DNA of 50,458 nt from a candidate division FCPU426 bacterium (GTDB lineage Bacteria; Oederibacteriota; Muellerivitia; Muellerivitales; Muellerivitaceae): contig PLZG01000020.1 in NCBI GenBank assembly GCA_003152075.1, forward strand, positions 1 through 50,458, written 5' to 3'. The translations under genes were made by a program, and so were the position numbers. Below are positions 1-50,458 of the stretch, in pieces. Every line of letters begins with the position of its first letter. Position 1 is the first letter of the stretch. The notes under the pieces were generated by a model, which saw nothing but the letters and a program-made list of their open reading frames with translations, did no database searches and was not told where the DNA came from.

Positions 1-301
1 TACTGCGCCTGTGTTCTACTCTGCGCAAAAACCCACTGGAAAGGTTTATCTCTTCCTGCCCTGCCGGGTGAGGCATTGGGTATGGGGTGGGATGTAGTAA
101 CCTCATCAGGCTTTTAGGGGGCTAAATTCAAGTTTTCAAGCTTGGACCCGTTTTTCTTAAGAACGAAGCGGTGTTCAATGTCCACCCAGGGTTGATTTTT
201 CCTATTTTGGTCGTCCCATTTATGTCTTCAAGAGTAGAATTAGATACGTTTGAATCAATTCAAGCAGGGCGGCCAAAGTATAAAATGTCGGCTTGGTCAC
301 T

Positions 302-330
302 TTGACCCTATAGAATTGTCCGAGTATAGC
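302..330 (+). promoter_or_regulatory. Probable sigma-70-type promoter of the A2M-pbpC operon
   Basis: TTGACC (302-307), a 17-bp spacer, then TATAGC (325-330). This puts a start of transcription near 337, about 28 nt before the chosen ATG at 365. The rest of 1-364 shows no convincing gene. Read by eye; no transcript data. Confidence 0.5.
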
Positions 331-364
331 GAGAGTTATCATGCGTTACATTTATGGAGGAAAT

Positions 365-3300
365 ATGCTCAAACATTCCTATTTGGTTCTATCAGCCTTC
401 CTGATTTCAAACCTGCCCTGTGGTCCCTCATGGGGCCAAGAACCCCAAACCAAGCCGACCCAGGTTGTGGTCACTCGGCCAAGCCAGCTCGCAGTCACCC
501 TCGAGAGAATGGACGACGTCAGCCGGCAGATCACCTTTTCGTTCAACCAAAAAGTCATCCCGAACTTGGAAGATATCAAAGCGGTTCTCAATAAGCCTCT
601 GCCCACCGCCACCCCCGTCGTGACGCCCGAACAAGGGATCCGGGCGGTCGTCAGCAAGATCAAGGAAAGTATCCTGTCGAAAAAAAGAAATCAGCCCCTG
701 ACTGACGACGAAATGGAAGAGCTCCTGGGAAAAAGGAACGCCACCGAGGCGGAGATGGGGTTGATGATCGAAAAGATCAAGGCCTACATCGTTTCGAAAA
801 TATCTTTTTCACCCGCCCTGAACGGTACCTTTGTCTGGAACGATCCGCAGCACCTCGTCTTCATCCCCGATCCCAATCAGCTCAGCCTGTGGGACAACCA
901 GATCAACGTCAAGGTCAACCCCATCCATCCCTACTTCGGTAAAGAATTCGCCTCCAACAGTCTCTCCCAATCCCTGAACGCCCCCGCGATCCGCAAGGTC
1001 TCCAATTTTGAGACTGACCAGGAAGGCCCCCAATTCATCGGCTACCTGGGCAACAAGCAATATTCGAACTTCATCGGCAAGGGCCCTTATTACATTCTCT
1101 TTAGCCAAAAGGTCGGCATCCAGAATCTGCAGAAATCCCTGGTCCTCACCAAAGCGGATGGTTCCAAGGTAGCCTATTCCCTCCGCACCCCCGCCGCCTC
1201 CGGGGAGGATGCCTTCGACACGGGCGGCCTGGACATCAAGAACGTCATCGGCGTTGTCTTGGACGAGAAATTAAACGAGGGAGACACGCTGGTCCTAGGC
1301 ATCCCTTCCTGGAAGGGAAAATCGTCCGAAACCGAACCGGATCTTCTTAAAGTAAACCTGATCTACCGCACTGCCTTTAAGCTCAAGGATGTGGCCTACC
1401 ATGGAAAACTGCCGTCCGGCAAGCTGGCTCTACGCTCCTCGGTGACTCTCCATTTTTCCTCGAGCATTCGAAGCGAGGCCTTCCGCAAGTACATGCAGAT
1501 CCTTCCTGCCCCGGAGAACCTCTATGTCAACGATCGCGGCGCCGGCACGGTGGAAGTCCGGCTTGAACTCACCGGGGGTACCCAGTATCAGCTGAAACTC
1601 GCGGAAGGGTTCCACGACAGCCTGGGCAATCCGTTGAATGAACCGGTGAATATTCCTTTCACCGCCCAAGACATGCCTTCGTCGCTGACAGTCCCGGATT
1701 CGTCCCTGGTCGTCGAGCCAAACCATATTGCCATCCCGTTCAATGGCATGAACTTAAAGTCCCTGGAAGTGCGCGTGTACGATTTTGCCTCGGCCCTCGA
1801 CTATATCAAGGCCAGAAACACCCCGGGCAAACGCCATTCGGCCGCGGATTTTGGGCTGACTCAAAGCGCCCTGACCTACAACATGGACATTTCTAACTGG
1901 CCCATGAACAAGATCGTTTCCGATGAGGTGGTGCTGGACAAGGCCGCCCTGCAGCATTCCAAGGTGATGAAGGTCATCGCCGGCCTTTTGACGCCAGGCG
2001 ACGCGGTCAAGGAAGGTTTCAAATGCGTCGAGTTCGCCGCCAAGGGGGGCGGTTCGGAAAAGGAGGACCACAACTGGGCCGTTCTCACCGACGCCACGGA
2101 TATCGGGATGACCGCGAAGGTTTCCAAGGGCCAGGTGCTGGTCTGGCTGGCTTCGTTCGTCAATGGTCAAGTCATGCCTAATATCCCGGTCAAGCTGATG
2201 GACTCCAAGGGCACCCTGCTCGGCGAGGGCATTAGCGACGACAAGGGTGTGGCGGTCATCCAGCTTAAAGACAAACATGATCCCGCCAACAATCGAACCC
2301 TCTATCTGGTGGCCGGGGACCGTTCTATCCTAGCGCTGAAAGATAAAGAAATGTCTTCGGCCTGGCAATTCAGCCTTCCCGGCGAAACGGACTCGCCCGA
2401 ACCCTTGCGGGGCTCCGTCTTCACCGAGAGGGGCGTTTATCGACCGGGCGAAAAAGTTTATATCAAGGCCTTTGTCCGCGCTCACGGCGGCCATTTGAGT
2501 CTGTCGGTGAAAGACCCCAGGGCCAAAGAAGTATTCCAGTCAAAGATTAAACCGGACGCCTATGGAAGCGCTGACTTCCAGTTCGATCTGCCCAGTGAAG
2601 GGGCGGTGGGCCGGTACGATATCATCGTCTCGAACGGCTCTTCCAACCTCACCCAGTCCTTCCAGGTGGAAGAGTACCGGGTCCCCACTTTCCTCGTTTC
2701 GGTGGATGACGGCGGACGCAAATGGGTCAACCACAAACCCCTCAACCTGGAAGTTTCTGCCAAGTATTATCACGGCGGCACTATGGGCGGGCGCAATTTC
2801 AAATGGCAGATCACCCGCGTTTTCGCTCCTCTGAACCTGAAGTCTTTCCCGGGCTATATATTCCAAAGCGCCCAGGACGAGACCGCCTCGGGGGATTTCG
2901 CTACCGGGGATGGCGTTCTCAACGCCGCGGGAAAACAGATCGTGACTTTCAACCCCGAACAGGAACTTAACGCCGGTCGGATGAAATATACCTTTGAGGC
3001 GAATGTCACGGATAACGACAACCAGGTTTACTCCTCCCGCGTCAGCGGCGTGGTGTCGCCGGCCGAGGTGTTTGTCGGCCTCAAACCGCCGGCCAAGGAA
3101 GTTATTTCGTCCAATGTGCCCGTGAAAATACCCTTCCTGGTGGTCAATGAGGATGGAGCGCTGCAATCGGGCAGGGCAGTCGAGGTCAAGGTCGAGCGCA
3201 TTGAATATCACCAGACCGCGCGCCAATACTCCGCGTCGAAGGTGCAGATGCTCAACCGGATGGTCGGTCAGACCATCCTCACCAAGACCCTCCAGTCGGG

Positions 3301-6214
3301 CGCCGCGCCGCAGGACTTTGATTACACCCCGACCCAGGCCGGCATCTACCGTTTCAGTTTTGACTCCACCGACTCCCAGGGCAACAAGGCCCGCACCTCC
3401 ACCTATCTGCTGGTGGCCGGCACCCAGGCCATTTCCTGGCCCCGGTTTGACATCGAGAAGATCGACATCGTCAAGGACAAGGACAATTACAAAATCGGCG
3501 AGACCGCCCGTTTAGTCCCGCAGACTCCCTATAAAGAAGCTACCGGCCTTCTCACCCTCGAGGTGGGCGGGGTCATCAGCACGAGAGTCATCAACATCAA
3601 CGGCGACACGCCAGAGATCAAGATCCCCATCACCGCCGACGACGCGCCCAATGTGTACGTGTCGCTGGTGCTGGTGCGGGGGCGTCAGCATTTCCAGAAA
3701 GACGCCACCGGTTTCGAAACCGGCGCGCCAGGGTTCAAGATCGGTTATGCGAACCTGGTGGTGGACCCCTCGGATAAAAGGCTCCAGGTGCTTTTGGACC
3801 GCAGCCTGACCAACGTCAACCCGGGCGAAAAGGTTAATATCCCCGTCACAATACTGGATCCAAACCATAACGGAACCCAGGCCCAGCTGACGGCCATGGT
3901 GGTGGATGAGGCGGTTCTCGACATGACCGGCTTTACGACACCCAATCCCCTGGATTCCATTTATAAATTACGGCCCTTGGGTGTGAGGACCGGGGCCAAC
4001 TGGTTAGACATGCCCCATTCCCGCCGCGAAAGACTGGAGACCCTATTCGCTCCCGGCGACGCCGAGATCGGCCTCGGGGATCGAAGCGATTTAGAAGGGG
4101 TGCTGAGAAACCTGTTTAAGAGCACTGCCTATTGGAACCCCAACCTGATTACCGACGCGCAGGGCAAGGCGAACATCAGCTTCACCATGCCGGACAACCT
4201 GACCACCTACCGGGTCATGGTCGTCGCGGCGGACAAAAACGGGCGCTACGGCTCGGCGGATCACAAGATCAGCAGTCAAAAACCGCTGATGGTCCAGCCC
4301 GTCCTGCCCCGGTTCCTCTATCCGGGGGACCAGTTGAAAGTGGGGGCGATGGTATTTAACAACACCACCGAGACGGCGGAGATCACCCTGAAGACCGATT
4401 TCGCCGGGGTGAGTATGATTGAGAAAACCGGCGTGAAGAAAGTCAAAGTTGATCCGGGGCAATCCGCCAAGGTGACCTTTGAGGTTCAGGCGGGCGTTTC
4501 GGGCACAGCCCTGTTCCGGTTCGACGCATCCAGTCCCACCCACCGGGACTCCGGGGAATTCAAGATTCCGGTCAAGAACCCGGGGACCAACGTGACCCAA
4601 GTGAAAAGCGTCAAGGTGGACGCCGGCGGCAGTGTGGGCTTAACCATGCCCCAGCACTACGTGAAGGGCACCGCCAAATTTGAGGTAGGGCTTTCCGTGA
4701 CCCAGCTGACCGAACTTCGGGACGCCGTTCAGTACCTGATGGAATACCCCAATGGATGTATCGAACAGACCACCAGCACCGCCTACCCTCTGGTGGTGCT
4801 CAAAGATCTTCTTCCCGTCATCGGGGTCGAGGTCAACCAGGAGGATCTTAAAAAATTCTCTGAAGCGGGCGTCGCCCGCATCCTGTCCTTCCAAACCTCC
4901 CAGGGCGGCCTGTCCTACTGGCCGGGTGGAACCGAGCCCCACGCCTTCGGCACCGCTTTTGGGTTAACAGCCTTGATCGAGGCCAAGAAGCGCGGCTACA
5001 ACGTGCCGGACAAAGCTCTGGCGGGTATGGCGGACTTCCTCGAACTAACTCTTCGCTCGGGAAAGATCACTGGTGAAATGCCTCACGCCGCCATGGCGGA
5101 CGCTGACACCCGGGCTCTTTTTGTCATGACCCTGGGCCGGTTGGGACGCCCCCAACCCCAGTACATCAACGCCCTGTGGGATAACCGGAAAGAGATGACC
5201 GGCTTCGGTCTTTCCATGCTGGCCATCGCCGTTCGGGAAATGCAAGGCGGGGATCAGTCGCTGTTGGAACCGATCCTCAAGGCCATCAAGGACGACGCGA
5301 CCCAAACACAGAAAGAGGCTTACTTTGAAGGCAAGGCCAAGGGCGGATATTCTCTCGATTCGCCGCTGCGCACTCACGCGGCCGCTCTGCTCGCCTACGG
5401 TAAGACGAACAAAGACGCCCAGATGACCGGCAAGCTGATGGACGGGTTCCTCTCCCGCCGCCGGGGTGACTTGTGGGGCAATACCCAGGAGAACGTGTTC
5501 GGGATTATGGGCATTTATGAATCGGCCGGAAAAGGATCGGGCAAGAGCCTGCCCAATGCGTCTCTGTCGCTCAATGGAAAGGATATTCCTTTCACCAGCA
5601 TGGAGGCCCCCGACAGCCAGGTTCGAAGGATCACCTATTCAGAGGATGAATTGAAGGTCAAGGAAGGGGACCCCATCACCGCCGATTTGAAGGGCGATGT
5701 GTCCGGCGGCGTCTTGACCCTTAGGCTCAACTATGAGGTGCCCCTGGAATACACAGACTTTTCAGCGAAAGCCGCGGGCTTCACCGTTACCCGCGACTAT
5801 GTGAACGTTGACGACGGCCATGAAGTGAACCTGAGCGCCATCCCCCTTGGAGCGCTCATTAAGGTACGCCTGAAAGTCGTGACGGATCAGGCATACAACT
5901 ATGTGGCACTGGAAGACAAAATTCCAGCGGGCCTGGAGCCACTCAATACGGAGCTTCAGACGACCGAAAAGGTGGAGCAGGGCGAGCTGACCATGGAAGC
6001 GCAGAAGGCGTTATCGCTGCTGTCCTATCAGGAAGTCCGCGACCACCGGGTGGCCTTTTTCGCCGACGAACTGCCGGCGGGAAGCTACGAATTTTCTTAC
6101 ACCGCTCGGGCCACAAGCCCCGGCACCTTCCTGCGGCCGGCGGCGCACGCGGAGGCCATGTACGACACGGACCATTTTGGCAGAACTACTACCGACCAGG
6201 TCACGGTAAAATAA
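365..6214 (+). CDS. Bacterial alpha-2-macroglobulin family protein (YfhM/MagD-like, thioester type)
   Basis: A 1949-residue secreted protease trap of the bacterial A2M family. The ATG at 365 is chosen over one at 341 because TGGAGG (355-360) sits just upstream of it. The N-terminus (MLKHSYLVLSAFLISN) is a Sec signal with likely cleavage before QEPQ. An MG-type segment FTERGVYRPGEKVYIKAF lies near residue 685, and the A2M-domain segment YWNPNLITDAQGKANISF near 1257. The thioester motif GCIEQ has Cys1465 and Gln1468. In this family the thioester covalently captures attacking proteases in the periplasm. There is no clear lipobox, so it may be soluble rather than lipidated. It is followed after 3 nt by pbpC, the arrangement known from enterobacteria, where the pair is thought to guard and repair breached cell wall. 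Confidence 0.95.
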   Translation: MLKHSYLVLSAFLISNLPCGPSWGQEPQTKPTQVVVTRPSQLAVTLERMDDVSRQITFSFNQKVIPNLEDIKAVLNKPLPTATPVVTPEQGIRAVVSKIKESILSKKRNQPLTDDEMEELLGKRNATEAEMGLMIEKIKAYIVSKISFSPALNGTFVWNDPQHLVFIPDPNQLSLWDNQINVKVNPIHPYFGKEFASNSLSQSLNAPAIRKVSNFETDQEGPQFIGYLGNKQYSNFIGKGPYYILFSQKVGIQNLQKSLVLTKADGSKVAYSLRTPAASGEDAFDTGGLDIKNVIGVVLDEKLNEGDTLVLGIPSWKGKSSETEPDLLKVNLIYRTAFKLKDVAYHGKLPSGKLALRSSVTLHFSSSIRSEAFRKYMQILPAPENLYVNDRGAGTVEVRLELTGGTQYQLKLAEGFHDSLGNPLNEPVNIPFTAQDMPSSLTVPDSSLVVEPNHIAIPFNGMNLKSLEVRVYDFASALDYIKARNTPGKRHSAADFGLTQSALTYNMDISNWPMNKIVSDEVVLDKAALQHSKVMKVIAGLLTPGDAVKEGFKCVEFAAKGGGSEKEDHNWAVLTDATDIGMTAKVSKGQVLVWLASFVNGQVMPNIPVKLMDSKGTLLGEGISDDKGVAVIQLKDKHDPANNRTLYLVAGDRSILALKDKEMSSAWQFSLPGETDSPEPLRGSVFTERGVYRPGEKVYIKAFVRAHGGHLSLSVKDPRAKEVFQSKIKPDAYGSADFQFDLPSEGAVGRYDIIVSNGSSNLTQSFQVEEYRVPTFLVSVDDGGRKWVNHKPLNLEVSAKYYHGGTMGGRNFKWQITRVFAPLNLKSFPGYIFQSAQDETASGDFATGDGVLNAAGKQIVTFNPEQELNAGRMKYTFEANVTDNDNQVYSSRVSGVVSPAEVFVGLKPPAKEVISSNVPVKIPFLVVNEDGALQSGRAVEVKVERIEYHQTARQYSASKVQMLNRMVGQTILTKTLQSGAAPQDFDYTPTQAGIYRFSFDSTDSQGNKARTSTYLLVAGTQAISWPRFDIEKIDIVKDKDNYKIGETARLVPQTPYKEATGLLTLEVGGVISTRVININGDTPEIKIPITADDAPNVYVSLVLVRGRQHFQKDATGFETGAPGFKIGYANLVVDPSDKRLQVLLDRSLTNVNPGEKVNIPVTILDPNHNGTQAQLTAMVVDEAVLDMTGFTTPNPLDSIYKLRPLGVRTGANWLDMPHSRRERLETLFAPGDAEIGLGDRSDLEGVLRNLFKSTAYWNPNLITDAQGKANISFTMPDNLTTYRVMVVAADKNGRYGSADHKISSQKPLMVQPVLPRFLYPGDQLKVGAMVFNNTTETAEITLKTDFAGVSMIEKTGVKKVKVDPGQSAKVTFEVQAGVSGTALFRFDASSPTHRDSGEFKIPVKNPGTNVTQVKSVKVDAGGSVGLTMPQHYVKGTAKFEVGLSVTQLTELRDAVQYLMEYPNGCIEQTTSTAYPLVVLKDLLPVIGVEVNQEDLKKFSEAGVARILSFQTSQGGLSYWPGGTEPHAFGTAFGLTALIEAKKRGYNVPDKALAGMADFLELTLRSGKITGEMPHAAMADADTRALFVMTLGRLGRPQPQYINALWDNRKEMTGFGLSMLAIAVREMQGGDQSLLEPILKAIKDDATQTQKEAYFEGKAKGGYSLDSPLRTHAAALLAYGKTNKDAQMTGKLMDGFLSRRRGDLWGNTQENVFGIMGIYESAGKGSGKSLPNASLSLNGKDIPFTSMEAPDSQVRRITYSEDELKVKEGDPITADLKGDVSGGVLTLRLNYEVPLEYTDFSAKAAGFTVTRDYVNVDDGHEVNLSAIPLGALIKVRLKVVTDQAYNYVALEDKIPAGLEPLNTELQTTEKVEQGELTMEAQKALSLLSYQEVRDHRVAFFADELPAGSYEFSYTARATSPGTFLRPAAHAEAMYDTDHFGRTTTDQVTVK

Positions 6215-6217
6215 GGC

Positions 6218-8587
6218 GTGATTTGGTCGAAAGCAAAAACCGGACTGGCTTTAGCGATTTGCTTCGCCAGCCTCCCGGTTTTTTTTTATTACATTGCGCC
6301 CGTGCTTTGGCGGGCGGACTATTCGCGCTTGAGGGCGGGCTACGAGGAATCGTTCCGTTTTTACGACCGCCACGGAATTTTTTTGCGGGAAGCGGCCAAC
6401 CGACAGGACGACCACGCCCGCTGGCTTGAATTTTCGCAGATTCCGCCGAATGTGATTCAGGCGGTGATCGCCGCGGAGGATGAGCGGTTCTACAGCCACC
6501 ACGGTGTGGATATTGTGGCGCTGGCCCGGGCCGTCATCCAGGACGCTGCGGGCCTTAAGATTGAATCGGGCGCATCCACCCTCACCATGCAGTTGGCCCG
6601 GATGATCGGCCATTATCCCCGCAACCTTTTCGGAAAAATACTGCAAGCCTATACCAGCCGCCGGCTGGAGGCGGGGTTGAGCAAAGATCAAATCCTCTGC
6701 CTCTATATCAACATGGTCCCCGTTGGAGGGGGCAGTATCGGCATGGAAGCCGGGGCCTGGGATTATTTCGGCACGTCACTGTCTCTTTTAAGCCGGTCCC
6801 AGACCGCTATGCTGGCGGGCCTCATCAAGGGTCCGTCCGTCTACAACCCGCGCCGCAACCTGGAAGGGGCGGTTTCCCGGCGGGACTATGTGCTCGACAA
6901 GCAGACCATCCTGGGTATGTTGTCCTCCTCAGATGTGGCCCGGGCTAAAAAAGAACCCATCCGCCTGGCCCCGCCGAAAGAACGGCCCCTGGCCATGCAC
7001 TTCACCGATTACCTTTTGCAGGGTCCTCTGGCGTCCGGCAAGGGCCCCCGGGACGGCGACATTAACACCTCCATCGACCTTCCGCTGAACAACGCCATCC
7101 AGGCGCTGATGAGGACGCACCTGGCCAAGGTGCGCTCCGGGGGCATTTCGGACGGGGCGGTGGTGGTGCTGGACAACCGCACGATGGCGATTCTGGCCAT
7201 GGTCGGCTCCCCTGACTACTGGAATGGGGATAAAGGCCGCAACAACGGCACGACCGCCCTGCGCCAACCGGGTTCGACCTTGAAGCCTTTCACCTACGCG
7301 GCCGCTTTTTTGCAGGGCTTAAGCCCGGCCACGGTGGTGCCCGACATCCCGGTTAACTATATCGGGGGCGAGGACAAACTCTACGAGCCCCAGAACTATT
7401 CGGGCCGAAATTTCGGCCCCGTGTCCCTACGCGATGCGCTGGGAAAAAGCCTGAATGTGCCGGCAATCCGGGTGGCCAACATGATCGGGCCGAGCAAGCT
7501 TTTGGTAACCCTTCATGAATTCGGCTTCGACAGCCTAACCCAAAGCGCCGCGCATTACGGCCTGGGCCTGACCCTGGGCGACGGCGAAGTAACGCTGCTG
7601 GAACTGGCGAGGGGCTATTCGGTATTCGCCAATAAGGGCATGCTCCGGGATCTGGAACCCTTTTTGGCCGCGCCCGGCGCATCGAAAAAGAAAAAAGGGG
7701 TCCGGGTAATGAGGGAAGACATCTGCTACCTGATCACGGACATCTTGAGCGACGAGAACCTGAGGATGGAAGCTTTCGGGATGAATAACCCATTGATGTT
7801 CGATTTTCCGGTCGCAATTAAAACGGGCACCTCCAGCAACTGGAAAGACAGCTGGGTGATCGGCTACACCAAAACCCACACCATCGCGGTGTGGGTGGGG
7901 AACTTTTCGGGCAAACCCACCAACCAATTCTACGGGGCCATCGGCGCGGGGCCGCTCTTTCAGCAGGTGGCTCGGCTATTGCATGAGTCGGATAAAGGGG
8001 CGGACCGGGGGCCGATCTGGGACCGCCTGCCCGCGACCGTGGAGGTCATTCAGGTGTGCCCGGTCTCGGGCGAACTGCCCAACCCCCATTGCCCCCGGAC
8101 GAAGCGGATGGCCGTGCTTAAATCCTCCATCCCCAAGCAAGAATGCCAGGTCCACCGCGAAGTGGAGATCGACGTGCGCAACGGGATGATCGCAACGGAT
8201 CAAGTGCCGCCCCAGTTCCGGGCGGTCAAGGTTTTTGAGTATTTGGATCCTGAATATCAAACCTGGCTCTACCAGACCAACCAGCTGCCCCCGCCGGAAA
8301 AGTCCTCCCCGCTGACAGGCCATACCGCCCGGGTCAAAATTGTCGACCCCCATCCGGACGACGTTTTTATTTTCGAGCCGGGTTATGACGCCCACACCCA
8401 AACCATTGAGCTGCGGGCCCTGGTGGACCCGGGCTTGAAGGACCTGTACTGGTACGTGAACGACAAGGTGCTGGAACGGGCCAGCTGGCCCTACCGAACC
8501 TCTCTGGCCGCGGTGCCGGGGTCCTATGTTATCCGGCTTGGATCGCGCCAAGACAGCAGCGAACCCATATCAATCACGGTCCGGTGA
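6218..8587 (+). CDS. pbpC: Penicillin-binding protein 1C (bifunctional glycosyltransferase/transpeptidase)
   Basis: A 789-residue class A PBP. A GTG start at 6218 lies 3 nt after the A2M stop, so translation is probably coupled. A membrane anchor spans residues 8-28. The GT51 glycosyltransferase shows EDERFYSHHGVD (Glu87) and SGASTLTMQLARM. The transpeptidase shows SxxK in PGSTLKPF (Ser353), an SLN motif, and KTGTSSNW (Lys535). The tail after about residue 690 fits the PBP1C C-terminal (BiPBP_C) domain. It polymerises and cross-links peptidoglycan at the outer face of the inner membrane. The A2M-pbpC pairing supports PBP1C over PBP1A/1B. Confidence 0.95.
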   Translation: MIWSKAKTGLALAICFASLPVFFYYIAPVLWRADYSRLRAGYEESFRFYDRHGIFLREAANRQDDHARWLEFSQIPPNVIQAVIAAEDERFYSHHGVDIVALARAVIQDAAGLKIESGASTLTMQLARMIGHYPRNLFGKILQAYTSRRLEAGLSKDQILCLYINMVPVGGGSIGMEAGAWDYFGTSLSLLSRSQTAMLAGLIKGPSVYNPRRNLEGAVSRRDYVLDKQTILGMLSSSDVARAKKEPIRLAPPKERPLAMHFTDYLLQGPLASGKGPRDGDINTSIDLPLNNAIQALMRTHLAKVRSGGISDGAVVVLDNRTMAILAMVGSPDYWNGDKGRNNGTTALRQPGSTLKPFTYAAAFLQGLSPATVVPDIPVNYIGGEDKLYEPQNYSGRNFGPVSLRDALGKSLNVPAIRVANMIGPSKLLVTLHEFGFDSLTQSAAHYGLGLTLGDGEVTLLELARGYSVFANKGMLRDLEPFLAAPGASKKKKGVRVMREDICYLITDILSDENLRMEAFGMNNPLMFDFPVAIKTGTSSNWKDSWVIGYTKTHTIAVWVGNFSGKPTNQFYGAIGAGPLFQQVARLLHESDKGADRGPIWDRLPATVEVIQVCPVSGELPNPHCPRTKRMAVLKSSIPKQECQVHREVEIDVRNGMIATDQVPPQFRAVKVFEYLDPEYQTWLYQTNQLPPPEKSSPLTGHTARVKIVDPHPDDVFIFEPGYDAHTQTIELRALVDPGLKDLYWYVNDKVLERASWPYRTSLAAVPGSYVIRLGSRQDSSEPISITVR

Positions 8588-8936
8588 GGGGAGAGGTGTC
8601 AGTCGTCATTTATCATTATTTTGGTTCTTCCGCCGGAAAAAGCGACTTGGGATGACAGGCACGATTCCTATCCAAACATGAAGAAGAAAATTATTCCGAA
8701 ATTGAAACTGTAAGAGACGGAGATTGAGAGATTTATGCCTTTATCGGTTTTAGCTCCTTAATTGAGGTTGTCCACGACGGGGACCCTTCGTGGACAGGTA
8801 GTTGGACTTGAGGAACGGTCTCTAGCCACACACCTTCATACTTTTATACCTTTAAACTTTTTCACCTTCGCGCTTTCCCACTTTTAACCTTTTTAAATTT
8901 TTATGGGATTTGTATTTCCATCCTTTGCCCTAAGCC
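8588..8936. other. Intergenic, no gene seen; one strong hairpin
   Basis: No credible coding frame. TGTCCACGA (8769-8777) and TCGTGGACA (8788-8796) form a perfect 9-bp hairpin with a 10-nt loop. It has no T-run, so it is not an obvious intrinsic terminator. From 8820 to 8925 the plus strand is pyrimidine-rich. The genes on either side converge. Confidence 0.6.
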
Positions 8937-9049
8937 GTCATTGCGAGGAGCGAATTGCGCGGCGTGGCAACCCAAACCCATCGAAGAACTGCAGTTTTTG
9001 GAATGTTTTGATTACCGCGTCGGTCAAAAATAGACCTCCTCGTAATGAC
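8937..9049. repeat. Palindromic 'GTCATTGCGAGGAG' element
   Basis: The ends are terminal inverted repeats: GTCATTGCGAGGAG (8937-8950) and CTCCTCGTAATGAC (9036-9049), one mismatch in 14. The interior carries CGGCGTGGCAACCC. This end sequence is familiar from dispersed MITE/REP-like repeats in many bacterial genomes. A second partial copy lies inside the ParB-like gene at 10492-10545. Confidence 0.75.
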
Positions 9050-9066
9050 AGATTTATTTTGGGTCT

Positions 9067-11628
9067 TTAGGGCACCACCAATTCCATCTTCTGCCGCTTT
9101 GGATTAAAGAGCCGGTTTTTGTAAAAGTTCCCCAAGAGAGGCCCGCTACCCCAAGCGTCTGAAGTCGCCACGTAGAGATTGTGCCGCCCGGGCCCGGGCG
9201 ATTCCAGGGCGCTTTCCAGGTTTGCCTTGCCCGCCGGCTGTTTGGTATCCGCGTCCCAGCTCCAAACCCCATCGCCGGGTTGTATGGCTCCAAGATCAAT
9301 TGGACTTCCCGCCCAAACCAGCTTCACCCGGCATTGCCCGTCCAGCATCAAGCCTTGGAAAAGGTAGGGCATGCCGGTGACTGGCGCTTTGCGCCCAGCC
9401 CCGGCGGCGTCGATCCAAAATTCAAAAGCGGAAACTAAATGGCCCAAACCCTCTTTGGTGGGGCATTGCACGATGAATGGTTTTTTCAAGCCGTTCACCA
9501 CCAAACCCAATTGAAAAAGGGTTTGGGTTCCATTTTTGATTTCGTCGCAATGGATGGCCTTCACGTCCTCCCAGTAAAAATCAATCTTGGCGGGGCCGCC
9601 CAGGAAGCCCCCGATGGGGAGCCCGTCCCCATAGGTCAGGGTGAAGCCGGTCATGGCGGGGGAGACCGACAGGACATGTTGTTTGTCGTGCCCCACGATC
9701 AGGGAATATTTTTCCGGGTCCTGCAGGTCCCCCAACCGGCGGATGGACATGTCCCCGCTCATAGGAACGGGCTCGAAGGGGAAGGCCTTGATCCAGCCGG
9801 GTCCGGGCACTGCGGCGATTTCGGCTTCGAGATAACTCCGGTCTTCGATATCCGAATTCCAGGGTTGGGTCCCCGGATTTATCGGTTTTGGGGGTGATGA
9901 CGCTGTGATGTTTTGTTTTTCAACAACGGGTTTTAATCCTTCTTGGTGGACTTGGCGTCTTGGCGGTTCAATAGCCGTTGCCGTACTTGGCCTGTCCCCC
10001 GTAGCCTTGGCGAAGGGGGAGGGTTCAATCGCTTTTGGCTGTTCCTCCGTCTTTGCCGGCTTTTTAACCCAAAACTCAGAACTCAAAACTGAAAACTTCC
10101 TTTTAATCGCCCCGCCCACGCTTAAGTGATTAAAGAAATTCTGATAGGCCAGCCAGCCAAGGACAAACAGAAAAACCCAAGGCAGGACCCACTCCAAAAC
10201 CTTCCCTCCCGCACCTCCCACAAGCCTAGCCAGCCCCCGGGCCGCCTGGCGGGTACGGTGAAAAAGCTCCCTAGCCACCCATTTCAAAGCCTTCCAGGCC
10301 AGGTGCCCCATCCACTTAATCGGAACCAGTAGGGTGGCCCCGGCCAGGATCAAGAATTCCCACCAGGTAGGCCTTTCCCCCTTCTTGATCTTGGCCCGGA
10401 TGCGGCTGACGATGGATACCCCGGCCAGCCCATCCCAAAGGAGGCTTTCCGCGTTTCCCATGGTTGGTACCTTAGGTTCTTTAAGCTTGCTGTCATTGCG
10501 AGGAGTGCCCGCCGAATAGGCGGGCGTTAACGACGCGGCAACCCCAGTTTTAGATAATTTCTCTTCCCCAGGTTGTGGGTTAGCTGTCGACTGCCTGTCC
10601 CCCGAAGCCTCGGCGGAGGGGGATGGACTGCCGACCGTCGACTGCCTTTCATCCTTCTGCTTGCTGAAGTCTTCCGGCTGTTGCCCCCCCTTCACCCCCT
10701 CCACCAGCCTTTTGACCTGGGCCTCGGTCATCTGGTGGTCGTAGGCAACTGCCAAGGTTCGGCGGACCAGGTCTTGGGTTTCCGGGGGGATGGGCGGGTA
10801 GGGCCATAACTTTTGGGATTCCACTCCTGCCGCCTTCACCCCGGGCTTGAGACCCGTCCCTGGGCCTAAACCAGCCAGTTGGGCGGCGGCCCTATCCGAA
10901 ATACCCCAAATTCCCTTATTTGAATTGTCCGCGTCGCGGACAATTAAGGCCCTAGCCTCGGTGTTTAAGAGGGGCAAGAGGCTTAAAGCACGAGTGACCT
11001 TATCCTTATTCATCTTCAATTCGACCGCAACCTGCCTTTGGGTCAGGTTGGGGTCGGCTTGAATGTACTGTTCGATGGTCTGGTAAGCCGCCCACCATCC
11101 CCTGTCCCTAACGTCATTGTCCAAATGGGTGATTTTGACCGCCTCTTTGGCTGTCGGGTTCAGGATAGAGCCCGGTATGGACTCCCTTTTGAGGTAGTCA
11201 AAGGCCCTGTACCGGTTTTCCCCGGCCAGGATCACGTAATTAAAATCCCCTACCGTCCATGGTTGGCCGTCCGCCCGAAGGCGGGGGTTTTCCGGATGGA
11301 TTTGGGCACACTCCCCTTTCGCTAAAGCTTCAGGGGACAGGCCGGCAAAGGGATTAGCTTTATCCAGCCGGACCTTGATGTGGTTTAAAAGACCGGCTTC
11401 GGCGATGTTTTGGCCCAGTTCCTGGATCTGTTGGTCGGTAATGGGCGGCCCGGGGTTGCCCGGGTTGGGGCGGATGTTGGCGAGGGGGACTTCCTGAACC
11501 CCGGGGAACATTTCCGGCAACGCGGCTAAAAGGTCATTGAGGGCTTGATCTGAACTTGCCTGCGGTGAGTGGTTCGAGTGCCTCACCATTTCGACTTCGG
11601 GAGTCGAATCCGTCGAGGTTGATTCCAT
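9067..11628 (-). CDS. Membrane-anchored ParB/Spo0J-like protein with repeat-built linkers
   Basis: An 853-residue protein. The ATG at 11628 is preceded by AAGGAG. Residues 45-180 resemble a ParB/sulfiredoxin N-domain with GENRYRA at 136-142. Residues 194-218 (NLTQRQVAVELKMNKDKV) form the ParB helix-turn-helix. A hydrophobic segment near 478-496 (WVLPWVFLFVLGWLAYQ) should anchor it in the inner membrane, followed by a long C-terminal region I do not recognise. Several stretches are translations of palindromic repeats: residues 96-106, 335-345, 362-379, about 509-521 and 537-546. Chromosomal ParB proteins are soluble CTPase clamps, and no parA or parS was seen here, so a segregation role is doubtful. 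It could be a membrane-tethered nucleotide- or DNA-binding regulator. It stands alone between repeat-rich spacers. Confidence 0.75.
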   Translation of the reverse strand: MESTSTDSTPEVEMVRHSNHSPQASSDQALNDLLAALPEMFPGVQEVPLANIRPNPGNPGPPITDQQIQELGQNIAEAGLLNHIKVRLDKANPFAGLSPEALAKGECAQIHPENPRLRADGQPWTVGDFNYVILAGENRYRAFDYLKRESIPGSILNPTAKEAVKITHLDNDVRDRGWWAAYQTIEQYIQADPNLTQRQVAVELKMNKDKVTRALSLLPLLNTEARALIVRDADNSNKGIWGISDRAAAQLAGLGPGTGLKPGVKAAGVESQKLWPYPPIPPETQDLVRRTLAVAYDHQMTEAQVKRLVEGVKGGQQPEDFSKQKDERQSTVGSPSPSAEASGDRQSTANPQPGEEKLSKTGVAASLTPAYSAGTPRNDSKLKEPKVPTMGNAESLLWDGLAGVSIVSRIRAKIKKGERPTWWEFLILAGATLLVPIKWMGHLAWKALKWVARELFHRTRQAARGLARLVGGAGGKVLEWVLPWVFLFVLGWLAYQNFFNHLSVGGAIKRKFSVLSSEFWVKKPAKTEEQPKAIEPSPFAKATGDRPSTATAIEPPRRQVHQEGLKPVVEKQNITASSPPKPINPGTQPWNSDIEDRSYLEAEIAAVPGPGWIKAFPFEPVPMSGDMSIRRLGDLQDPEKYSLIVGHDKQHVLSVSPAMTGFTLTYGDGLPIGGFLGGPAKIDFYWEDVKAIHCDEIKNGTQTLFQLGLVVNGLKKPFIVQCPTKEGLGHLVSAFEFWIDAAGAGRKAPVTGMPYLFQGLMLDGQCRVKLVWAGSPIDLGAIQPGDGVWSWDADTKQPAGKANLESALESPGPGRHNLYVATSDAWGSGPLLGNFYKNRLFNPKRQKMELVVP
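9991..10020. repeat. CCTGTCCCCC...GGGGGA palindrome, in-frame in the ParB-like gene
   Basis: A 30-bp element with complementary ends (TCCCCC/GGGGGA) and a core of GTAGCCTTGGCGAA. Read on the coding strand it gives PFAKATGDR. Related copies lie at 10594-10623, 11311-11341 (opposite orientation) and 19136-19164 (intergenic, diverged). Confidence 0.7.
10492..10545. repeat. Partial 'GTCATTGCGAGGAG' element inside the ParB-like gene
   Basis: It begins with GTCATTGCGAGGAG and ends with CGACGCGGCAACCCC, matching the left part of the 8937-9049 element. It also contains a perfect 7-bp hairpin, GCCCGCC-GAATA-GGCGGGC (10507-10525). It is translated in the ParB-like protein as GVAASLTPAYSAGTPRNDS, with no stop or frameshift. 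Confidence 0.7.
10594..10623. repeat. Second in-frame CCTGTCCCCC palindrome
   Basis: CCTGTCCCCCGAAGCCTCGG followed by CGGAGGGGGA, nearly the same as 9991-10020. It is flanked by GTCGACTGCC-type units (about 10585 and 10635), which give the QSTV-like residues of the linker. Confidence 0.7.
11311..11341. repeat. Third CCTGTCCCC palindrome, reversed, within the ParB domain
   Basis: On the coding strand it reads CCTGTCCCCTGAAGCTTTAG then CGAAAGGGGAG, encoding about residues 96-106 (GLSPEALAKGE). It is in the opposite orientation to the other two copies and still in frame. Confidence 0.6.
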
Positions 11629-11796
11629 GGCATTCTCCTTTGGCTTAATCTGTAACCTGCCGACTGTCGACCGTAGACTGATTTTTACACCCTGAAAGCA
11701 TTTTTAGGCTAGTCCCAAAGATTTGTCCGCTTTTTGGAAAATCCAACAGGCATAAGCCTTTTTCCAACTCGGAACCGCACTATTTTTGACCTGCCT

Positions 11797-11842
11797 GTCT
11801 GGCGTAGCTGGAACGGTAGCGGAAGGGTCAGCGTAGCCAGAC
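11797..11842. repeat. Hairpin repeat upstream of the caspase cassette
   Basis: GTCTGGC (11797-11803) pairs with GCCAGAC (11836-11842). The interior contains GCGTAGC twice and resembles a diverged member of the CCTGTCCCCC...GTAGC family. The surrounding 11629-11865 has no gene. Confidence 0.5.
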
Positions 11843-11865
11843 CTTAGAAATCCTATGCTTAGCCT

Positions 11866-11937
11866 GTTTGGAGGGACAAATAGTTTGAGGATTTGAAAGG
11901 GGAGGGGGAGGGAGGGGGAGTAGAATTAGTCGGGTTT
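11866..11937. repeat. 72-bp G-rich direct repeat, copy 1 (upstream of caspase gene)
   Basis: It matches 14632-14703 over 72 bp with about 6 differences and no gaps. The core is TAGTTTGAGGATTTGAAAG, then four G-runs separated by single A bases, then a TAGAATTAGTCGGGTTT end. The G-runs satisfy the G-quadruplex pattern. It ends about 37 bp before the caspase ATG, so it probably carries regulatory information for that gene. Confidence 0.85.
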
Positions 11938-11974
11938 CGTGAGAAGAATTAATTTTATTTCGAGGGAAACAATT

Positions 11975-13765
11975 ATGAATCGGTGTGCGGTTGTGATCGG
12001 AGTGAACAAAACCGGAAATTTGCCAGTGCTCGGGGGGGCAGTTTCTGGAGCGGAGCAGTTCGCAGATTGGGCTAAGGGGCAGGATATTGAAGTGTCTTTG
12101 CTGACGGATAAAAACGGCAAAAAGGTCACCTTGGGTGAAATCAAAAAAGTGATCAAAGCATTTTCCGAAACAAATTCTTTCTCGCAAATGATTGTTTTCT
12201 TTTCCGGCCACGGAATTTTAACGGCGCCAAATTGTGAGCTTTGGCTTTTGTCCGGCGCCCCCGACGATCCGGATGAGGCGGTAAATGTTGTGGGATCTAT
12301 CGCTCTCGCCAGGAATATCGGAATTCCACATGTGGTTGTCATTTCGGATGCCTGCCGGTCCAGGCCGAACGAAACCAAGCTAAGCCAAGTTACGGGAGGT
12401 TTAATATTCCCGAACGAATCCCCCAAAACGCCGCGGCCAGCCTTGGATGTGTTTTACGCGACCTTGCCTGGTAATCCAGCCTCGGAAGTATCGTCCAAGG
12501 AAGCCGTGGATAATTATCGCGGAATTTTCACCGAGTGCATGCTGAAGGGGCTCAAGGGGAAGGTGCCGAAAGTAATTGTTCCCGTCTCCGAAAGCGGCAA
12601 GCCATCAAATAAGTCGAAGCAAACTTGGGTTGTTCCGTCCCGGGAAATGAAAGAGTACCTTGAGGATGAAGTTCCGGATTCGGCTTCCCAAGTCGACATC
12701 AAGCTTCAACAAAACCCCGATATCCGGGTTGAGTCCAGCCTCCCAGCATTTCTTGCGGAAGTTGCCCCGCCACCGGGTCCGTCTTCGAAGCCCCCAAGGC
12801 CACCTATTCAACCGGATTCATTTGATATTCGCCCCGGTTCCTTAAAGGGAAAGAAAGGTTTTGGGGGTATGGGGGCCGGACTGAATATTCGGGAGCCGAT
12901 AAACCGGATTGCTCGGCCTGAAAAAGCACGCAATATATCGCAAAGTCAGGATTTTAATGATTCCGTTGAAAGGCTTTCGCAAGTGCGGGGCCGGGAGAGT
13001 TTCGAAACTCAGACCGGTTTTACCGTAGTAGGGGAAAAGGTCGCGAAAGTCGCCGTTAAGTTTGAAGGTTACGATCTTTTCAATGAATTTGAGGCGGATC
13101 AAATTCGAGTCAAACAAAATCCGGACCTAAGTTTCCCGCGGTCCCTGCTTTTGAAATTCCGCAACGGTTCCGTGATTCCACTCGCAATTTTGCCGGGGTT
13201 CATCGGAACTGTGGTGGTGGAAGAGGGCCAAGTGGTCAACGTTATGTATTTTCCCAGTCGTAATAACCCGAGATACATCGAATATGAGGGTTATAGGACA
13301 GAAGTTGAGAGGAGGCGAGCTTACGCGGCAGTCGCGTCTAGAAATGGATTATTTCAATTGAAAGATGACGCGACCGCGATTGAAGCGGCAAATTATCTCC
13401 GCAACATGAAAAGTTTCGATCCCACCTTCGGACTTTATGCCGCATATAGTTACGCTCAGGCGGGTGCGATTGAGGAAATAGAATCGGTTTTCGAATACAT
13501 GAGCCAGGAACGGGAACCGATAATTTTTGACGTCGGAATGCTGGCCCGAAAAATAATGGACCACATACCGAGTATAAATCAGCGTTTTGCGCCTTTTTGT
13601 CCGGTTTTGACCCAGGGTTGGGCACTGTTAGATGCTTATCGGGTCAATCTTCTCATCGAAGTGCAGGGAGCGGGTCGCCACCTGAAACCCGGGCTTTGGA
13701 CCACATTTGAGGAGGATTCGGTGAATGAACTTTGGGATAAGGTTGTTAAGGGAGACATCGAATGA
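11975..13765 (+). CDS. Caspase-like (peptidase C14) protease with C-terminal extension
   Basis: A 596-residue protein. The ATG at 11975 is chosen because GAGGGA lies about 9 nt upstream; a GTG at 11939 would overlap the 72-bp repeat. Residues 1-230 have the caspase fold signature: MNRCAVVIGV at the start, the catalytic His in FFSGHG (His79) and the catalytic Cys in VISDACRS (Cys127). A Pro-rich linker follows (about 265-285), then a Gly-rich stretch and a long C-terminal region I do not recognise, with helices near 470-550. No membrane segment is seen. The stop overlaps the start of the hydrolase gene by 4 nt, so the two are co-translated. Bacterial caspase-like proteases commonly act in conflict or cell-death systems by cleaving a partner; the neighbour is the obvious candidate. 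That role is inference. Confidence 0.88.
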   Translation: MNRCAVVIGVNKTGNLPVLGGAVSGAEQFADWAKGQDIEVSLLTDKNGKKVTLGEIKKVIKAFSETNSFSQMIVFFSGHGILTAPNCELWLLSGAPDDPDEAVNVVGSIALARNIGIPHVVVISDACRSRPNETKLSQVTGGLIFPNESPKTPRPALDVFYATLPGNPASEVSSKEAVDNYRGIFTECMLKGLKGKVPKVIVPVSESGKPSNKSKQTWVVPSREMKEYLEDEVPDSASQVDIKLQQNPDIRVESSLPAFLAEVAPPPGPSSKPPRPPIQPDSFDIRPGSLKGKKGFGGMGAGLNIREPINRIARPEKARNISQSQDFNDSVERLSQVRGRESFETQTGFTVVGEKVAKVAVKFEGYDLFNEFEADQIRVKQNPDLSFPRSLLLKFRNGSVIPLAILPGFIGTVVVEEGQVVNVMYFPSRNNPRYIEYEGYRTEVERRRAYAAVASRNGLFQLKDDATAIEAANYLRNMKSFDPTFGLYAAYSYAQAGAIEEIESVFEYMSQEREPIIFDVGMLARKIMDHIPSINQRFAPFCPVLTQGWALLDAYRVNLLIEVQGAGRHLKPGLWTTFEEDSVNELWDKVVKGDIE

Positions 13766-14619
13766 AACTTGTATTTATTCATGGAAGGGATCAGCAAAAA
13801 AAAGACCCTGTGAAGTTACAAAATCAATGGGTTAGGGCATTGAAGAAAGGCCTGAAAGCGGCCGATTTGAAATTCCCGTCGAAAATCGATATACATTTTC
13901 CTTTCTATGGGGACAAGCTCGATGAATTGATAAAGAAACTGGACACTCCATTGATTGATGGGGTGAAGTTCCGCGGAGACGGCACGAATAGCGATGAGGC
14001 GTCTTTCCGGGGCGCATTGCTAAGCGAAATGGCGGAGAAGGCGGGGATCACCGATTCGGAAATTCAAAAACATTATCAGGGTAGTTCCCGAGAAAAAGGC
14101 GTGCTGAATTGGGGATGGGTCCAGGCCATTCTCAAGGCCCTGGATGGCACTCCGCTGGGGGAGGCCGCCATCGATTCTTTCGCGCGCGATGTCTTTGTTT
14201 ACCTGACCAACCCAACCGTTCGAAAGACCATTGAAGGAATCGTAAAACCTTTTTTATCGAGCGGTCCTTGTGTGGTTGTGGGCCATTCACTGGGTTCGGT
14301 GGTTGGTTATAACTTACTGAGCCAAACAAAAGCAGTAGTCAAAAAATACGTTACAGTTGGTTCACCTCTTGCGATTAAAGCGATTAAACAAAAGCTGGTC
14401 TTGCCGCTCTCCATGCCTATCAGCACCCAGGCTTGGTTTAACGCACTGGATCGTCGGGATGGCGTGGCCCTTTATCCTTTGGATAGTGAACACTTTAAAA
14501 TTAAGCCCCCGATCAAAAACAAAACCGACGTGAATAATACCACCGCTAATCGGCATGGTATCAAAGGCTATCTGGATGATCCTGTTGTAGCTCGTGAAAT
14601 TTACAAAGTGCTTGTTTGA
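13762..14619 (+). CDS. Alpha/beta hydrolase (esterase/lipase-like), partner of the caspase-like protease
   Basis: A 285-residue protein opening with a classic hydrolase strand, MKLVFIHGRD. The nucleophile elbow is GHSLGS (Ser176). Likely partners are Asp233 in RRDGVA and His265 in NRHG. Residues 60-165 form a long insertion between the first strand and the elbow, probably a lid or cap. No signal peptide or membrane span is seen, so it should be cytosolic. It overlaps the caspase gene by ATGA. A protease-activated lipase or esterase would suit an abortive-infection effector, but no substrate can be read from the sequence. The downstream spacer carries the second 72-bp repeat. Confidence 0.85.
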   Translation: MKLVFIHGRDQQKKDPVKLQNQWVRALKKGLKAADLKFPSKIDIHFPFYGDKLDELIKKLDTPLIDGVKFRGDGTNSDEASFRGALLSEMAEKAGITDSEIQKHYQGSSREKGVLNWGWVQAILKALDGTPLGEAAIDSFARDVFVYLTNPTVRKTIEGIVKPFLSSGPCVVVGHSLGSVVGYNLLSQTKAVVKKYVTVGSPLAIKAIKQKLVLPLSMPISTQAWFNALDRRDGVALYPLDSEHFKIKPPIKNKTDVNNTTANRHGIKGYLDDPVVAREIYKVLV

Positions 14620-14631
14620 TTATTCGCGGCC

Positions 14632-14703
14632 GTTTGGAGGCCGAAATAGTTTGAGGATTTGAAATGGGAGGGGGAGGGAGGGGGTGTAGAATTGGTCGGG
14701 TTT
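14632..14703. repeat. 72-bp G-rich direct repeat, copy 2 (upstream of AT-rich membrane gene)
   Basis: The second copy of 11866-11937, in the same orientation. It starts 13 bp after the hydrolase stop and ends 99 bp before the next gene. The four G-runs are kept. The two copies bracket the caspase/hydrolase pair exactly, which could be a cassette boundary or a shared upstream control element. Confidence 0.85.
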
Positions 14704-14802
14704 GAGGTCATCTTGCGGCATGCGGCAAAAATTCAATATTTGGGCTGTGCTCTCAGTTCGGTAATGAGTAGAACAAAATTAAATTTTTATTGGCGGTAAA
14801 TC

Positions 14803-15477
14803 ATGCCCTTTTCAACAGTTTGTATATTTAAATCTTTTTGTTGGTTGAATTGGTCCAACATATCCGAATCAATAATTAGCGGAATAATACTTGCTCTAAT
14901 ATTTTTTTTCTTTCGGGAAAAGGTTTGCAAAAACCCGAACATAAATGGTATGTGGACTTTTATTTCAACGACCCAAAAAACACGTCATAAAGAATTTGAA
15001 GGAATGAAATTAATTTTCATTGTCCTCCTGTGGCGTGAAGGAAACACAATTTCTGGTAATGGTGAAAAGGTTGCCGAGGTAATTAACGGAATAAAACATG
15101 AATATCCTACGCAGAAAAGGATTCAGTTAAAAATTAGTGGAAATGTTAATAAAAATTTTATTAAATCTGATCAAAGTTTGTATTTAACCTTAAGTCAATC
15201 TGTTACGTTGGCCATAGACCCTTTGATAAAGAATATGTTAGATATTTGGGCTCCAATAGTTAAAGAAATTGGCGACGGGTCTAGTAACCTAGAAATTGCG
15301 AAAGTAAATAAAGTTATTTTGGAAAAGATTAAGGCTGGAAAGTGGATCAGAAGTTGTAACAAGGCTTCGTTTTTTAACAAAGATGAATATAAAAATATCG
15401 AAAAATTCGATGTAATTTTATGTTTGGTAAATGATTGGCGAGATTCGCCCAAAGAAATAATTTTAATGAAGTTTTAG
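14803..15477 (+). CDS. Single-span membrane protein with beta-rich C-terminal part, unknown function
   Basis: About 224 residues; the start is uncertain, since only a weak GGCGG-like site precedes it. A transmembrane helix near residues 24-39 (IISGIILALIFFFF) is followed by a domain opening with INGMWTF, then alternating hydrophobic strands including GNTISGNGEKV and IQLKISGN. The span-plus-small-barrel layout recalls membrane effectors of anti-phage signalling systems (Cap15/S-2TMbeta type), but this is an impression of architecture, not recognised homology. The gene and its flanks are much more AT-rich than the neighbours, which suggests recent acquisition. It follows the second 72-bp repeat and may belong to the caspase/hydrolase locus. 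Confidence 0.6.
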   Translation: MPFSTVCIFKSFCWLNWSNISESIISGIILALIFFFFREKVCKNPNINGMWTFISTTQKTRHKEFEGMKLIFIVLLWREGNTISGNGEKVAEVINGIKHEYPTQKRIQLKISGNVNKNFIKSDQSLYLTLSQSVTLAIDPLIKNMLDIWAPIVKEIGDGSSNLEIAKVNKVILEKIKAGKWIRSCNKASFFNKDEYKNIEKFDVILCLVNDWRDSPKEIILMKF

Positions 15478-15490
15478 TTTTCTCAAAACC

Positions 15491-15700
15491 GGGATTGGTT
15501 CTTGAGTATGCATACCGAATCCCCTTGCCCTCCCGCGATCCGTTTCCAATTCCTTATTTGGGAATTGGCACAATCAAAACCCGCCTTCATCTTGTGGATT
15601 CACCAACTGCTCAAAACGGTTGGTACTAAGTGCCTGTGTTCAGGCACATCTAATCACCAGTTACTCGGAAAGCTCGCAACAGGTGGCAGGGCAGATGCCC
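15491..15700. repeat. Tandem hairpin array I
   Basis: Six stem-loops lie nearly end to end: 15491-15522 (GGGATT...AATCCC, bulged); 15546-15568 (CCAATTCC/GGAATTGG, perfect, followed by CACA); 15603-15623 (CCAACTG/CGGTTGG); 15630-15647 (GTGCCTG/CAGGCAC, perfect); 15655-15685 (CACCAGTT/AACAGGTG, one mismatch); and 15689-15700 (GGGCA/TGCCC). The rest of 15478-15798 has no gene. Confidence 0.75.
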
Positions 15701-15798
15701 CACTTTTCTAACCCTTTTGGATTTTAATCATTTCCCTCCTTAAGCCATAGAACTGTAATCGGGTAGGGCGGAAAAGAATAACTTAATCGTACGGTTGG

Positions 15799-16221
15799 TC
15801 AGGGGAGGGGCTCGCCTAAGGGCTTGCCCTTTTGGGCGTCTTCGATATCCGCCTTGGGGATGCGGATGAGGTCCAAGAAAACGCTGCTCAAGGTGACCTT
15901 GACCTGGGTTTCTACCGCGTGGGGGTAATAACGCCCGAACTCCTCCTTGAACTGCAATAGTTTTTCCGGGAGGGAAAGCACGGCCACGTCCCGGTTCACT
16001 GGGTTAAGGATTGGCAGGGGAAGTTCGTCGGACACCCGGGTGACCTGGAGGAGGCCAATGCCCGAGAAGAAATAGATAGAAGGCTTGCACCTCGACTGGC
16101 ATCCATTCCTTTTGGAATGGATAGGATAAAACCTTGTGTCTCGCCTTGTGGGCTCGACACAGGACGGGCGGGTTAGACGCCCTTCCTGGTCTCGGCACAG
16201 GGTTGCCTTACAGGTTGACAT
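15799..16221 (-). pseudogene. Open frame with plausible C-terminal coding part, 5' end lost in hairpin repeats
   Basis: The frame is open for 140 codons. Only the distal part, about 15799-16070, looks protein-like (VTRVSDELPLPILNPVNRD, EKLLQFKEEFGRYYP). The N-terminal third is simply the translation of the hairpin array at 16101-16207, and no ribosome site supports the ATG at 16221. The likeliest reading is a gene whose 5' end was replaced by repeats. The family is not recognised. It diverges from the Fic gene and its putative start overlaps the Fic promoter. Confidence 0.35.
16101..16207. repeat. Tandem hairpin array Ib, just upstream of the Fic gene
   Basis: Stem-loops: 16101-16122 (ATCCATTCC/GGAATGGAT, perfect, TTTT loop); 16135-16161 (TGTGTC/GACACA around a 15-nt insert TCGCCTTGTGGGCTC); 16162-16186 (GGACGGGC/GCCCTTCC, one mismatch); and smaller pairings to 16207. 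The second hairpin belongs to the family also seen at 17339 and 17719. The ACAGGACGGGC...GCCCTT unit recurs at 21073. Confidence 0.75.
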
Positions 16222-16243
16222 ATGGTTGTCTAATAATTAAACT
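16215..16243 (+). promoter_or_regulatory. Promoter of the Fic gene, predicted leaderless
   Basis: A perfect TTGACA (16215-16220), a 17-bp spacer, then TAAACT (16238-16243). The expected start of transcription is at or next to 16250, the A of the ATG. No Shine-Dalgarno sequence lies before the ATG, in agreement with a leaderless mRNA. Confidence 0.55.
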
Positions 16244-16249
16244 TTTTCC

Positions 16250-17269
16250 ATGGCTTACGAACCCCTTTTTACCATTACCCCTCACCTTTTAAAGCTCCTG
16301 GAGGAGATTGCCACTTTCCGGGAGAAGATCCTGGCTGCCACCATCCAGGTCCCTTGGATTCCAACCCTTCAAAAAGACGCCCGGGCCAGGAACAGCCATA
16401 GCTCCACGGCCATTGAGGGGAATCCCCTCACCTTGGCCGAAGTCCGTTTGCTGGGGGAAGGAAAGGAACTTTCCAGCTCCACTGAACGTGCCACGCGGGA
16501 AATCCTGAATTACTTCGCGGGGTTACGTTACGTCGAAAAAAACGCGAATAAAAAGATCATTACCCATGAGGACCTTTTCGAGCTCCATTCCCTCATTTCC
16601 ACTGGCGTCATGGATCAGGGGAAAGCGGGGAAGTACCGGAATTTTCAAGTGCGTGTGGGAAACCATCTTCCACCCATGGCCATCCAGGTGAGCGGCCTTA
16701 TGCGGGAACTTTTGGATTGGTGGAATAATAAAGCCCCATCCTGGCCCCCGGTCATTACTTCCGGGATTCTCCATTACCGTTTTGAGGCGATCCACCCCTT
16801 TGGGGACGGTAACGGCCGGACGGGCAGGATGCTGGCCCTCTGGGAACTGTACCGGCGGGGTTTCGACACCCATCATATTTTTTCGGTGGACGAGGTTTTT
16901 TGGGAAAAGAGGCCCTTGTATTACCAAAATCTCGATCTCGTCCCGAAGAATGGGGAAGACCTGACCGGTTGGCTGGAATATACCACCGAAGCCGTTCACC
17001 TGACCCTTGAGCGGGTTTGGGGAAGAATACAACGCTTGAAGGGCGAGAAGGGGTCCGCGCAAATTGTCCTGACGCCAAAACAGGAACGACTCCTCGGGCT
17101 GCTTCGGGACCAACAAAGCTTATCACCCCAGGAAATATGGAAAGCTTTGGGAGTAACGAGGCAGGGAGCTTCGAAACTTCTGAATCCCTTGATCAAGGCC
17201 GGATTAATCAAGCGGATAGGTTCTAAAAAGACGGGTAAATATATTTTTACCGATTCTGAGAAAAGCTGA
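16250..17269 (+). CDS. Fic family protein (class II, self-inhibited) with C-terminal winged helix
   Basis: A 339-residue protein. The Fic catalytic loop HPFGDGNGRTGR starts at His182. The N-terminal helix carries the inhibitory motif S-x-x-x-E-G (Ser52, Glu56 in SSTAIEGN), the class II arrangement in which the Glu blocks productive ATP binding. Residues 275-335 form a winged-helix DNA-binding-like domain (LSPQEIWKALGVTRQGASKL). Fic enzymes transfer AMP to Ser/Thr/Tyr of target proteins; the winged helix suggests a role in regulation or self-regulation. No antitoxin gene is adjacent. The gene lies alone between hairpin arrays. Confidence 0.93.
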   Translation: MAYEPLFTITPHLLKLLEEIATFREKILAATIQVPWIPTLQKDARARNSHSSTAIEGNPLTLAEVRLLGEGKELSSSTERATREILNYFAGLRYVEKNANKKIITHEDLFELHSLISTGVMDQGKAGKYRNFQVRVGNHLPPMAIQVSGLMRELLDWWNNKAPSWPPVITSGILHYRFEAIHPFGDGNGRTGRMLALWELYRRGFDTHHIFSVDEVFWEKRPLYYQNLDLVPKNGEDLTGWLEYTTEAVHLTLERVWGRIQRLKGEKGSAQIVLTPKQERLLGLLRDQQSLSPQEIWKALGVTRQGASKLLNPLIKAGLIKRIGSKKTGKYIFTDSEKS

Positions 17270-17281
17270 ATCTTTGACGCG

Positions 17282-17480
17282 CGTGGCTCCCCACGGGCAC
17301 CAATTTCATTTTCCGGTGAAATTGGCACACCCAAGGCTTGCCACTCGGCTTGAGGCCTCGTGGCAGGGGCCAAAGCCCGTGGCACCGCCGAAGTCCAGGC
17401 TTCGCCTGCCCAGCCTTTGGCTGGGCCGCTTCTTTTCCCCGGGCATAGCCGGGGAAGAGAGGCGGCGACTTTCAAGCCGC
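17282..17480. repeat. Tandem hairpin array II, including a predicted multi-branched fold
   Basis: Stem-loops: 17282-17295 (CGTGG/CCACG); 17300-17325 (CCAATTTCA/TGAAATTGG, perfect, followed by CACA); 17339-17365 (TGCCAC/GTGGCA around TCGGCTTGAGGCCTC); 17396-17408 (CAGGC/GCCTG); 17409-17425 (CCCAGCC/GGCTGGG); 17425-17466 (18-bp stem with two G-T pairs, loop GCATAG); 17462-17480 (GCGGC/GCCGC). CCACGGGC (17291-17298) pairs with GCCCGTGG (17375-17382), enclosing the second and third hairpins in a branched structure. Confidence 0.8.
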
Positions 17481-17548
17481 GGACCGGGGGCATCACCAGC
17501 CTTTGATTGTCTTCTTGCGGTCTTAAACGAAGAAAAAGGGGTCCCCCA

Positions 17549-18048
17549 ATGGCCGTCATCAAGGTATCGGACAAGCTGCCTATCGATTTCAAATACAACC
17601 TCAAGGTCTATTTCAGCTTCCTGAAGAAATACAAAGGGGCACCAATTCCTTATACCTCTGGAATTAGCACACCCACCCATCGGGCTAAAGCCCGAGGGCG
17701 ATAAAAATCATCGAGGCTTTTGTCTCGGCTTGAGGCCTCGACAAAGGGGCCTGCGTATTACTGGTTTTGCTGGTCTTCGCCCTGAGCACCCTGGACCTGG
17801 CTTTTAATTACACCTTCAGCCGCATCGTGGACAGGGCCACGCTTTTCACCCAGGGAAAAATGGCACTGGAGGCCTTTAACCAATTCCTCCTTCTCGCCTT
17901 CGCGGCCCTTTTGGCCATACCCGCCATACGGGGGATGGGGCGGTGGGTTTACATGGGCAGCATCAACCGGCTGGAAAGCCGACTGATCGCCGACATCAAG
18001 CGCTACTTCTTCGACCACTTGCTTTCCCTTTCCCACGGGTTCCACAGC
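17549..18048 (+). pseudogene. Broken 5' copy of the downstream ABC exporter gene
   Basis: It matches 19205-19594 closely, apart from a 110-bp insertion at 17641-17750. The start region (ATGGCCGTCATCAAGG) and residues up to FFDHLLSLSHGFHS are kept. The insertion introduces a stop and shifts the frame (110 is not a multiple of 3). Homology stops abruptly at 18048, where unrelated sequence leading to VapBC begins. The product would lack most of the membrane domain and the whole ATPase. Confidence 0.9.
17641..17750. mobile_element. 110-bp hairpin element inserted in the ABC pseudogene
   Basis: The intact paralogue reads AATACAAAGGGGCTTGCG. The broken copy has ACAAAGGGGC at both edges of the insertion (17631-17640 and 17741-17750), like a 10-bp target duplication. 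Inside are three hairpins: 17642-17667 (CCAATTCC/GGAATTAG, followed by CACA), 17681-17694 (CGGGCT/AGCCCG) and 17719-17745 (TTTGTC/GACAAA around TCGGCTTGAGGCCTC). The last right arm lies within the duplicated 10-mer and its preceding G. Confidence 0.8.
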
Positions 18049-18084
18049 GTCAAAAAAAATCCTAATCCGGCCCCGTCATATTCT

Positions 18085-18101
18085 GGTTGCATAATGCAAC
18101 C
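18085..18101. promoter_or_regulatory. Palindrome upstream of vapB, probable autoregulatory operator
   Basis: A perfect 17-bp inverted repeat, GGTTGCAT-A-ATGCAACC, 43 bp before the antitoxin ATG. Ribbon-helix-helix antitoxins of VapBC/FitAB pairs typically repress their own operon at such palindromes. Confidence 0.6.
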
Positions 18102-18144
18102 AAGCGGTCTTATGATGTTTTTAAGTCCTTGAAGGAGGTTTTAT

Positions 18145-18393
18145 ATGTCCATCCTGCATGTTCGAAACGTTCCCGAGCCCCTCTACCGGGAAATCAAGAA
18201 ATTGGCCGAGGCGGAAAAACGCTCCTTCGGCTCCGAGGTACTGCATTTGCTGGGCCACGCGGTTCAGGAAGAGCAGGCGGTATACGGGCGGAAAAATATT
18301 TTGAAAGATATTGAACGACGCCGCAAAAAGATAAAGTTGAAACCCGGGACTCCCGACAGCACCACCCTCCTGCGGGAAGACCGGGACAGGTGA
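18145..18393 (+). CDS. Antitoxin, FitA/VapB-type ribbon-helix-helix
   Basis: An 82-residue protein with a strong GGAGG site (AAGGAGGTTTTAT before the ATG). The N-terminus MSILHVRNVPEPLYREIKKL fits the strand and first helix of a ribbon-helix-helix DNA-binding domain. The charged, flexible C-terminus would wrap the toxin. It overlaps the PIN gene by 4 nt (GTGA), as in most VapBC operons. It binds and neutralises the toxin and probably represses at the palindrome 18085-18101. The pair lies between the broken and intact copies of the ABC exporter gene. Confidence 0.88.
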   Translation: MSILHVRNVPEPLYREIKKLAEAEKRSFGSEVLHLLGHAVQEEQAVYGRKNILKDIERRRKKIKLKPGTPDSTTLLREDRDR

Positions 18394-18839
18394 TAACGGA
18401 ACCTGGGTGCTGGGTGGTCGACGCCAGCGTGGGTATCAAGCTTTTTGTCCCGGAAACACACTCGGAGCAAGCCGATGCTTTATTCAATCCCTTAGAAGGC
18501 GCCCCCCCGGATTTGGTTGTCCCGGATTTGTTTTACGCCGAATGCGCGAACATTCTTTGGAAATATGTCCGGCGTTTTGGCTACCCCCTTTCGGAAGCCG
18601 GAAAAAACATGGCCGCCTTGAAAGAAATGAAATTGAGCACCGTACCTTCCGCCTTGCTCGTGGAAAAAGCGTTGGAATTGGCTGTGCGCCTTGAAGTAAC
18701 GGCTTACGACGCCTGCTACCTGGCCTTGGCCGAGGACCTGCGGGCCACGCTGGTGACGGCCGATGAAAAACTGTTGAAGCGGCTCAAGGGGCGGCGTATC
18801 CAGGCGGTTTGGATCGGTGATTTTTCCAAGAAGGATTGA
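18390..18839 (+). CDS. VapC-type toxin, PIN-domain ribonuclease
   Basis: A 149-residue PIN protein starting at a GTG that overlaps the antitoxin stop. Acidic active-site residues are visible: Asp11 in VVDASVGIK, Glu in YAECANI, Asp in YDACYLALA and Asp in VTADEKLL. This fits a Mg-dependent endoribonuclease, usually cutting tRNA or rRNA and halting translation when freed from its antitoxin. The length is normal and no residue is missing, so it should be active. A short T-rich, AT-rich stretch follows the stop. Confidence 0.92.
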   Translation: MITEPGCWVVDASVGIKLFVPETHSEQADALFNPLEGAPPDLVVPDLFYAECANILWKYVRRFGYPLSEAGKNMAALKEMKLSTVPSALLVEKALELAVRLEVTAYDACYLALAEDLRATLVTADEKLLKRLKGRRIQAVWIGDFSKKD

Positions 18840-19204
18840 CAACCTTTTTAAATTTTAAACTTTGAAAAAAATGGGCCAGCCCGTTCGATGGATTCGACTC
18901 CCTTTGGTCGCTCACCACTTATGCGCATCGTGGTTTGGCCTTTCGATAGGCTAAGGGAAGGCAAGCTCACCACAGGCTTACTCACCCCACGCCCTCATCA
19001 TCACACTCTATTGTCTGGGCCAACTTTTCCCCAATGGCTTCACCATGCTCACCCAGTTTTCTTTGACTTGTGAATAATCCCCAGTTCTAGTACAAAGACT
19101 CATCCTCCTGCGCCCAAGCATCGCTATCGCTCGGCTTCCCACTACGCTAAAGCTACGAGGGACAAGTCGGGGGACAGGTCTTCTAGAAACAAGGACACAA
19201 CACT
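18840..19204. other. Intergenic, no gene; contains a palindromic repeat at 19136-19164
   Basis: No coding frame stands out. TTCCCACTACGCTAAAGCTA continuing to GAGGGACA (19136-19164) is a diverged, reversed copy of the CCTGTCCCCC palindromes found in the ParB-like gene. AAGGA at about 19190 is the ribosome site of the exporter gene. Confidence 0.55.
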
Positions 19205-20998
19205 ATGACCGGCATCAAGGTATCGGACAAGCTGCCCATCGACTTTAAATACAACCTCAAGGTCTATTTCGGCTTCCTGAAGAAATACAAAGGGGCTTGC
19301 GTATTGCTGGTTTTGCTGGTCTTCGCCCTGAGCACACTGGACCTGGCCTTTAATTACACCTTCAGCCGCATCGTGGACAGGGCCACGCTTTTCACCCAGG
19401 GAAAAATGGCCCTGGAGGCCTTTGACCAATTCCTCCTTCTCGCCTTCGCGGCTCTTTTGGCCATACCCGCCATACGGGGGCTGGGGCGGTGGCTTTACCT
19501 GGGCAGCATCAACCGGCTGGAAAGCCGCCTGATCGCGGACATTAAGCGCTACTTCTTCGACCACCTGCTTTCCCTTTCCCACGGCTTCCACAGCTCGCAC
19601 AAGACCGGGTCCCTCATTTCCCGCCTGGCCCGGGGGTCGGGGTCGGTGGAAACGATGACGGACGTAATCGTCTTTAATTTCGCGCCGGTGTTGTTTCAAT
19701 TGACCCTGATGGGCGCCTCCATCTTTTATTTCACCCTGCCGGTGGGGCTTTCGGTGCTGGCCACCGTGGTGGTTTACGTGGGTTATTCCATCCTGGTCAC
19801 CCAGCAACAGCAGAAGGCCAACGCCCTTTACAACAACATGTCGGACCTGGAAAAGGCCAACATCAGCGACGTGTTCACCAATATCGAATCCATCAAGTAT
19901 TTCGCCAAGGAAGGGGACGTGAGGAACCGGTTCTTCGAGCTGAGCGAGAAGACCCGGCGCTACCAACTGGGTTTTTGGGACCAGTTCAAGCGCCTGGAAG
20001 GGGGGCAGATTTTCATTTCCGGGCTGGGCGCCTTTTTCGTGGTTTACCTTTCGCTTAAAAGCCTCACCGCCGGGCAGATGACCATCGGCACCTTCGTGCT
20101 GGTTTTCACCAACTACGGCACTTTGCTAATGCCCTTGTCCGGCTTCATCATGGGGGTGCGCAACATGTACCGGGCCATCGCGGATTTCGAGGACCTTTTT
20201 CAATACGGCAAGCTGGAAAACGAGATCAAGGACCGGCCGGGCGCCAAGGCGTTTTCCGTTCACCGGGGGGCTATTGAGTTTAAGAACGTGGGCTTCACCT
20301 ACCGCAAAAAGCCCGTGCTGTCGGGTTTCACGCTGAAGGTGCCGCCCCACAAGAGGCTGGCGGTGGTGGGGCCCTCAGGGGCCGGGAAAACCACTTTGAT
20401 CCGCCTGGTGTACAGGCTTTACGACCTGGAGAAGGGGGAGATAAGCCTGGACGGAGCCGATATCGCGGGGGTCACCCAGGCTTCCTTACGGGAAGCCCTC
20501 AGCATGGTGCCGCAGGAATGCATCCTCTTCGACGACAGCATTTACAACAACATCGCCTTCTCCAACCCGGGGGCATCCCGCCGGCAGGTTTTCGCGGCCA
20601 TCCGCTACGCCCAGCTGGGGAAGTTTATCGAGGGACTGCCGGAAAAGGAAAACACCATCGTGGGGGAAAGGGGGGTGAAGCTATCCGGCGGGGAAAAGCA
20701 GAGGGTTTCCATCGCCCGGGCGCTTTTGGCGGACAAGAAGATACTCATATTGGACGAGGCCACTTCCTCGCTGGATTCGCAGACCGAGCACGAGATCCAG
20801 GAGGGCTTGAAGGGCCTGATGAAGGGAAGGACCTGCATCCTCATCGCCCACCGGCTTTCCACCATCATGAGCGCGGACATTATCGCGGTGCTGGACAAGG
20901 GGAAGGTGGTTCAGCAGGGTAGCCACCGGGAGTTGATAAGGAAACCGGGACTGTATAGGAAACTTTGGAACTTGCAAAAGGGCGGGTACATCGAGTGA
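19205..20998 (+). CDS. ABC exporter, Atm1/HMT1-like (fused membrane and ATPase domains)
   Basis: A 597-residue half-transporter. The membrane domain spans residues 1-330 with about six helices. NIESIKYFAKEG matches the conserved loop of Atm1-type exporters (usually NYETVKYF). The ATPase has Walker A GPSGAGKTTL (from about residue 389), signature LSGGEKQRVS, Walker B ILILDEATSSLD and the H-loop AHRLST, so it should be active as a homodimer. Atm1-type proteins export glutathione-linked metals or sulfur compounds; the substrate here is unknown. Its first 390 bp are duplicated at 17549-18048. A hairpin array follows its stop. Confidence 0.92.
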   Translation: MTGIKVSDKLPIDFKYNLKVYFGFLKKYKGACVLLVLLVFALSTLDLAFNYTFSRIVDRATLFTQGKMALEAFDQFLLLAFAALLAIPAIRGLGRWLYLGSINRLESRLIADIKRYFFDHLLSLSHGFHSSHKTGSLISRLARGSGSVETMTDVIVFNFAPVLFQLTLMGASIFYFTLPVGLSVLATVVVYVGYSILVTQQQQKANALYNNMSDLEKANISDVFTNIESIKYFAKEGDVRNRFFELSEKTRRYQLGFWDQFKRLEGGQIFISGLGAFFVVYLSLKSLTAGQMTIGTFVLVFTNYGTLLMPLSGFIMGVRNMYRAIADFEDLFQYGKLENEIKDRPGAKAFSVHRGAIEFKNVGFTYRKKPVLSGFTLKVPPHKRLAVVGPSGAGKTTLIRLVYRLYDLEKGEISLDGADIAGVTQASLREALSMVPQECILFDDSIYNNIAFSNPGASRRQVFAAIRYAQLGKFIEGLPEKENTIVGERGVKLSGGEKQRVSIARALLADKKILILDEATSSLDSQTEHEIQEGLKGLMKGRTCILIAHRLSTIMSADIIAVLDKGKVVQQGSHRELIRKPGLYRKLWNLQKGGYIE

Positions 20999-21054
20999 GA
21001 AGCGGCAAAGAACAACAAAAACCAATAAACAGGGTCAGACATGATTTATGACTG

Positions 21055-21298
21055 GGGGATTAAAACCCCGTCACAGGACGGGCACGGTAGACGCCCTTAC
21101 TGGTCAGGCTGTTCAGAGTGAGAGGTAACGGTTAAAGGGTATCCGTTACGTGTACTAATTGCTCTTTGCAATTAGCACAAAGCGCCTGTTGCCAGGTGCA
21201 TCGCCGCAGTCGATGTTTTGAGACAAGGGCTAGGTGTACCAATCGTTTTATGCGATTGGCACAAGCAAATCTCAACCGATACCTTGTGGGTATCGGTT
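21055..21298. repeat. Tandem hairpin array III
   Basis: Stem-loops: 21055-21069 (GGGG/CCCC); 21078-21096 (GGGC/GCCC, within the ACAGGACGGGC unit shared with 16159); 21125-21149 (GTAACGG/CCGTTAC); 21155-21175 (CTAATTGC/GCAATTAG, then CACA); 21182-21199 (GCGCCTG/CAGGTGC); 21199-21215 (CATCG/CGATG); 21239-21259 (CCAATCG/CGATTGG, then CACA); 21274-21298 (AACCGATACC/GGTATCGGTT, perfect 10 bp). The last one overlaps the stop codon of the BON gene and could terminate it. Confidence 0.8.
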
Positions 21299-21551
21299 AG
21301 CTGTAATTCTCAAACTCCCCATCGCTGACACGGGCTACCCGGATATTATTCGAAACCTCGTGTACCCCGGCGATGCTCTGGACCAGGGTCATGATCTCCC
21401 GCTTGGCCTCGAACTCGTTGACGGTGCCGGACAAGTGAACCACGCCGTCCTTGATTTGGACGTGCATATGCTCGCCCATTTGCCGGATACGGTTGATAAT
21501 CAGGGCTTCCAGCTCAACCTCTTTTGGGTTTGAATTTATTTCATTAGCCAT
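21297..21551 (-). CDS. BON-domain protein
   Basis: An 84-residue single BON domain: GVVHLSGTVNEFEAKREIM followed by IAGVHEVSNNIRV. GGAGG precedes the ATG. BON domains bind membranes or polymers and are common in osmotic-shock proteins such as OsmY. No signal peptide is visible, so this one may be cytosolic, or its partner may carry the localisation. It is the first of a run of small stress-type genes on the minus strand. Confidence 0.88.
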   Translation of the reverse strand: MANEINSNPKEVELEALIINRIRQMGEHMHVQIKDGVVHLSGTVNEFEAKREIMTLVQSIAGVHEVSNNIRVARVSDGEFENYS

Positions 21552-21623
21552 TTTCAGCCTCCGCTAAGCTTTTCTTTTTAAACATCCGCGGGCCATTCAG
21601 CAAAAATAAGGCGCCGGGATGGG

Positions 21624-21773
21624 TTATTTCTTTTTTCTTTTAGCCGCCGCGAAGGCGATCGCGATGATCTGGTCGCGCCCCCGTTTTTTACCGGCGGGCT
21701 TGGATTCGTTGGCGTGGTACAACTCGGCGATATTGGCCTGAACGGCTTTTTTCCCACCTGTTTTTAGCGGCAT
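21624..21773 (-). CDS. Small basic protein (49 aa), DUF6496-like
   Basis: MPLKTGGKKAVQANIAELYH is followed by KKRGRDQIIAIAFAAAKRKK. A GGGGGAG ribosome site precedes the ATG. The pattern of MPLKTG, a short helix, then DQIIAIA with a lysine-rich tail resembles small DUF6496-type proteins of unknown function. It is highly basic, so nucleic-acid binding is possible. It lies between the BON and DUF2934 genes in the same orientation. Confidence 0.7.
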   Translation of the reverse strand: MPLKTGGKKAVQANIAELYHANESKPAGKKRGRDQIIAIAFAAAKRKKK

Positions 21774-21792
21774 TGTGGCTCCCCCCGCGTTA

Positions 21793-21996
21793 CTACTGGT
21801 CTTCCCTCACGGCCTTTTCGGCCTCAAGCCAATCGGACACCTCATCGCCCGGATGGGAGTTGCGCCCACGATTTAAGCCGACGTAATAAGCGGCTTCCTC
21901 GATCTCCTGGATTGACTCGTCCATATCCTCAGCGACCAGTTTTGGTTCTTTCTCTACCGGAACCTTTTCGGTTGTGATACTTTTGCCCTTGTTCAT
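21793..21996 (-). CDS. DUF2934-like small protein
   Basis: 67 residues. The C-terminal half (IEEAAYYVGLNRGRNSHP, then DWLEAEKAV) fits DUF2934, a short helical module common in soil and sediment bacteria, of unknown function. AAGGAGG lies upstream of the ATG. No signal peptide or membrane span. Its neighbours suggest a stress-related role. Confidence 0.78.
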   Translation of the reverse strand: MNKGKSITTEKVPVEKEPKLVAEDMDESIQEIEEAAYYVGLNRGRNSHPGDEVSDWLEAEKAVREDQ

Positions 21997-22105
21997 GCCG
22001 TCCTCCTTGATTGTGATTCCGACCCAAGCGAGCCTGGGCCGAACTACTATCCCCTTTTTTGAAGCCTACTAAAAAAACTAAGTCCCCAGGTGCTTATTAG
22101 AATCT

Positions 22106-22630
22106 TTATTTCGCGTTTGAATCTTTTTCGCTGTCCTTGTCGTTCATCATGCGCACCGGGTGATCTTTGCCATGCCCTTGCATCCCTTCAGCATTCGCGT
22201 CATCGTGCTGTGAATGTTTCTTGTCCTCCCGCATCACCTGGCCCATGGACTTTATTTCATCCTTGTGGCCCTTGGCATGCTTCATTATCTTTCCCATCAT
22301 TTGCTGGCGCATGAGATCGTCCCCGGCGATGTTGTCCATTGTCGCGTTTTTCATTTCCTCATTCCCCATCATTTCGCCGCTCAATTCATCCATCCGGTCT
22401 TCCCGGGCCTTGGCGCTGGCCAACATTTTCCCCATCATGCCCATCCGCATGGAGTCATCGGCCGCGATGCGGTCCATCATCACCTCCATCATTTGCTTAT
22501 CCTTCATGATCTCCTTGCACTTTTTCTCCATTGCGGGGTCGACCTTTTTTGCCTCGCCCCCGGCGACCAAAACTGTCGCTAGTACGAACAGGCCGACGAA
22601 AAAAATGGGAAAAAACAATAATTTTTTCAT
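22106..22630 (-). CDS. Secreted Met/Lys-rich helical protein, unknown
   Basis: A 174-residue protein with a clear Sec signal (MKKLLFFPIFFVGLFVLATV). The mature part is predicted all-helical and unusually Met-rich, with repeated motifs of the form DDSMRMGMMGKM / DDLMRQQMMGKI. The C-terminus is His-rich (KKHSQHDD, GHGKDH). Met and His in a periplasmic protein could bind copper or silver, but no known family is recognised. AAGGA precedes the ATG. Confidence 0.75.
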   Translation of the reverse strand: MKKLLFFPIFFVGLFVLATVLVAGGEAKKVDPAMEKKCKEIMKDKQMMEVMMDRIAADDSMRMGMMGKMLASAKAREDRMDELSGEMMGNEEMKNATMDNIAGDDLMRQQMMGKIMKHAKGHKDEIKSMGQVMREDKKHSQHDDANAEGMQGHGKDHPVRMMNDKDSEKDSNAK

Positions 22631-22676
22631 TACTTAATTCCTTTGTTCACTAAGTTGATCTGCAAAAACCACCGGG

Positions 22677-22931
22677 TTAATTTTTCTTTTTAAACATCCG
22701 CAAGCCCCAAAGCAAAAGCAGGGAGCCGATCAAGGCCACTACAATTGAGCCCAAGATCCCATAGGCCCCGATACCCAATTCGCCGAAGATCCAGGAACCC
22801 ACAATGGCGCCCAAGACACCGACCACCAGGTCGCCCACCAGGCCGAAGCCCTTGCCCTTCATTATTTTTCCCGCTAAAAACCCGGCGGCCAAACCCACCA
22901 GCAAGATATAAACGAGATCATGGTCATTCAT
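22677..22931 (-). CDS. GlsB/YeaQ/YmgE family stress-response membrane protein
   Basis: 84 residues with three hydrophobic helices rich in Gly: LVGLAAGFLAGKIMKGKGFG, LVVGVLGAIVGSWIFG and a final IVVALIGSLLLLWGL. This is the usual length and pattern of the family formerly called transglycosylase-associated proteins. These are small inner-membrane proteins induced in acid or osmotic stress. GGGAG lies 6 nt before the ATG. Confidence 0.9.
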   Translation of the reverse strand: MNDHDLVYILLVGLAAGFLAGKIMKGKGFGLVGDLVVGVLGAIVGSWIFGELGIGAYGILGSIVVALIGSLLLLWGLRMFKKKN

Positions 22932-22972
22932 GAGAAACTCCCTAATTAATTAGGATTAAAACAAAAACCGAT

Positions 22973-23090
22973 TTAACCACCAAGTTCACCAAGGGCACCA
23001 AGAAAACCAAAATGAAGAGTGAGTTTTAAAAAAGCCTGAAAGTCTTTTTCTTTCGCCGTTCTTGGTGAACTTAGTGACCTTGGTGGTAAA
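22973..23090. repeat. MITE-like inverted repeat between two minus-strand genes
   Basis: The left arm TTAACCACCAAGTTCACCAA (from 22973) and right arm ending CTTGGTGGTAAA (to 23090) are imperfect inverted copies of about 30 bp. Each is built on ACCAAG/CTTGGT units, with a 55-bp centre. The whole is about 118 bp and could fold into one long hairpin. Confidence 0.65.
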
Positions 23091-23123
23091 AACCTTTTTT
23101 GCCTGTGTTTCTTAACTAACCAC

Positions 23124-23426
23124 TCAACGAACTAGGGCCGTAAATTTTTCCTTGGCTGAGTTGACCGCTTGGCCCAAGACCTGCCGGGCGACATCCACGC
23201 CCTTTTTCACGTCTTCCCAAGCGTCCTCACTGGAATTTTTAAGTTCCGTGATCTTTCCCTCGAGCGACAGGCGCTTGGCCTTGATTTCCTCGATTAGTTT
23301 GTTGAATTCAACTTTGGCGTCGTCCTTCGCATGCTTCGCCTTTACCTCGATTTCGTCGAGTTCGCCGTTCCACTTGGCGATATTCCCCTGCAGCTTTTCA
23401 ACGTATGCGTCCCTTTTGGTGCCCAT
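23124..23426 (-). CDS. Small coiled-coil protein, stress-associated type
   Basis: A 100-residue charged, almost wholly helical protein without a signal: MGTKRDAYVEKLQGNIAKWN, then heptads through LKNSSEDAWEDVKKGVDVA. Proteins of this style (sll1863-like) are frequent next to BON and GlsB genes. GGAGG lies 7 nt upstream of the ATG. The function is unknown; a scaffold or membrane-associated stress protein is plausible. Confidence 0.8.
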   Translation of the reverse strand: MGTKRDAYVEKLQGNIAKWNGELDEIEVKAKHAKDDAKVEFNKLIEEIKAKRLSLEGKITELKNSSEDAWEDVKKGVDVARQVLGQAVNSAKEKFTALVR

Positions 23427-23463
23427 AGCGCAGCCTCCTTGATTTAATTAAAAAACACGGTCT

Positions 23464-23667
23464 TCATTTCGGATTCCTGGGCCGGTTGCCCTTGTGGGGC
23501 ATGGCCGCTTTGTTGGGGCCCTTCGGCCCGCGAGCTTCATGGCGCCCGGCCGCTCCCCGGGGATAAAATTCCTCGATTCGACGGGGAATTTCCCTTTTGC
23601 CGCCCCTTCCCCTGGTTCCTTTGGGTTGGGGTATTGGGTGTTCCAAGGCTTCGAAAGGTTTCCTCAT
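23464..23667 (-). CDS. Small basic Pro/Gly/Arg-rich protein, unknown
   Basis: 67 residues, opening MRKPFEALEHPIPQPKGTRG and ending HKGNRPRNPK. It is strongly basic and probably disordered. An AAGGAGAG ribosome site 5 nt before the ATG supports it as a real gene. No family is recognised. The composition fits a nucleic-acid-binding or ribosome-associated peptide, but this is only composition. Confidence 0.6.
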   Translation of the reverse strand: MRKPFEALEHPIPQPKGTRGRGGKREIPRRIEEFYPRGAAGRHEARGPKGPNKAAMPHKGNRPRNPK

Positions 23668-23683
23668 TTCGCTCTCCTTTTCC

Positions 23684-23902
23684 TTATTTTCCGCCGGCGT
23701 CCAACAGCGGAAGTTCCTGGCCGTGGGGCCGCCAAGCCAAATTACCGGTCATCACGTAGGTAACCATCGCCACCAACATCAAAAAGACAACCACTAAAAA
23801 TTTCCAGTCGCGGTGGGCGCGCCGCCAATAGGGGCCGCGGACCTCACTAATCTCGGGTTCGGGGTAGTGTGTGTGGTTGTGTTCATATTTATGCTTGGCC
23901 AA
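23684..23902 (-). CDS. Small single-span membrane protein (72 aa), TTG start
   Basis: The reading frame is open further upstream, but that part overlaps the STAS gene. The likeliest start is a TTG at 23902 that overlaps the end of the STAS gene and follows a GGGGGT tract. The product has a His-rich cytosolic head (KHKYEHNHTHYPEPE), then WKFLVVVFLMLVAMVTYVM as a membrane helix and a short tail. The function is unknown. The overlap suggests coupled translation with the STAS protein. Confidence 0.6.
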   Translation of the reverse strand: MAKHKYEHNHTHYPEPEISEVRGPYWRRAHRDWKFLVVVFLMLVAMVTYVMTGNLAWRPHGQELPLLDAGGK

Positions 23903-24344
23903 TTGTTTTGACCCCCGATTTTTCCACCGGGACTTTCGTCCTTTTTTTCCAAAGGGAAAAGGCGGATTTCCCTGACACCGGCATTTTCTTTTCAAAACCT
24001 TTTTTAAAGGCCCCTTCGATGTCGGGGAAGAATTTCAAAATGCTGTTGAAATCCAAAAGCTCGAATACTTCCATGACATTGGGGTTCATCCCCGCCAGGA
24101 CCAAGTCCCCGCCCTCGTTGCGGATGCGCTTGATTTCGCTGACGAAAAGCCCCCAACCCGCGCTGCTGATGTAATCAACTTTAGTCAGGTCGATCACCAG
24201 CTTGAACTTTTTTTCGTCCAGGGCGGATTTGAAAACTTTCTCGAATTCAGGGGACGTGGTGGTGTCCAAGAACCCCGTGACCGTAATGACCGTGATGTCC
24301 TTGTTCTGGGGGGATTGGGAAAGGCTGACCGTTATGTTTTCCAT
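23889..24344 (-). CDS. STAS-domain protein (anti-sigma-factor antagonist type)
   Basis: 151 residues. The STAS core (residues 1-110) has TVITVTGFLDTTTSPEFEKV and the phosphoacceptor region DYISSAGWGLF (Ser60/Ser61). SpoIIAA-like proteins switch partners with an anti-sigma kinase according to Ser phosphorylation. A basic 40-residue tail follows (KKRTKVPVEKSG). No HATPase kinase or sigma gene is adjacent in the window. AAGGA lies before the ATG. Confidence 0.9.
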   Translation of the reverse strand: MENITVSLSQSPQNKDITVITVTGFLDTTTSPEFEKVFKSALDEKKFKLVIDLTKVDYISSAGWGLFVSEIKRIRNEGGDLVLAGMNPNVMEVFELLDFNSILKFFPDIEGAFKKGFEKKMPVSGKSAFSLWKKRTKVPVEKSGVKTIGQA

Positions 24345-24374
24345 GTTTTGTTTTCCTTGATTTTTTTTTGAGAA

Positions 24375-24545
24375 TTAGTTCTTGGGGCCCGCCAGGTACC
24401 AGATGATGAGTCCCGCGAGCGGCAAAACGAGCACTAAGAGGCACCACAAAACCTTCGCGCCATCCGGGGCCTTGCTTTTGATAATGGTGACAATGGCCCA
24501 AATATCCGCGGCGAATATGAGTAAACCGATCAAGCCTGTAAACAT
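24375..24545 (-). CDS. PLDc_N-type small membrane protein (56 aa)
   Basis: It starts MFTGLIGLLIFAADIWAIVT and ends LPLAGLIIWYLAGPKN: two membrane helices separated by SKAPDGAKVLW. This is the layout of the phospholipase D N-terminal membrane module found as a stand-alone small protein. GGAGG precedes the ATG at 24545. The function of such stand-alone copies is unknown; they often occur with envelope-stress genes. Confidence 0.8.
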   Translation of the reverse strand: MFTGLIGLLIFAADIWAIVTIIKSKAPDGAKVLWCLLVLVLPLAGLIIWYLAGPKN

Positions 24546-24591
24546 TTTCCCGCCTCCTTGTGACGCTGGTTACGAACAGCCCCGTCAAAAA

Positions 24592-24744
24592 TTAACGCAC
24601 ATCCACTTTGGGAAGATGAATGGTGATGTCGTTTCGGTGATCTTGGTAATTTTTAACCGCGAAAAAAACGCCGATGGCGAGCAAGATTCCCAAAACAACG
24701 TAATAAATTTTCGCCTCGCCTTTTTGATTATTGCTTTTTTCCAT
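24592..24744 (-). CDS. Small single-span membrane protein (50 aa)
   Basis: MEKSNNQKGEAKIYYVVLGI continues through a membrane helix to KNYQDHRNDITIHLPKVDVR. The ATG at 24744 is preferred over one at 24783 because AGGGA lies at good spacing. The C-terminal half is probably periplasmic. No family is recognised. Confidence 0.6.
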   Translation of the reverse strand: MEKSNNQKGEAKIYYVVLGILLAIGVFFAVKNYQDHRNDITIHLPKVDVR

Positions 24745-24920
24745 GGGTTCCCTTTTTCCCTCCGGGACAAATTTCACGCGCAAATGTACGGGATTATGAA
24801 AAGCAAGGATCGTGCCCGATAAAATTGGAAGGGAAGGGGGATGAGAATTTTTTGGGGGGGCGGAAAGGCCTGATTCATGGGTTTTAAAAAAACCCGATCG
24901 ACCTTTACCCGCGGGCTTCG

Positions 24921-24953
24921 ATCAAACTGATTCCCACTCTTTATCAAATTGAT
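24921..24953. promoter_or_regulatory. Tandem ATCA...TGAT sites upstream of the 25066 gene
   Basis: ATCAAACTGAT (24921-24931) and ATCAAATTGAT (24943-24953), 22 bp apart. They match the paired sites found before four sigma-54-like promoters in this window. No GG-N10-GC promoter was found between here and 25066, so the start of transcription is unclear. The rest of 24784-25065 shows no gene. Confidence 0.5.
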
Positions 24954-25065
24954 AGCGCTGGAAATTTCCCGGAAAGGCCCTTCCGCTTATTGATGTTCAA
25001 AACAAAATCGGCCATAGTCGCTTCTCGGAAAAAATAACCGGTTCTCAACCAACAAGGAGCGGCAA

Positions 25066-25671
25066 ATGAAAACGAAAGTAATTTTAGGATTGATGGTTTC
25101 GATCCTGTTCGCGGGATTGACGGATTTATCGCGGGCTGAAAGCGACGCCCGAATTATCGGTAAGATCGGCCACAACAAACCGGAGGCCCATTTGAGAATC
25201 GCCTCCTTCTACCTGGTTCTCAACGGGGCTAAAGCCGAAAGCCTGCCCGCCATTTCCTCGGGGGACAACACCCGGTTTTACTCCAAAATTTGGGACAACT
25301 TATACCTTCAAGTCACCACCGAACCGGGGGACCGGGGCATAGCGGGTTACCTGTTCGCTTTTTCCAAGGATGAGGCGGGCCTGAATCCCATGGACACCAA
25401 CGAGTCCAGGGACGTCCCCTCCTTACGGGAACTTTCGGCCGCTGATTTCAGGACCGACGATAATTTCTCGGTTCGCCCCTTAAAACCCGGCCCGGGAACG
25501 CCGGAGGATCGGGGAGCGTTGAGGGAACTCCATTACGGGGGTTATGACGTGGAAATCCGGGTGCTGGAATTCAATATCGGCGACGCGGTCTTGAAGAAAA
25601 AACCCTACTTTAAATCCGTTTCCTGCCTGGTGACGGTGACGGAAAAAGCCACAGTGGAACAGGCGAAATGA
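25066..25671 (+). CDS. Secreted protein, unknown
   Basis: A 201-residue protein with a Sec signal (MKTKVILGLMVSILFAGLTD, cleavage likely after SRA). The mature domain looks beta-rich with conserved-looking ISSGDNTRFYSKIWDNLYLQ. No cysteines suggest lipidation. AAGGAG lies 7 nt before the ATG. The next gene follows almost directly, so the two form an operon with the b561-like and possibly the YceI gene. The family is not recognised. Confidence 0.75.
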   Translation: MKTKVILGLMVSILFAGLTDLSRAESDARIIGKIGHNKPEAHLRIASFYLVLNGAKAESLPAISSGDNTRFYSKIWDNLYLQVTTEPGDRGIAGYLFAFSKDEAGLNPMDTNESRDVPSLRELSAADFRTDDNFSVRPLKPGPGTPEDRGALRELHYGGYDVEIRVLEFNIGDAVLKKKPYFKSVSCLVTVTEKATVEQAK

Positions 25672-25691
25672 TAAACAAGGAGGTGGCGCGA

Positions 25692-26300
25692 ATGACCCGA
25701 AAAAATTCCATACTATTTAGTTTAACCCTCCTGCTCCTCGCGGCGCCTTTAGGGGCCGCCGAAAAGAAAGACTCCAAGGGTGGCTCCAAATCCGACAAAC
25801 ACCCCATGACCCTGTCGGTCGAGGATTTGGGATTCGCGGGGAATGAGATCAAGGCTGATCCCCAAGTCCAAAGGGACCTCCAGGCCCGCTCAGACATGCT
25901 GAAAATTCACCAAACCTTGGGGCTTATCACGGCTGTTCCCTTGACCACTGAATTTGTCCTGGGGTTAGTCACCTCCGGAAACGTGGCCAATGGCAGCACG
26001 GATACGGGGCTTCACGCGGTTTTGGGTATCTCCACCGCGGTTCTTTATGGAACTACCGCCATGTTCGCCATTCTCGCCCCCAAGCCGAAGGACTTAAAAC
26101 CCAGCGGGAACACGGCATTTCACGTTGACCTGGTTTGGGTTCACGCGCCCCTCATGATCGCGGTACCGATCGTCGGGGGGCTTCTCAACAAACAGGTTCA
26201 GAATCACCAACCGGTGGGGGCCCTGCAGGACATTCACGGCATCCTGGCCGCGGCCCTCGTGCTTTCTTATTTGACTTCCATGACGGTTATGACTTTTTGA
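25692..26300 (+). CDS. Exported four-helix membrane protein, cytochrome b561-like
   Basis: 202 residues from the ATG at 25692, chosen because AAGGAGG lies 8 nt upstream; an ATG at 25668 has no ribosome site. A signal-like N-terminus is followed by four helices, each beginning with or containing His: HQTLGLITAVPL, HAVLGISTAVLYG, HAPLMIAVPIVGG, HGILAAALVL. This spacing could ligate two b-type haems, as in cytochrome b561. The YceI gene follows, and in enterobacteria yceI is paired with the b561 gene yceJ. Haem binding is inference. Confidence 0.65.
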   Translation: MTRKNSILFSLTLLLLAAPLGAAEKKDSKGGSKSDKHPMTLSVEDLGFAGNEIKADPQVQRDLQARSDMLKIHQTLGLITAVPLTTEFVLGLVTSGNVANGSTDTGLHAVLGISTAVLYGTTAMFAILAPKPKDLKPSGNTAFHVDLVWVHAPLMIAVPIVGGLLNKQVQNHQPVGALQDIHGILAAALVLSYLTSMTVMTF

Positions 26301-26350
26301 CAGATAAAAATAGGTTTACAACACCCGGTTAAATTTAATAAGGAGAAAAC

Positions 26351-26935
26351 ATGAAACAATTACTGGCGCTTACCATCCTTTTTCTACTGCCAATCCCGGG
26401 TTTTTCCGGGGACGTAAAAGGCTATTGGAAGCTTGAAAAATCCGAGATTACTTATACCGCGACCCATCCTTTTCACGTGGTGCATGGCAAAACTTTATTG
26501 GCCCGGGGGGAAGGCCTCTCCTACTCCGACGGCATCCACAAGTTTTTGGTGGCGGTACAGGTAAAATCCTTCGATTCGGGAGACCATAACCGGGACCTCC
26601 ATATGCAGGAAGTAACCCGGGCCGGCCTGAATCCCTTGATTCAAGTCAACGTGGAAATCGCCAAGGTCGCCGATCAGAAAGCCCCCCAGCAGCTGGCCGC
26701 GGACGTGGAAATTGAATTCGCGGGAAAGAAAGCCTCCTACCCCAAGGTGAAACTAAATGTTTTGGAATGGAAGGGAGCCCAAGTTCACATCACGGGAACG
26801 GTTCCCCTGACCTTAAAAGATTTTGAGGTTACACCGCCTTCCCTTTTAGCCCTCCCCGTTAATAATGAGGTCCCGGTGAAATTGGATATGTGGTGGAGCC
26901 GTTCCAACTCAAAGATCAAAGCCGGAAAAAAGTAA
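26351..26935 (+). CDS. YceI-like periplasmic lipid-binding protein
   Basis: A 194-residue protein with a Sec signal (MKQLLALTILFLLPIPGFSG). The beta-barrel pattern WKLEKSEITYTATHPFHVVH with a later GDHNRDLHMQEV segment is typical of YceI, a lipocalin-like fold that binds isoprenoid or other hydrophobic molecules. AAGGAG precedes the ATG. It probably works with the b561-like membrane protein upstream. Confidence 0.85.
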   Translation: MKQLLALTILFLLPIPGFSGDVKGYWKLEKSEITYTATHPFHVVHGKTLLARGEGLSYSDGIHKFLVAVQVKSFDSGDHNRDLHMQEVTRAGLNPLIQVNVEIAKVADQKAPQQLAADVEIEFAGKKASYPKVKLNVLEWKGAQVHITGTVPLTLKDFEVTPPSLLALPVNNEVPVKLDMWWSRSNSKIKAGKK

Positions 26936-27017
26936 GGCTAAAAACGAGGTCCGGGGTTACCATTGGGCTAACTCTTGTGAACCTCTTTAGCGTTGGAGGA
27001 TCGAGAAAGAGTGTGGC

Positions 27018-27635
27018 ATGCTTCCTTGGTTGCAGTCCTTAGCCTTTGATTACGGTTATGAGGCCGTTTTCGTGGCGCTGTTTATCAACAACCTCGGCAT
27101 TCCCTTTCCGGGAACCACCATTCTTTTGGCGGCGGGCGTCCTGGTGGCGAAGGGGGTTCTTTCGCTTTGGGCCACCGTGGCTATCGCCACGTTCGCCTGC
27201 TTCCTGGGAAGCAACTTCGGTTATTGGCTGGGGTGGCGCTACGGGCTCCCTCTCTTGAAAAAAATCCGGTGGCTCCGGCTTACCCACCACCGAATCAGTC
27301 ATTTGGAGCGATTCTTCAAAAGATACGGGCCCCACGGTGTTTTTTTCGCCCGCTTCGTGGCCCTGCTTCACCCCGTCATCGGACTCATGGCGGGCGTAGG
27401 CAAAACGCCGACGGGTCCTTTCCTGATAAACAACCTCGCGGGATCGGCGGCCTACAGCTTGATTTACGCCTTGGCGGGGGATTTTTTCGGGTCCAAATGG
27501 GGACTCCATCAAATTTGGATGGTCCATATCATCGGTTACATCCTTCTCCTGGTGATCGTGCTTGTTCTCTTGGGTTTTTTTTGGCGCTATACCATCCATA
27601 GTTTTTTGGGCTATGTTTACTTTAAAAAAAGGTAG
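27018..27635 (+). CDS. DedA family membrane protein
   Basis: 205 residues. It has the re-entrant-loop segments of the DedA/VTT family: NNLGIPFPGTTILLAAG, GSNFGYWLGWRYG and FFARFVALLHPVIGLMAGVG. DedA proteins flip undecaprenyl phosphate or phospholipids across the inner membrane and support envelope integrity. The usual Arg of FxxRF is present. The start is somewhat uncertain because GGAGG lies over 20 nt upstream. It converges with the NHL gene, 17 bp apart. Confidence 0.92.
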   Translation: MLPWLQSLAFDYGYEAVFVALFINNLGIPFPGTTILLAAGVLVAKGVLSLWATVAIATFACFLGSNFGYWLGWRYGLPLLKKIRWLRLTHHRISHLERFFKRYGPHGVFFARFVALLHPVIGLMAGVGKTPTGPFLINNLAGSAAYSLIYALAGDFFGSKWGLHQIWMVHIIGYILLLVIVLVLLGFFWRYTIHSFLGYVYFKKR

Positions 27636-27652
27636 TCCTTTCGGCCTTGGGC

Positions 27653-29221
27653 TTAACCCTTAGAGGACATCACGATCAGCTTCCCCGTTTGAATCACCCT
27701 TTCCCCTTGTTGAACGACATAAAAATAAACCCCGCTCACGGCCAGAATTCCCTTTTGGTTCCGACCGTCCCATTGGACCATTCCGTTGATTTCCTGGATT
27801 CTTCCCACCAATTCCCCCGACAGGGTGAAAAAAGAAACCGTTCCGCCCGGGGGCACACAGCCGACTTTAAGAAGCCCTCCCACGGCGTAAGCGGGATTAA
27901 AGGGATCGGGCCAAACCCGCGGTTCGCAAAAGGGCGTGGAAGTGGCCGTCGGGGTGGAGGTAATGGTCGGGGTAGGGGTAATGGTGGCTGTATAAGTTTT
28001 CGTGGGTGTTGGCGTGGCCGTTAGGGTGAAAGTTTTGGTGGGAGTGAAAGTGACCGTGGGCGTGGAGCTGGGAGTTGGGGTGGGAGTCAGCGTGGCGACG
28101 ACCAAAAGGGCCGTGACTTTTCGTATCCGGTTATTATAGTCATCGGCGATATAAAGATTTCCATACCCGTCCTTGCCCAGGGCGGAGGGAGCGTTCAAAT
28201 CCGCCAAGGTGGCGGGCCCACCGTCCCCCGAGTAAAAGGCGATCCCGGTTCCAGCCACGGTCGTGATGACGCCGGTGGAACCGTCAACTTTGCGGACCCG
28301 GTTATTAAGTGTGTCGGCGATAAAAAGGTTTCCCGCCAGGTCGACGATGAGCCCGCCCGGGTTATTCAGGCTCGCGGAAGAAGCCGGCCCGCCGTCTCCC
28401 CCGAATCCCGGCGCGCCGTTTCCCGCGAAGGTGGTCATGATCCCCGTGTGCGAGTCCACCCGCCGGATACGGTTGTTGCCGGTATCGGCGATAAATAGGG
28501 TTCCTTGGGCGTCAACCGCCACTCCTAAAGGGAACTGAATCTCACCCATGGTGGCCAATCCGCCGTCGCCCGAATAGCCGTAAGTGCCGTTTCCCGCGAC
28601 GGAAGTGATGATTCCGGTGACCACGTTCACCAGCCGAATACGGTTGTTGTAGGTATCGACGATATAAATATTATTGGAGGCGTCGAAGGCGACTCCGCAG
28701 GGGTAGCGGAGGCTTGAGGAAGCCGCCTGCCCTCCATCACCGGCAAAAGCCGCGACGCCATTGCCCGCGAAAGTTTTCACGATACCAGAAACCCCGTCGA
28801 CTTTCCGGAGCCGGGTATTGCCCATGTCGGCGATGAATAGGTTGCCCTGTGAATCCACGTTCACCCCGTCGATATCGTTAAATTGGGCTGAGGTCGCGGG
28901 GCCGCCATCCCCCGAGAAACCAAATATCCCATTGCCTGCCACTGTCGAAATAACCTGGGTGGCCGCGTCCACCCGCCTAATCCGCTCGTTCACTGAATCA
29001 ACGATGTAAAGGTTTCCGGGTGCATCGGTGGCCATTCCGTCAACATCGGATAACATGGCCGAGAGGGCGGGCCCGCCATCGCCGGAAAAACCCGGGGTTC
29101 CGTTTCCGGCCACGGTTGAAATGGTCTGGCTGAAAGCCAAGGACGATCCCATTCCGCAGGCGAATAGAAATGGAAGAAAATTTTGCCCTGGGCGTAAAAG
29201 GAGATTGGGGGAGGAATTCAA
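27653..29221 (-). CDS. Secreted NHL-repeat protein with Thr/Pro linker and C-terminal Ig/FlgD-like module
   Basis: 522 residues. After a signal-like N-terminus there are six NHL units of the form ISTVAGNGTPGFSGDGGPA ... GNLYIVDSVNERIRRVD, which should form a beta-propeller. Next comes a Thr/Pro-rich linker (about residues 375-430) made of TPTxT repeats, then a C-terminal module starting at CEPRVWPDPFNPAYAVGG that resembles the FlgD-Ig or sorting-signal domains of secreted proteins. It is probably on the cell surface. No ribosome site precedes the ATG at 29221. The TATCA...TGATA sites at 29236-29248 and 29286-29298 lie upstream. Confidence 0.9.
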   Translation of the reverse strand: MNSSPNLLLRPGQNFLPFLFACGMGSSLAFSQTISTVAGNGTPGFSGDGGPALSAMLSDVDGMATDAPGNLYIVDSVNERIRRVDAATQVISTVAGNGIFGFSGDGGPATSAQFNDIDGVNVDSQGNLFIADMGNTRLRKVDGVSGIVKTFAGNGVAAFAGDGGQAASSSLRYPCGVAFDASNNIYIVDTYNNRIRLVNVVTGIITSVAGNGTYGYSGDGGLATMGEIQFPLGVAVDAQGTLFIADTGNNRIRRVDSHTGIMTTFAGNGAPGFGGDGGPASSASLNNPGGLIVDLAGNLFIADTLNNRVRKVDGSTGVITTVAGTGIAFYSGDGGPATLADLNAPSALGKDGYGNLYIADDYNNRIRKVTALLVVATLTPTPTPSSTPTVTFTPTKTFTLTATPTPTKTYTATITPTPTITSTPTATSTPFCEPRVWPDPFNPAYAVGGLLKVGCVPPGGTVSFFTLSGELVGRIQEINGMVQWDGRNQKGILAVSGVYFYVVQQGERVIQTGKLIVMSSKG

Positions 29222-29235
29222 TTGGGACCGCGATC

Positions 29236-29298
29236 TATCAATTTGATAATTTGGATTAACCCCAATGATTAAAGGGGTAAATGACTATCATTTTGATA
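29236..29298. promoter_or_regulatory. Two 13-bp TATCAnTTTGATA palindromes upstream of the NHL gene
   Basis: TATCAATTTGATA (29236-29248) and TATCATTTTGATA (29286-29298), 50 bp apart. They are the most complete copies of the site found singly or in pairs before other genes in this window. No matching promoter was found toward the NHL gene. Confidence 0.55.
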
Positions 29299-29398
29299 AT
29301 TCGATTAGATCAATTTAAATGATGAATAGATATAGAAAGCGGATAAAACCCTTCAAATTCCCAAAAGTAGGCCCTTTAAGCCGGTAAAAAGATAAGAG

Positions 29399-29438
29399 TT
29401 TGAAAAAATCTTCCCACCACTGAAATGATTTTTTCAAA
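29399..29438. repeat. 12-bp inverted repeat in the NHL/DUF3494 intergenic region
   Basis: TTTGAAAAAATC (29399-29410) and GATTTTTTCAAA (29427-29438) are perfectly complementary, with a 16-nt spacer. It lies between divergent genes; the role is unknown. The rest of 29300-29490 shows nothing clear. Confidence 0.6.
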
Positions 29439-29498
29439 GCTAGAGTATCGACCTAGTTTGCCCAGACCCCTTGGCTGACTTCATTCACCACGAAGGAA

Positions 29499-29531
29499 AT
29501 CAAATTGAGGGTAAGAAAAAATCATTTTGAT
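29499..29531. promoter_or_regulatory. Tandem enhancer-like sites of the DUF3494 gene
   Basis: ATCAAATTGAG (29499-29509) and ATCATTTTGAT (29521-29531), start to start 22 bp. The second begins 119 bp before the GG of the sigma-54-like promoter. Confidence 0.6.
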
Positions 29532-29639
29532 CGACTATTCGTGATGAACGCCCGTCGAAAAATTTAATCCATGGCAAGAAATCAATTTTTTCCTAGGCCC
29601 GCGGGGTATTTTGGACAGATTCCCCTCGAGCCAACCTGG

Positions 29640-29653
29640 GGCATGTTCCTTGC
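29640..29653 (+). promoter_or_regulatory. Sigma-54-like promoter of the DUF3494 gene
   Basis: GG-N10-GC in the context TGGGGCATGTTCCTTGCTCT. The -12 element TTGCT is exact. It lies 69 bp before the GTG start. Confidence 0.6.
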
Positions 29654-29721
29654 TCTAACCTCTCTCCTGTCCCGCATGAACCAATGTGGTGTTCTAAAAT
29701 TTTTTACCAGGAGAAGTAAAA

Positions 29722-30642
29722 GTGAAAAAGCTCGCAGCCAGTTTAATCATGATGGTTTTGATTTCAGCCGCTTTTGTGGGTGGATGCAGCAGTCCAACAC
29801 CCTCAAGCCCCGTTGCCTCAACCGCAACACCAACGATAACCAGGACGTCCACCATCACCGGAACCCCGACGATGACAAAATCGCCGACCAACACCCGAAC
29901 CCCAACGGTGACACCTACTGAAACGCCGACCGGGACCCTAACCCCCAGCCTAACTCCAACGCCGACCGCGACGCCCCAGGCACCGCAAGCGGTGGTTGTT
30001 CTCGGAACAGCGGGAACTTACGCGGTTTTGGCCGGCCAGTCGATTACCAGCACGGGCGCCACCACGCTTTGCGGGGATCTTGGTTTATATCCGGGGACTT
30101 CTGTGACGGGAGCGCCTTATCAAGCTTGTAGCGGAGTCCCTGGGGGAGCCTATAACGTCGGTTCCGCCAACGTTCCCGCGTCGATCGCCCATAATGATTT
30201 GGTCACGGCCTACGCCGACGCCACGGCCGCGGGACGGGGAACGGGTACCCTTGTTACCGCTGTTATTGGAAGCCAAACCTTTTTCCCCGGCCTCTATTAT
30301 TCACTGACGACCCTCGGGATATCGGGTCCCCTCACTTTGGACGGACAGAACGCGGCGAATCCCGTCTTTATTTTCAAGACCGCGAATACCTTGACCACGG
30401 CGTCGCAAGTCACCGTGGGCATACCCGCCAGCGAGGTCGTTCTAATCAACGGGGCAACCGCCGCCAACGTTTATTGGGCGGTGGGCACCGATTGCACCAT
30501 AGGCACCTATTCGATCTTCAAGGGAATCATCCTGGCCCAGGGCAACCTCTCCATCCTTACCGGGGCCACCATTGAAGGGCGGGCTTTAGCCGAAGTGCCG
30601 GGCGCGTTGACGCTCGATACCAATATCATCACCAATCCCTAA
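29722..30642 (+). CDS. DUF3494 ice-binding-like lipoprotein
   Basis: A 306-residue protein; GTG start with CAGGAG 8 nt upstream. The lipobox FVGGC has Cys22, so it is outer-surface or periplasmic. A Thr/Pro linker (about residues 25-85) matches the style of the NHL protein. The C-terminal 215 residues fit DUF3494: LCGDLGLYPGTSVTGAP, PVFIFKTANTLTT, NVYWAVGTDCTIGTYSIFKG and GRALAEVPGALTLDTN. Members of this beta-helix family bind ice or act as surface adhesins. A sigma-54-like promoter and paired sites lie upstream, and an intrinsic terminator follows. Confidence 0.92.
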   Translation: MKKLAASLIMMVLISAAFVGGCSSPTPSSPVASTATPTITRTSTITGTPTMTKSPTNTRTPTVTPTETPTGTLTPSLTPTPTATPQAPQAVVVLGTAGTYAVLAGQSITSTGATTLCGDLGLYPGTSVTGAPYQACSGVPGGAYNVGSANVPASIAHNDLVTAYADATAAGRGTGTLVTAVIGSQTFFPGLYYSLTTLGISGPLTLDGQNAANPVFIFKTANTLTTASQVTVGIPASEVVLINGATAANVYWAVGTDCTIGTYSIFKGIILAQGNLSILTGATIEGRALAEVPGALTLDTNIITNP

Positions 30643-30670
30643 GGGATTTTTTTCAATGGTTTGTTAAGAA

Positions 30671-30702
30671 GAAACAGGCCGGGAAAGCTCCCGGCCTGTT
30701 TC
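30671..30702 (+). terminator. Intrinsic terminator after the DUF3494 gene
   Basis: GAAACAGGCCGGGA and TCCCGGCCTGTTTC form a perfect 14-bp stem with an AAGC loop, followed by TCTTAGTTTT. Confidence 0.85.
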
Positions 30703-30737
30703 TCTTAGTTTTAAGTCCAATTCAAAAGGAAAAAGAA

Positions 30738-31166
30738 ATGAAAAGTAACAAAAAAGAAGGGTTTTTTATAATGCTGGGAATCATGGCCTTGATGGTTTGG
30801 GGCTGTGGGGCGAAAAAAATCGAAAACACCCAGGTTCCCAAATCCCCCGAGGCTAATGAGACGGCTAAGGTGGAAAAGGCCGAAGTAGTCCCGATGGAAA
30901 AGTACGTGGTGAAAGACGGGGATACCCTGTGGGCCATCTCCCAACAGTCGGGAATTTACTCCGATTCCTTCCAGTGGCCCCTGATCTTCAAGACGGACCG
31001 GGACCTGATCCAGGACCCGGACCAGATCACGCCGGGGCAGGTTCTCATGATCCAAAAGGAACAATCGGTCGAGCAAGTTAAACATGCCAGGCAATTGGCC
31101 AGTGACACGCCGGCTTTCGTGCACCATGACGAGCCAAGGGCCTCACTCCCCGTCAATTATTTTTAA
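30738..31166 (+). CDS. LysM-domain lipoprotein
   Basis: 142 residues. The lipobox ends at MVWGC (Cys23). A LysM domain from about residue 54 to 107 has YVVKDGDTLWAISQQSG and ends QITPGQVLMI. LysM binds N-acetylglucosamine-containing glycan, so this protein should tether to peptidoglycan. AAAGGAAAAAG lies before the ATG. The tail is short and His/Pro-rich. Confidence 0.9.
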   Translation: MKSNKKEGFFIMLGIMALMVWGCGAKKIENTQVPKSPEANETAKVEKAEVVPMEKYVVKDGDTLWAISQQSGIYSDSFQWPLIFKTDRDLIQDPDQITPGQVLMIQKEQSVEQVKHARQLASDTPAFVHHDEPRASLPVNYF

Positions 31167-31212
31167 CCCAATAAACTCAATTTTGTTTAATGAATAAAAA
31201 AAGGAGCCGAAC

Positions 31213-31557
31213 ATGAAAATCAATTGGAAAAAGACTTTAGTGGCGGCGGGTTTGGCTGGAATAGCGGCGGTACCCTTTATCTCGATAGCGGACGGTATCA
31301 ACTTTAAGGTCAAGGTCGGCGACGACAACGAAGCCCATTACCGTTTCCGGGACCGCCAGGTGCGGCATGATCCGGAGATGTTGAGGGCGGCCAGGTCGCT
31401 CGCGGAAGCCAAAAACCACCTCTGGTACGCTAAGAATGAATATGGCGGACACCGCGCGAGGGCCATCCAGGAGATCAATATGGCATTGGATGAAATCAGC
31501 GCGGCTGAGGCCAACCGGGGTAACGACAGGGAAAACAGGCGGGATGATCAGCGGTAA
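31213..31557 (+). CDS. Small exported helical protein, unknown
   Basis: A 114-residue protein with a signal peptide (MKINWKKTLVAAGLAGIAAV). The mature part has paired helices (LRAARSLAEAKNHLWYA, AIQEINMALDEISAAEA) and a charged Arg/Asn/Asp tail. AAGGAG precedes the ATG. The pattern of two amphipathic helices is common among small periplasmic stress proteins. The family is not recognised. A terminator-like hairpin follows. Confidence 0.7.
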   Translation: MKINWKKTLVAAGLAGIAAVPFISIADGINFKVKVGDDNEAHYRFRDRQVRHDPEMLRAARSLAEAKNHLWYAKNEYGGHRARAIQEINMALDEISAAEANRGNDRENRRDDQR

Positions 31558-31577
31558 GTAAAAAAGTTTAAGAGGGT

Positions 31578-31610
31578 AAGCCGTCCGGATAAGGGGCGGC
31601 TTTTCTTTTT
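31578..31610 (+). terminator. Intrinsic terminator after the 31213 gene
   Basis: AAGCCGTCC pairs imperfectly with GGGGCGGCTT, then TTTCTTTTT. Confidence 0.65.
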
Positions 31611-31695
31611 ATCGACAAACCTCGAACGAAATTGTTTTAAGGTTAACCAGAGTATCACTCGCGCATCATTTAAAAGACTTAGAGGAGAAATGACC

Positions 31696-32322
31696 ATGAT
31701 GAAAAGCATTGTAGTTCTAGTCGCGGGCTGCTATTTGGCGACGGGTTGCACCACCACACCGGGTAAGGGAACCGCCATTGGAGCGGGCGGCGGAGCCTTG
31801 TTGGGTGCCGGGATTGGAGCTGTTATCGGCAGCCGGGACGGCAACATCGGGCGCGGCATTCTGATCGGCGCGGGCACCGGAGCCATCGCGGGAGGGGTCG
31901 CGGGAAATATTGTGGACAGGCAAGCCCAGGATTTAGCGCAAGTCGCGGAGACCCGCCGAACCAATGAAGGGATTTTGGTGAGCCTGAAAAGCGACATCTT
32001 ATTTGACTCGGGCCTGTCTTCCCTCAAAGGCAACGCGGTGAATCAACTTGACCAGGTGGGGGATATCTTAGCGAAGTATCCAACCGACAAAATTCTGGTC
32101 ATGGGACACACGGACAGCCGGGGAAGCGCCAGTTACAACCAGCAGCTTTCCGAACAAAGGGCCAACTCGGTCAAGGCGGAACTTTTAACCCGCATGGATC
32201 AGGCCAATATTTCGGTCATGGGAATGGGCCTGTCACAACCAATCGCCTCAAATAACACCAGCTCGGGCCGGGCCCTCAACCGCCGGGTGGATCTCAGGAT
32301 CACCGTTCCCAACCAAAATTAA
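31696..32322 (+). CDS. OmpA-family lipoprotein with glycine-zipper segment
   Basis: 208 residues from the ATG at 31696, since the AGAGGAG site is too close to the ATG at 31690. The lipobox LATGC has Cys18. Residues 25-75 form a glycine zipper (GAGGGALLGAGIGAVIG, GTGAIAGGVAG) that inserts in or packs against a membrane. The C-terminal OmpA domain includes SDILFDSG, GHTDSRGSASYNQQLSEQRA and NRRVDLRI and should bind peptidoglycan. It links the outer membrane to the wall, like YiaD/Pal-type proteins. Confidence 0.93.
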   Translation: MMKSIVVLVAGCYLATGCTTTPGKGTAIGAGGGALLGAGIGAVIGSRDGNIGRGILIGAGTGAIAGGVAGNIVDRQAQDLAQVAETRRTNEGILVSLKSDILFDSGLSSLKGNAVNQLDQVGDILAKYPTDKILVMGHTDSRGSASYNQQLSEQRANSVKAELLTRMDQANISVMGMGLSQPIASNNTSSGRALNRRVDLRITVPNQN

Positions 32323-32436
32323 AAATGGTTGACGCTCCCCACGGCCTTGAAGGCCGACGGGGGACCCCGCCCGTAACCGGTTCATCCGATCGACCCGTTC
32401 CGCTTCCGGCTGAAAGGGTTTAACAAGGAGATAAAG

Positions 32437-33081
32437 ATGAAAAGGTGGATTTTAGTCGCGGCGATAGCCCTCGTCATCGGATTGGGAGCGACGGTTTTAA
32501 CCGTTAAGCTTTCCAAACCGACCGTGGATTTAAAGGATGGCGCCGCGATTTGGATTGAGGGCAATTCCTCATTGAAGCGGTTCTATTTAAACGCCACCCG
32601 GGTTTCGATCGAGAACGAAATGGATAACTCGGATTCGAAACTGAAGACCCTGACGTCCTTGATCCTCAATAAAAAAGGTCGAAAGCTAACCGTGAATATC
32701 CCCGTGGAAGGCCTGAAGTCGGGGGATCCGAACATGGATCAGAGCGCCTATGAGAAACTCAAGTTCAAGAATTTTCCCGACATCGTTTTTACCATGGGTG
32801 ATTACGTGGTGAAAGCCTATCCGGGAAGCCACACCACCTACGCCTTGCTAGTTTCCGGCAAGTTGAAAATCGCGGGCGTTGAAAGGGAAGTTGTTTTGGA
32901 GCCAACGATGGTTATCGGGCTAGGCGGCATCAAGATTTACGGCAGCCAGGATGTTTATCAGAAGGATTACGGCATCGCCCCCTACAGCGTGGCGCTGGTG
33001 ATGACCGCGGACAACAAGATCGTGGTCCATTACATGGCCGAGTTGGGGGCTGAAGTAATAAAAAAGTTCAAAAGGCCTTAA
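32437..33081 (+). CDS. YceI-like domain protein, membrane-anchored
   Basis: A 214-residue protein. An N-terminal helix (WILVAAIALVIGLGATVLTV) lacks a clear cleavage site and probably anchors it. The rest is a YceI-type barrel: IWIEGNSSLKRFYLNATRV, MDQSAYEKLKFKNFPDIVF and YALLVSGKLKIAGVEREVVL. This is the second YceI-like gene in the window, and it lacks a b561 partner. AAGGAG precedes the ATG. The gap before it holds a hairpin around 32336-32365 (GGCCTT/AAGGCC) without a T-run. Confidence 0.8.
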   Translation: MKRWILVAAIALVIGLGATVLTVKLSKPTVDLKDGAAIWIEGNSSLKRFYLNATRVSIENEMDNSDSKLKTLTSLILNKKGRKLTVNIPVEGLKSGDPNMDQSAYEKLKFKNFPDIVFTMGDYVVKAYPGSHTTYALLVSGKLKIAGVEREVVLEPTMVIGLGGIKIYGSQDVYQKDYGIAPYSVALVMTADNKIVVHYMAELGAEVIKKFKRP

Positions 33082-33083
33082 CT

Positions 33084-33117
33084 ATCAAAACGAGTTTTGG
33101 GGGACGATCAGTTTGAT
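33084..33117. promoter_or_regulatory. Tandem enhancer-like sites of the 33286 gene
   Basis: ATCAAAACGAG (33084-33094) and ATCAGTTTGAT (33107-33117), 23 bp apart. The second begins 105 bp before the promoter GG. Confidence 0.6.
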
Positions 33118-33211
33118 CGGTTTGGGGACGATCAAGCTCAAGGGTGTGATTGAAACGAGTCATTCTTGAGGCAGGGTAAGGAATTGAGAGAGCCCGTCCC
33201 AAGCCCTAAAC

Positions 33212-33225
33212 GGTATGGAACTTGC
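33212..33225 (+). promoter_or_regulatory. Sigma-54-like promoter of the 33286 gene
   Basis: GG-N10-GC in the context CGGTATGGAACTTGCTTT, almost the same 18 bp as at 44587. It lies 60 bp before the TTG start. Confidence 0.65.
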
Positions 33226-33285
33226 TTTAGACAATAGGGATTCCGTAAGCCGCAGTGGAATAAAAAAAATTCGGGAGAAACTAAA

Positions 33286-33804
33286 TTGAAGAATCGATTG
33301 GCGATGTTGATGAGTTTATTGTTTTTGTCCGCGACCGGGATGGTCATGGCGGATGAAGCGTCGGCTCAGATGGACAAGGATAAGGCCGAGAATAAAGTTA
33401 GCGCGGACCAAAAGAACCTGGATTCCTCCAACAAGCAGTTGAACGAGGATAAGGACGCCATTCACGAGCATAACTCGAAAATCAGCAGCGGGAAGAAAGA
33501 CATGAGGCATCATTCGAAAAAATTGGCCCAGCATAGGGCGGAGTTAAAGGACGCTAAGGCGGAAGGCGACCAAAAGGAAGTCAACCAGAAAAGCGCCGAC
33601 ATCAAAAACGATAAAATTGACCTTCATAAGGACGCCGTTTCCTTGAAAAAACACCGCGCCAAGAGAACCAAAAAAATCGCCGCGATGAAGGACGAACGCA
33701 AGGAAAACCATGAAATGGACAAGAAGTTAGACTCGAGCGAGCAGAATTTGAAAAAGGCCGATGAAAAGGTGGAAGACAAGAAGCAGGACTCAGCCGCCAA
33801 GTAA
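33286..33804 (+). CDS. Exported Lys-rich coiled-coil protein
   Basis: 172 residues. The TTG start is supported by GGGAG 9 nt upstream and by a signal peptide (MKNRLAMLMSLLFLSATGMV, cleavage near MADEA). The mature protein is almost entirely charged heptads (DKDKAENKVSADQKNLDSS, LKKHRAKRTKKIAAMK), predicted to be one long coiled coil or a helical hairpin. Periplasmic location is likely. The function is unknown. A sigma-54-like promoter and paired sites precede it, and a strong terminator follows. Confidence 0.8.
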   Translation: MKNRLAMLMSLLFLSATGMVMADEASAQMDKDKAENKVSADQKNLDSSNKQLNEDKDAIHEHNSKISSGKKDMRHHSKKLAQHRAELKDAKAEGDQKEVNQKSADIKNDKIDLHKDAVSLKKHRAKRTKKIAAMKDERKENHEMDKKLDSSEQNLKKADEKVEDKKQDSAAK

Positions 33805-33828
33805 TTCAAACTTCCTTTTTTGTCTCCG

Positions 33829-33865
33829 TAGGGCGGGTGACCAAGAACACTCGCCCTATTTTTTT
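33829..33865 (+). terminator. Intrinsic terminator after the coiled-coil gene
   Basis: TAGGGCGGGTG and CACTCGCCCTA form an 11-bp stem with one G-T pair, followed by seven T residues. Confidence 0.85.
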
Positions 33866-33895
33866 GCCCGGTCAAAATTTTTAGTAAGGTTACCC

Positions 33896-33970
33896 GTGAA
33901 AAAGTTAATCAAGTTGTTGGAAAAAGCCGGTCGTGAAATTGGTCCGCCGGCACGAAATGAGCCGAAGTGA
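33896..33970 (+). CDS. 24-aa upstream peptide overlapping the AI-2E gene
   Basis: GTG start with AAGG 8 nt upstream; product MKKLIKLLEKAGREIGPPAR plus NEPK. Its TGA overlaps the GTG of the next gene (GTGA), and the latter has no clear ribosome site of its own. Translation of the transporter therefore probably depends on ribosomes finishing this peptide. Confidence 0.5.
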   Translation: MKKLIKLLEKAGREIGPPARNEPK

Positions 33971-35184
33971 CAACGTCCAAGCCGGAAGATCCTATTGAGA
34001 ACCAGAAACGCGTCGTTCGTTTCGAGCTGGCGCCCTCGACCATGATTATCTTGGCCTCGGCTTTGGCCGTCTCGTGGTTGTTATTCAAGCTTTTGCCGGT
34101 CCTTCTCGTGCTCATCGCGGCTTTTTTCATCGTGGGAACCCTGAATCCGGGGGTCCAATGGCTGGAAAAAAAGGGAGTCAGCCGCGGACTTTCCATCGGG
34201 ATTGTTTTTGGCTCATTGGTGATCATCACCCTGGTGACCGCCATCCTGACGATTCCCGCGCTCCTTGTACAAGCGTCGTCCATTATGCAACAGGAACCGG
34301 TTTTACGCGGGCAATTGGCGGACCGGCTTGCCGTTCATCCGATAAGCGAACCGCTGTCGAAATGGCTGCGAAATTTTAAATATGGGGGGGCGGTCAGCAC
34401 GGAAGGAGCCGCGGCCTTTGCTTACTCCATGGAGGCCTTAAAGTGCCTCGCTTACGCCATGAGCGCGATTTCCCTGGCACTCTATATCATGATCGACCGG
34501 GACAGGCTGAGGGGTGGGCTCTTCGCGATTGTTCCCCGCTCACACCACATACGGCTTTCCCGCGTGATGATGAACCTGGAAACCATCGTGGGCGCTTACA
34601 TCCGGGGACAGGTGATTACAAGCGCCTCCATCGGTATTTTTATTTTGATCCTGATGATCGCCTGCGGCGTCGAGAACGCCATGGCGCTCGCCTTATTCGG
34701 CGCTGTGGCCGACGTCCTGCCTTATATCGGTATTTTTCTTCCATTGGCCACGGGTGTTCTTTCGGCGGTTCCGCACGGTCCGGTCATCACATTTGTGGTT
34801 CTTGCCCTGATGCTCTTTTATATGGAATTCGAGGGCCGGGTACTTGTGCCGAGGGTCTACGGCCAGGCCTTACGCCTGCCCTCAACAGTGGTCCTCTTTT
34901 CGCTTTTGGCCGGCGGAACCTTGATGGGAATCACCGGCGCGTTGTTGGCCCTTCCTTTCGCGGCGGCCATCATGATGCTCATCGAGGAGCTGAGGGTTCA
35001 ATTACCCGGGGTACAGGAGCAGATGGCGGACGAGGTCCTGCGGGAGAAGGATGACAGGGGAGAACAAGAATACGAACGGAGGACGGAGGGCGTATCCGCG
35101 GAAAAATCCGCCGCTATCGCGGTAGAGATTTCCGGTGACCGTGAGAAGGAAGAAAATAAAACTTTTAAAAAGGGGGCGTTATGA
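33967..35184 (+). CDS. AI-2E family (PerM/YdiK-like) membrane protein
   Basis: A 405-residue protein with about seven to eight helices. It includes IMIDRDRLRGGLFAIVPRSH, the loop GAYIRGQVITSASIG and ADVLPYIGIFLPLATGVLSA, all typical of the family (GQ..., P-IG...P). Members have been linked to autoinducer-2 or Na+/H+ transport; the substrate here is unknown. A charged cytosolic tail of about 60 residues follows. The GTG start overlaps the upstream peptide, and the stop overlaps the next gene by 4 nt. Confidence 0.9.
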   Translation: MTTSKPEDPIENQKRVVRFELAPSTMIILASALAVSWLLFKLLPVLLVLIAAFFIVGTLNPGVQWLEKKGVSRGLSIGIVFGSLVIITLVTAILTIPALLVQASSIMQQEPVLRGQLADRLAVHPISEPLSKWLRNFKYGGAVSTEGAAAFAYSMEALKCLAYAMSAISLALYIMIDRDRLRGGLFAIVPRSHHIRLSRVMMNLETIVGAYIRGQVITSASIGIFILILMIACGVENAMALALFGAVADVLPYIGIFLPLATGVLSAVPHGPVITFVVLALMLFYMEFEGRVLVPRVYGQALRLPSTVVLFSLLAGGTLMGITGALLALPFAAAIMMLIEELRVQLPGVQEQMADEVLREKDDRGEQEYERRTEGVSAEKSAAIAVEISGDREKEENKTFKKGAL

Positions 35185-35987
35185 GTCCAGTGATTGAAAA
35201 GAAAAAGGAGGCTGCCATGGCCGGGAATAAGAAGTTGGAAGAATTGAAGGAAAAATTGGTGACGATGGCCAAAAAGGTTTACCAAGGGCCTTGGGAAGTG
35301 GGGAAGTTCTCCAAGGATGAAAGAGCCAATGAAATCATCAACAATATCCACAAAATGCCCCATGTGTTCGTCATCGCCTGCCTTTTGGGCCGCCAGTTCC
35401 ACGATGAGAAGGCTTGGGAAACCCTGGCCCGTTTGGAAGAAAGAATTGGCACCCTCGACATCAAGAAATTAAGCCGTCTCACCCTTAAGGACTGGGAAAA
35501 CGCTTTTATTAAACCCACGCCCCTGCACGGATTTCCCCGCGAAATGGCGCCCTTTGCCATGGCGGCCGTTGAACGAATCATGAGGGAATACGGCGGCGAC
35601 GCGGCACGCCTGTGGAGTGATAACCCCTCCAGCGCCACCGTGATCAAGCGATTCCTTGAGTTCGAGGGAATCGGCCAAAAAATCTCGACCATGGCCGTCA
35701 ATATTCTCGTTCGCTATTTTAAGATCCCCATGAGCGATTGTTATTCCGTTGAGGTGACGGTGGATGGACGCATGAAGCGGGTCCTCTCCCGCATGGGCAT
35801 CGTCGATTCGACCAAACCCAAGTACATCCAGTTGACCGTGAGGGAAATGTATCCCAAATACCCCGGAATCTTCGACCCGGTTTTTTGGGAAATCGGGAAG
35901 TTCTATTGCTTTACCGCCCAACCAAATTGCGGCCAATGCCCGGCCAATGAATTGTGCCTGTACAGCCAAGAGCATCCCCAAAAATAG
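35181..35987 (+). CDS. Endonuclease III-like DNA glycosylase with [4Fe-4S] cluster
   Basis: 268 residues. The helix-hairpin-helix FEGIGQKISTMAVNIL carries the catalytic-type Lys, and TVDGRMKRVLSRMGI aligns with the catalytic Asp region (VDxHVKRV). Four Cys (243, 250, 253, 259; spacing C-x6-C-x2-C-x5-C) bind the cluster. It should remove damaged bases and nick abasic sites. It is divergent from canonical Nth. AAGGGGG precedes the ATG at 35181; an ATG at 35217 with AAGGAGG is an equally good start. It overlaps the AI-2E gene by ATGA. Confidence 0.85.
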   Translation: MSPVIEKKKEAAMAGNKKLEELKEKLVTMAKKVYQGPWEVGKFSKDERANEIINNIHKMPHVFVIACLLGRQFHDEKAWETLARLEERIGTLDIKKLSRLTLKDWENAFIKPTPLHGFPREMAPFAMAAVERIMREYGGDAARLWSDNPSSATVIKRFLEFEGIGQKISTMAVNILVRYFKIPMSDCYSVEVTVDGRMKRVLSRMGIVDSTKPKYIQLTVREMYPKYPGIFDPVFWEIGKFYCFTAQPNCGQCPANELCLYSQEHPQK

Positions 35988-35997
35988 GGAACTACCC

Positions 35998-37122
35998 GTG
36001 AATCAATTGAAACGTCGAACGAATAACTTCCAATTGAATCGAACGCCCATAGGACCCGGTTTTCGCGTGATTCTTGTTTTCCTATTGATCACGGGATGCG
36101 GAACCGTTCCGTCACATCATGTTCCGGTTTTGCCGGCTCCGGTGACGGAGTTTCCGCAGGTAAAATACAGCCAGGTGCGCTTGCCGGTGATCATTACCTT
36201 TCCAAAGGGTGGTGATCTCCTCCATCATCTCTCCAATTTTTTAAAGGGCGGGATCAGGCAATTCGTGCCGGAAAAGTTCAACTTGCCCGGCTTCAATGTG
36301 ATGGGTCATCTTAAGGATCTCTGGGGAAAGATGCAGGAACCGATTTTCCTGGAAAAGGACGCATGGCTTTTAATCCGGCCCCAGACTTTGAGCGTTGGAA
36401 GGATGCGAACGGACCTGAGGCGAAGAATGACCGCCCATACGGTTTTGGAAATGACCGCCCTTCCGGAGATCATCTTCGGCCCCAAACCGGTGACCACGCC
36501 CAGGGTTATGCCCCCCCTTTCCCCCTTTACCCGCGGGCCGGGAATTTTTCAAGCCATGAGCAATACACGCATCAGTTATAAAGAGGCTAACGAATATTTT
36601 CGGGACCCGAGGCTGAAGCTCAAGGGAATGATATTCCCCGGTACGGGAGAGCGAAAGCTGACCCTTGAGGGAGTGCGGTTTTATGGGTCGGGCGGCCAAG
36701 TGATCGCCGAAGTGAAGCTGAGGTACAATCCGCTGATCATCAATTTCACCGGTAAGCAGGCCAAACTGACGGTTTACCTGAAAGGGACTCCCCGTTACCT
36801 TGCGAAACAACGGGTGTTTGACCTGCCGGACCTGGATTACGACATCAAGTCCAACGATCTCATTCTTCAAATAGCCGATTTTATTTTCAAATCGGATTTT
36901 AAAAATGAGATTCGAAGGATCGCCAGGCTTCCCATTGGTTTAAAAATGGATATCGTCAAAGAAAAAATAAACAAGGCCCTCAACCGGCCACTGGGCCGAT
37001 TTAACCGCCTCCATACCCAGGTGAATTCCTTCGAAGTGTTAGAAGGATTCGCGGATAATGAGGGGATCGAAGTTCGAATTTCCATCAAGGGAACGGCGAC
37101 CATGGAAGTGACCTGGAACTAA
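35998..37122 (+). CDS. DUF4403-like lipoprotein
   Basis: 374 residues from the GTG at 35998, supported by AGGGA 7 nt upstream; the frame is open earlier but overlaps the EndoIII-like gene. The lipobox LLITGC has Cys34. Features such as SQVRLPVIITFPKGG, WLLIRPQTLSVG and PEIIFGPKP fit DUF4403, an exported beta-rich family with two similar halves related in style to lipid-binding TULIP-type proteins. The function is not established. Confidence 0.75.
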   Translation: MNQLKRRTNNFQLNRTPIGPGFRVILVFLLITGCGTVPSHHVPVLPAPVTEFPQVKYSQVRLPVIITFPKGGDLLHHLSNFLKGGIRQFVPEKFNLPGFNVMGHLKDLWGKMQEPIFLEKDAWLLIRPQTLSVGRMRTDLRRRMTAHTVLEMTALPEIIFGPKPVTTPRVMPPLSPFTRGPGIFQAMSNTRISYKEANEYFRDPRLKLKGMIFPGTGERKLTLEGVRFYGSGGQVIAEVKLRYNPLIINFTGKQAKLTVYLKGTPRYLAKQRVFDLPDLDYDIKSNDLILQIADFIFKSDFKNEIRRIARLPIGLKMDIVKEKINKALNRPLGRFNRLHTQVNSFEVLEGFADNEGIEVRISIKGTATMEVTWN

Positions 37123-37363
37123 GAAGGCCAACGCAAACCTTTTCACCGCCAAGAGCGGCATGCCACTTTTCCATTTTCTAAAAAAGGAAAGTGGTATAGT
37201 CCCAATTCATTTTGTTCCTTTGGAACAAAATGGGACACGTTCGCCAAGAAAGACAAAACAACGGCAGAAAGGTTGTGAATCCAGCCTAATTTTTAGTTTT
37301 TCCGTGGCTCTCGTTGCGTTCGTTGCGGTTGAACAGGGTGCTGTTCAAACAGCCGAGGTTGGC
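37123..37363. repeat. Tandem hairpin array IV between convergent genes
   Basis: Stem-loops: 37163-37194 (CCACTTTTCC/GGAAAGTGG, one bulge), 37208-37232 (CATTTTGTTCC/GGAACAAAATG, perfect 11 bp, TTT loop), 37329-37348 (TTGAACA/TGTTCAA), and AGCC/GGCT near 37350-37363. The last two overlap the 3' end of the minus-strand gene. It is similar in style to arrays I-III but does not share their conserved CACA tail. Confidence 0.6.
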
Positions 37364-37734
37364 TTCTGCTTTTTCTTCTTTTGAACCGGTTTTTTCCCCT
37401 TGAAAGCGGACCAGATGCCTACGGCTAGGACGCCCGCGGCGGCGGCCATGGCAATGGCTTTTTTAGGGTTCTTGGCGATGTAATGCTCGGCTTTCTTCTC
37501 GTATTTGTCGAAATTCCGTTTGGCTTCCTTCAGCTTTTTTTTCGACCGTTCGACTTCTTCCTGAAGCTTCTTGTAATTTTTCCCGTCCTCAATTTGGTTT
37601 TCAAGCAGTAAAAGCTTGTTTTTCCCGTCTTTCAAATATTTTAGGATTTGATTTTTAAACTTCCCGCTATTTTTCTCGCCCGGGTCCAACTCTTCCCGCA
37701 ACCCAATTTTTTTCATCATTTCATCGGTTGTCAT
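37345..37734 (-). CDS. ElaB/YqjD/DUF883-like membrane-anchored helical protein
   Basis: 129 residues: a long charged helix (KKLQEEVERSKKKLKEAKRN), then YIAKNPKKAIAMAAAAGVLA, the Pro-Lys plus Gly/Ala membrane helix typical of the family, and a lysine-rich tail. Enterobacterial members are inner-membrane, ribosome-associated, stationary-phase proteins. AGGAGG lies before the ATG. It is followed in the same direction after the DUF-type holin-like gene upstream, as in ElaB/YqjD-YqjE operons. Confidence 0.8.
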   Translation of the reverse strand: MTTDEMMKKIGLREELDPGEKNSGKFKNQILKYLKDGKNKLLLLENQIEDGKNYKKLQEEVERSKKKLKEAKRNFDKYEKKAEHYIAKNPKKAIAMAAAAGVLAVGIWSAFKGKKPVQKKKKQKPTSAV

Positions 37735-37751
37735 CTTGTATCCTCCTGTTT

Positions 37752-38066
37752 TTATTTTTCCGCTGGAACCATCAACCTTAAAACCAAAAAGCCCAAAAGC
37801 CCGCCGCAGGCGAATACAACCCCGCGGGGAATACCGCCATAGTCAATCGCGATGAAAAACAAACCGAGGACGAGGAAAGCCACGCACATGAAAATGGACA
37901 GGCCCATAACGGCCACTTCCACCATCGACTTCTGGAATCCCCTCTTATATTTTTCCAAGGACTTATCCACCCGATCCTGGATGGCTCCGGCGCTTTTGAT
38001 TGCGCCGAGAGCGGACGCCCATAAGTTGCTGAGGATGGAAACTTCCTCCGTTTTTTTTCGTAACAT
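37752..38066 (-). CDS. Two-helix membrane protein, YqjE/phage-holin-like
   Basis: A 104-residue protein. A soluble helical head (ASALGAIKSAGAIQDRVD) precedes two membrane helices: VEVAVMGLSIFMCVAFLVLG and GVVFACGGLLGFLVLRLMV. This matches the YqjE/holin-superfamily style. The next gene downstream on the same strand is the DUF883-like one, 17 bp away, so they form an operon like yqjDE. Confidence 0.7.
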   Translation of the reverse strand: MLRKKTEEVSILSNLWASALGAIKSAGAIQDRVDKSLEKYKRGFQKSMVEVAVMGLSIFMCVAFLVLGLFFIAIDYGGIPRGVVFACGGLLGFLVLRLMVPAEK

Positions 38067-38201
38067 TTTGACTTTCTTGTTGAAAATGATCAGCTTGAGC
38101 AGGATGCGATCATTACCTTAAACAGCAAGTAATGAGCCACGTTTTAGAAGGACCTTTAACCTCATTTTTGAATTCTTGTCCCTTTTCAACCTCCAAAAAG
38201 A

Positions 38202-38234
38202 ATCAAAATGAGAGTCTTAAAAAATCATTTTGAT
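38202..38234. promoter_or_regulatory. Tandem enhancer-like sites of the hybrid kinase operon
   Basis: ATCAAAATGAG (38202-38212) and ATCATTTTGAT (38224-38234), 22 bp apart. The second begins 115 bp before the promoter GG. Confidence 0.65.
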
Positions 38235-38338
38235 CGGCTGTTCCTCTTTCAAATTCACTGAATCGTTTGCTTGCGGCAAAAGCGATTATTTTTCGATACA
38301 AACGGAGCATCAGGAAGATCCTTCCGCAGGGCACTTGC

Positions 38339-38352
38339 GGTATGTAACTTGC
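38339..38352 (+). promoter_or_regulatory. Sigma-54-like promoter of the hybrid kinase operon
   Basis: GG-N10-GC in the context TGCGGTATGTAACTTGCTTA. With the GC at -12, transcription would start near 38364, immediately before the ATG at 38365. This decides the kinase start and predicts an almost leaderless message. Confidence 0.6.
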
Positions 38353-38364
38353 TTAACTAAGAGC

Positions 38365-41300
38365 ATGACCACCCAAACCCTCCCCAAGACCGAATCATCC
38401 TCTGAGCCCGACGCGCTCGATGTCATCCAATTGCTTAAAACCATGATGGCCCTGAAAAAGGGTGACTTTTCCGTGCGCCTCCCGATTGAATGGACCGGCA
38501 CGGCCGGCAAAATCGCCGATACTTTTAACACGGTGGTTGAGATGAACGAGCACATGGCGTTTGAACTGGAACGCTTGCGTGACGGGGTGGCCAAAAAAGG
38601 CAAGATCAACCAGCGGGCCCCCCTGGGGGAATTTAACGGGTCCTGGTCCCGGATGTTGGAATCGGTGAATACCCTGATCGATGAACTGGTGCGTCCCACC
38701 AGCGAGATGTCCCGGGTCATCGGCGCGGTGGCTAAGGGAGACCTTTCCCAAGAAGCGGCATTGGAAGTGGGCGGTCGCCCCCTGGAGGGGGAATTTCTCC
38801 AAACGGGCCATACCATCAACACCATGGTGGACCGGTTGCGGACATTCACCTCGGAAGTCACCCGGGTGGCGCGTGAGGTGGGAACCGAAGGCAAACTGGG
38901 CGGGCAGGCCATTGTTCCCGGGGTCGCGGGCACCTGGAAGGACCTGGCCGACAACGTCAATTTCATGGCCAGCAACCTGACGAGCCAAGTGCGTAATATC
39001 GCCGATGTCACCCTCTCGGTAGCCCAGGGGGATCTTTCCAAAAAAATCACCGCCGACGTGCGCGGTGAGGTCCTTGTCCTCAAAGAAACCGTCAACACCA
39101 TGGTGGACCAGCTGCGGTCCTTCGCCTCGGAGGTCACCCGGGTGGCGCGCGAGGTGGGAACGGAAGGCAAACTGGGCGGGCAAGCCCAGGTTGCGGGAGC
39201 CGCCGGAACCTGGAAAGAACTCACCGACAACGTCAACTTCATGGCCAGCAACCTGACAAACCAAGTGCGTAACATCGCTGATATCACCACCGCCGTGGCC
39301 AACGGGGATTTTTCCAAAAAGATCACAGCCGATGTGAGCGGCGAATTCCTCCAGTTGAAAGAAAAAGTCAACACCATGGTGGATCAGCTGAGCCTTTTCA
39401 CCTCCGAAGTCACGCGCGTAGCCCGGGAAGTCGGAACCGAAGGAAAACTGAGCGGCCAGGCCATCGCGCCGGGAGCGGCCGGAACATGGAAAGAACTCAC
39501 CGATAACGTCAACTTCATGTCCTCGAACCTAACCAGCCAGGTTCGGAATATCGCCGACATCACCACCGCCGTGGCCAACGGCGATTTTTCCAAAAAAATT
39601 ACCGCCGACGTGCGGGGCGAGTTCCTCCAGTTGAAAGAAAAAGTAAACATGATGGTGGACCAGTTGGGCCTTTTCACCTCGGAAGTCACCCGGGTGGCGC
39701 GCGAGGTTGGTACCGAAGGTAAGCTGGGCAGCCAGGCCATCGCGCCGGGCGCGGCGGGCACCTGGAAAGAACTGACCGACAACGTCAACTTCATGTCCTC
39801 AAATTTGACCAGCCAGGTTCGTAACATTGCCGACATCACCACCGCCGTGGCCAACGGCGATTTCTCCAAGAAGATCACCGCCGACGTGCGGGGTGAGTTT
39901 CTCCAGTTGAAAGAGAAAGTCAACACCATGGTGGACCAGTTGAGCCTTTTCACCTCCGAAGTCACGCGGGTAGCGCGCGAAGTCGGTGTGGAAGGAAAGC
40001 TGAGCGGTCAAGCCATCGCGCCGGGCGCGGCGGGTACCTGGAAAGAACTCACCGATAACGTCAACTTCATGTCCTCGAATTTAACCAGTCAGGTCCGCAA
40101 TATCGCCGACATCACCACGGCCGTTGCCAACGGCGACCTGTCAACGAAGATCACCGCCGATGTGCGGGGTGAGTTCCTTCAGTTGAAGGAAAAAGTCAAC
40201 ACCATGGTGGACCAACTGCGATTCTTCACCTCTGAAGTCACGCGTGTGGCCCGCGAGGTGGGTGTGGAAGGAAAGCTGGGCGGCCAAGCCATCGCGCCGG
40301 GGGCCGCGGGCACCTGGAAAGAACTCACCGACAACGTCAACCAGCTGGCGGCTAATTTGACCACCCAAGTGCGGTCCATTTCCGAGGTGGTGAGCGCCGT
40401 GGCCAGCGGCGACCTGACCCGGTCCATTCATATGGACGCCCGGGGGGAGGTGGAGACATTAAAAGATACCATCAACCAGATGATCGCGAACCTGCGCGGC
40501 ACCACCTTGAAAAACTCCGAACAGGTTTGGTTAAAGACCAACTTAGCCCGTTTTACCCTCATGTTACAGGGACAGCGGGACCTGCCCACGGTGGCCCAGG
40601 CCATCCTCTCCGAGCTTAACCAGGTGGTTTCGGCCCAGCACAGCGCCTTTTATATCGCCGATTCCAAGGAATCGGGCGAGACCCGGTTAAAACTTCTTTC
40701 CGGCTTTGCCTACCTTCCACGCCCCGAACTCCCGAGGGAATTCGGTTTGGGGGAGGGCCTGGTGGGGCAGTGCGCCAAGGAAAAGACCATGATTTTATTG
40801 AAAAACGTGCCGGGAAATTACATCCGTATCAATTCGGGTTTGGGGGACGCGAGCCCCATGAACCTGGTGGTATTGCCCGCACTTTTCGAGGGCGAGATCA
40901 AGGGGGTCCTGGAGTTGGCATCCTTTGAAGTGTTTACCCCATCCCATCTGGCCTTCCTGGAACAGCTGATGGAAAGTATCGGTATTGTCATCAACACCTT
41001 AGAAGCCAATTTTCGCACCGAAACCCTCCTGAAAGATTTGCAAAGCCAGCAGGAGGAATTACAAAATTCCAACCAGAAGTTGGAGGAGAAAGCCGACCAG
41101 TTGGCCCTGACCTCCAAGTACAAGACCGAGTTTCTTTCCAACATGTCCCATGAATTGCGCACGCCCTTGAACAGCATGCTGATCCTTTCCCATCAATTGG
41201 CCGAGGATTCCAAGGGTCTCACTCCCAAACAGGTGGAATACGCCCGCACTATCCATGCCTCGGGCGGCGACTTGCTGCTTTTAATCAACGACATCCTGGA

Positions 41301-42456
41301 CCTAGCCAAGGTGGAGTCCGGCACCATGACGCTCGATGTGGTTAGCGTGCTCTTCACCGAGATGCGGGACCGTTTGGACCGTTTGCTTCGCCACGTGGCG
41401 GAGGGCCGGGGGTTAAAATTCAGCATCGAATTAGACCCCAAACTGGGGAATGAGATTCACACCGATTCCAAGCGGCTGGAGCAGATTTTGAGAAATCTCC
41501 TGGCCAACGCCTTTAAGTTCACGCAAAAAGGACAGGTTCACCTCAAGGTGGCCCCGGCGAGCAGCGGCTGGAGCATTGACCATCCTGTTTTAAGTAAAGC
41601 CAAGGAAGTCATCGCCTTTTCCGTCATCGATACGGGCATCGGTATTCCGGTGAACAAGCAAAAAATCATCTTTGAGGCCTTCCAGCAGGCCGAAAGCGGA
41701 ACCAGCCGAAAATACGGCGGAACGGGCTTGGGTCTTTCGATCAGCCGCGACCTCTCCATTCTTTTGGGCGGGCAATTGACTTTGGCCAACAGCGAGCCAG
41801 GGCGTGGCAGTACTTTTGTCCTCTACGTTCCCAAAAACTATGTCCCCGATAAGGTCGTCACGGCGTTCATAGCTCCCGCTACCGAGCCGGAATTGTTGGT
41901 GGCCGCGAATTCAATGCGCCACCCGGATCGAAGGGAAAATGATGGGATCCTCGCGTTCCCGGCCAAAGAGGAATCGGGCAACGGGAAAAAACACGCCGCG
42001 ACCGCCATGCTTCCGGAGATCAAACTCAAAAATAATATTGAGCCGGCAAAACCCAATAACGCGATTCTGATCGGCCGAAAGGTTCTGGTGGTGGACGACG
42101 ACATTCGCAATATCTTCGCCATGACCAGCCTGCTGGAGCACCAGCAAATGCAGGTTTTTTCCGCCGAGAGCGGCCGTGAGGCCCTTGAACAACTGGAAAA
42201 GACCCCGGATATGGACATCGTACTGATGGACATCATGATGCCTGAAATGGATGGCTATGACACCATGCAGGCCATCCGCAAAAAAGAATCCTTCAAAAAC
42301 CTGAGCATCGTAGCCTTGACCGCCAAGGCCATGAAAGGTGACAGGGAAAAATGTATCGAGTCCGGCGCCTCGGATTACATCACCAAACCAGTGGATACGG
42401 AGCAACTACTCGCCCTCATGGGGACATGGTTGAAAAGAACCGGAGGTAAGGTGTGA
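38365..42456 (+). CDS. Cytosolic multi-HAMP hybrid histidine kinase (HAMPs-GAF-HisKA-HATPase-REC)
   Basis: 1363 residues from the ATG at 38365; the frame is open from 38230 but that part lies over the promoter. No membrane helix is seen. A HAMP-rich region (about residues 90-710) contains six tandem 92-residue units of the form [20 protein letters not shown] ... TMVDQL. A GAF domain follows (about 735-880), then HisKA with [12 protein letters not shown] (His929), HATPase with [17 protein letters not shown] and GGTGLGLS, and a receiver with [12 protein letters not shown] (Asp1289). The layout resembles fungal group III osmosensing kinases and their bacterial relatives. Three receiver genes overlap downstream, so it probably heads a phosphorelay. 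Confidence 0.93.
38845..40500. repeat. Six tandem 276-bp units inside the kinase gene
   Basis: Units start at 38845, 39121, 39397, 39673, 39949 and 40225 with TTCACCTCGGAAGTCAC or close variants. Each encodes a 92-residue HAMP-pair unit. The inner units are very similar at DNA level, so recombination could change their number. Confidence 0.9.
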
Positions 42457-43058
42457 TGGAAAAAGAAACGCCCGTCAACATTTTAATGGTAGATGACCAG
42501 CCGGCCAACCTCCTGGCCCTGGAGGCCGTCTTAGAAAGCCTGGGCCAGAACCTGGTACGGGCGAATTCGGGGGAAGAAGCTTTAAGGCAGCTGATCCAAA
42601 AGGATTTCGCCGTCATCCTTCTTGACGTGCTGATGCCGGGAATGAACGGTTTTGAAACGGCGGCCCTGATCCGCGAGCGTGATCGCAGCCGCCACATGCC
42701 GATCATTTTTTTAACGGCTGGCGGAAAGACCGAGACGGAGATGTTCCAGGGTTATGCCGTGGGGGCCATCGACTACCTGTTGAAACCCATCCGCCCGGCC
42801 ATCCTCCGGTCCAAGGTTTTGGTCTTGATGGACCTTTACCGCAAGACGGAGGAAGTGGGACGGTTGAATGAGGAGCTTCACCGAAGGACCGGAGAATTTG
42901 ACGCCCTGAATTTGACCTTCAAAAGCGAAAAGGAAAGCCGCAAACACTTGGAAGAAAAATTACGTTTGTCCGAAGAATTTGTTAAAAACCTAAAGGCCGA
43001 CTTGGAGAAAAGAGCCCTCGGGCCCGCCATGGCGGCCGAAGAAAGCCGATCCAAATGA
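42456..43058 (+). CDS. Response regulator: receiver domain plus C-terminal coiled coil (1 of 3)
   Basis: About 200 residues. The receiver has VNILMVDDQPANLLALE, phosphoacceptor Asp57 in VILLDVLMPGMNGF, and Lys in DYLLKPI. A coiled coil (RKTEEVGRLNEELHRR) follows in place of a DNA-binding or enzyme output. GGAGG lies upstream. The ATG overlaps the kinase stop as TGATG (a GTG 3 nt earlier is possible). Without an output domain it may relay phosphate or act by protein contact. Confidence 0.88.
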   Translation: MEKETPVNILMVDDQPANLLALEAVLESLGQNLVRANSGEEALRQLIQKDFAVILLDVLMPGMNGFETAALIRERDRSRHMPIIFLTAGGKTETEMFQGYAVGAIDYLLKPIRPAILRSKVLVLMDLYRKTEEVGRLNEELHRRTGEFDALNLTFKSEKESRKHLEEKLRLSEEFVKNLKADLEKRALGPAMAAEESRSK

Positions 43059-43756
43059 CCCAACCCGGCGAGGAGATGGAAGAAAAACTGAGTAGGCAGA
43101 CTGTGAAAGAGAATGAAATGCCCGTCAATATTCTTTTGGTGGATGACCAGCCAAACAACCTATTGGCTCTTGAGTCCATATTGGACATCCTGGGCCAGAA
43201 CCTGGTACGCGCGAATTCGGGGGAAGAGGCCTTAAGGCTACTCATTCAAAAAGATTTCGCCGTCGTCCTCCTGGACGTGTTGATGCCGGGGATGGATGGT
43301 TTTGAAACCGCTGGATGGATCCGCCACCGTGATCGCAGCCGTCATACACCCATCATTTTCCTGACGGGAGGTGGAAAGACCGAAACCGAGATGTTCCAGG
43401 GTTATGCCGCTGGGGCCATCGACTACCTGTTGAAGCCTTTCGTCCCGGAGGTGCTAAGGTCCAAGGTCGCGATATTGGTGGATCTTTACCGCAGGACAGA
43501 GGAACTGCGCAGCATGAACGAGGAACTCAAACTCAAGGCAAAAGAATTGGTGATTCTGAACATGAAGTTGGAAATCGAAAAGGGAAACCGAGATCGAACC
43601 GTGAAGAAATTGTTCAGGTCAGAAGAGAGCCTCAAAAACCTCAAAGTCCACCCGGAGCCGGTTGCCGTCGGTCAAACGGCGATTAAGAAAACAAAGACTA
43701 AACAGACAAAGCTCAATGAGAACCAGGCGAAAAACGTTATAAAGGGCGGAATGTGA
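43055..43756 (+). CDS. Response regulator: receiver plus coiled coil (2 of 3)
   Basis: 233 residues. It has a 22-residue extra N-terminus before NILLVDDQPNNLLALES. The phosphoacceptor is Asp74 in VVLLDVLMPGMDGF. The coiled coil LRSMNEELKLKAKELVILNM is followed by a basic tail. The start overlaps the previous gene (ATGA) and the end overlaps the next. It is a clear paralogue of its neighbours, sharing LVRANSGEEALR and KDFAV. Confidence 0.88.
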   Translation: MTQPGEEMEEKLSRQTVKENEMPVNILLVDDQPNNLLALESILDILGQNLVRANSGEEALRLLIQKDFAVVLLDVLMPGMDGFETAGWIRHRDRSRHTPIIFLTGGGKTETEMFQGYAAGAIDYLLKPFVPEVLRSKVAILVDLYRRTEELRSMNEELKLKAKELVILNMKLEIEKGNRDRTVKKLFRSEESLKNLKVHPEPVAVGQTAIKKTKTKQTKLNENQAKNVIKGGM

Positions 43757-44433
43757 TGGAAAATAAAACAGCCTTCAATATTCTCATTGTGGATGATGAG
43801 CCGGCCAATCTGCTGGCCCTGGAGGCCGTATTGGAAAGCCTGGGCCAAAACCTGGTGCGGGCGAATTCCGGGGAAGAGGCTTTGAGGCATCTCATTCAAA
43901 AGGATTTCGCCGTCATCCTCCTGGACGTGAGGATGCCGGGGATGAACGGGTTTGAAACCGCGGGCCTGATTCGCGAGCGAGGCCGGACCCGCCACACCCC
44001 CATTATTTTCATGACGGCAGGAGGCAAAACCGTGGCGGAGATGTTCCAAGGTTACGCCTTGGGAGCCATTGACTACCTGCTGAAGCCCTTCGTTCCGGCG
44101 GTGCTACGGTCAAAGGTCTCGGTATTGATTGACCTTCACCGGAAGAGGGAGGAAGTAAACCACCTGAATGAAGAACTTAGCCGAAAGGCCAAAGAACTGG
44201 TAATGTTAAACCTGAAGTTAGAACTCGAAAATGGGAAGCACGAAAGGACCGTGGAAGAATTACGCCGGTCTGAAAAGAGTTTAAAAAATCTCAACGTGAA
44301 CCTTGAGGCAATGGTCGCCGATCGTACCGCGGCCTTGGAAGAACGCGGCCGCCAACTGACCCGGACCAACGAGGAGCTGGCGAAAAGCGCTAAAAAGGAG
44401 TCGGAAGCAGAGACTCCCTTACCTCTCCATTAA
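43756..44433 (+). CDS. Response regulator: receiver plus coiled coil (3 of 3)
   Basis: About 225 residues with NILIVDDEPANLLALEAVL, Asp57 in VILLDVRMPGMNGF, and DYLLKPF. The coiled coil (REEVNHLNEELSRKAKELV, then LNVNLEAMVADRTAALEERG) is longer than in the other two and looks like the dimerising linker that precedes a kinase or GGDEF module, but the protein stops there. The start overlaps the previous stop as TGATG. Confidence 0.88.
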   Translation: MENKTAFNILIVDDEPANLLALEAVLESLGQNLVRANSGEEALRHLIQKDFAVILLDVRMPGMNGFETAGLIRERGRTRHTPIIFMTAGGKTVAEMFQGYALGAIDYLLKPFVPAVLRSKVSVLIDLHRKREEVNHLNEELSRKAKELVMLNLKLELENGKHERTVEELRRSEKSLKNLNVNLEAMVADRTAALEERGRQLTRTNEELAKSAKKESEAETPLPLH

Positions 44434-44451
44434 ATTTCCACCTAAAAAAGA

Positions 44452-44483
44452 ATCAAAATGGGGTTTGAGGCTATCGTTTTGAT
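44452..44483. promoter_or_regulatory. Tandem enhancer-like sites of the rhodanese gene
   Basis: ATCAAAATGGG (44452-44462) and ATCGTTTTGAT (44473-44483), 21 bp apart. The second begins 115 bp before the promoter GG. Following sequence (GATGAAGACCCG, AAAATTTAA) is also shared with the DUF3494 upstream region. Confidence 0.6.
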
Positions 44484-44587
44484 TTGCCATTAACGATGAA
44501 GACCCGCTAAAAATTTAACTAGAGACGAGAAACCTTTATTTACCTAGGCTGGCGGAAAATTCGAAAATTTTTTTCTCAGCGATATGC

Positions 44588-44601
44588 GGTATGGAACTTG
44601 C
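44588..44601 (+). promoter_or_regulatory. Sigma-54-like promoter of the rhodanese gene
   Basis: GG-N10-GC in the context TGCGGTATGGAACTTGCTTT. An ATG at 44591 lies inside it and cannot be the start codon if this is the promoter; the ATG at 44651 is. Confidence 0.65.
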
Positions 44602-44650
44602 TTTAACTGGACTGTGTGAATCGGCGAAAAATTCTAACGAGGTGAAAAAC

Positions 44651-45016
44651 ATGTCGATGACGAAAGAAGCGGTCCGAGACAAGATGAAAGACGCGAACAC
44701 CATGGTGTTGAACGTCCTGCCGGACAACGATTACGCCAAGCTCCATATCAAGGGCTCGGAGAACCTCCCCTTGGGACTCAACTCGGGTGATTTTGTGGAG
44801 GCCGTCGAGAAGAAGTATGGAAAAGAAAAGTTCTTCATCACCTATTGCGCGGGGTTGACCTGTAACGCGGGTCCCGAGGCGGCCAAGGCCTTGCAGAAAA
44901 AGGGTTTCAAGGCCAATGATTACCCCGGCGGCATCCAGGAATGGTCGGAAGCGGGTTTTCCCACCGAGGGAAGTGAAGCGAAGGAACCGGCGGCCGCCGT
45001 GACAGGTTCCAAGTAA
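44651..45016 (+). CDS. Rhodanese-like sulfurtransferase domain protein
   Basis: 121 residues: a single rhodanese domain with DYAKLHIKGSENLPLGLNS and an active-site loop YCAGLTCNAGPEAAKAL (Cys66, with a second Cys71), ending DYPGGIQEWSEAGFP. GAGGTG precedes the ATG. No signal peptide is seen, so it should be cytosolic. It could transfer sulfane sulfur or sense redox state. The ATG and upstream sites are fixed by the sigma-54-like promoter. The predicted barrel gene follows 49 bp downstream. Confidence 0.88.
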   Translation: MSMTKEAVRDKMKDANTMVLNVLPDNDYAKLHIKGSENLPLGLNSGDFVEAVEKKYGKEKFFITYCAGLTCNAGPEAAKALQKKGFKANDYPGGIQEWSEAGFPTEGSEAKEPAAAVTGSK

Positions 45017-45065
45017 GCCGTTCTTTTTAATAACTTTAAACAGCACATTCAAGAAAAGAGGAAAT

Positions 45066-45578
45066 ATGTTCCCGAACTTAAGAAAAGGGTTGTTGGTTAG
45101 TTTGACAATGGCGGGATTTTTAATACTGCCTGTTTGTTCCCGGGCGGACTCGGATTATCACCCCACCAATGACGGGGGTAATTTCGGCCTGGGTTTAGAA
45201 TTGGGTGAGCCGGGATCATGGGGCGTGGCGGGCAAAATTTGGATGGATCGGGTGAACGCCTTCGCGCCGGCCGTGAAATTCGAAAACGGAGGGTCGGCCA
45301 TCCTTCAGTTGGATTATCTTTGGCACAATTTCGACATCATCACCATGAAGGATACGGACGGGGAAATGCCGCTTTACATTGGATTGGGCGGGGACCTGAT
45401 CCTGCAAAGCGAAGTGGCAATCGCGGGCCGGGTTCCGGTGGGGATGTCCTACATTTTCGACAAGCGGAACGTGCCCGTGGACATTTATTTGCAAGCAGTT
45501 CCGACCCTTTGGTTTTTCACGGGCGGTTTTACCACCCTTGACGTCTACGGTGAATTAGGCGCCCATTACTACTTCTGA
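45066..45578 (+). CDS. Predicted outer-membrane beta-barrel protein
   Basis: A 170-residue protein with a signal peptide (MFPNLRKGLLVSLTMAGFLI, cleavage near SRADS). The mature chain alternates hydrophobic and polar residues in about eight strands (GNFGLGLELGEPGSWGVAG, AILQLDYLWHNFDII) and ends in an aromatic residue (AHYYF), the classic BAM recognition end. It is probably a small eight-stranded porin-like or structural barrel. AGAGGA precedes the ATG. Confidence 0.75.
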   Translation: MFPNLRKGLLVSLTMAGFLILPVCSRADSDYHPTNDGGNFGLGLELGEPGSWGVAGKIWMDRVNAFAPAVKFENGGSAILQLDYLWHNFDIITMKDTDGEMPLYIGLGGDLILQSEVAIAGRVPVGMSYIFDKRNVPVDIYLQAVPTLWFFTGGFTTLDVYGELGAHYYF

Positions 45579-45603
45579 TCCGAGAAATGAAAGGATGTCC
45601 AAA

Positions 45604-45750
45604 ATGTTATTCACGATCGCCGCAGTTCTAGTCGTTCTTTGGCTTTTAGGTTTCGTGAGCTCCTACACCCTGGGTGGGTTTTTACACATCTTTCTGGTGA
45701 TAGCCCTCATTCTTTTGGTTGTCGGGTTCCTCCAGGGCCGAAAGGTTTAA
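45604..45750 (+). CDS. lmo0937-like small membrane protein (48 aa)
   Basis: MLFTIAAVLVVLWLLGFVSS continues with YTLGGFLHIFLVIALILLVV and GFLQGRKV: two membrane helices in the exact layout of the lmo0937 family, small proteins of unknown function often linked to stress genes. AAAGGATG lies upstream. A hairpin at 45762-45797 (GCGCCAAA/TTTGGCGC) follows its stop. Confidence 0.85.
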   Translation: MLFTIAAVLVVLWLLGFVSSYTLGGFLHIFLVIALILLVVGFLQGRKV

Positions 45751-45761
45751 AGGATTCGATG

Positions 45762-45797
45762 GCGCCAAATCCCGGTCTCAAGTGAAGGGTTTGGCGC
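45762..45797 (+). terminator. Possible terminator after the lmo0937-like gene
   Basis: GCGCCAAATCCC pairs with GGGTTTGGCGC, one bulged T, and the following sequence is TCCAATTTTCC. The T-run is weak, so termination is only probable. Confidence 0.5.
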
Positions 45798-45849
45798 TCC
45801 AATTTTCCCCGCAAGGCATTCAAGTTTCTAAACAAATGGGAGTTTCAGC

Positions 45850-46206
45850 ATGAACCACTTGGTTTTAGTCCATGATTCGGAAAGAAATAAAACCCAGGAG
45901 GATTGGGGTTCCATGACCTGGATGGCCAACCAGACCCTCTCCGGAAGCTCGGTGGCCGTGGGCCGTTTGGTCCTTCGGCCCGGCTTCTCCGATTCCTCGC
46001 ATAGCCATTCCAACGCCGATGAAGTCATCTATGTATTTAAGGGAAATGTCCGGGTGCAAATGGCCGGGTCGGAAATTGACCTTCAGACGGGCGACGCGCT
46101 GACGATTCCATTGAAGCTTACCCACCAAATTAAAAATATCGGGAAAAAAGAAGCCGAAATGACCCTTTCCTATTCTTCCGGTGTGCGGAAGTACACGGCC
46201 GAATGA
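45850..46206 (+). CDS. Cupin-domain protein
   Basis: 118 residues: a single small-barrel cupin. The first motif HSHSNADEVIYVFKGNVRV gives metal-binding His-x-His and Glu. The second motif GDALTIPLKLTHQIKN gives the last His. No signal peptide. The substrate is unknown; stand-alone cupins of this kind include small isomerases and sensors. GGGAG precedes the ATG. Confidence 0.9.
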   Translation: MNHLVLVHDSERNKTQEDWGSMTWMANQTLSGSSVAVGRLVLRPGFSDSSHSHSNADEVIYVFKGNVRVQMAGSEIDLQTGDALTIPLKLTHQIKNIGKKEAEMTLSYSSGVRKYTAE

Positions 46207-46254
46207 CGGGCCAGGTTTTTTTCAACTAAAGTACAGCCCCCAAAACCGCTTTTC

Positions 46255-46283
46255 TTGACGCTTCTTCCAATCTTCCCTATCCT
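46255..46283 (+). promoter_or_regulatory. Sigma-70-type promoter of the binding-protein gene
   Basis: TTGACG (46255-46260), 17-bp spacer, TATCCT (46278-46283). Expected transcription start near 46290, 42 nt before the ATG. Confidence 0.6.
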
Positions 46284-46331
46284 AACCCCAGTTTTTGCCA
46301 TGTCGGCCAAACTTAATCGATGAGGTGAAAC

Positions 46332-47468
46332 ATGCGTCAACGTTTTTGGATATTGGGCCCAGCCCTTTTCTTAATGGCCCTAGTCATTTCCTGCGGCACC
46401 AAGCTCAATCCCAACGAGATCCGAATCGGGGAATACGGCGCTTTGACCGGCGCCCAGGCCACTTTCGGGATTTCCACCCGGGATGGAATCCAGCTTGCCG
46501 TCGACGAGATTAACGCTTCCGGCGGAATCAATGGAAAGACCTTGAAAGTTATCCTGGTGGATGACCAGGGCAAGCCTGAGCAAGCGGCGGTGGCCGTGAC
46601 CAAGCTCATCACCCAGGACCAGGTCCAGGTCGTTCTCGGCGAGGTGGCCAGTTCGCTTTCCCTGGCGGCGGCCCCCCTTTGCCAGGAGAGAAAAGTCCCC
46701 ATGATTTCACCCTCCTCGACCAACCCCAAGGTCACCCAAGTGGGTGACTATATTTTCCGGGTTTGTTTCATCGACCCTTTCCAGGGGCAGGTGATGGCCG
46801 ATTTCGCCATGCAGCAGCTGAGCGCCAAAACCGCCGCCATCCTGCGGGACCAGAAAAGCGACTACAGCATGGGCCTGGCGGATTTCTTCATCAAGCGATT
46901 CAAGGAAAAGGGCGGGTCCATCGTCCTCGACCAAAGCTACGTGGCGGGCGACGTGGATTTCAAATCCCAATTGGCCACCCTTCGCGGGAAAACCCCGGAC
47001 GTTATTTTCGTCCCCGGCTATTACACCGAAGTCGGCCTCATCGCCAAGCAGGCACGGGAATTGGGAATCAAGGTGCCCCTTTTGGGCGGGGACGGGTGGG
47101 AATCCTCCAAGCTTTTCGAGATCGGCGGCAAGGCGTTGAATGAATGTTACTTCTCCACCCACTATTCCTCCGAGTCCACGGATCCGAAGGTGTTGGATTA
47201 CGTCAAGAAATACCGGGCTAAGTTTGGCTCCGTGCCCGACGGTCTGGCGACACTGGGTTACGATGCCGCGGGCGTTTTGGCGGAAGCCTTGAAGCGGGCA
47301 AAAAGCCTGAGTGGGGCGGATATCCGGGACGCCATCGCGCAGACCAAGTCTTACGCGGGAGTCACCGGCTCGATCAGCATGAATGCCAACCGGGACGCCG
47401 TGAAATCCGCGGTCGTCTTGAAAATCGAAAATGAAAAGGCTTCCTACGTCACCACGGTGAACCCCTAG
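46332..47468 (+). CDS. LivK-type ABC substrate-binding lipoprotein (branched-chain amino acid class)
   Basis: A 378-residue protein. The lipobox LVISC has Cys21. It follows the Peripla_BP_6 pattern: IRIGEYGALTGAQATFG, IQLAVDEINASGGINGKTLK, VVLGEVASSLSLAAAPLCQE and ISPSSTNPKVTQVG. This class binds amino acids or related small molecules and delivers them to LivHMGF permeases, none of which is in the window. GAGGTG precedes the ATG. It is a single-gene unit with its own promoter and terminator. Confidence 0.93.
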   Translation: MRQRFWILGPALFLMALVISCGTKLNPNEIRIGEYGALTGAQATFGISTRDGIQLAVDEINASGGINGKTLKVILVDDQGKPEQAAVAVTKLITQDQVQVVLGEVASSLSLAAAPLCQERKVPMISPSSTNPKVTQVGDYIFRVCFIDPFQGQVMADFAMQQLSAKTAAILRDQKSDYSMGLADFFIKRFKEKGGSIVLDQSYVAGDVDFKSQLATLRGKTPDVIFVPGYYTEVGLIAKQARELGIKVPLLGGDGWESSKLFEIGGKALNECYFSTHYSSESTDPKVLDYVKKYRAKFGSVPDGLATLGYDAAGVLAEALKRAKSLSGADIRDAIAQTKSYAGVTGSISMNANRDAVKSAVVLKIENEKASYVTTVNP

Positions 47469-47489
47469 AAACCAATTTTGAATTGAGGA

Positions 47490-47520
47490 GGGCCCGGCCA
47501 CAAATCGGGCCCTTTTTGTT
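47490..47520 (+). terminator. Intrinsic terminator after the binding-protein gene
   Basis: GGGCCCG and CGGGCCC form a perfect 7-bp stem with a 9-nt loop, followed by TTTTTGTT. Confidence 0.85.
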
Positions 47521-47789
47521 GTCAAAGCCTTTTGTGGCCTGTCTTTGTGCAAACCTACCGGCAGCTTTTTGTGCAGTCCTAAAAATTTACATCCCCCTCA
47601 TCTCATTCCGCTTGATAAGTTTTTGAAGCGGTGATTAAGTTAATGTCCAGCTTCAAACTATGATTCTCAAAAGGATAGCGGACCATTTTAAAAGTTGATC
47701 ATCTTGATAGCCGTTAACTCTATAAATCACCCAGGAGAACTATTCCTGTACTAAACCAACTTAGCCGTCCAGTTGCCAAGGAGAACGCC
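47521..47789. other. Intergenic, no gene; one ATCATCTTGAT site
   Basis: A 6-bp hairpin CCGCTT/AAGCGG lies around 47610-47633. ATCATCTTGAT (47698-47708) resembles the sites of the putative sigma-54 regulon, but no partner site or GG-N10-GC promoter was found. AAGGAG at 47779 serves the EAL gene. Confidence 0.5.
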
Positions 47790-49070
47790 ATGAATCAAGG
47801 GACACTTACCAGCAGAACCGGGCAGGCGCAGTTCGATCTCAAGGAAATCATCGCGGGAGAATGGGTCGAGGCGCATTTCCAGCCGATCGTCTCCCTCAAA
47901 CGCCGAGGCATCGTGGGGCTGGAAGGGCTCATCCGCGGACTCTATCCCAAAAGCCGCGACTTGATTTCCCCCATGGATCTTTTTCACCAGGCCGCCATCC
48001 AGGGTTTGGAACTGGAACTGGACCGGCTCTGCCGCAAGAGAATCATGGACGATTTCCGGCTTCTCCACGCCCATGAGCCCGAATTGATCCTCACGATCAA
48101 TCTGGACGCCTCCGCCCTGACCCAGGGAGTGGTGGGCTCGGGCTATTTACGGACGCAGGTTTTTGAGATGGGGTTAAAGCCCGAGAACATCGCCATTGAG
48201 ATCATCGAGTCCGACATAGAGGACCTGAAGGAACTCCAAAGGTTTGTCCAGCTCTACCGCAGTTACGGATTCCTCATCGCTCTGGACGACGTGGGGGCCG
48301 GGCATTCCAACCTGAACCGCATTCCCCTCATTAAACCCGACATTCTCAAGATCGACCGGTTCCTCGTGCAGGACATCCAGGATGATTTCTACAAGCAGGA
48401 AGTCCTGAAATCCCTGGTGCAGATGGCCAGGCATTTGGGAACCCTCATCATTGCCGAGGGGGTAGAAACCCAGGAGGAGGCGGTCTGTCTCTTGGATATG
48501 GATGTGGACATGATCCAGGGCTTTTATTTTTCCCGCCCGAAGCGCCATGACGAGTTGGAATATGAGCCGGTTATAAAGCGGATTGACAGTTTGGGTGGGG
48601 CCTTCAAGCAGAATTTCCTGAAGAAGATCGGCGTGAAGCGCTTCAACATGAACCGTTATTACGCCACCATTATGGAAATACAGATGGAATTGAGCGTGAT
48701 GAAACCCAATTTCTTCGATTCCATCCTGAACCGCATGATCGGGGATTTCCCCCAGGTGGAGAGCGTTTATATCCTGGACGAGGCGGGAACCCAGATTTCC
48801 GAGAGCGTTTTCAACGACGATGGCAGGACCAAGCGCAATCCCATCCTCTTTAAGCCCTCCACGAAGGGGGCCAACCATACCATGAAGGATTACTATTATT
48901 TCCTCATGGAAGCGGGGTTGAGCAAGACCAGCTACGTGACCGAACCGTACCTTTCCATGACTTCCGGCACCAGTTGCGTGACCCTTTCGTCCGTCTTCAA
49001 GAACACGGACCAGAAAAGGTATGTCTTATGCCTGGATATCAACACCGAAGCCCTGGGTGAGGAACCATAA
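47790..49070 (+). CDS. EAL-domain c-di-GMP phosphodiesterase with YkuI-like C-terminal domain
   Basis: 426 residues. EAL domain (20-260): the signature is EGLIR (Glu45 to Arg49, with Gly in place of Ala), plus NLDAS, EIIES, LDDVGAGHSNL, ILKIDRF, IAEGVET and QGFYFSRP. All metal and catalytic residues are kept, so hydrolysis of c-di-GMP is likely. The C-terminal region (290-426, including VESVYILDEAGTQISESVF) resembles the PAS-like sensor domain of YkuI and may bind a signal. No membrane helix. AAGGAG precedes the ATG. Confidence 0.92.
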   Translation: MNQGTLTSRTGQAQFDLKEIIAGEWVEAHFQPIVSLKRRGIVGLEGLIRGLYPKSRDLISPMDLFHQAAIQGLELELDRLCRKRIMDDFRLLHAHEPELILTINLDASALTQGVVGSGYLRTQVFEMGLKPENIAIEIIESDIEDLKELQRFVQLYRSYGFLIALDDVGAGHSNLNRIPLIKPDILKIDRFLVQDIQDDFYKQEVLKSLVQMARHLGTLIIAEGVETQEEAVCLLDMDVDMIQGFYFSRPKRHDELEYEPVIKRIDSLGGAFKQNFLKKIGVKRFNMNRYYATIMEIQMELSVMKPNFFDSILNRMIGDFPQVESVYILDEAGTQISESVFNDDGRTKRNPILFKPSTKGANHTMKDYYYFLMEAGLSKTSYVTEPYLSMTSGTSCVTLSSVFKNTDQKRYVLCLDINTEALGEEP

Positions 49071-49203
49071 AAGCAATTATGAATCCTGAATTTTTAATTA
49101 AATTTAAACACCCATCATTCAAAATTAATAGTTGGATTAAGCCGGTAGGAGTTCGATCAGGGTGACTTCGGGCGAGTGGCAGAACCTGATCGGCAAGGCC
49201 CAA

Positions 49204-49329
49204 TGGAGGAGTTCGGGAGGGGGCAATGGACAGTTCAACACACCCCTTGGAATCTCAGTAGATCAATTCAACAATCCCTATGTGACGGATAACGCCAACA
49301 ACCGGGCGCAAAAATTCGCGCCTAATTGA
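49204..49329 (+). pseudogene. 3' remnant of an NHL-repeat gene
   Basis: A 41-codon frame reads WRSSGGGNGQFNTPLGISVD then NPYVTDNANNRAQKFAPN and a stop: one good NHL unit. The frame is closed upstream by stops (around 49170-49195), and no start codon or ribosome site is present. It is the tail of a lost gene of the same general class as 27653-29221. The rest of 49071-49360 is featureless. Confidence 0.65.
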
Positions 49330-49360
49330 TCCACCGAAGGGGTTTTGCCTAGCGAATGGA

Positions 49361-50458
49361 CTAACGATCAGCAGAAGGCCTAAACCCCAGCTGGCGGAGG
49401 GTTTCGGCAAGCGGTTGGGGCGTGGATTTCGCCGAAAAAGTAAAGTCGGAGAATTCCGGTCGCTGGTAATAATTCTGGCGGAGAGACTCAAAAACGGGAG
49501 TTTCCTGCCCGCTGTCTTTCCCCATGGCTTCCCGTAACCTTTGATCGTCCAAATTCACGTCATAGGTTCTTTTCACAAAATCCAAGAGCTTCCAATTTTT
49601 TGTTTCCTCAGCCGACAATTCCGTGGATAAAGAAACGGAATAACGGGCGTCGGGTTCTTTTATTTTGAGATGCCCGCAAAGCGCGCTTCGGATCATCCGA
49701 ACGCCGTTGACCTTTCCGTTCCACGAATGACCCGCGATATGGGGGGTGGCGAAATCCAAATAGGGGAAGATTTCCGTATTGATATTCGGTTCGTGGTCCC
49801 AGGTGTCCAACACGGCGCCGCCCAGGTGGCCGTTGACCAGCAATTTTAACAGGGTCTTTTCATCCACGATTCCCCCGCGGGAAATGTTCATTAATACCGC
49901 GTTTTTTTTGATTCGGTTCAGCCGGTCCTCGTTGAAAAGCTGATGGGTGGCATCGGGTCCCTTTTTTTCATAGGGGACATGGAGGGTGATCACGTCACAA
50001 TCCAGGATTTCCTCCGGGGACACGAAGGAATGGGGTTGGCTGGAAGATTTTGCACCGCGCTCCAGGGGAGGATCGTTGAGGAAGGGCTCCATTCCCAAGG
50101 CCCTGGCCACCCGAGCGACTTGTTTTCCCACACAGCCGAATCCGACAATGCCAATCCGCCCGCCCTTGAGATTTACTTTTCCTTTTAAGGATAATTCCAG
50201 CAATACCCCCGTTATGTACTGGGATACGGAGACCGCGTTGCAGCCGGGGGCGGAGGAAAAGGCGATGCCTTGACCGGATAAGAAGGCCGTGTCCACATGG
50301 TTGAACCCAGCGGTGACGCTGCCCACGAATTGAACCTTGCTTTGCCCAAGTAGTTCCTGATTGACCTTCGTCACGGAACGCACGACCAAGGCGTCGGTTT
50401 TTTCGAGGATGTTTTTATCGATTTTACCGGGCGAATAGAGGTGGAGGTCGCCCAGATC
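49361..50458 (-). CDS. pdxB: Erythronate-4-phosphate dehydrogenase (5' end outside the window)
   Basis: At least 365 residues are visible; the frame runs open through the right edge (DLGDLHLYSPGKIDKNILEK before ALVVRSVTKV), so the start lies beyond 50458. It is a D-2-hydroxyacid dehydrogenase with NAD motif GIVGFGCVGKQVARVARALG and catalytic Arg (NISRGGIVDE), Glu (WDHEPNI) and His (TPHIAGHSWNG). The C-terminal extension, HSWNGKVNG loop and length are characteristic of PdxB, which oxidises 4-phosphoerythronate in pyridoxal phosphate synthesis. Confidence 0.9.
   Translation of the reverse strand, partial: DLGDLHLYSPGKIDKNILEKTDALVVRSVTKVNQELLGQSKVQFVGSVTAGFNHVDTAFLSGQGIAFSSAPGCNAVSVSQYITGVLLELSLKGKVNLKGGRIGIVGFGCVGKQVARVARALGMEPFLNDPPLERGAKSSSQPHSFVSPEEILDCDVITLHVPYEKKGPDATHQLFNEDRLNRIKKNAVLMNISRGGIVDEKTLLKLLVNGHLGGAVLDTWDHEPNINTEIFPYLDFATPHIAGHSWNGKVNGVRMIRSALCGHLKIKEPDARYSVSLSTELSAEETKNWKLLDFVKRTYDVNLDDQRLREAMGKDSGQETPVFESLRQNYYQRPEFSDFTFSAKSTPQPLAETLRQLGFRPSADR

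Follow-up and report, generated by a model that had tools for sequence, protein, structure and literature searches.

Unrelated dispersed repeats read in frame in the linkers of a ParB-family gene of candidate division FCPU426

Repeats that are normally confined to the DNA between genes are occasionally found inside them, and the question is then whether the protein makes use of such sequence, merely puts up with it, or is no longer a protein at all. ORF 9067-11628, on the reverse strand of the stretch of candidate division FCPU426 DNA analysed here (the window, 50,458 nucleotides), raises this question, since it had been predicted to encode a ParB-like protein tethered to the membrane with several palindromic repeats translated in frame. 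The ORF proved to be real and open over 853 codons, and its start is preceded by AAAGGAG (11634-11641). It carries at least five repeat-derived segments, as had been proposed, namely three copies of a hairpin element (E1), one of a second element (E2) and an array of heptamers; a likely sixth, PPRRQVHQEGL (9934-9966), had been missed. Very probably this is an intact membrane protein of the ParB family whose linkers, and also a loop in the ParB domain, have gathered unrelated dispersed repeats that are tolerated as linker sequence. Coordinates are given in Table 1.

Table 1. Window coordinates of the ParB-like gene, its parts and repeats, and the nearby promoter-like element.
Feature	Position	Strand	Basis
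ParB-like membrane protein gene, 853 aa	9067-11628	-	intact ORF, 853 codons
C-terminal region, residues 591-853	9070-9858	-	conserved in paralogues, dN/dS 0.35 vs L036
PPRRQVHQEGL, likely sixth repeat segment, linker 2, residues 555-565	9934-9966	-	paralogue alignment
E1 in linker 2, antisense, read SPFAKATGDR, residues 537-546	9991-10020	+	pattern match
Heptamer array (AACTCAG/AACTCAA/AACTGAA), read KFSVLSSEFWVKK, residues 511-523	10061-10097	+	intergenic copies in L072, L042
Membrane block (predicted), residues 422-505: two hydrophobic stretches, basic stretch in between	10114-10365	-	hydropathy
E2 (GTCATTGCGAGG element), 73 nt, antisense, read KLSKTGVAASLTPAYSAGTPRNDSK, residues 357-381	10487-10559	+	intergenic match
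E1 in linker 1, antisense to gene, read SPSAEASGDR, residues 336-345	10594-10623	+	pattern match
ParB region, second part: GENRYRA, DNDVR, HTH	10936-11244	-	TIGR00180 match
E1 in ParB domain, sense, read LSPEALAKGE, residues about 96-106	11312-11341	-	0 mismatches to pattern
ParB_N domain, first part, residues 44-90	11359-11499	-	Pfam
Ribosome-binding site, AAAGGAGA on gene strand	11634-11641	-	sequence
Promoter-like element ahead of divergent caspase-domain gene	11876-11935	+	genome copies

The ParB_N match (Pfam, 6.3e-07) is split by one E1 copy, the alignment ending at residue 90, and this agrees with the expectation that one repeat lies in the ParB domain. A membrane helix had been placed after the ParB/HTH part and called unusual; hydrophobicity is indeed found there and the judgement is reasonable, but hydropathy gives two stretches (residues 425-444 and 472-499), so that a single helix is not clear. 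By the same measure, hydropathy, the protein would be inserted in the membrane. Linker 2 and then an uncharacterised C-terminal region follow the membrane block, and PDZ-like matches at the latter are restricted to some of the 19 family members (PDZ_2 in one, PDZ_6 in two). Structure models were uninformative (mean pLDDT 38.5 for the full length, from a four-row alignment, and 36.7 for the C-terminal region alone), and because of this poor quality linker disorder is not visible in them. A search of Rfam found no known RNA family within the window.

The E1 palindrome CCTGTCCCC occurs five times in the window against 0.63 expected, and three of these copies lie inside the ORF, two one way and one in the opposite orientation, just as the original prediction had it. 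Genome-wide there are 17 E1 copies at no more than three mismatches, and a reversed-pattern control gave none. Six of them are in ParB-like genes, spread over four genes with three in the window gene alone; other ORFs hold another five, of which three sit near the end of the ORF and may owe their place to a wrongly set start or stop; of the rest, five are intergenic and one is unclassified. E1 was found in 16 of the 45 genomes of the phylum that were searched, most abundantly in the relative G002 (31 copies). In a comparison of 81 distinct copies, drawn from 16 genomes, 95% of the outer stem is paired, as against 70% and 54% when slid, and compensatory double changes occur at pairs 8-27, 10-25, 15-20 and 16-19. 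Pairing at these four covarying pairs was unmatched in 2000 shuffles, although, because the search pattern fixed some stem positions and copies within one genome are related, covariation here is supporting rather than independent evidence. It indicates that E1 is probably held as a nucleic-acid hairpin.

E2 had been described as part of a GTCATTGCGAGG element with its own perfect hairpin. The hairpin is present (GTCATTGCGAGGAG lies at 10492-10505, with the perfect 7-bp hairpin GCCCGCC-GAATA-GGCGGGC inside), but the element is not partial, since all 73 nt are there, and an intergenic copy at L045:6231-6301 matches it over 71 nt with 95.8% identity. When the literature was searched for the E2 core sequence, no paper on E2 was found by title. 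The region reading FSVLSSEFWVK, just after the membrane block, was correctly suspected of being repeat-derived, for it is the translation of an array with a 7-nt period. PPRRQVHQEGL aligns with repeat-matching segments of the paralogues L037 and L038, the window copy itself falling below threshold. One further segment of the window gene, which matches L040, was rejected as a repeat, L040 being a real paralogue.

Were these segments conserved and not repeat-like in origin, the idea of capture would fail; instead, the repeat segments of the window gene match intergenic copies elsewhere in its own genome, and in an alignment of homologues the ParB-domain element is cleanly missing, which leaves an empty site of exactly 30 nt. 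At this site the window gene is 30 nt longer than L036, L040, L046, L047 and L048 (L040 being read by eye from the reverse strand), and its ten extra codons, filled by E1, fall between GCC and the codon CAT; L049 has an unrelated loop there. A GH3 glycosidase of the same genome (L109:1-1758) gives the same picture, as E1 (C31:109174-109203) makes up exactly ten extra residues relative to solved GH3 structures, directly before VPRPVKELKGF in an Fn3-like domain. A trypsin-PDZ protease (L102:1307-2383) also has an E1 copy (C24:18037-18066), in the stretch ahead of the protease domain. In linker 1 the E1 copy of the window gene is common to L036 and L038, and one site holds E2 in the window gene, L036 and L037, as the 73-nt subtype in the window and a shorter one in L036 and L037; such differing subtypes suggest either that dispersed copies have recombined, one replacing another, or that insertion has recurred at this place. 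The empty site and the intergenic matches thus bear out the claim that repeats supply predicted protein sequence. The further notion that the added residues are useful is unsupported; linker 1 has a dN/dS of 0.82.

That value comes from a comparison of the window gene with its closest paralogue (L036), in which dN/dS is 0.26 for ParB plus HTH, 0.33 for the membrane block and 0.35 for the C-terminus; for linker 2 the comparison approaches saturation. Constraint is evident in the domains and almost absent from linker 1. A decaying pseudogene, in which the repeats would simply be intergenic DNA invading a dead frame, might be suspected from the several paralogues with stops or lost N-termini: L040 has a stop within the matched region, in L038 a TAA lies upstream, and L039 is spread across two frames, and part of the ParB-like family is therefore decaying. 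For the window gene, however, this explanation is scarcely credible, in view of its 853 open codons, its good ribosome-binding site and the low dN/dS in all domains, and since five or more repeat insertions without any frameshift would be improbable in a dead gene. The original prediction had itself named a pseudogene as an outcome that would overturn it, and the intact frame together with the values of 0.26-0.35 outside the linkers leaves it standing.

We then asked how far the repeats are concentrated in this family. The scan covered a fixed search space of 753 kb of the genome, made up of contig starts and ParB-like loci, and counted any stretch of a gene that matches an intergenic place elsewhere, with protein-level homologues, long matches and gene ends excluded; genes were taken to be ORFs of 150 aa or more, a criterion of length rather than curated calls, and the ParB-like paralogues had been found by protein similarity, not by their repeats. 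Eight of the nine family genes, the window gene included, carry segments (17 in all, some of them weak single matches). Without the window gene there are 15 segments in seven of eight genes, or 9.44 per 10 kb, as compared with 12 segments in 12 of the 506 other genes (0.21 per 10 kb) and 249 segments in 380 pieces of intergenic DNA (15.3 per 10 kb). The paralogues differ from the other genes with a Fisher p of 2e-10, and from 130 length-matched genes with 4e-8; a further count agreed with this. Independent insertion events are fewer than segments, because the linker-1 E1 and E2 are shared by descent. In G002 such segments were found in one of three family members and 11 of 190 other genes, a weak and unclear contrast, and the concentration is therefore shown for one genome only. 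Within the ParB-like family the segments lie mostly in linkers and rarely in conserved domains.

These findings are consistent with a simple course of events. Short dispersed hairpin or heptamer repeats of the genome would insert as units, and an insertion would survive only if it left the frame intact and brought in no stop; in this way the repeats would become predicted translated linker sequence. They would be tolerated there because linkers need only be flexible and hydrophilic, and as tolerated linker sequence they need imply no gain of function. We infer both this manner of insertion and the disorder of the linkers. The repeats do preserve the frame, as had been pointed out, but frame preservation was rejected as a sign of selection for the repeats; survivorship is the best reading and leads one to expect it, because window-type E2 has a single open frame among the six, the one in use.

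Two other explanations take the repeats, or the loci, to be special. Insertions might be selected because they lengthen and diversify the linkers and so tune the reach from the DNA-binding head to the membrane, with repeats recruited as raw material. The family density, about 45-fold that of other genes, would fit this, as would the linker-1 site that holds differing E2 subtypes in three paralogues as if they had been replaced, and the fact that all 11 coding E1 copies of the genome are read in two of the six frames (LSPEALAKGE or SPFAKASGDR), both hydrophilic. We nevertheless consider it highly improbable: linker 1 has a dN/dS near 0.8, the intergenic density is higher still than that of the family, so that neutral tolerance suffices, and one E1 copy of G002 (in L055) is apparently read in a third frame, PVQRSFSEGG, which makes the frame preference a tendency at most. 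It is less far-fetched, though still unlikely, that ParB-like loci are hot spots of insertion or recombination for these elements whatever the protein tolerates. The different E2 subtypes at one linker-1 site, the location of 6 of 17 E1 copies within four genes and the presence of repeats in the intergenic DNA flanking paralogue loci all point that way; against it, the scan segments keep mostly to linkers and out of conserved domains, and descent of the linker-1 E1 and E2 reduces the number of independent events. Neutral tolerance in the linkers thus remains our preferred account. Several unrelated repeat families would then have entered one protein family at near-intergenic density while 506 other genes stayed nearly clean, a natural experiment on the conditions under which mobile DNA turns into protein, namely unconstrained linkers.

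Protein-coding palindromes have usually been described singly, in scattered genes, and Wolbachia reportedly has counterparts of the Rickettsia palindromic elements. The comparison with Rickettsia is apt, since the available portion of PMC2229807 describes RPE elements of 105-146 bp fused in frame within Rickettsia genes; in-frame translated palindromic elements are, from the available text of PMC2229807 and PMC5896051, established in Rickettsia and reported in other bacteria. As with RPEs in the available part of that account (PMC2229807), the elements studied here are dispersed between genes and, in frame, inside genes, where they are tolerated: there are dispersed intergenic copies in the same genome, a conserved nucleic-acid hairpin in the case of E1 (81 distinct copies), and in-frame insertion relative to repeat-free homologues (the ParB-domain site and the GH3 gene). 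They differ in length, E1 being 30 nt and E2 about 54-73 nt and so short of the RPE range given in that text; in that several unrelated repeat families converge on one protein family; and in that the relatives of the window gene belong to candidate division FCPU426. Translated palindromes are already known from Rickettsia, and the new point is their concentration in one gene family. Among the literature matches listed, no report of E1/E2-type elements or of such clustering in one gene family was found. E1 and E2 also resemble REPs, which are palindromes of 20-40 bp (PMC3733652, available part), in being short dispersed hairpins, with a conserved stem in E1. Unlike what would be looked for in a REP system, the genome gave no match to a Y1_Tnp (RAYT-type) gene, and G002 gave 13; a Y1_Tnp mobiliser of E1 has possibly been lost, or acts elsewhere.

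What, then, is the protein that houses these repeats? Its matches to TIGR00180 and nucleoid_noc are partial, weak and below cut-off (for nucleoid_noc, TIGR04285, 43.2 bits as against a curated cut-off of 315 bits), but a profile of 19 family members matched Spo0J (4.1e-25) and Noc (8.5e-22) in the PDB. The ParB_N fold and HTH of the ParB/Noc superfamily are present by sequence, and the putative CTP-site region has GENRYRA and DNDVR, with one Arg of GERR replaced by Asn; GERR and ENxxR are the CTP-site motifs of this superfamily. Scanned neighbours of the ParB-like gene match PBP1, caspase, hydrolase and Fic families and not ParA. A separate canonical ParB (182 bits) is encoded at C96 of the same genome, so that the role of chromosomal partition protein probably does not fall to the ParB-like family. 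Relatives are encoded at three loci of named public records, two of which are MAG contigs assigned to candidate division FCPU426.

Noc, according to the available portion of PMC8429893, is a peripheral CTPase that brings DNA to the membrane through a short N-terminal amphipathic helix of ten residues. The window protein shares with it ParB_N, HTH and a predicted attachment to the membrane, and Noc models and structures are among its best matches. It differs from Noc in that the predicted membrane helices come after the HTH rather than at the N-terminus, and in having another C-terminal region where Noc has its dimerisation domain. By analogy Noc seems the closest functional model; the integral anchor would stand in for the amphipathic helix, and the likeliest role is that of a Noc-like, CTP-dependent DNA-binding clamp at the membrane, serving as a tether or as a regulator of neighbouring genes. 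A literature search on membrane-anchored ParB (titles and abstract starts) found no description of an integral-membrane ParB. The apparent existence of a multi-copy, integral-membrane family related to Noc and Spo0J is the less ordinary part of the case, and it draws attention to a membrane-embedded ParB-like family of an uncultured phylum for which the literature search found no description.

The best handle on the function of the family is a promoter-like element, although its association with these genes is a correlation seen in a single genome. Its 25-nt form (at no more than three mismatches) has ten copies in the genome, none of them farther than 4.3 kb from one of five ParB-like genes, out of nine in all, and in seven of the ten the next same-strand ORF of at least 150 aa begins 9-190 nt downstream. 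Nine copies continue into a G-rich tract and a TAGAATT-like box, a part that the copy at C39 is without. The genes at these elements include those for caspase-domain, beta-lactamase-family and SecY-like proteins and an outer-membrane barrel. The element was absent from eight relatives in which it was looked for, and inspection by eye of the four other loci of the genome and of the relatives revealed no comparable shared element. One could imagine that the family consists of membrane-spanning, ParB-type DNA-binding switches that control their own loci through this element (AAATAGTTTGAGGATTTGAAAGGGG, G-rich tract, TAGAATT), their linkers growing mainly by repeat capture; we think this quite doubtful, but if it were true, selfish DNA would decide how long the tether from chromosome to membrane is.

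Several other features were seen along the way. The 60-nt promoter-like repeat has a second window copy at 14642-14701, and further copies are found at L036, L038, L039 and L041. The caspase-domain gene (11939-14619), which adjoins the ParB-like gene, shares 4 nt with the next gene, which matches alpha/beta-hydrolases weakly. Upstream of a ParB-like paralogue, CGTCTACCGGGAAA-like units form a tandem array (L042:9081-9786). The 30-nt palindrome GTTGTCCACGACGGGGACCCTTCGTGGACA at window positions 8767-8796 is among the commonest dispersed repeats in the sampled part of the genome, where it has about 30 other matches. Finally, the gene at 19205-20998 has near-identical fragments of its 5' part upstream of it (region 17549-18839), with two small ORFs (18145-18393 and 18390-18839) in between that, from their protein starts, would be a putative toxin-antitoxin pair.

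Follow-up and report, generated by a model that had tools for sequence, protein, structure and literature searches.

The question raised by this locus is how a short hairpin element came to sit in one of two exporter gene copies, between two occurrences of the same ten bases, and whether the letters of its stem were taken from the sequence that it entered. The window, that is the whole stretch of DNA that was analysed, is 50,458 nucleotides long and belongs to a bacterium of the candidate phylum FCPU426.

A derived insertion in a duplicated exporter gene

Within the window a broken, truncated duplicate of an ABC exporter gene (17549-18058, plus strand) can be aligned to an intact exporter gene from position 19205 onward (19205-20998). 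A single gap, exactly 110 bp long, interrupts the alignment; 6 of the 92 positions on its left and 17 of the 300 on its right are mismatched, differences which indicate that the insertion came after a fairly recent duplication. The ten bases ACAAAGGGGC are found in the broken copy at 17631-17640 and again at 17741-17750, and occur once in the intact gene, at 19287-19296 on the plus strand, where they mark the empty site. An earlier note had described an insert of 110 bp bounded on both sides by a sequence that is single in the intact gene, and this is confirmed by the alignment of the paralogues. The intact gene encodes a complete protein of 597 aa with ABC_membrane and ABC_tran domains, homologues of which are found as complete ORFs, 72-78% identical, in three related genomes (G002, G003 and G004), with the G004 orthologue, the sole one checked at the nucleotide level, being uninterrupted at the insertion site. 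With an empty site in the intact paralogue and with intact orthologues, that of G004 without the insert, the 110-bp insertion is, as judged from these comparisons, the derived state. The opposite reading, in which an ancestral 110 bp was deleted stepwise from the intact gene, is ruled out by the same orthologues and the G004 site, is further opposed by the presence of the same repeat at dozens of unrelated sites, and has a negligible probability.

The truncated exporter is preceded by a gene for a Fic protein (16250-17269) and directly followed by a VapBC-like antitoxin/PIN pair (18145-18839). Elsewhere in the window there is a gene for a caspase-domain (Peptidase_C14) protein at 11939-13765, which together with its neighbour is enclosed by a 72-bp repeat (92%) lying at 11866-11937 and 14632-14703, as well as tandem 171-nt units at 28218-29006, tandem 276-nt units in a 1408-aa ORF (38818-40497) and three repeats at 650-nt spacing across small ORFs (42445-44044).

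Architecture of the insert

The insert (17641-17750, plus strand, as are all of its parts), delimited by the single gap against the intact paralogue and with a covariance model match to its 3' part at 17696-17750, is a long form of a repeat that carries a third, central hairpin. Hairpin A, CCAATTCC ... GGAATTAG (17642-17667), is seen in the fold and corresponds to helix 1 of the family, in which 92-94% of cells are paired. It is followed by a CACACCC box and an extra central module (17668-17716) with its own hairpin at 17676-17698, and then by hairpin B (17717-17747), identified by the core search and by covariation, which has the form CTTTTGT - CTCGGCTTGAGGCCTCG - ACAAAGG with variable outer arms around a conserved core, YTC-NNC-TTGNG-GNN-TCR. 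The left copy of ACAAAGGGGC (17631-17640, plus strand), being in the same place as in the intact paralogue, is the target sequence as it stood before insertion, and the right copy (17741-17750) consists of the 3' arm of hairpin B together with AGGGGC, the family-wide 3' end seen in the right-end profile of 149 copies. The TTTTGT and ACAAA on either side of CTCGGCTTGAGGCCTCG do pair to form the hairpin that the earlier note had named, with its 3' arm supplied by the right repeat as was described there.

A search of the genome with the core of hairpin B gave 17 matches at no more than 2 mismatches and 0 in a reversed-pattern control. The genome holds about three other sequences related to the central module, at C111:82289-82335 (98% identical), C111:79544-79584 (88%) and C33:23472-23511 (75%), and in the first of these (L088, L149) hairpins A and B differ completely from those of the insert. 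A module shared at 98% between copies with different hairpins does not readily come from slow drift, and can come from module exchange between copies; this mosaic is the strongest point left in favour of an event by which stems are altered abruptly.

A repeat family confined to one bacterial family

The 17-nt core CTCGGCTTGAGGCCTCG served as the query that led to further copies of the family, and a covariance model was built on 15 copies. The family has a common plan, with a variable hairpin A of about 8 bp, the CACAnCCAAnnCTTG box, hairpin B and CAGGGGC as its end, and hairpin B itself runs from a variable arm through YTC NNC TTGNG GNN TCR to the paired arm; the elements are about 70-110 bp long and protein-free. 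With the covariance model at least 64 copies are found in this genome at E<=1e-3, a figure that is a floor with 150 of the 1072 first-look candidates scored, and every one of the 8 genomes of the taxonomic family carries copies, whereas none of the 51 genomes from outside it does. In a pattern scan of named genomes the sole match was a candidate division FCPU426 assembly, in a pattern scan of a viral collection no viral contig matched, and the Rfam covariance models gave no match at gathering score to the window stretch and ten loci. The repeat family was previously unnamed and, within an uncultured phylum, is limited to a single taxonomic family.

At least five other copies, on the plus strand, lie in the window, with E-values from the covariance model. 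One is 3' of the Fic gene (17295-17370, E=6.6e-17), one is at 15541-15610 (E=6e-7), two are found within 21150-21304 (21150-21199 and 21234-21304, E=3e-4 and 4e-8), and a copy of a TGGCATCC subfamily at 16097-16167 (E=1.1e-13) is apparently nested in another hairpin B. In single cases (L126 and the copy at 17295) the two flanks form an outer closing stem, and across copies they have no clear excess of complementarity.

At L126 (13528-13896) three near-identical copies stand at an exact 148-bp spacing, each inside a larger palindrome, CCAGATGATGT ... ACATCATCTGG. At three loci, each in a different genome of the family (L107, L056 and L130), copies adjoin the 5' end of an apparent tRNA gene, GGGGTAGCTCAGCTGGTAGAGC; these copies are probably orthologous, with different stems, and the proteins encoded upstream are similar. 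At L127 (G002 C26; 2643-2714 and 3759-3829) a copy is found at or near the start or end of each of two tandem tyrosine recombinase genes, and a tandem recombinase pair is also present at G000 C97:110447-112226.

As a raw count, about 32 of 145 copies lie in reading frames that stay open on each side for 210 nt or more. Most of the in-frame copies on the plus strand are in one phase, giving a peptide like ADSxxESAQPNxxPRxEASAQV, and several are inside recognisable conserved proteins, such as a UvrD-type helicase (L117); in G004 a copy lies within queC (L116). The G005 loci L133, L135, L137, L138 and L145 have many copies in open frames with an ADSxxESAQPN-like linker peptide, some of them in paralogous genes.

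Covariation in the stems

It had been proposed that the stems vary yet remain paired in all copies. The variation is upheld, and the pairing is better described as approximate, with 88-89% of cells holding standard pairs. In a hand-made alignment, which leans towards structure as its loops were trimmed by hand, double changes occur in 16 of 19 pairs. Two alignments fitted with the model, one of 73 copies and one of 81, lean towards that model; 88.0% and 88.7% of their pair cells are paired, and double changes occupy 312 and 321 cells where shuffling gives 77 and 82. The covariation score is about 0.6 and falls to about 0.12 once the partner column is shifted by one. Single-mismatch intermediates are common in the stems, as expected from ordinary compensatory drift. 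Since pairing is kept while the letters change, the folded form appears to be selected, and the data suggest that it is the fold itself that matters, either for mobility or as RNA.

Target preference or target-site duplication

The last six bases of the ten-base repeat, AGGGGC, are the 3' end of the whole family, thus the right repeat is not simply a duplication of the target. Over 149 copies the right-end profile is A.82 G.83 G.66 G.53 G.89 C.45, and the left flank has a weak preference for GGY, which resembles the 3' end of the element. The two boundaries were compared over 120 non-tandem copies, with 29 of the 149 left out as their left flank resembles the end of another copy. A match of at least 8 of 10 bases was found in 7 of the 120, against 1.5 expected and a maximum of 5 in 200 permutations, and a match of 10/10 was found in the exporter insert alone (1 against 0.02 in permutations), so that the boundary-aligned repeat at this site is beyond chance. 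Most of these seven copies keep the family's own 3' end on the right, which makes a resembling target a better reading than duplication. The suggestion of the earlier note that the element enters targets resembling its own end (CAGGGGC) is therefore modestly and rather weakly borne out, by the GGY flank and by the excess of 7 over 1.5.

An unlikely alternative is that the repeat moves by ordinary transposition and truly duplicates its target site over a length that varies, 10 bp at the exporter; the resemblance of the ends would then be partly coincidence and older duplications would have decayed. Boundary direct repeats of this kind are found in the insert and, at 10 bp, at C47:2035, for which a DNA search for the empty site gave no homologous empty locus. 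At L117 the sequence GACCGT is found on both sides in place of the family end, beside the ITLMTIHKAKGLEF motif of the UvrD-type helicase gene, and looks like a real target duplication, and L061 may be another such exception, where a 14-bp direct repeat, CTAAAGCGCCTGGC, flanks a copy at 1501-1574 and is itself half of a palindrome. The YPAL repeat of Yersinia likewise makes duplications, of 3-26 bp, at sites near dyad symmetry (PMC2229807). However, the right repeat is the conserved end of the family in most of the seven copies matching at 8 or more bases, the terminal trinucleotides on the left and right agree at rates only a little above those of permutations (0.43/0.53/0.38 against 0.36/0.52/0.31), and in nested copies the CTC motif of the host copy is not duplicated.

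Candidate engines and possible spread without an enzyme

None of the candidate engines that were checked tracks the repeat family. Y1_Tnp has 0 matches in G000, the genome richest in copies, and where Y1 loci of relatives were examined they have no family copy close by. This genome also lacks IS110 families, other carriers lack reverse transcriptase, and the integron integrase TIGR02249 is below cut-off in nine of the nine genomes searched. RAYT/Y1, IS110 and reverse transcriptase, none of which is common to all carriers, are thus rejected as a shared engine, and integron attC sites are rejected with no integrase above cut-off in the nine genomes. A classical MITE is also rejected, as there is no clear excess of outer complementarity and boundary repeats are found in a minority of copies.

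It could be that no dedicated enzyme is involved, with template switching or homology-assisted recombination at short shared sequences (GGGGC, hairpins) spreading the repeat and also making tandem arrays and mosaics. This would fit the tandem units with shared ends at L036, L063, L119 and L126, the 29 of 149 left flanks that resemble the end of another copy, the module mosaic between the exporter insert and C111, and the nesting of copies within hairpin B of others. It fits less well with the insert being a whole element that has the family's ends, and with the many copies that stand alone in genes between flanks that do not match, whilst a conserved box and core that are specific to the element imply recognition; such spread is considered quite improbable.

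Is the variable arm taken from the target?

Two further readings give the variable arm a direct relation to the target. In one, which is very doubtful, the element would find its target by pairing, with the variable 5' arm of hairpin B as a guide and each copy preferentially entering sites that match its own arm and CAGGGGC; if this were true, the diversity of arms would be a diversity of target specificity.

The other, offered by the earlier note as an explanation of varying stems, is that insertion copies the arm from the target. The left flank, being the old target, should then repeat the 3' arm, yet over 149 copies the arm-position identity to the left flank is 0.23/0.32/0.30/0.34 against 0.25/0.28/0.27/0.32 when permuted, which is the level of chance. 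In nested copies the target before insertion is known, as the hairpin B of a second copy holds them in its apical loop, and the number of arm bases that match it is 0/4 in C105, 2/4 in C31:73808, 2/4 in C111:79456 and 4/4 in C69:8401, with no consistent agreement between arm and target. Where two copies agree at more than 90% of positions beyond the arms, their arms are 94-99% identical, many of these pairs being tandem or duplicated, and at 85-90% agreement the arm identity is 0.56, which suggests that arms are inherited yet fast-evolving. In two genomes of one genus a copy lies in umuC before VDCNNFYV, at the same codon, with hairpin B stems that are almost wholly different and still paired. 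From comparison of their flanks these copies are probably orthologous, which would mean that stems change without a new insertion; an alternative reading is that they are independent insertions at the same codon. In addition, C8:6706 carries the same TTTGT/ACAAA arm and has no ACAAAG on its left. The exporter copy itself, the nested copy C69:8401 with GCAC in both target and arm, and the related central module at C111, which has a different arm, would all fit with copying, but against the above observations it is scarcely credible, and the arms are most likely inherited and drifting in situ.

Relation to known palindromic repeats

The closest known kind, as likened by description, is the Rickettsia palindromic element (RPE). 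RPEs are palindromic repeats of about 100 bp without genes of their own, which are found between genes or fused in frame within conserved proteins, and their mechanism of transposition is unexplained (PMC2229807, PMC6649704). The present family is likewise palindromic and without a gene of its own, has in-frame copies in protein genes, and at about 70-110 bp in two hairpins is in keeping with the RPE size of about 100-150 bp. It differs in belonging to another phylum and in its layout, in which a conserved box and core accompany two distinct hairpins. Its stems covary heavily and stay paired, while for RPEs a loss of repeat identity with age has been reported (PMC6649704). The double-hairpin elements of fungal and sponge mitochondria are similar as mobile single or double hairpins, some of them in genes and some in tandem (PMC2800124), but are organellar, and this comparison too is by description.

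REP/RAYT systems resemble the family in having hairpin repeats with no general target duplication. In the style of IS200/IS605 the target resembles the end of the element, as it may do here. The differences are that the family is about 70 bp or more in length, compared with 20-40 bp for REPs (PMC3733652), that its boundary profiles and consensus have no GTAG or CGTC tag, and that the Y1 transposase is absent from G000, with none near copies at the Y1 loci examined. YPAL/RU-2 of Yersinia is also a palindromic repeat with internal inverted repeats, and YPAL targets lie near dyad symmetry, but it is 168 bp long with duplications of 3-26 bp (PMC2229807), whereas the family has no regular duplication. 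Integron attC sites share with the family imperfect hairpins, variable stems and several clusters in one orientation; the consensus here, however, has no attC core sites and no integrase is above cut-off.

A mobile hairpin probably read by its fold

The reading that is preferred, at a probability of about 0.6, is that the insert is a non-autonomous mobile hairpin repeat which is recognised in its folded form, has a loose preference for targets like its own end, and has stems that are both selected and drifting. As what is conserved is structural (core loops, box and 3' end) and pairing is kept, a protein or process that reads the fold is likely, and the presumed mobilising enzyme probably recognises the folded element, perhaps as a single strand. 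Targets would be loosely preferred when they are like the 3' end of the element, with GGC and occasionally the whole of CAGGGGC, and a circle or single strand with its 3' end CAGGGGC joined beside a similar target would give the pattern that is observed. Such a preference may be the reason for the exporter site, and as the exporter happened to contain ACAAAGGGGC, the end of the element and the target would look like a 10-bp duplication after insertion. The stems would keep their pairing by selection on structure, with the letters drifting through compensatory change and no rewriting from the target. There are counterpoints to this reading, in that the ACAA part of the exporter match would be accidental, at about 1 in 256, if the preference covers AGGGGC alone, and in the negative searches for candidate enzymes, the duplication-like ends at L117 and the mosaic of the C111 module.

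The exporter pair offers a clean view of an insertion before and after the event, and together with the nested copies of known target it makes the movement of protein-coding palindromes testable by comparison of strains. The finding adds a selfish family of hairpin DNA, with many copies in frame within proteins, in an uncultured phylum.
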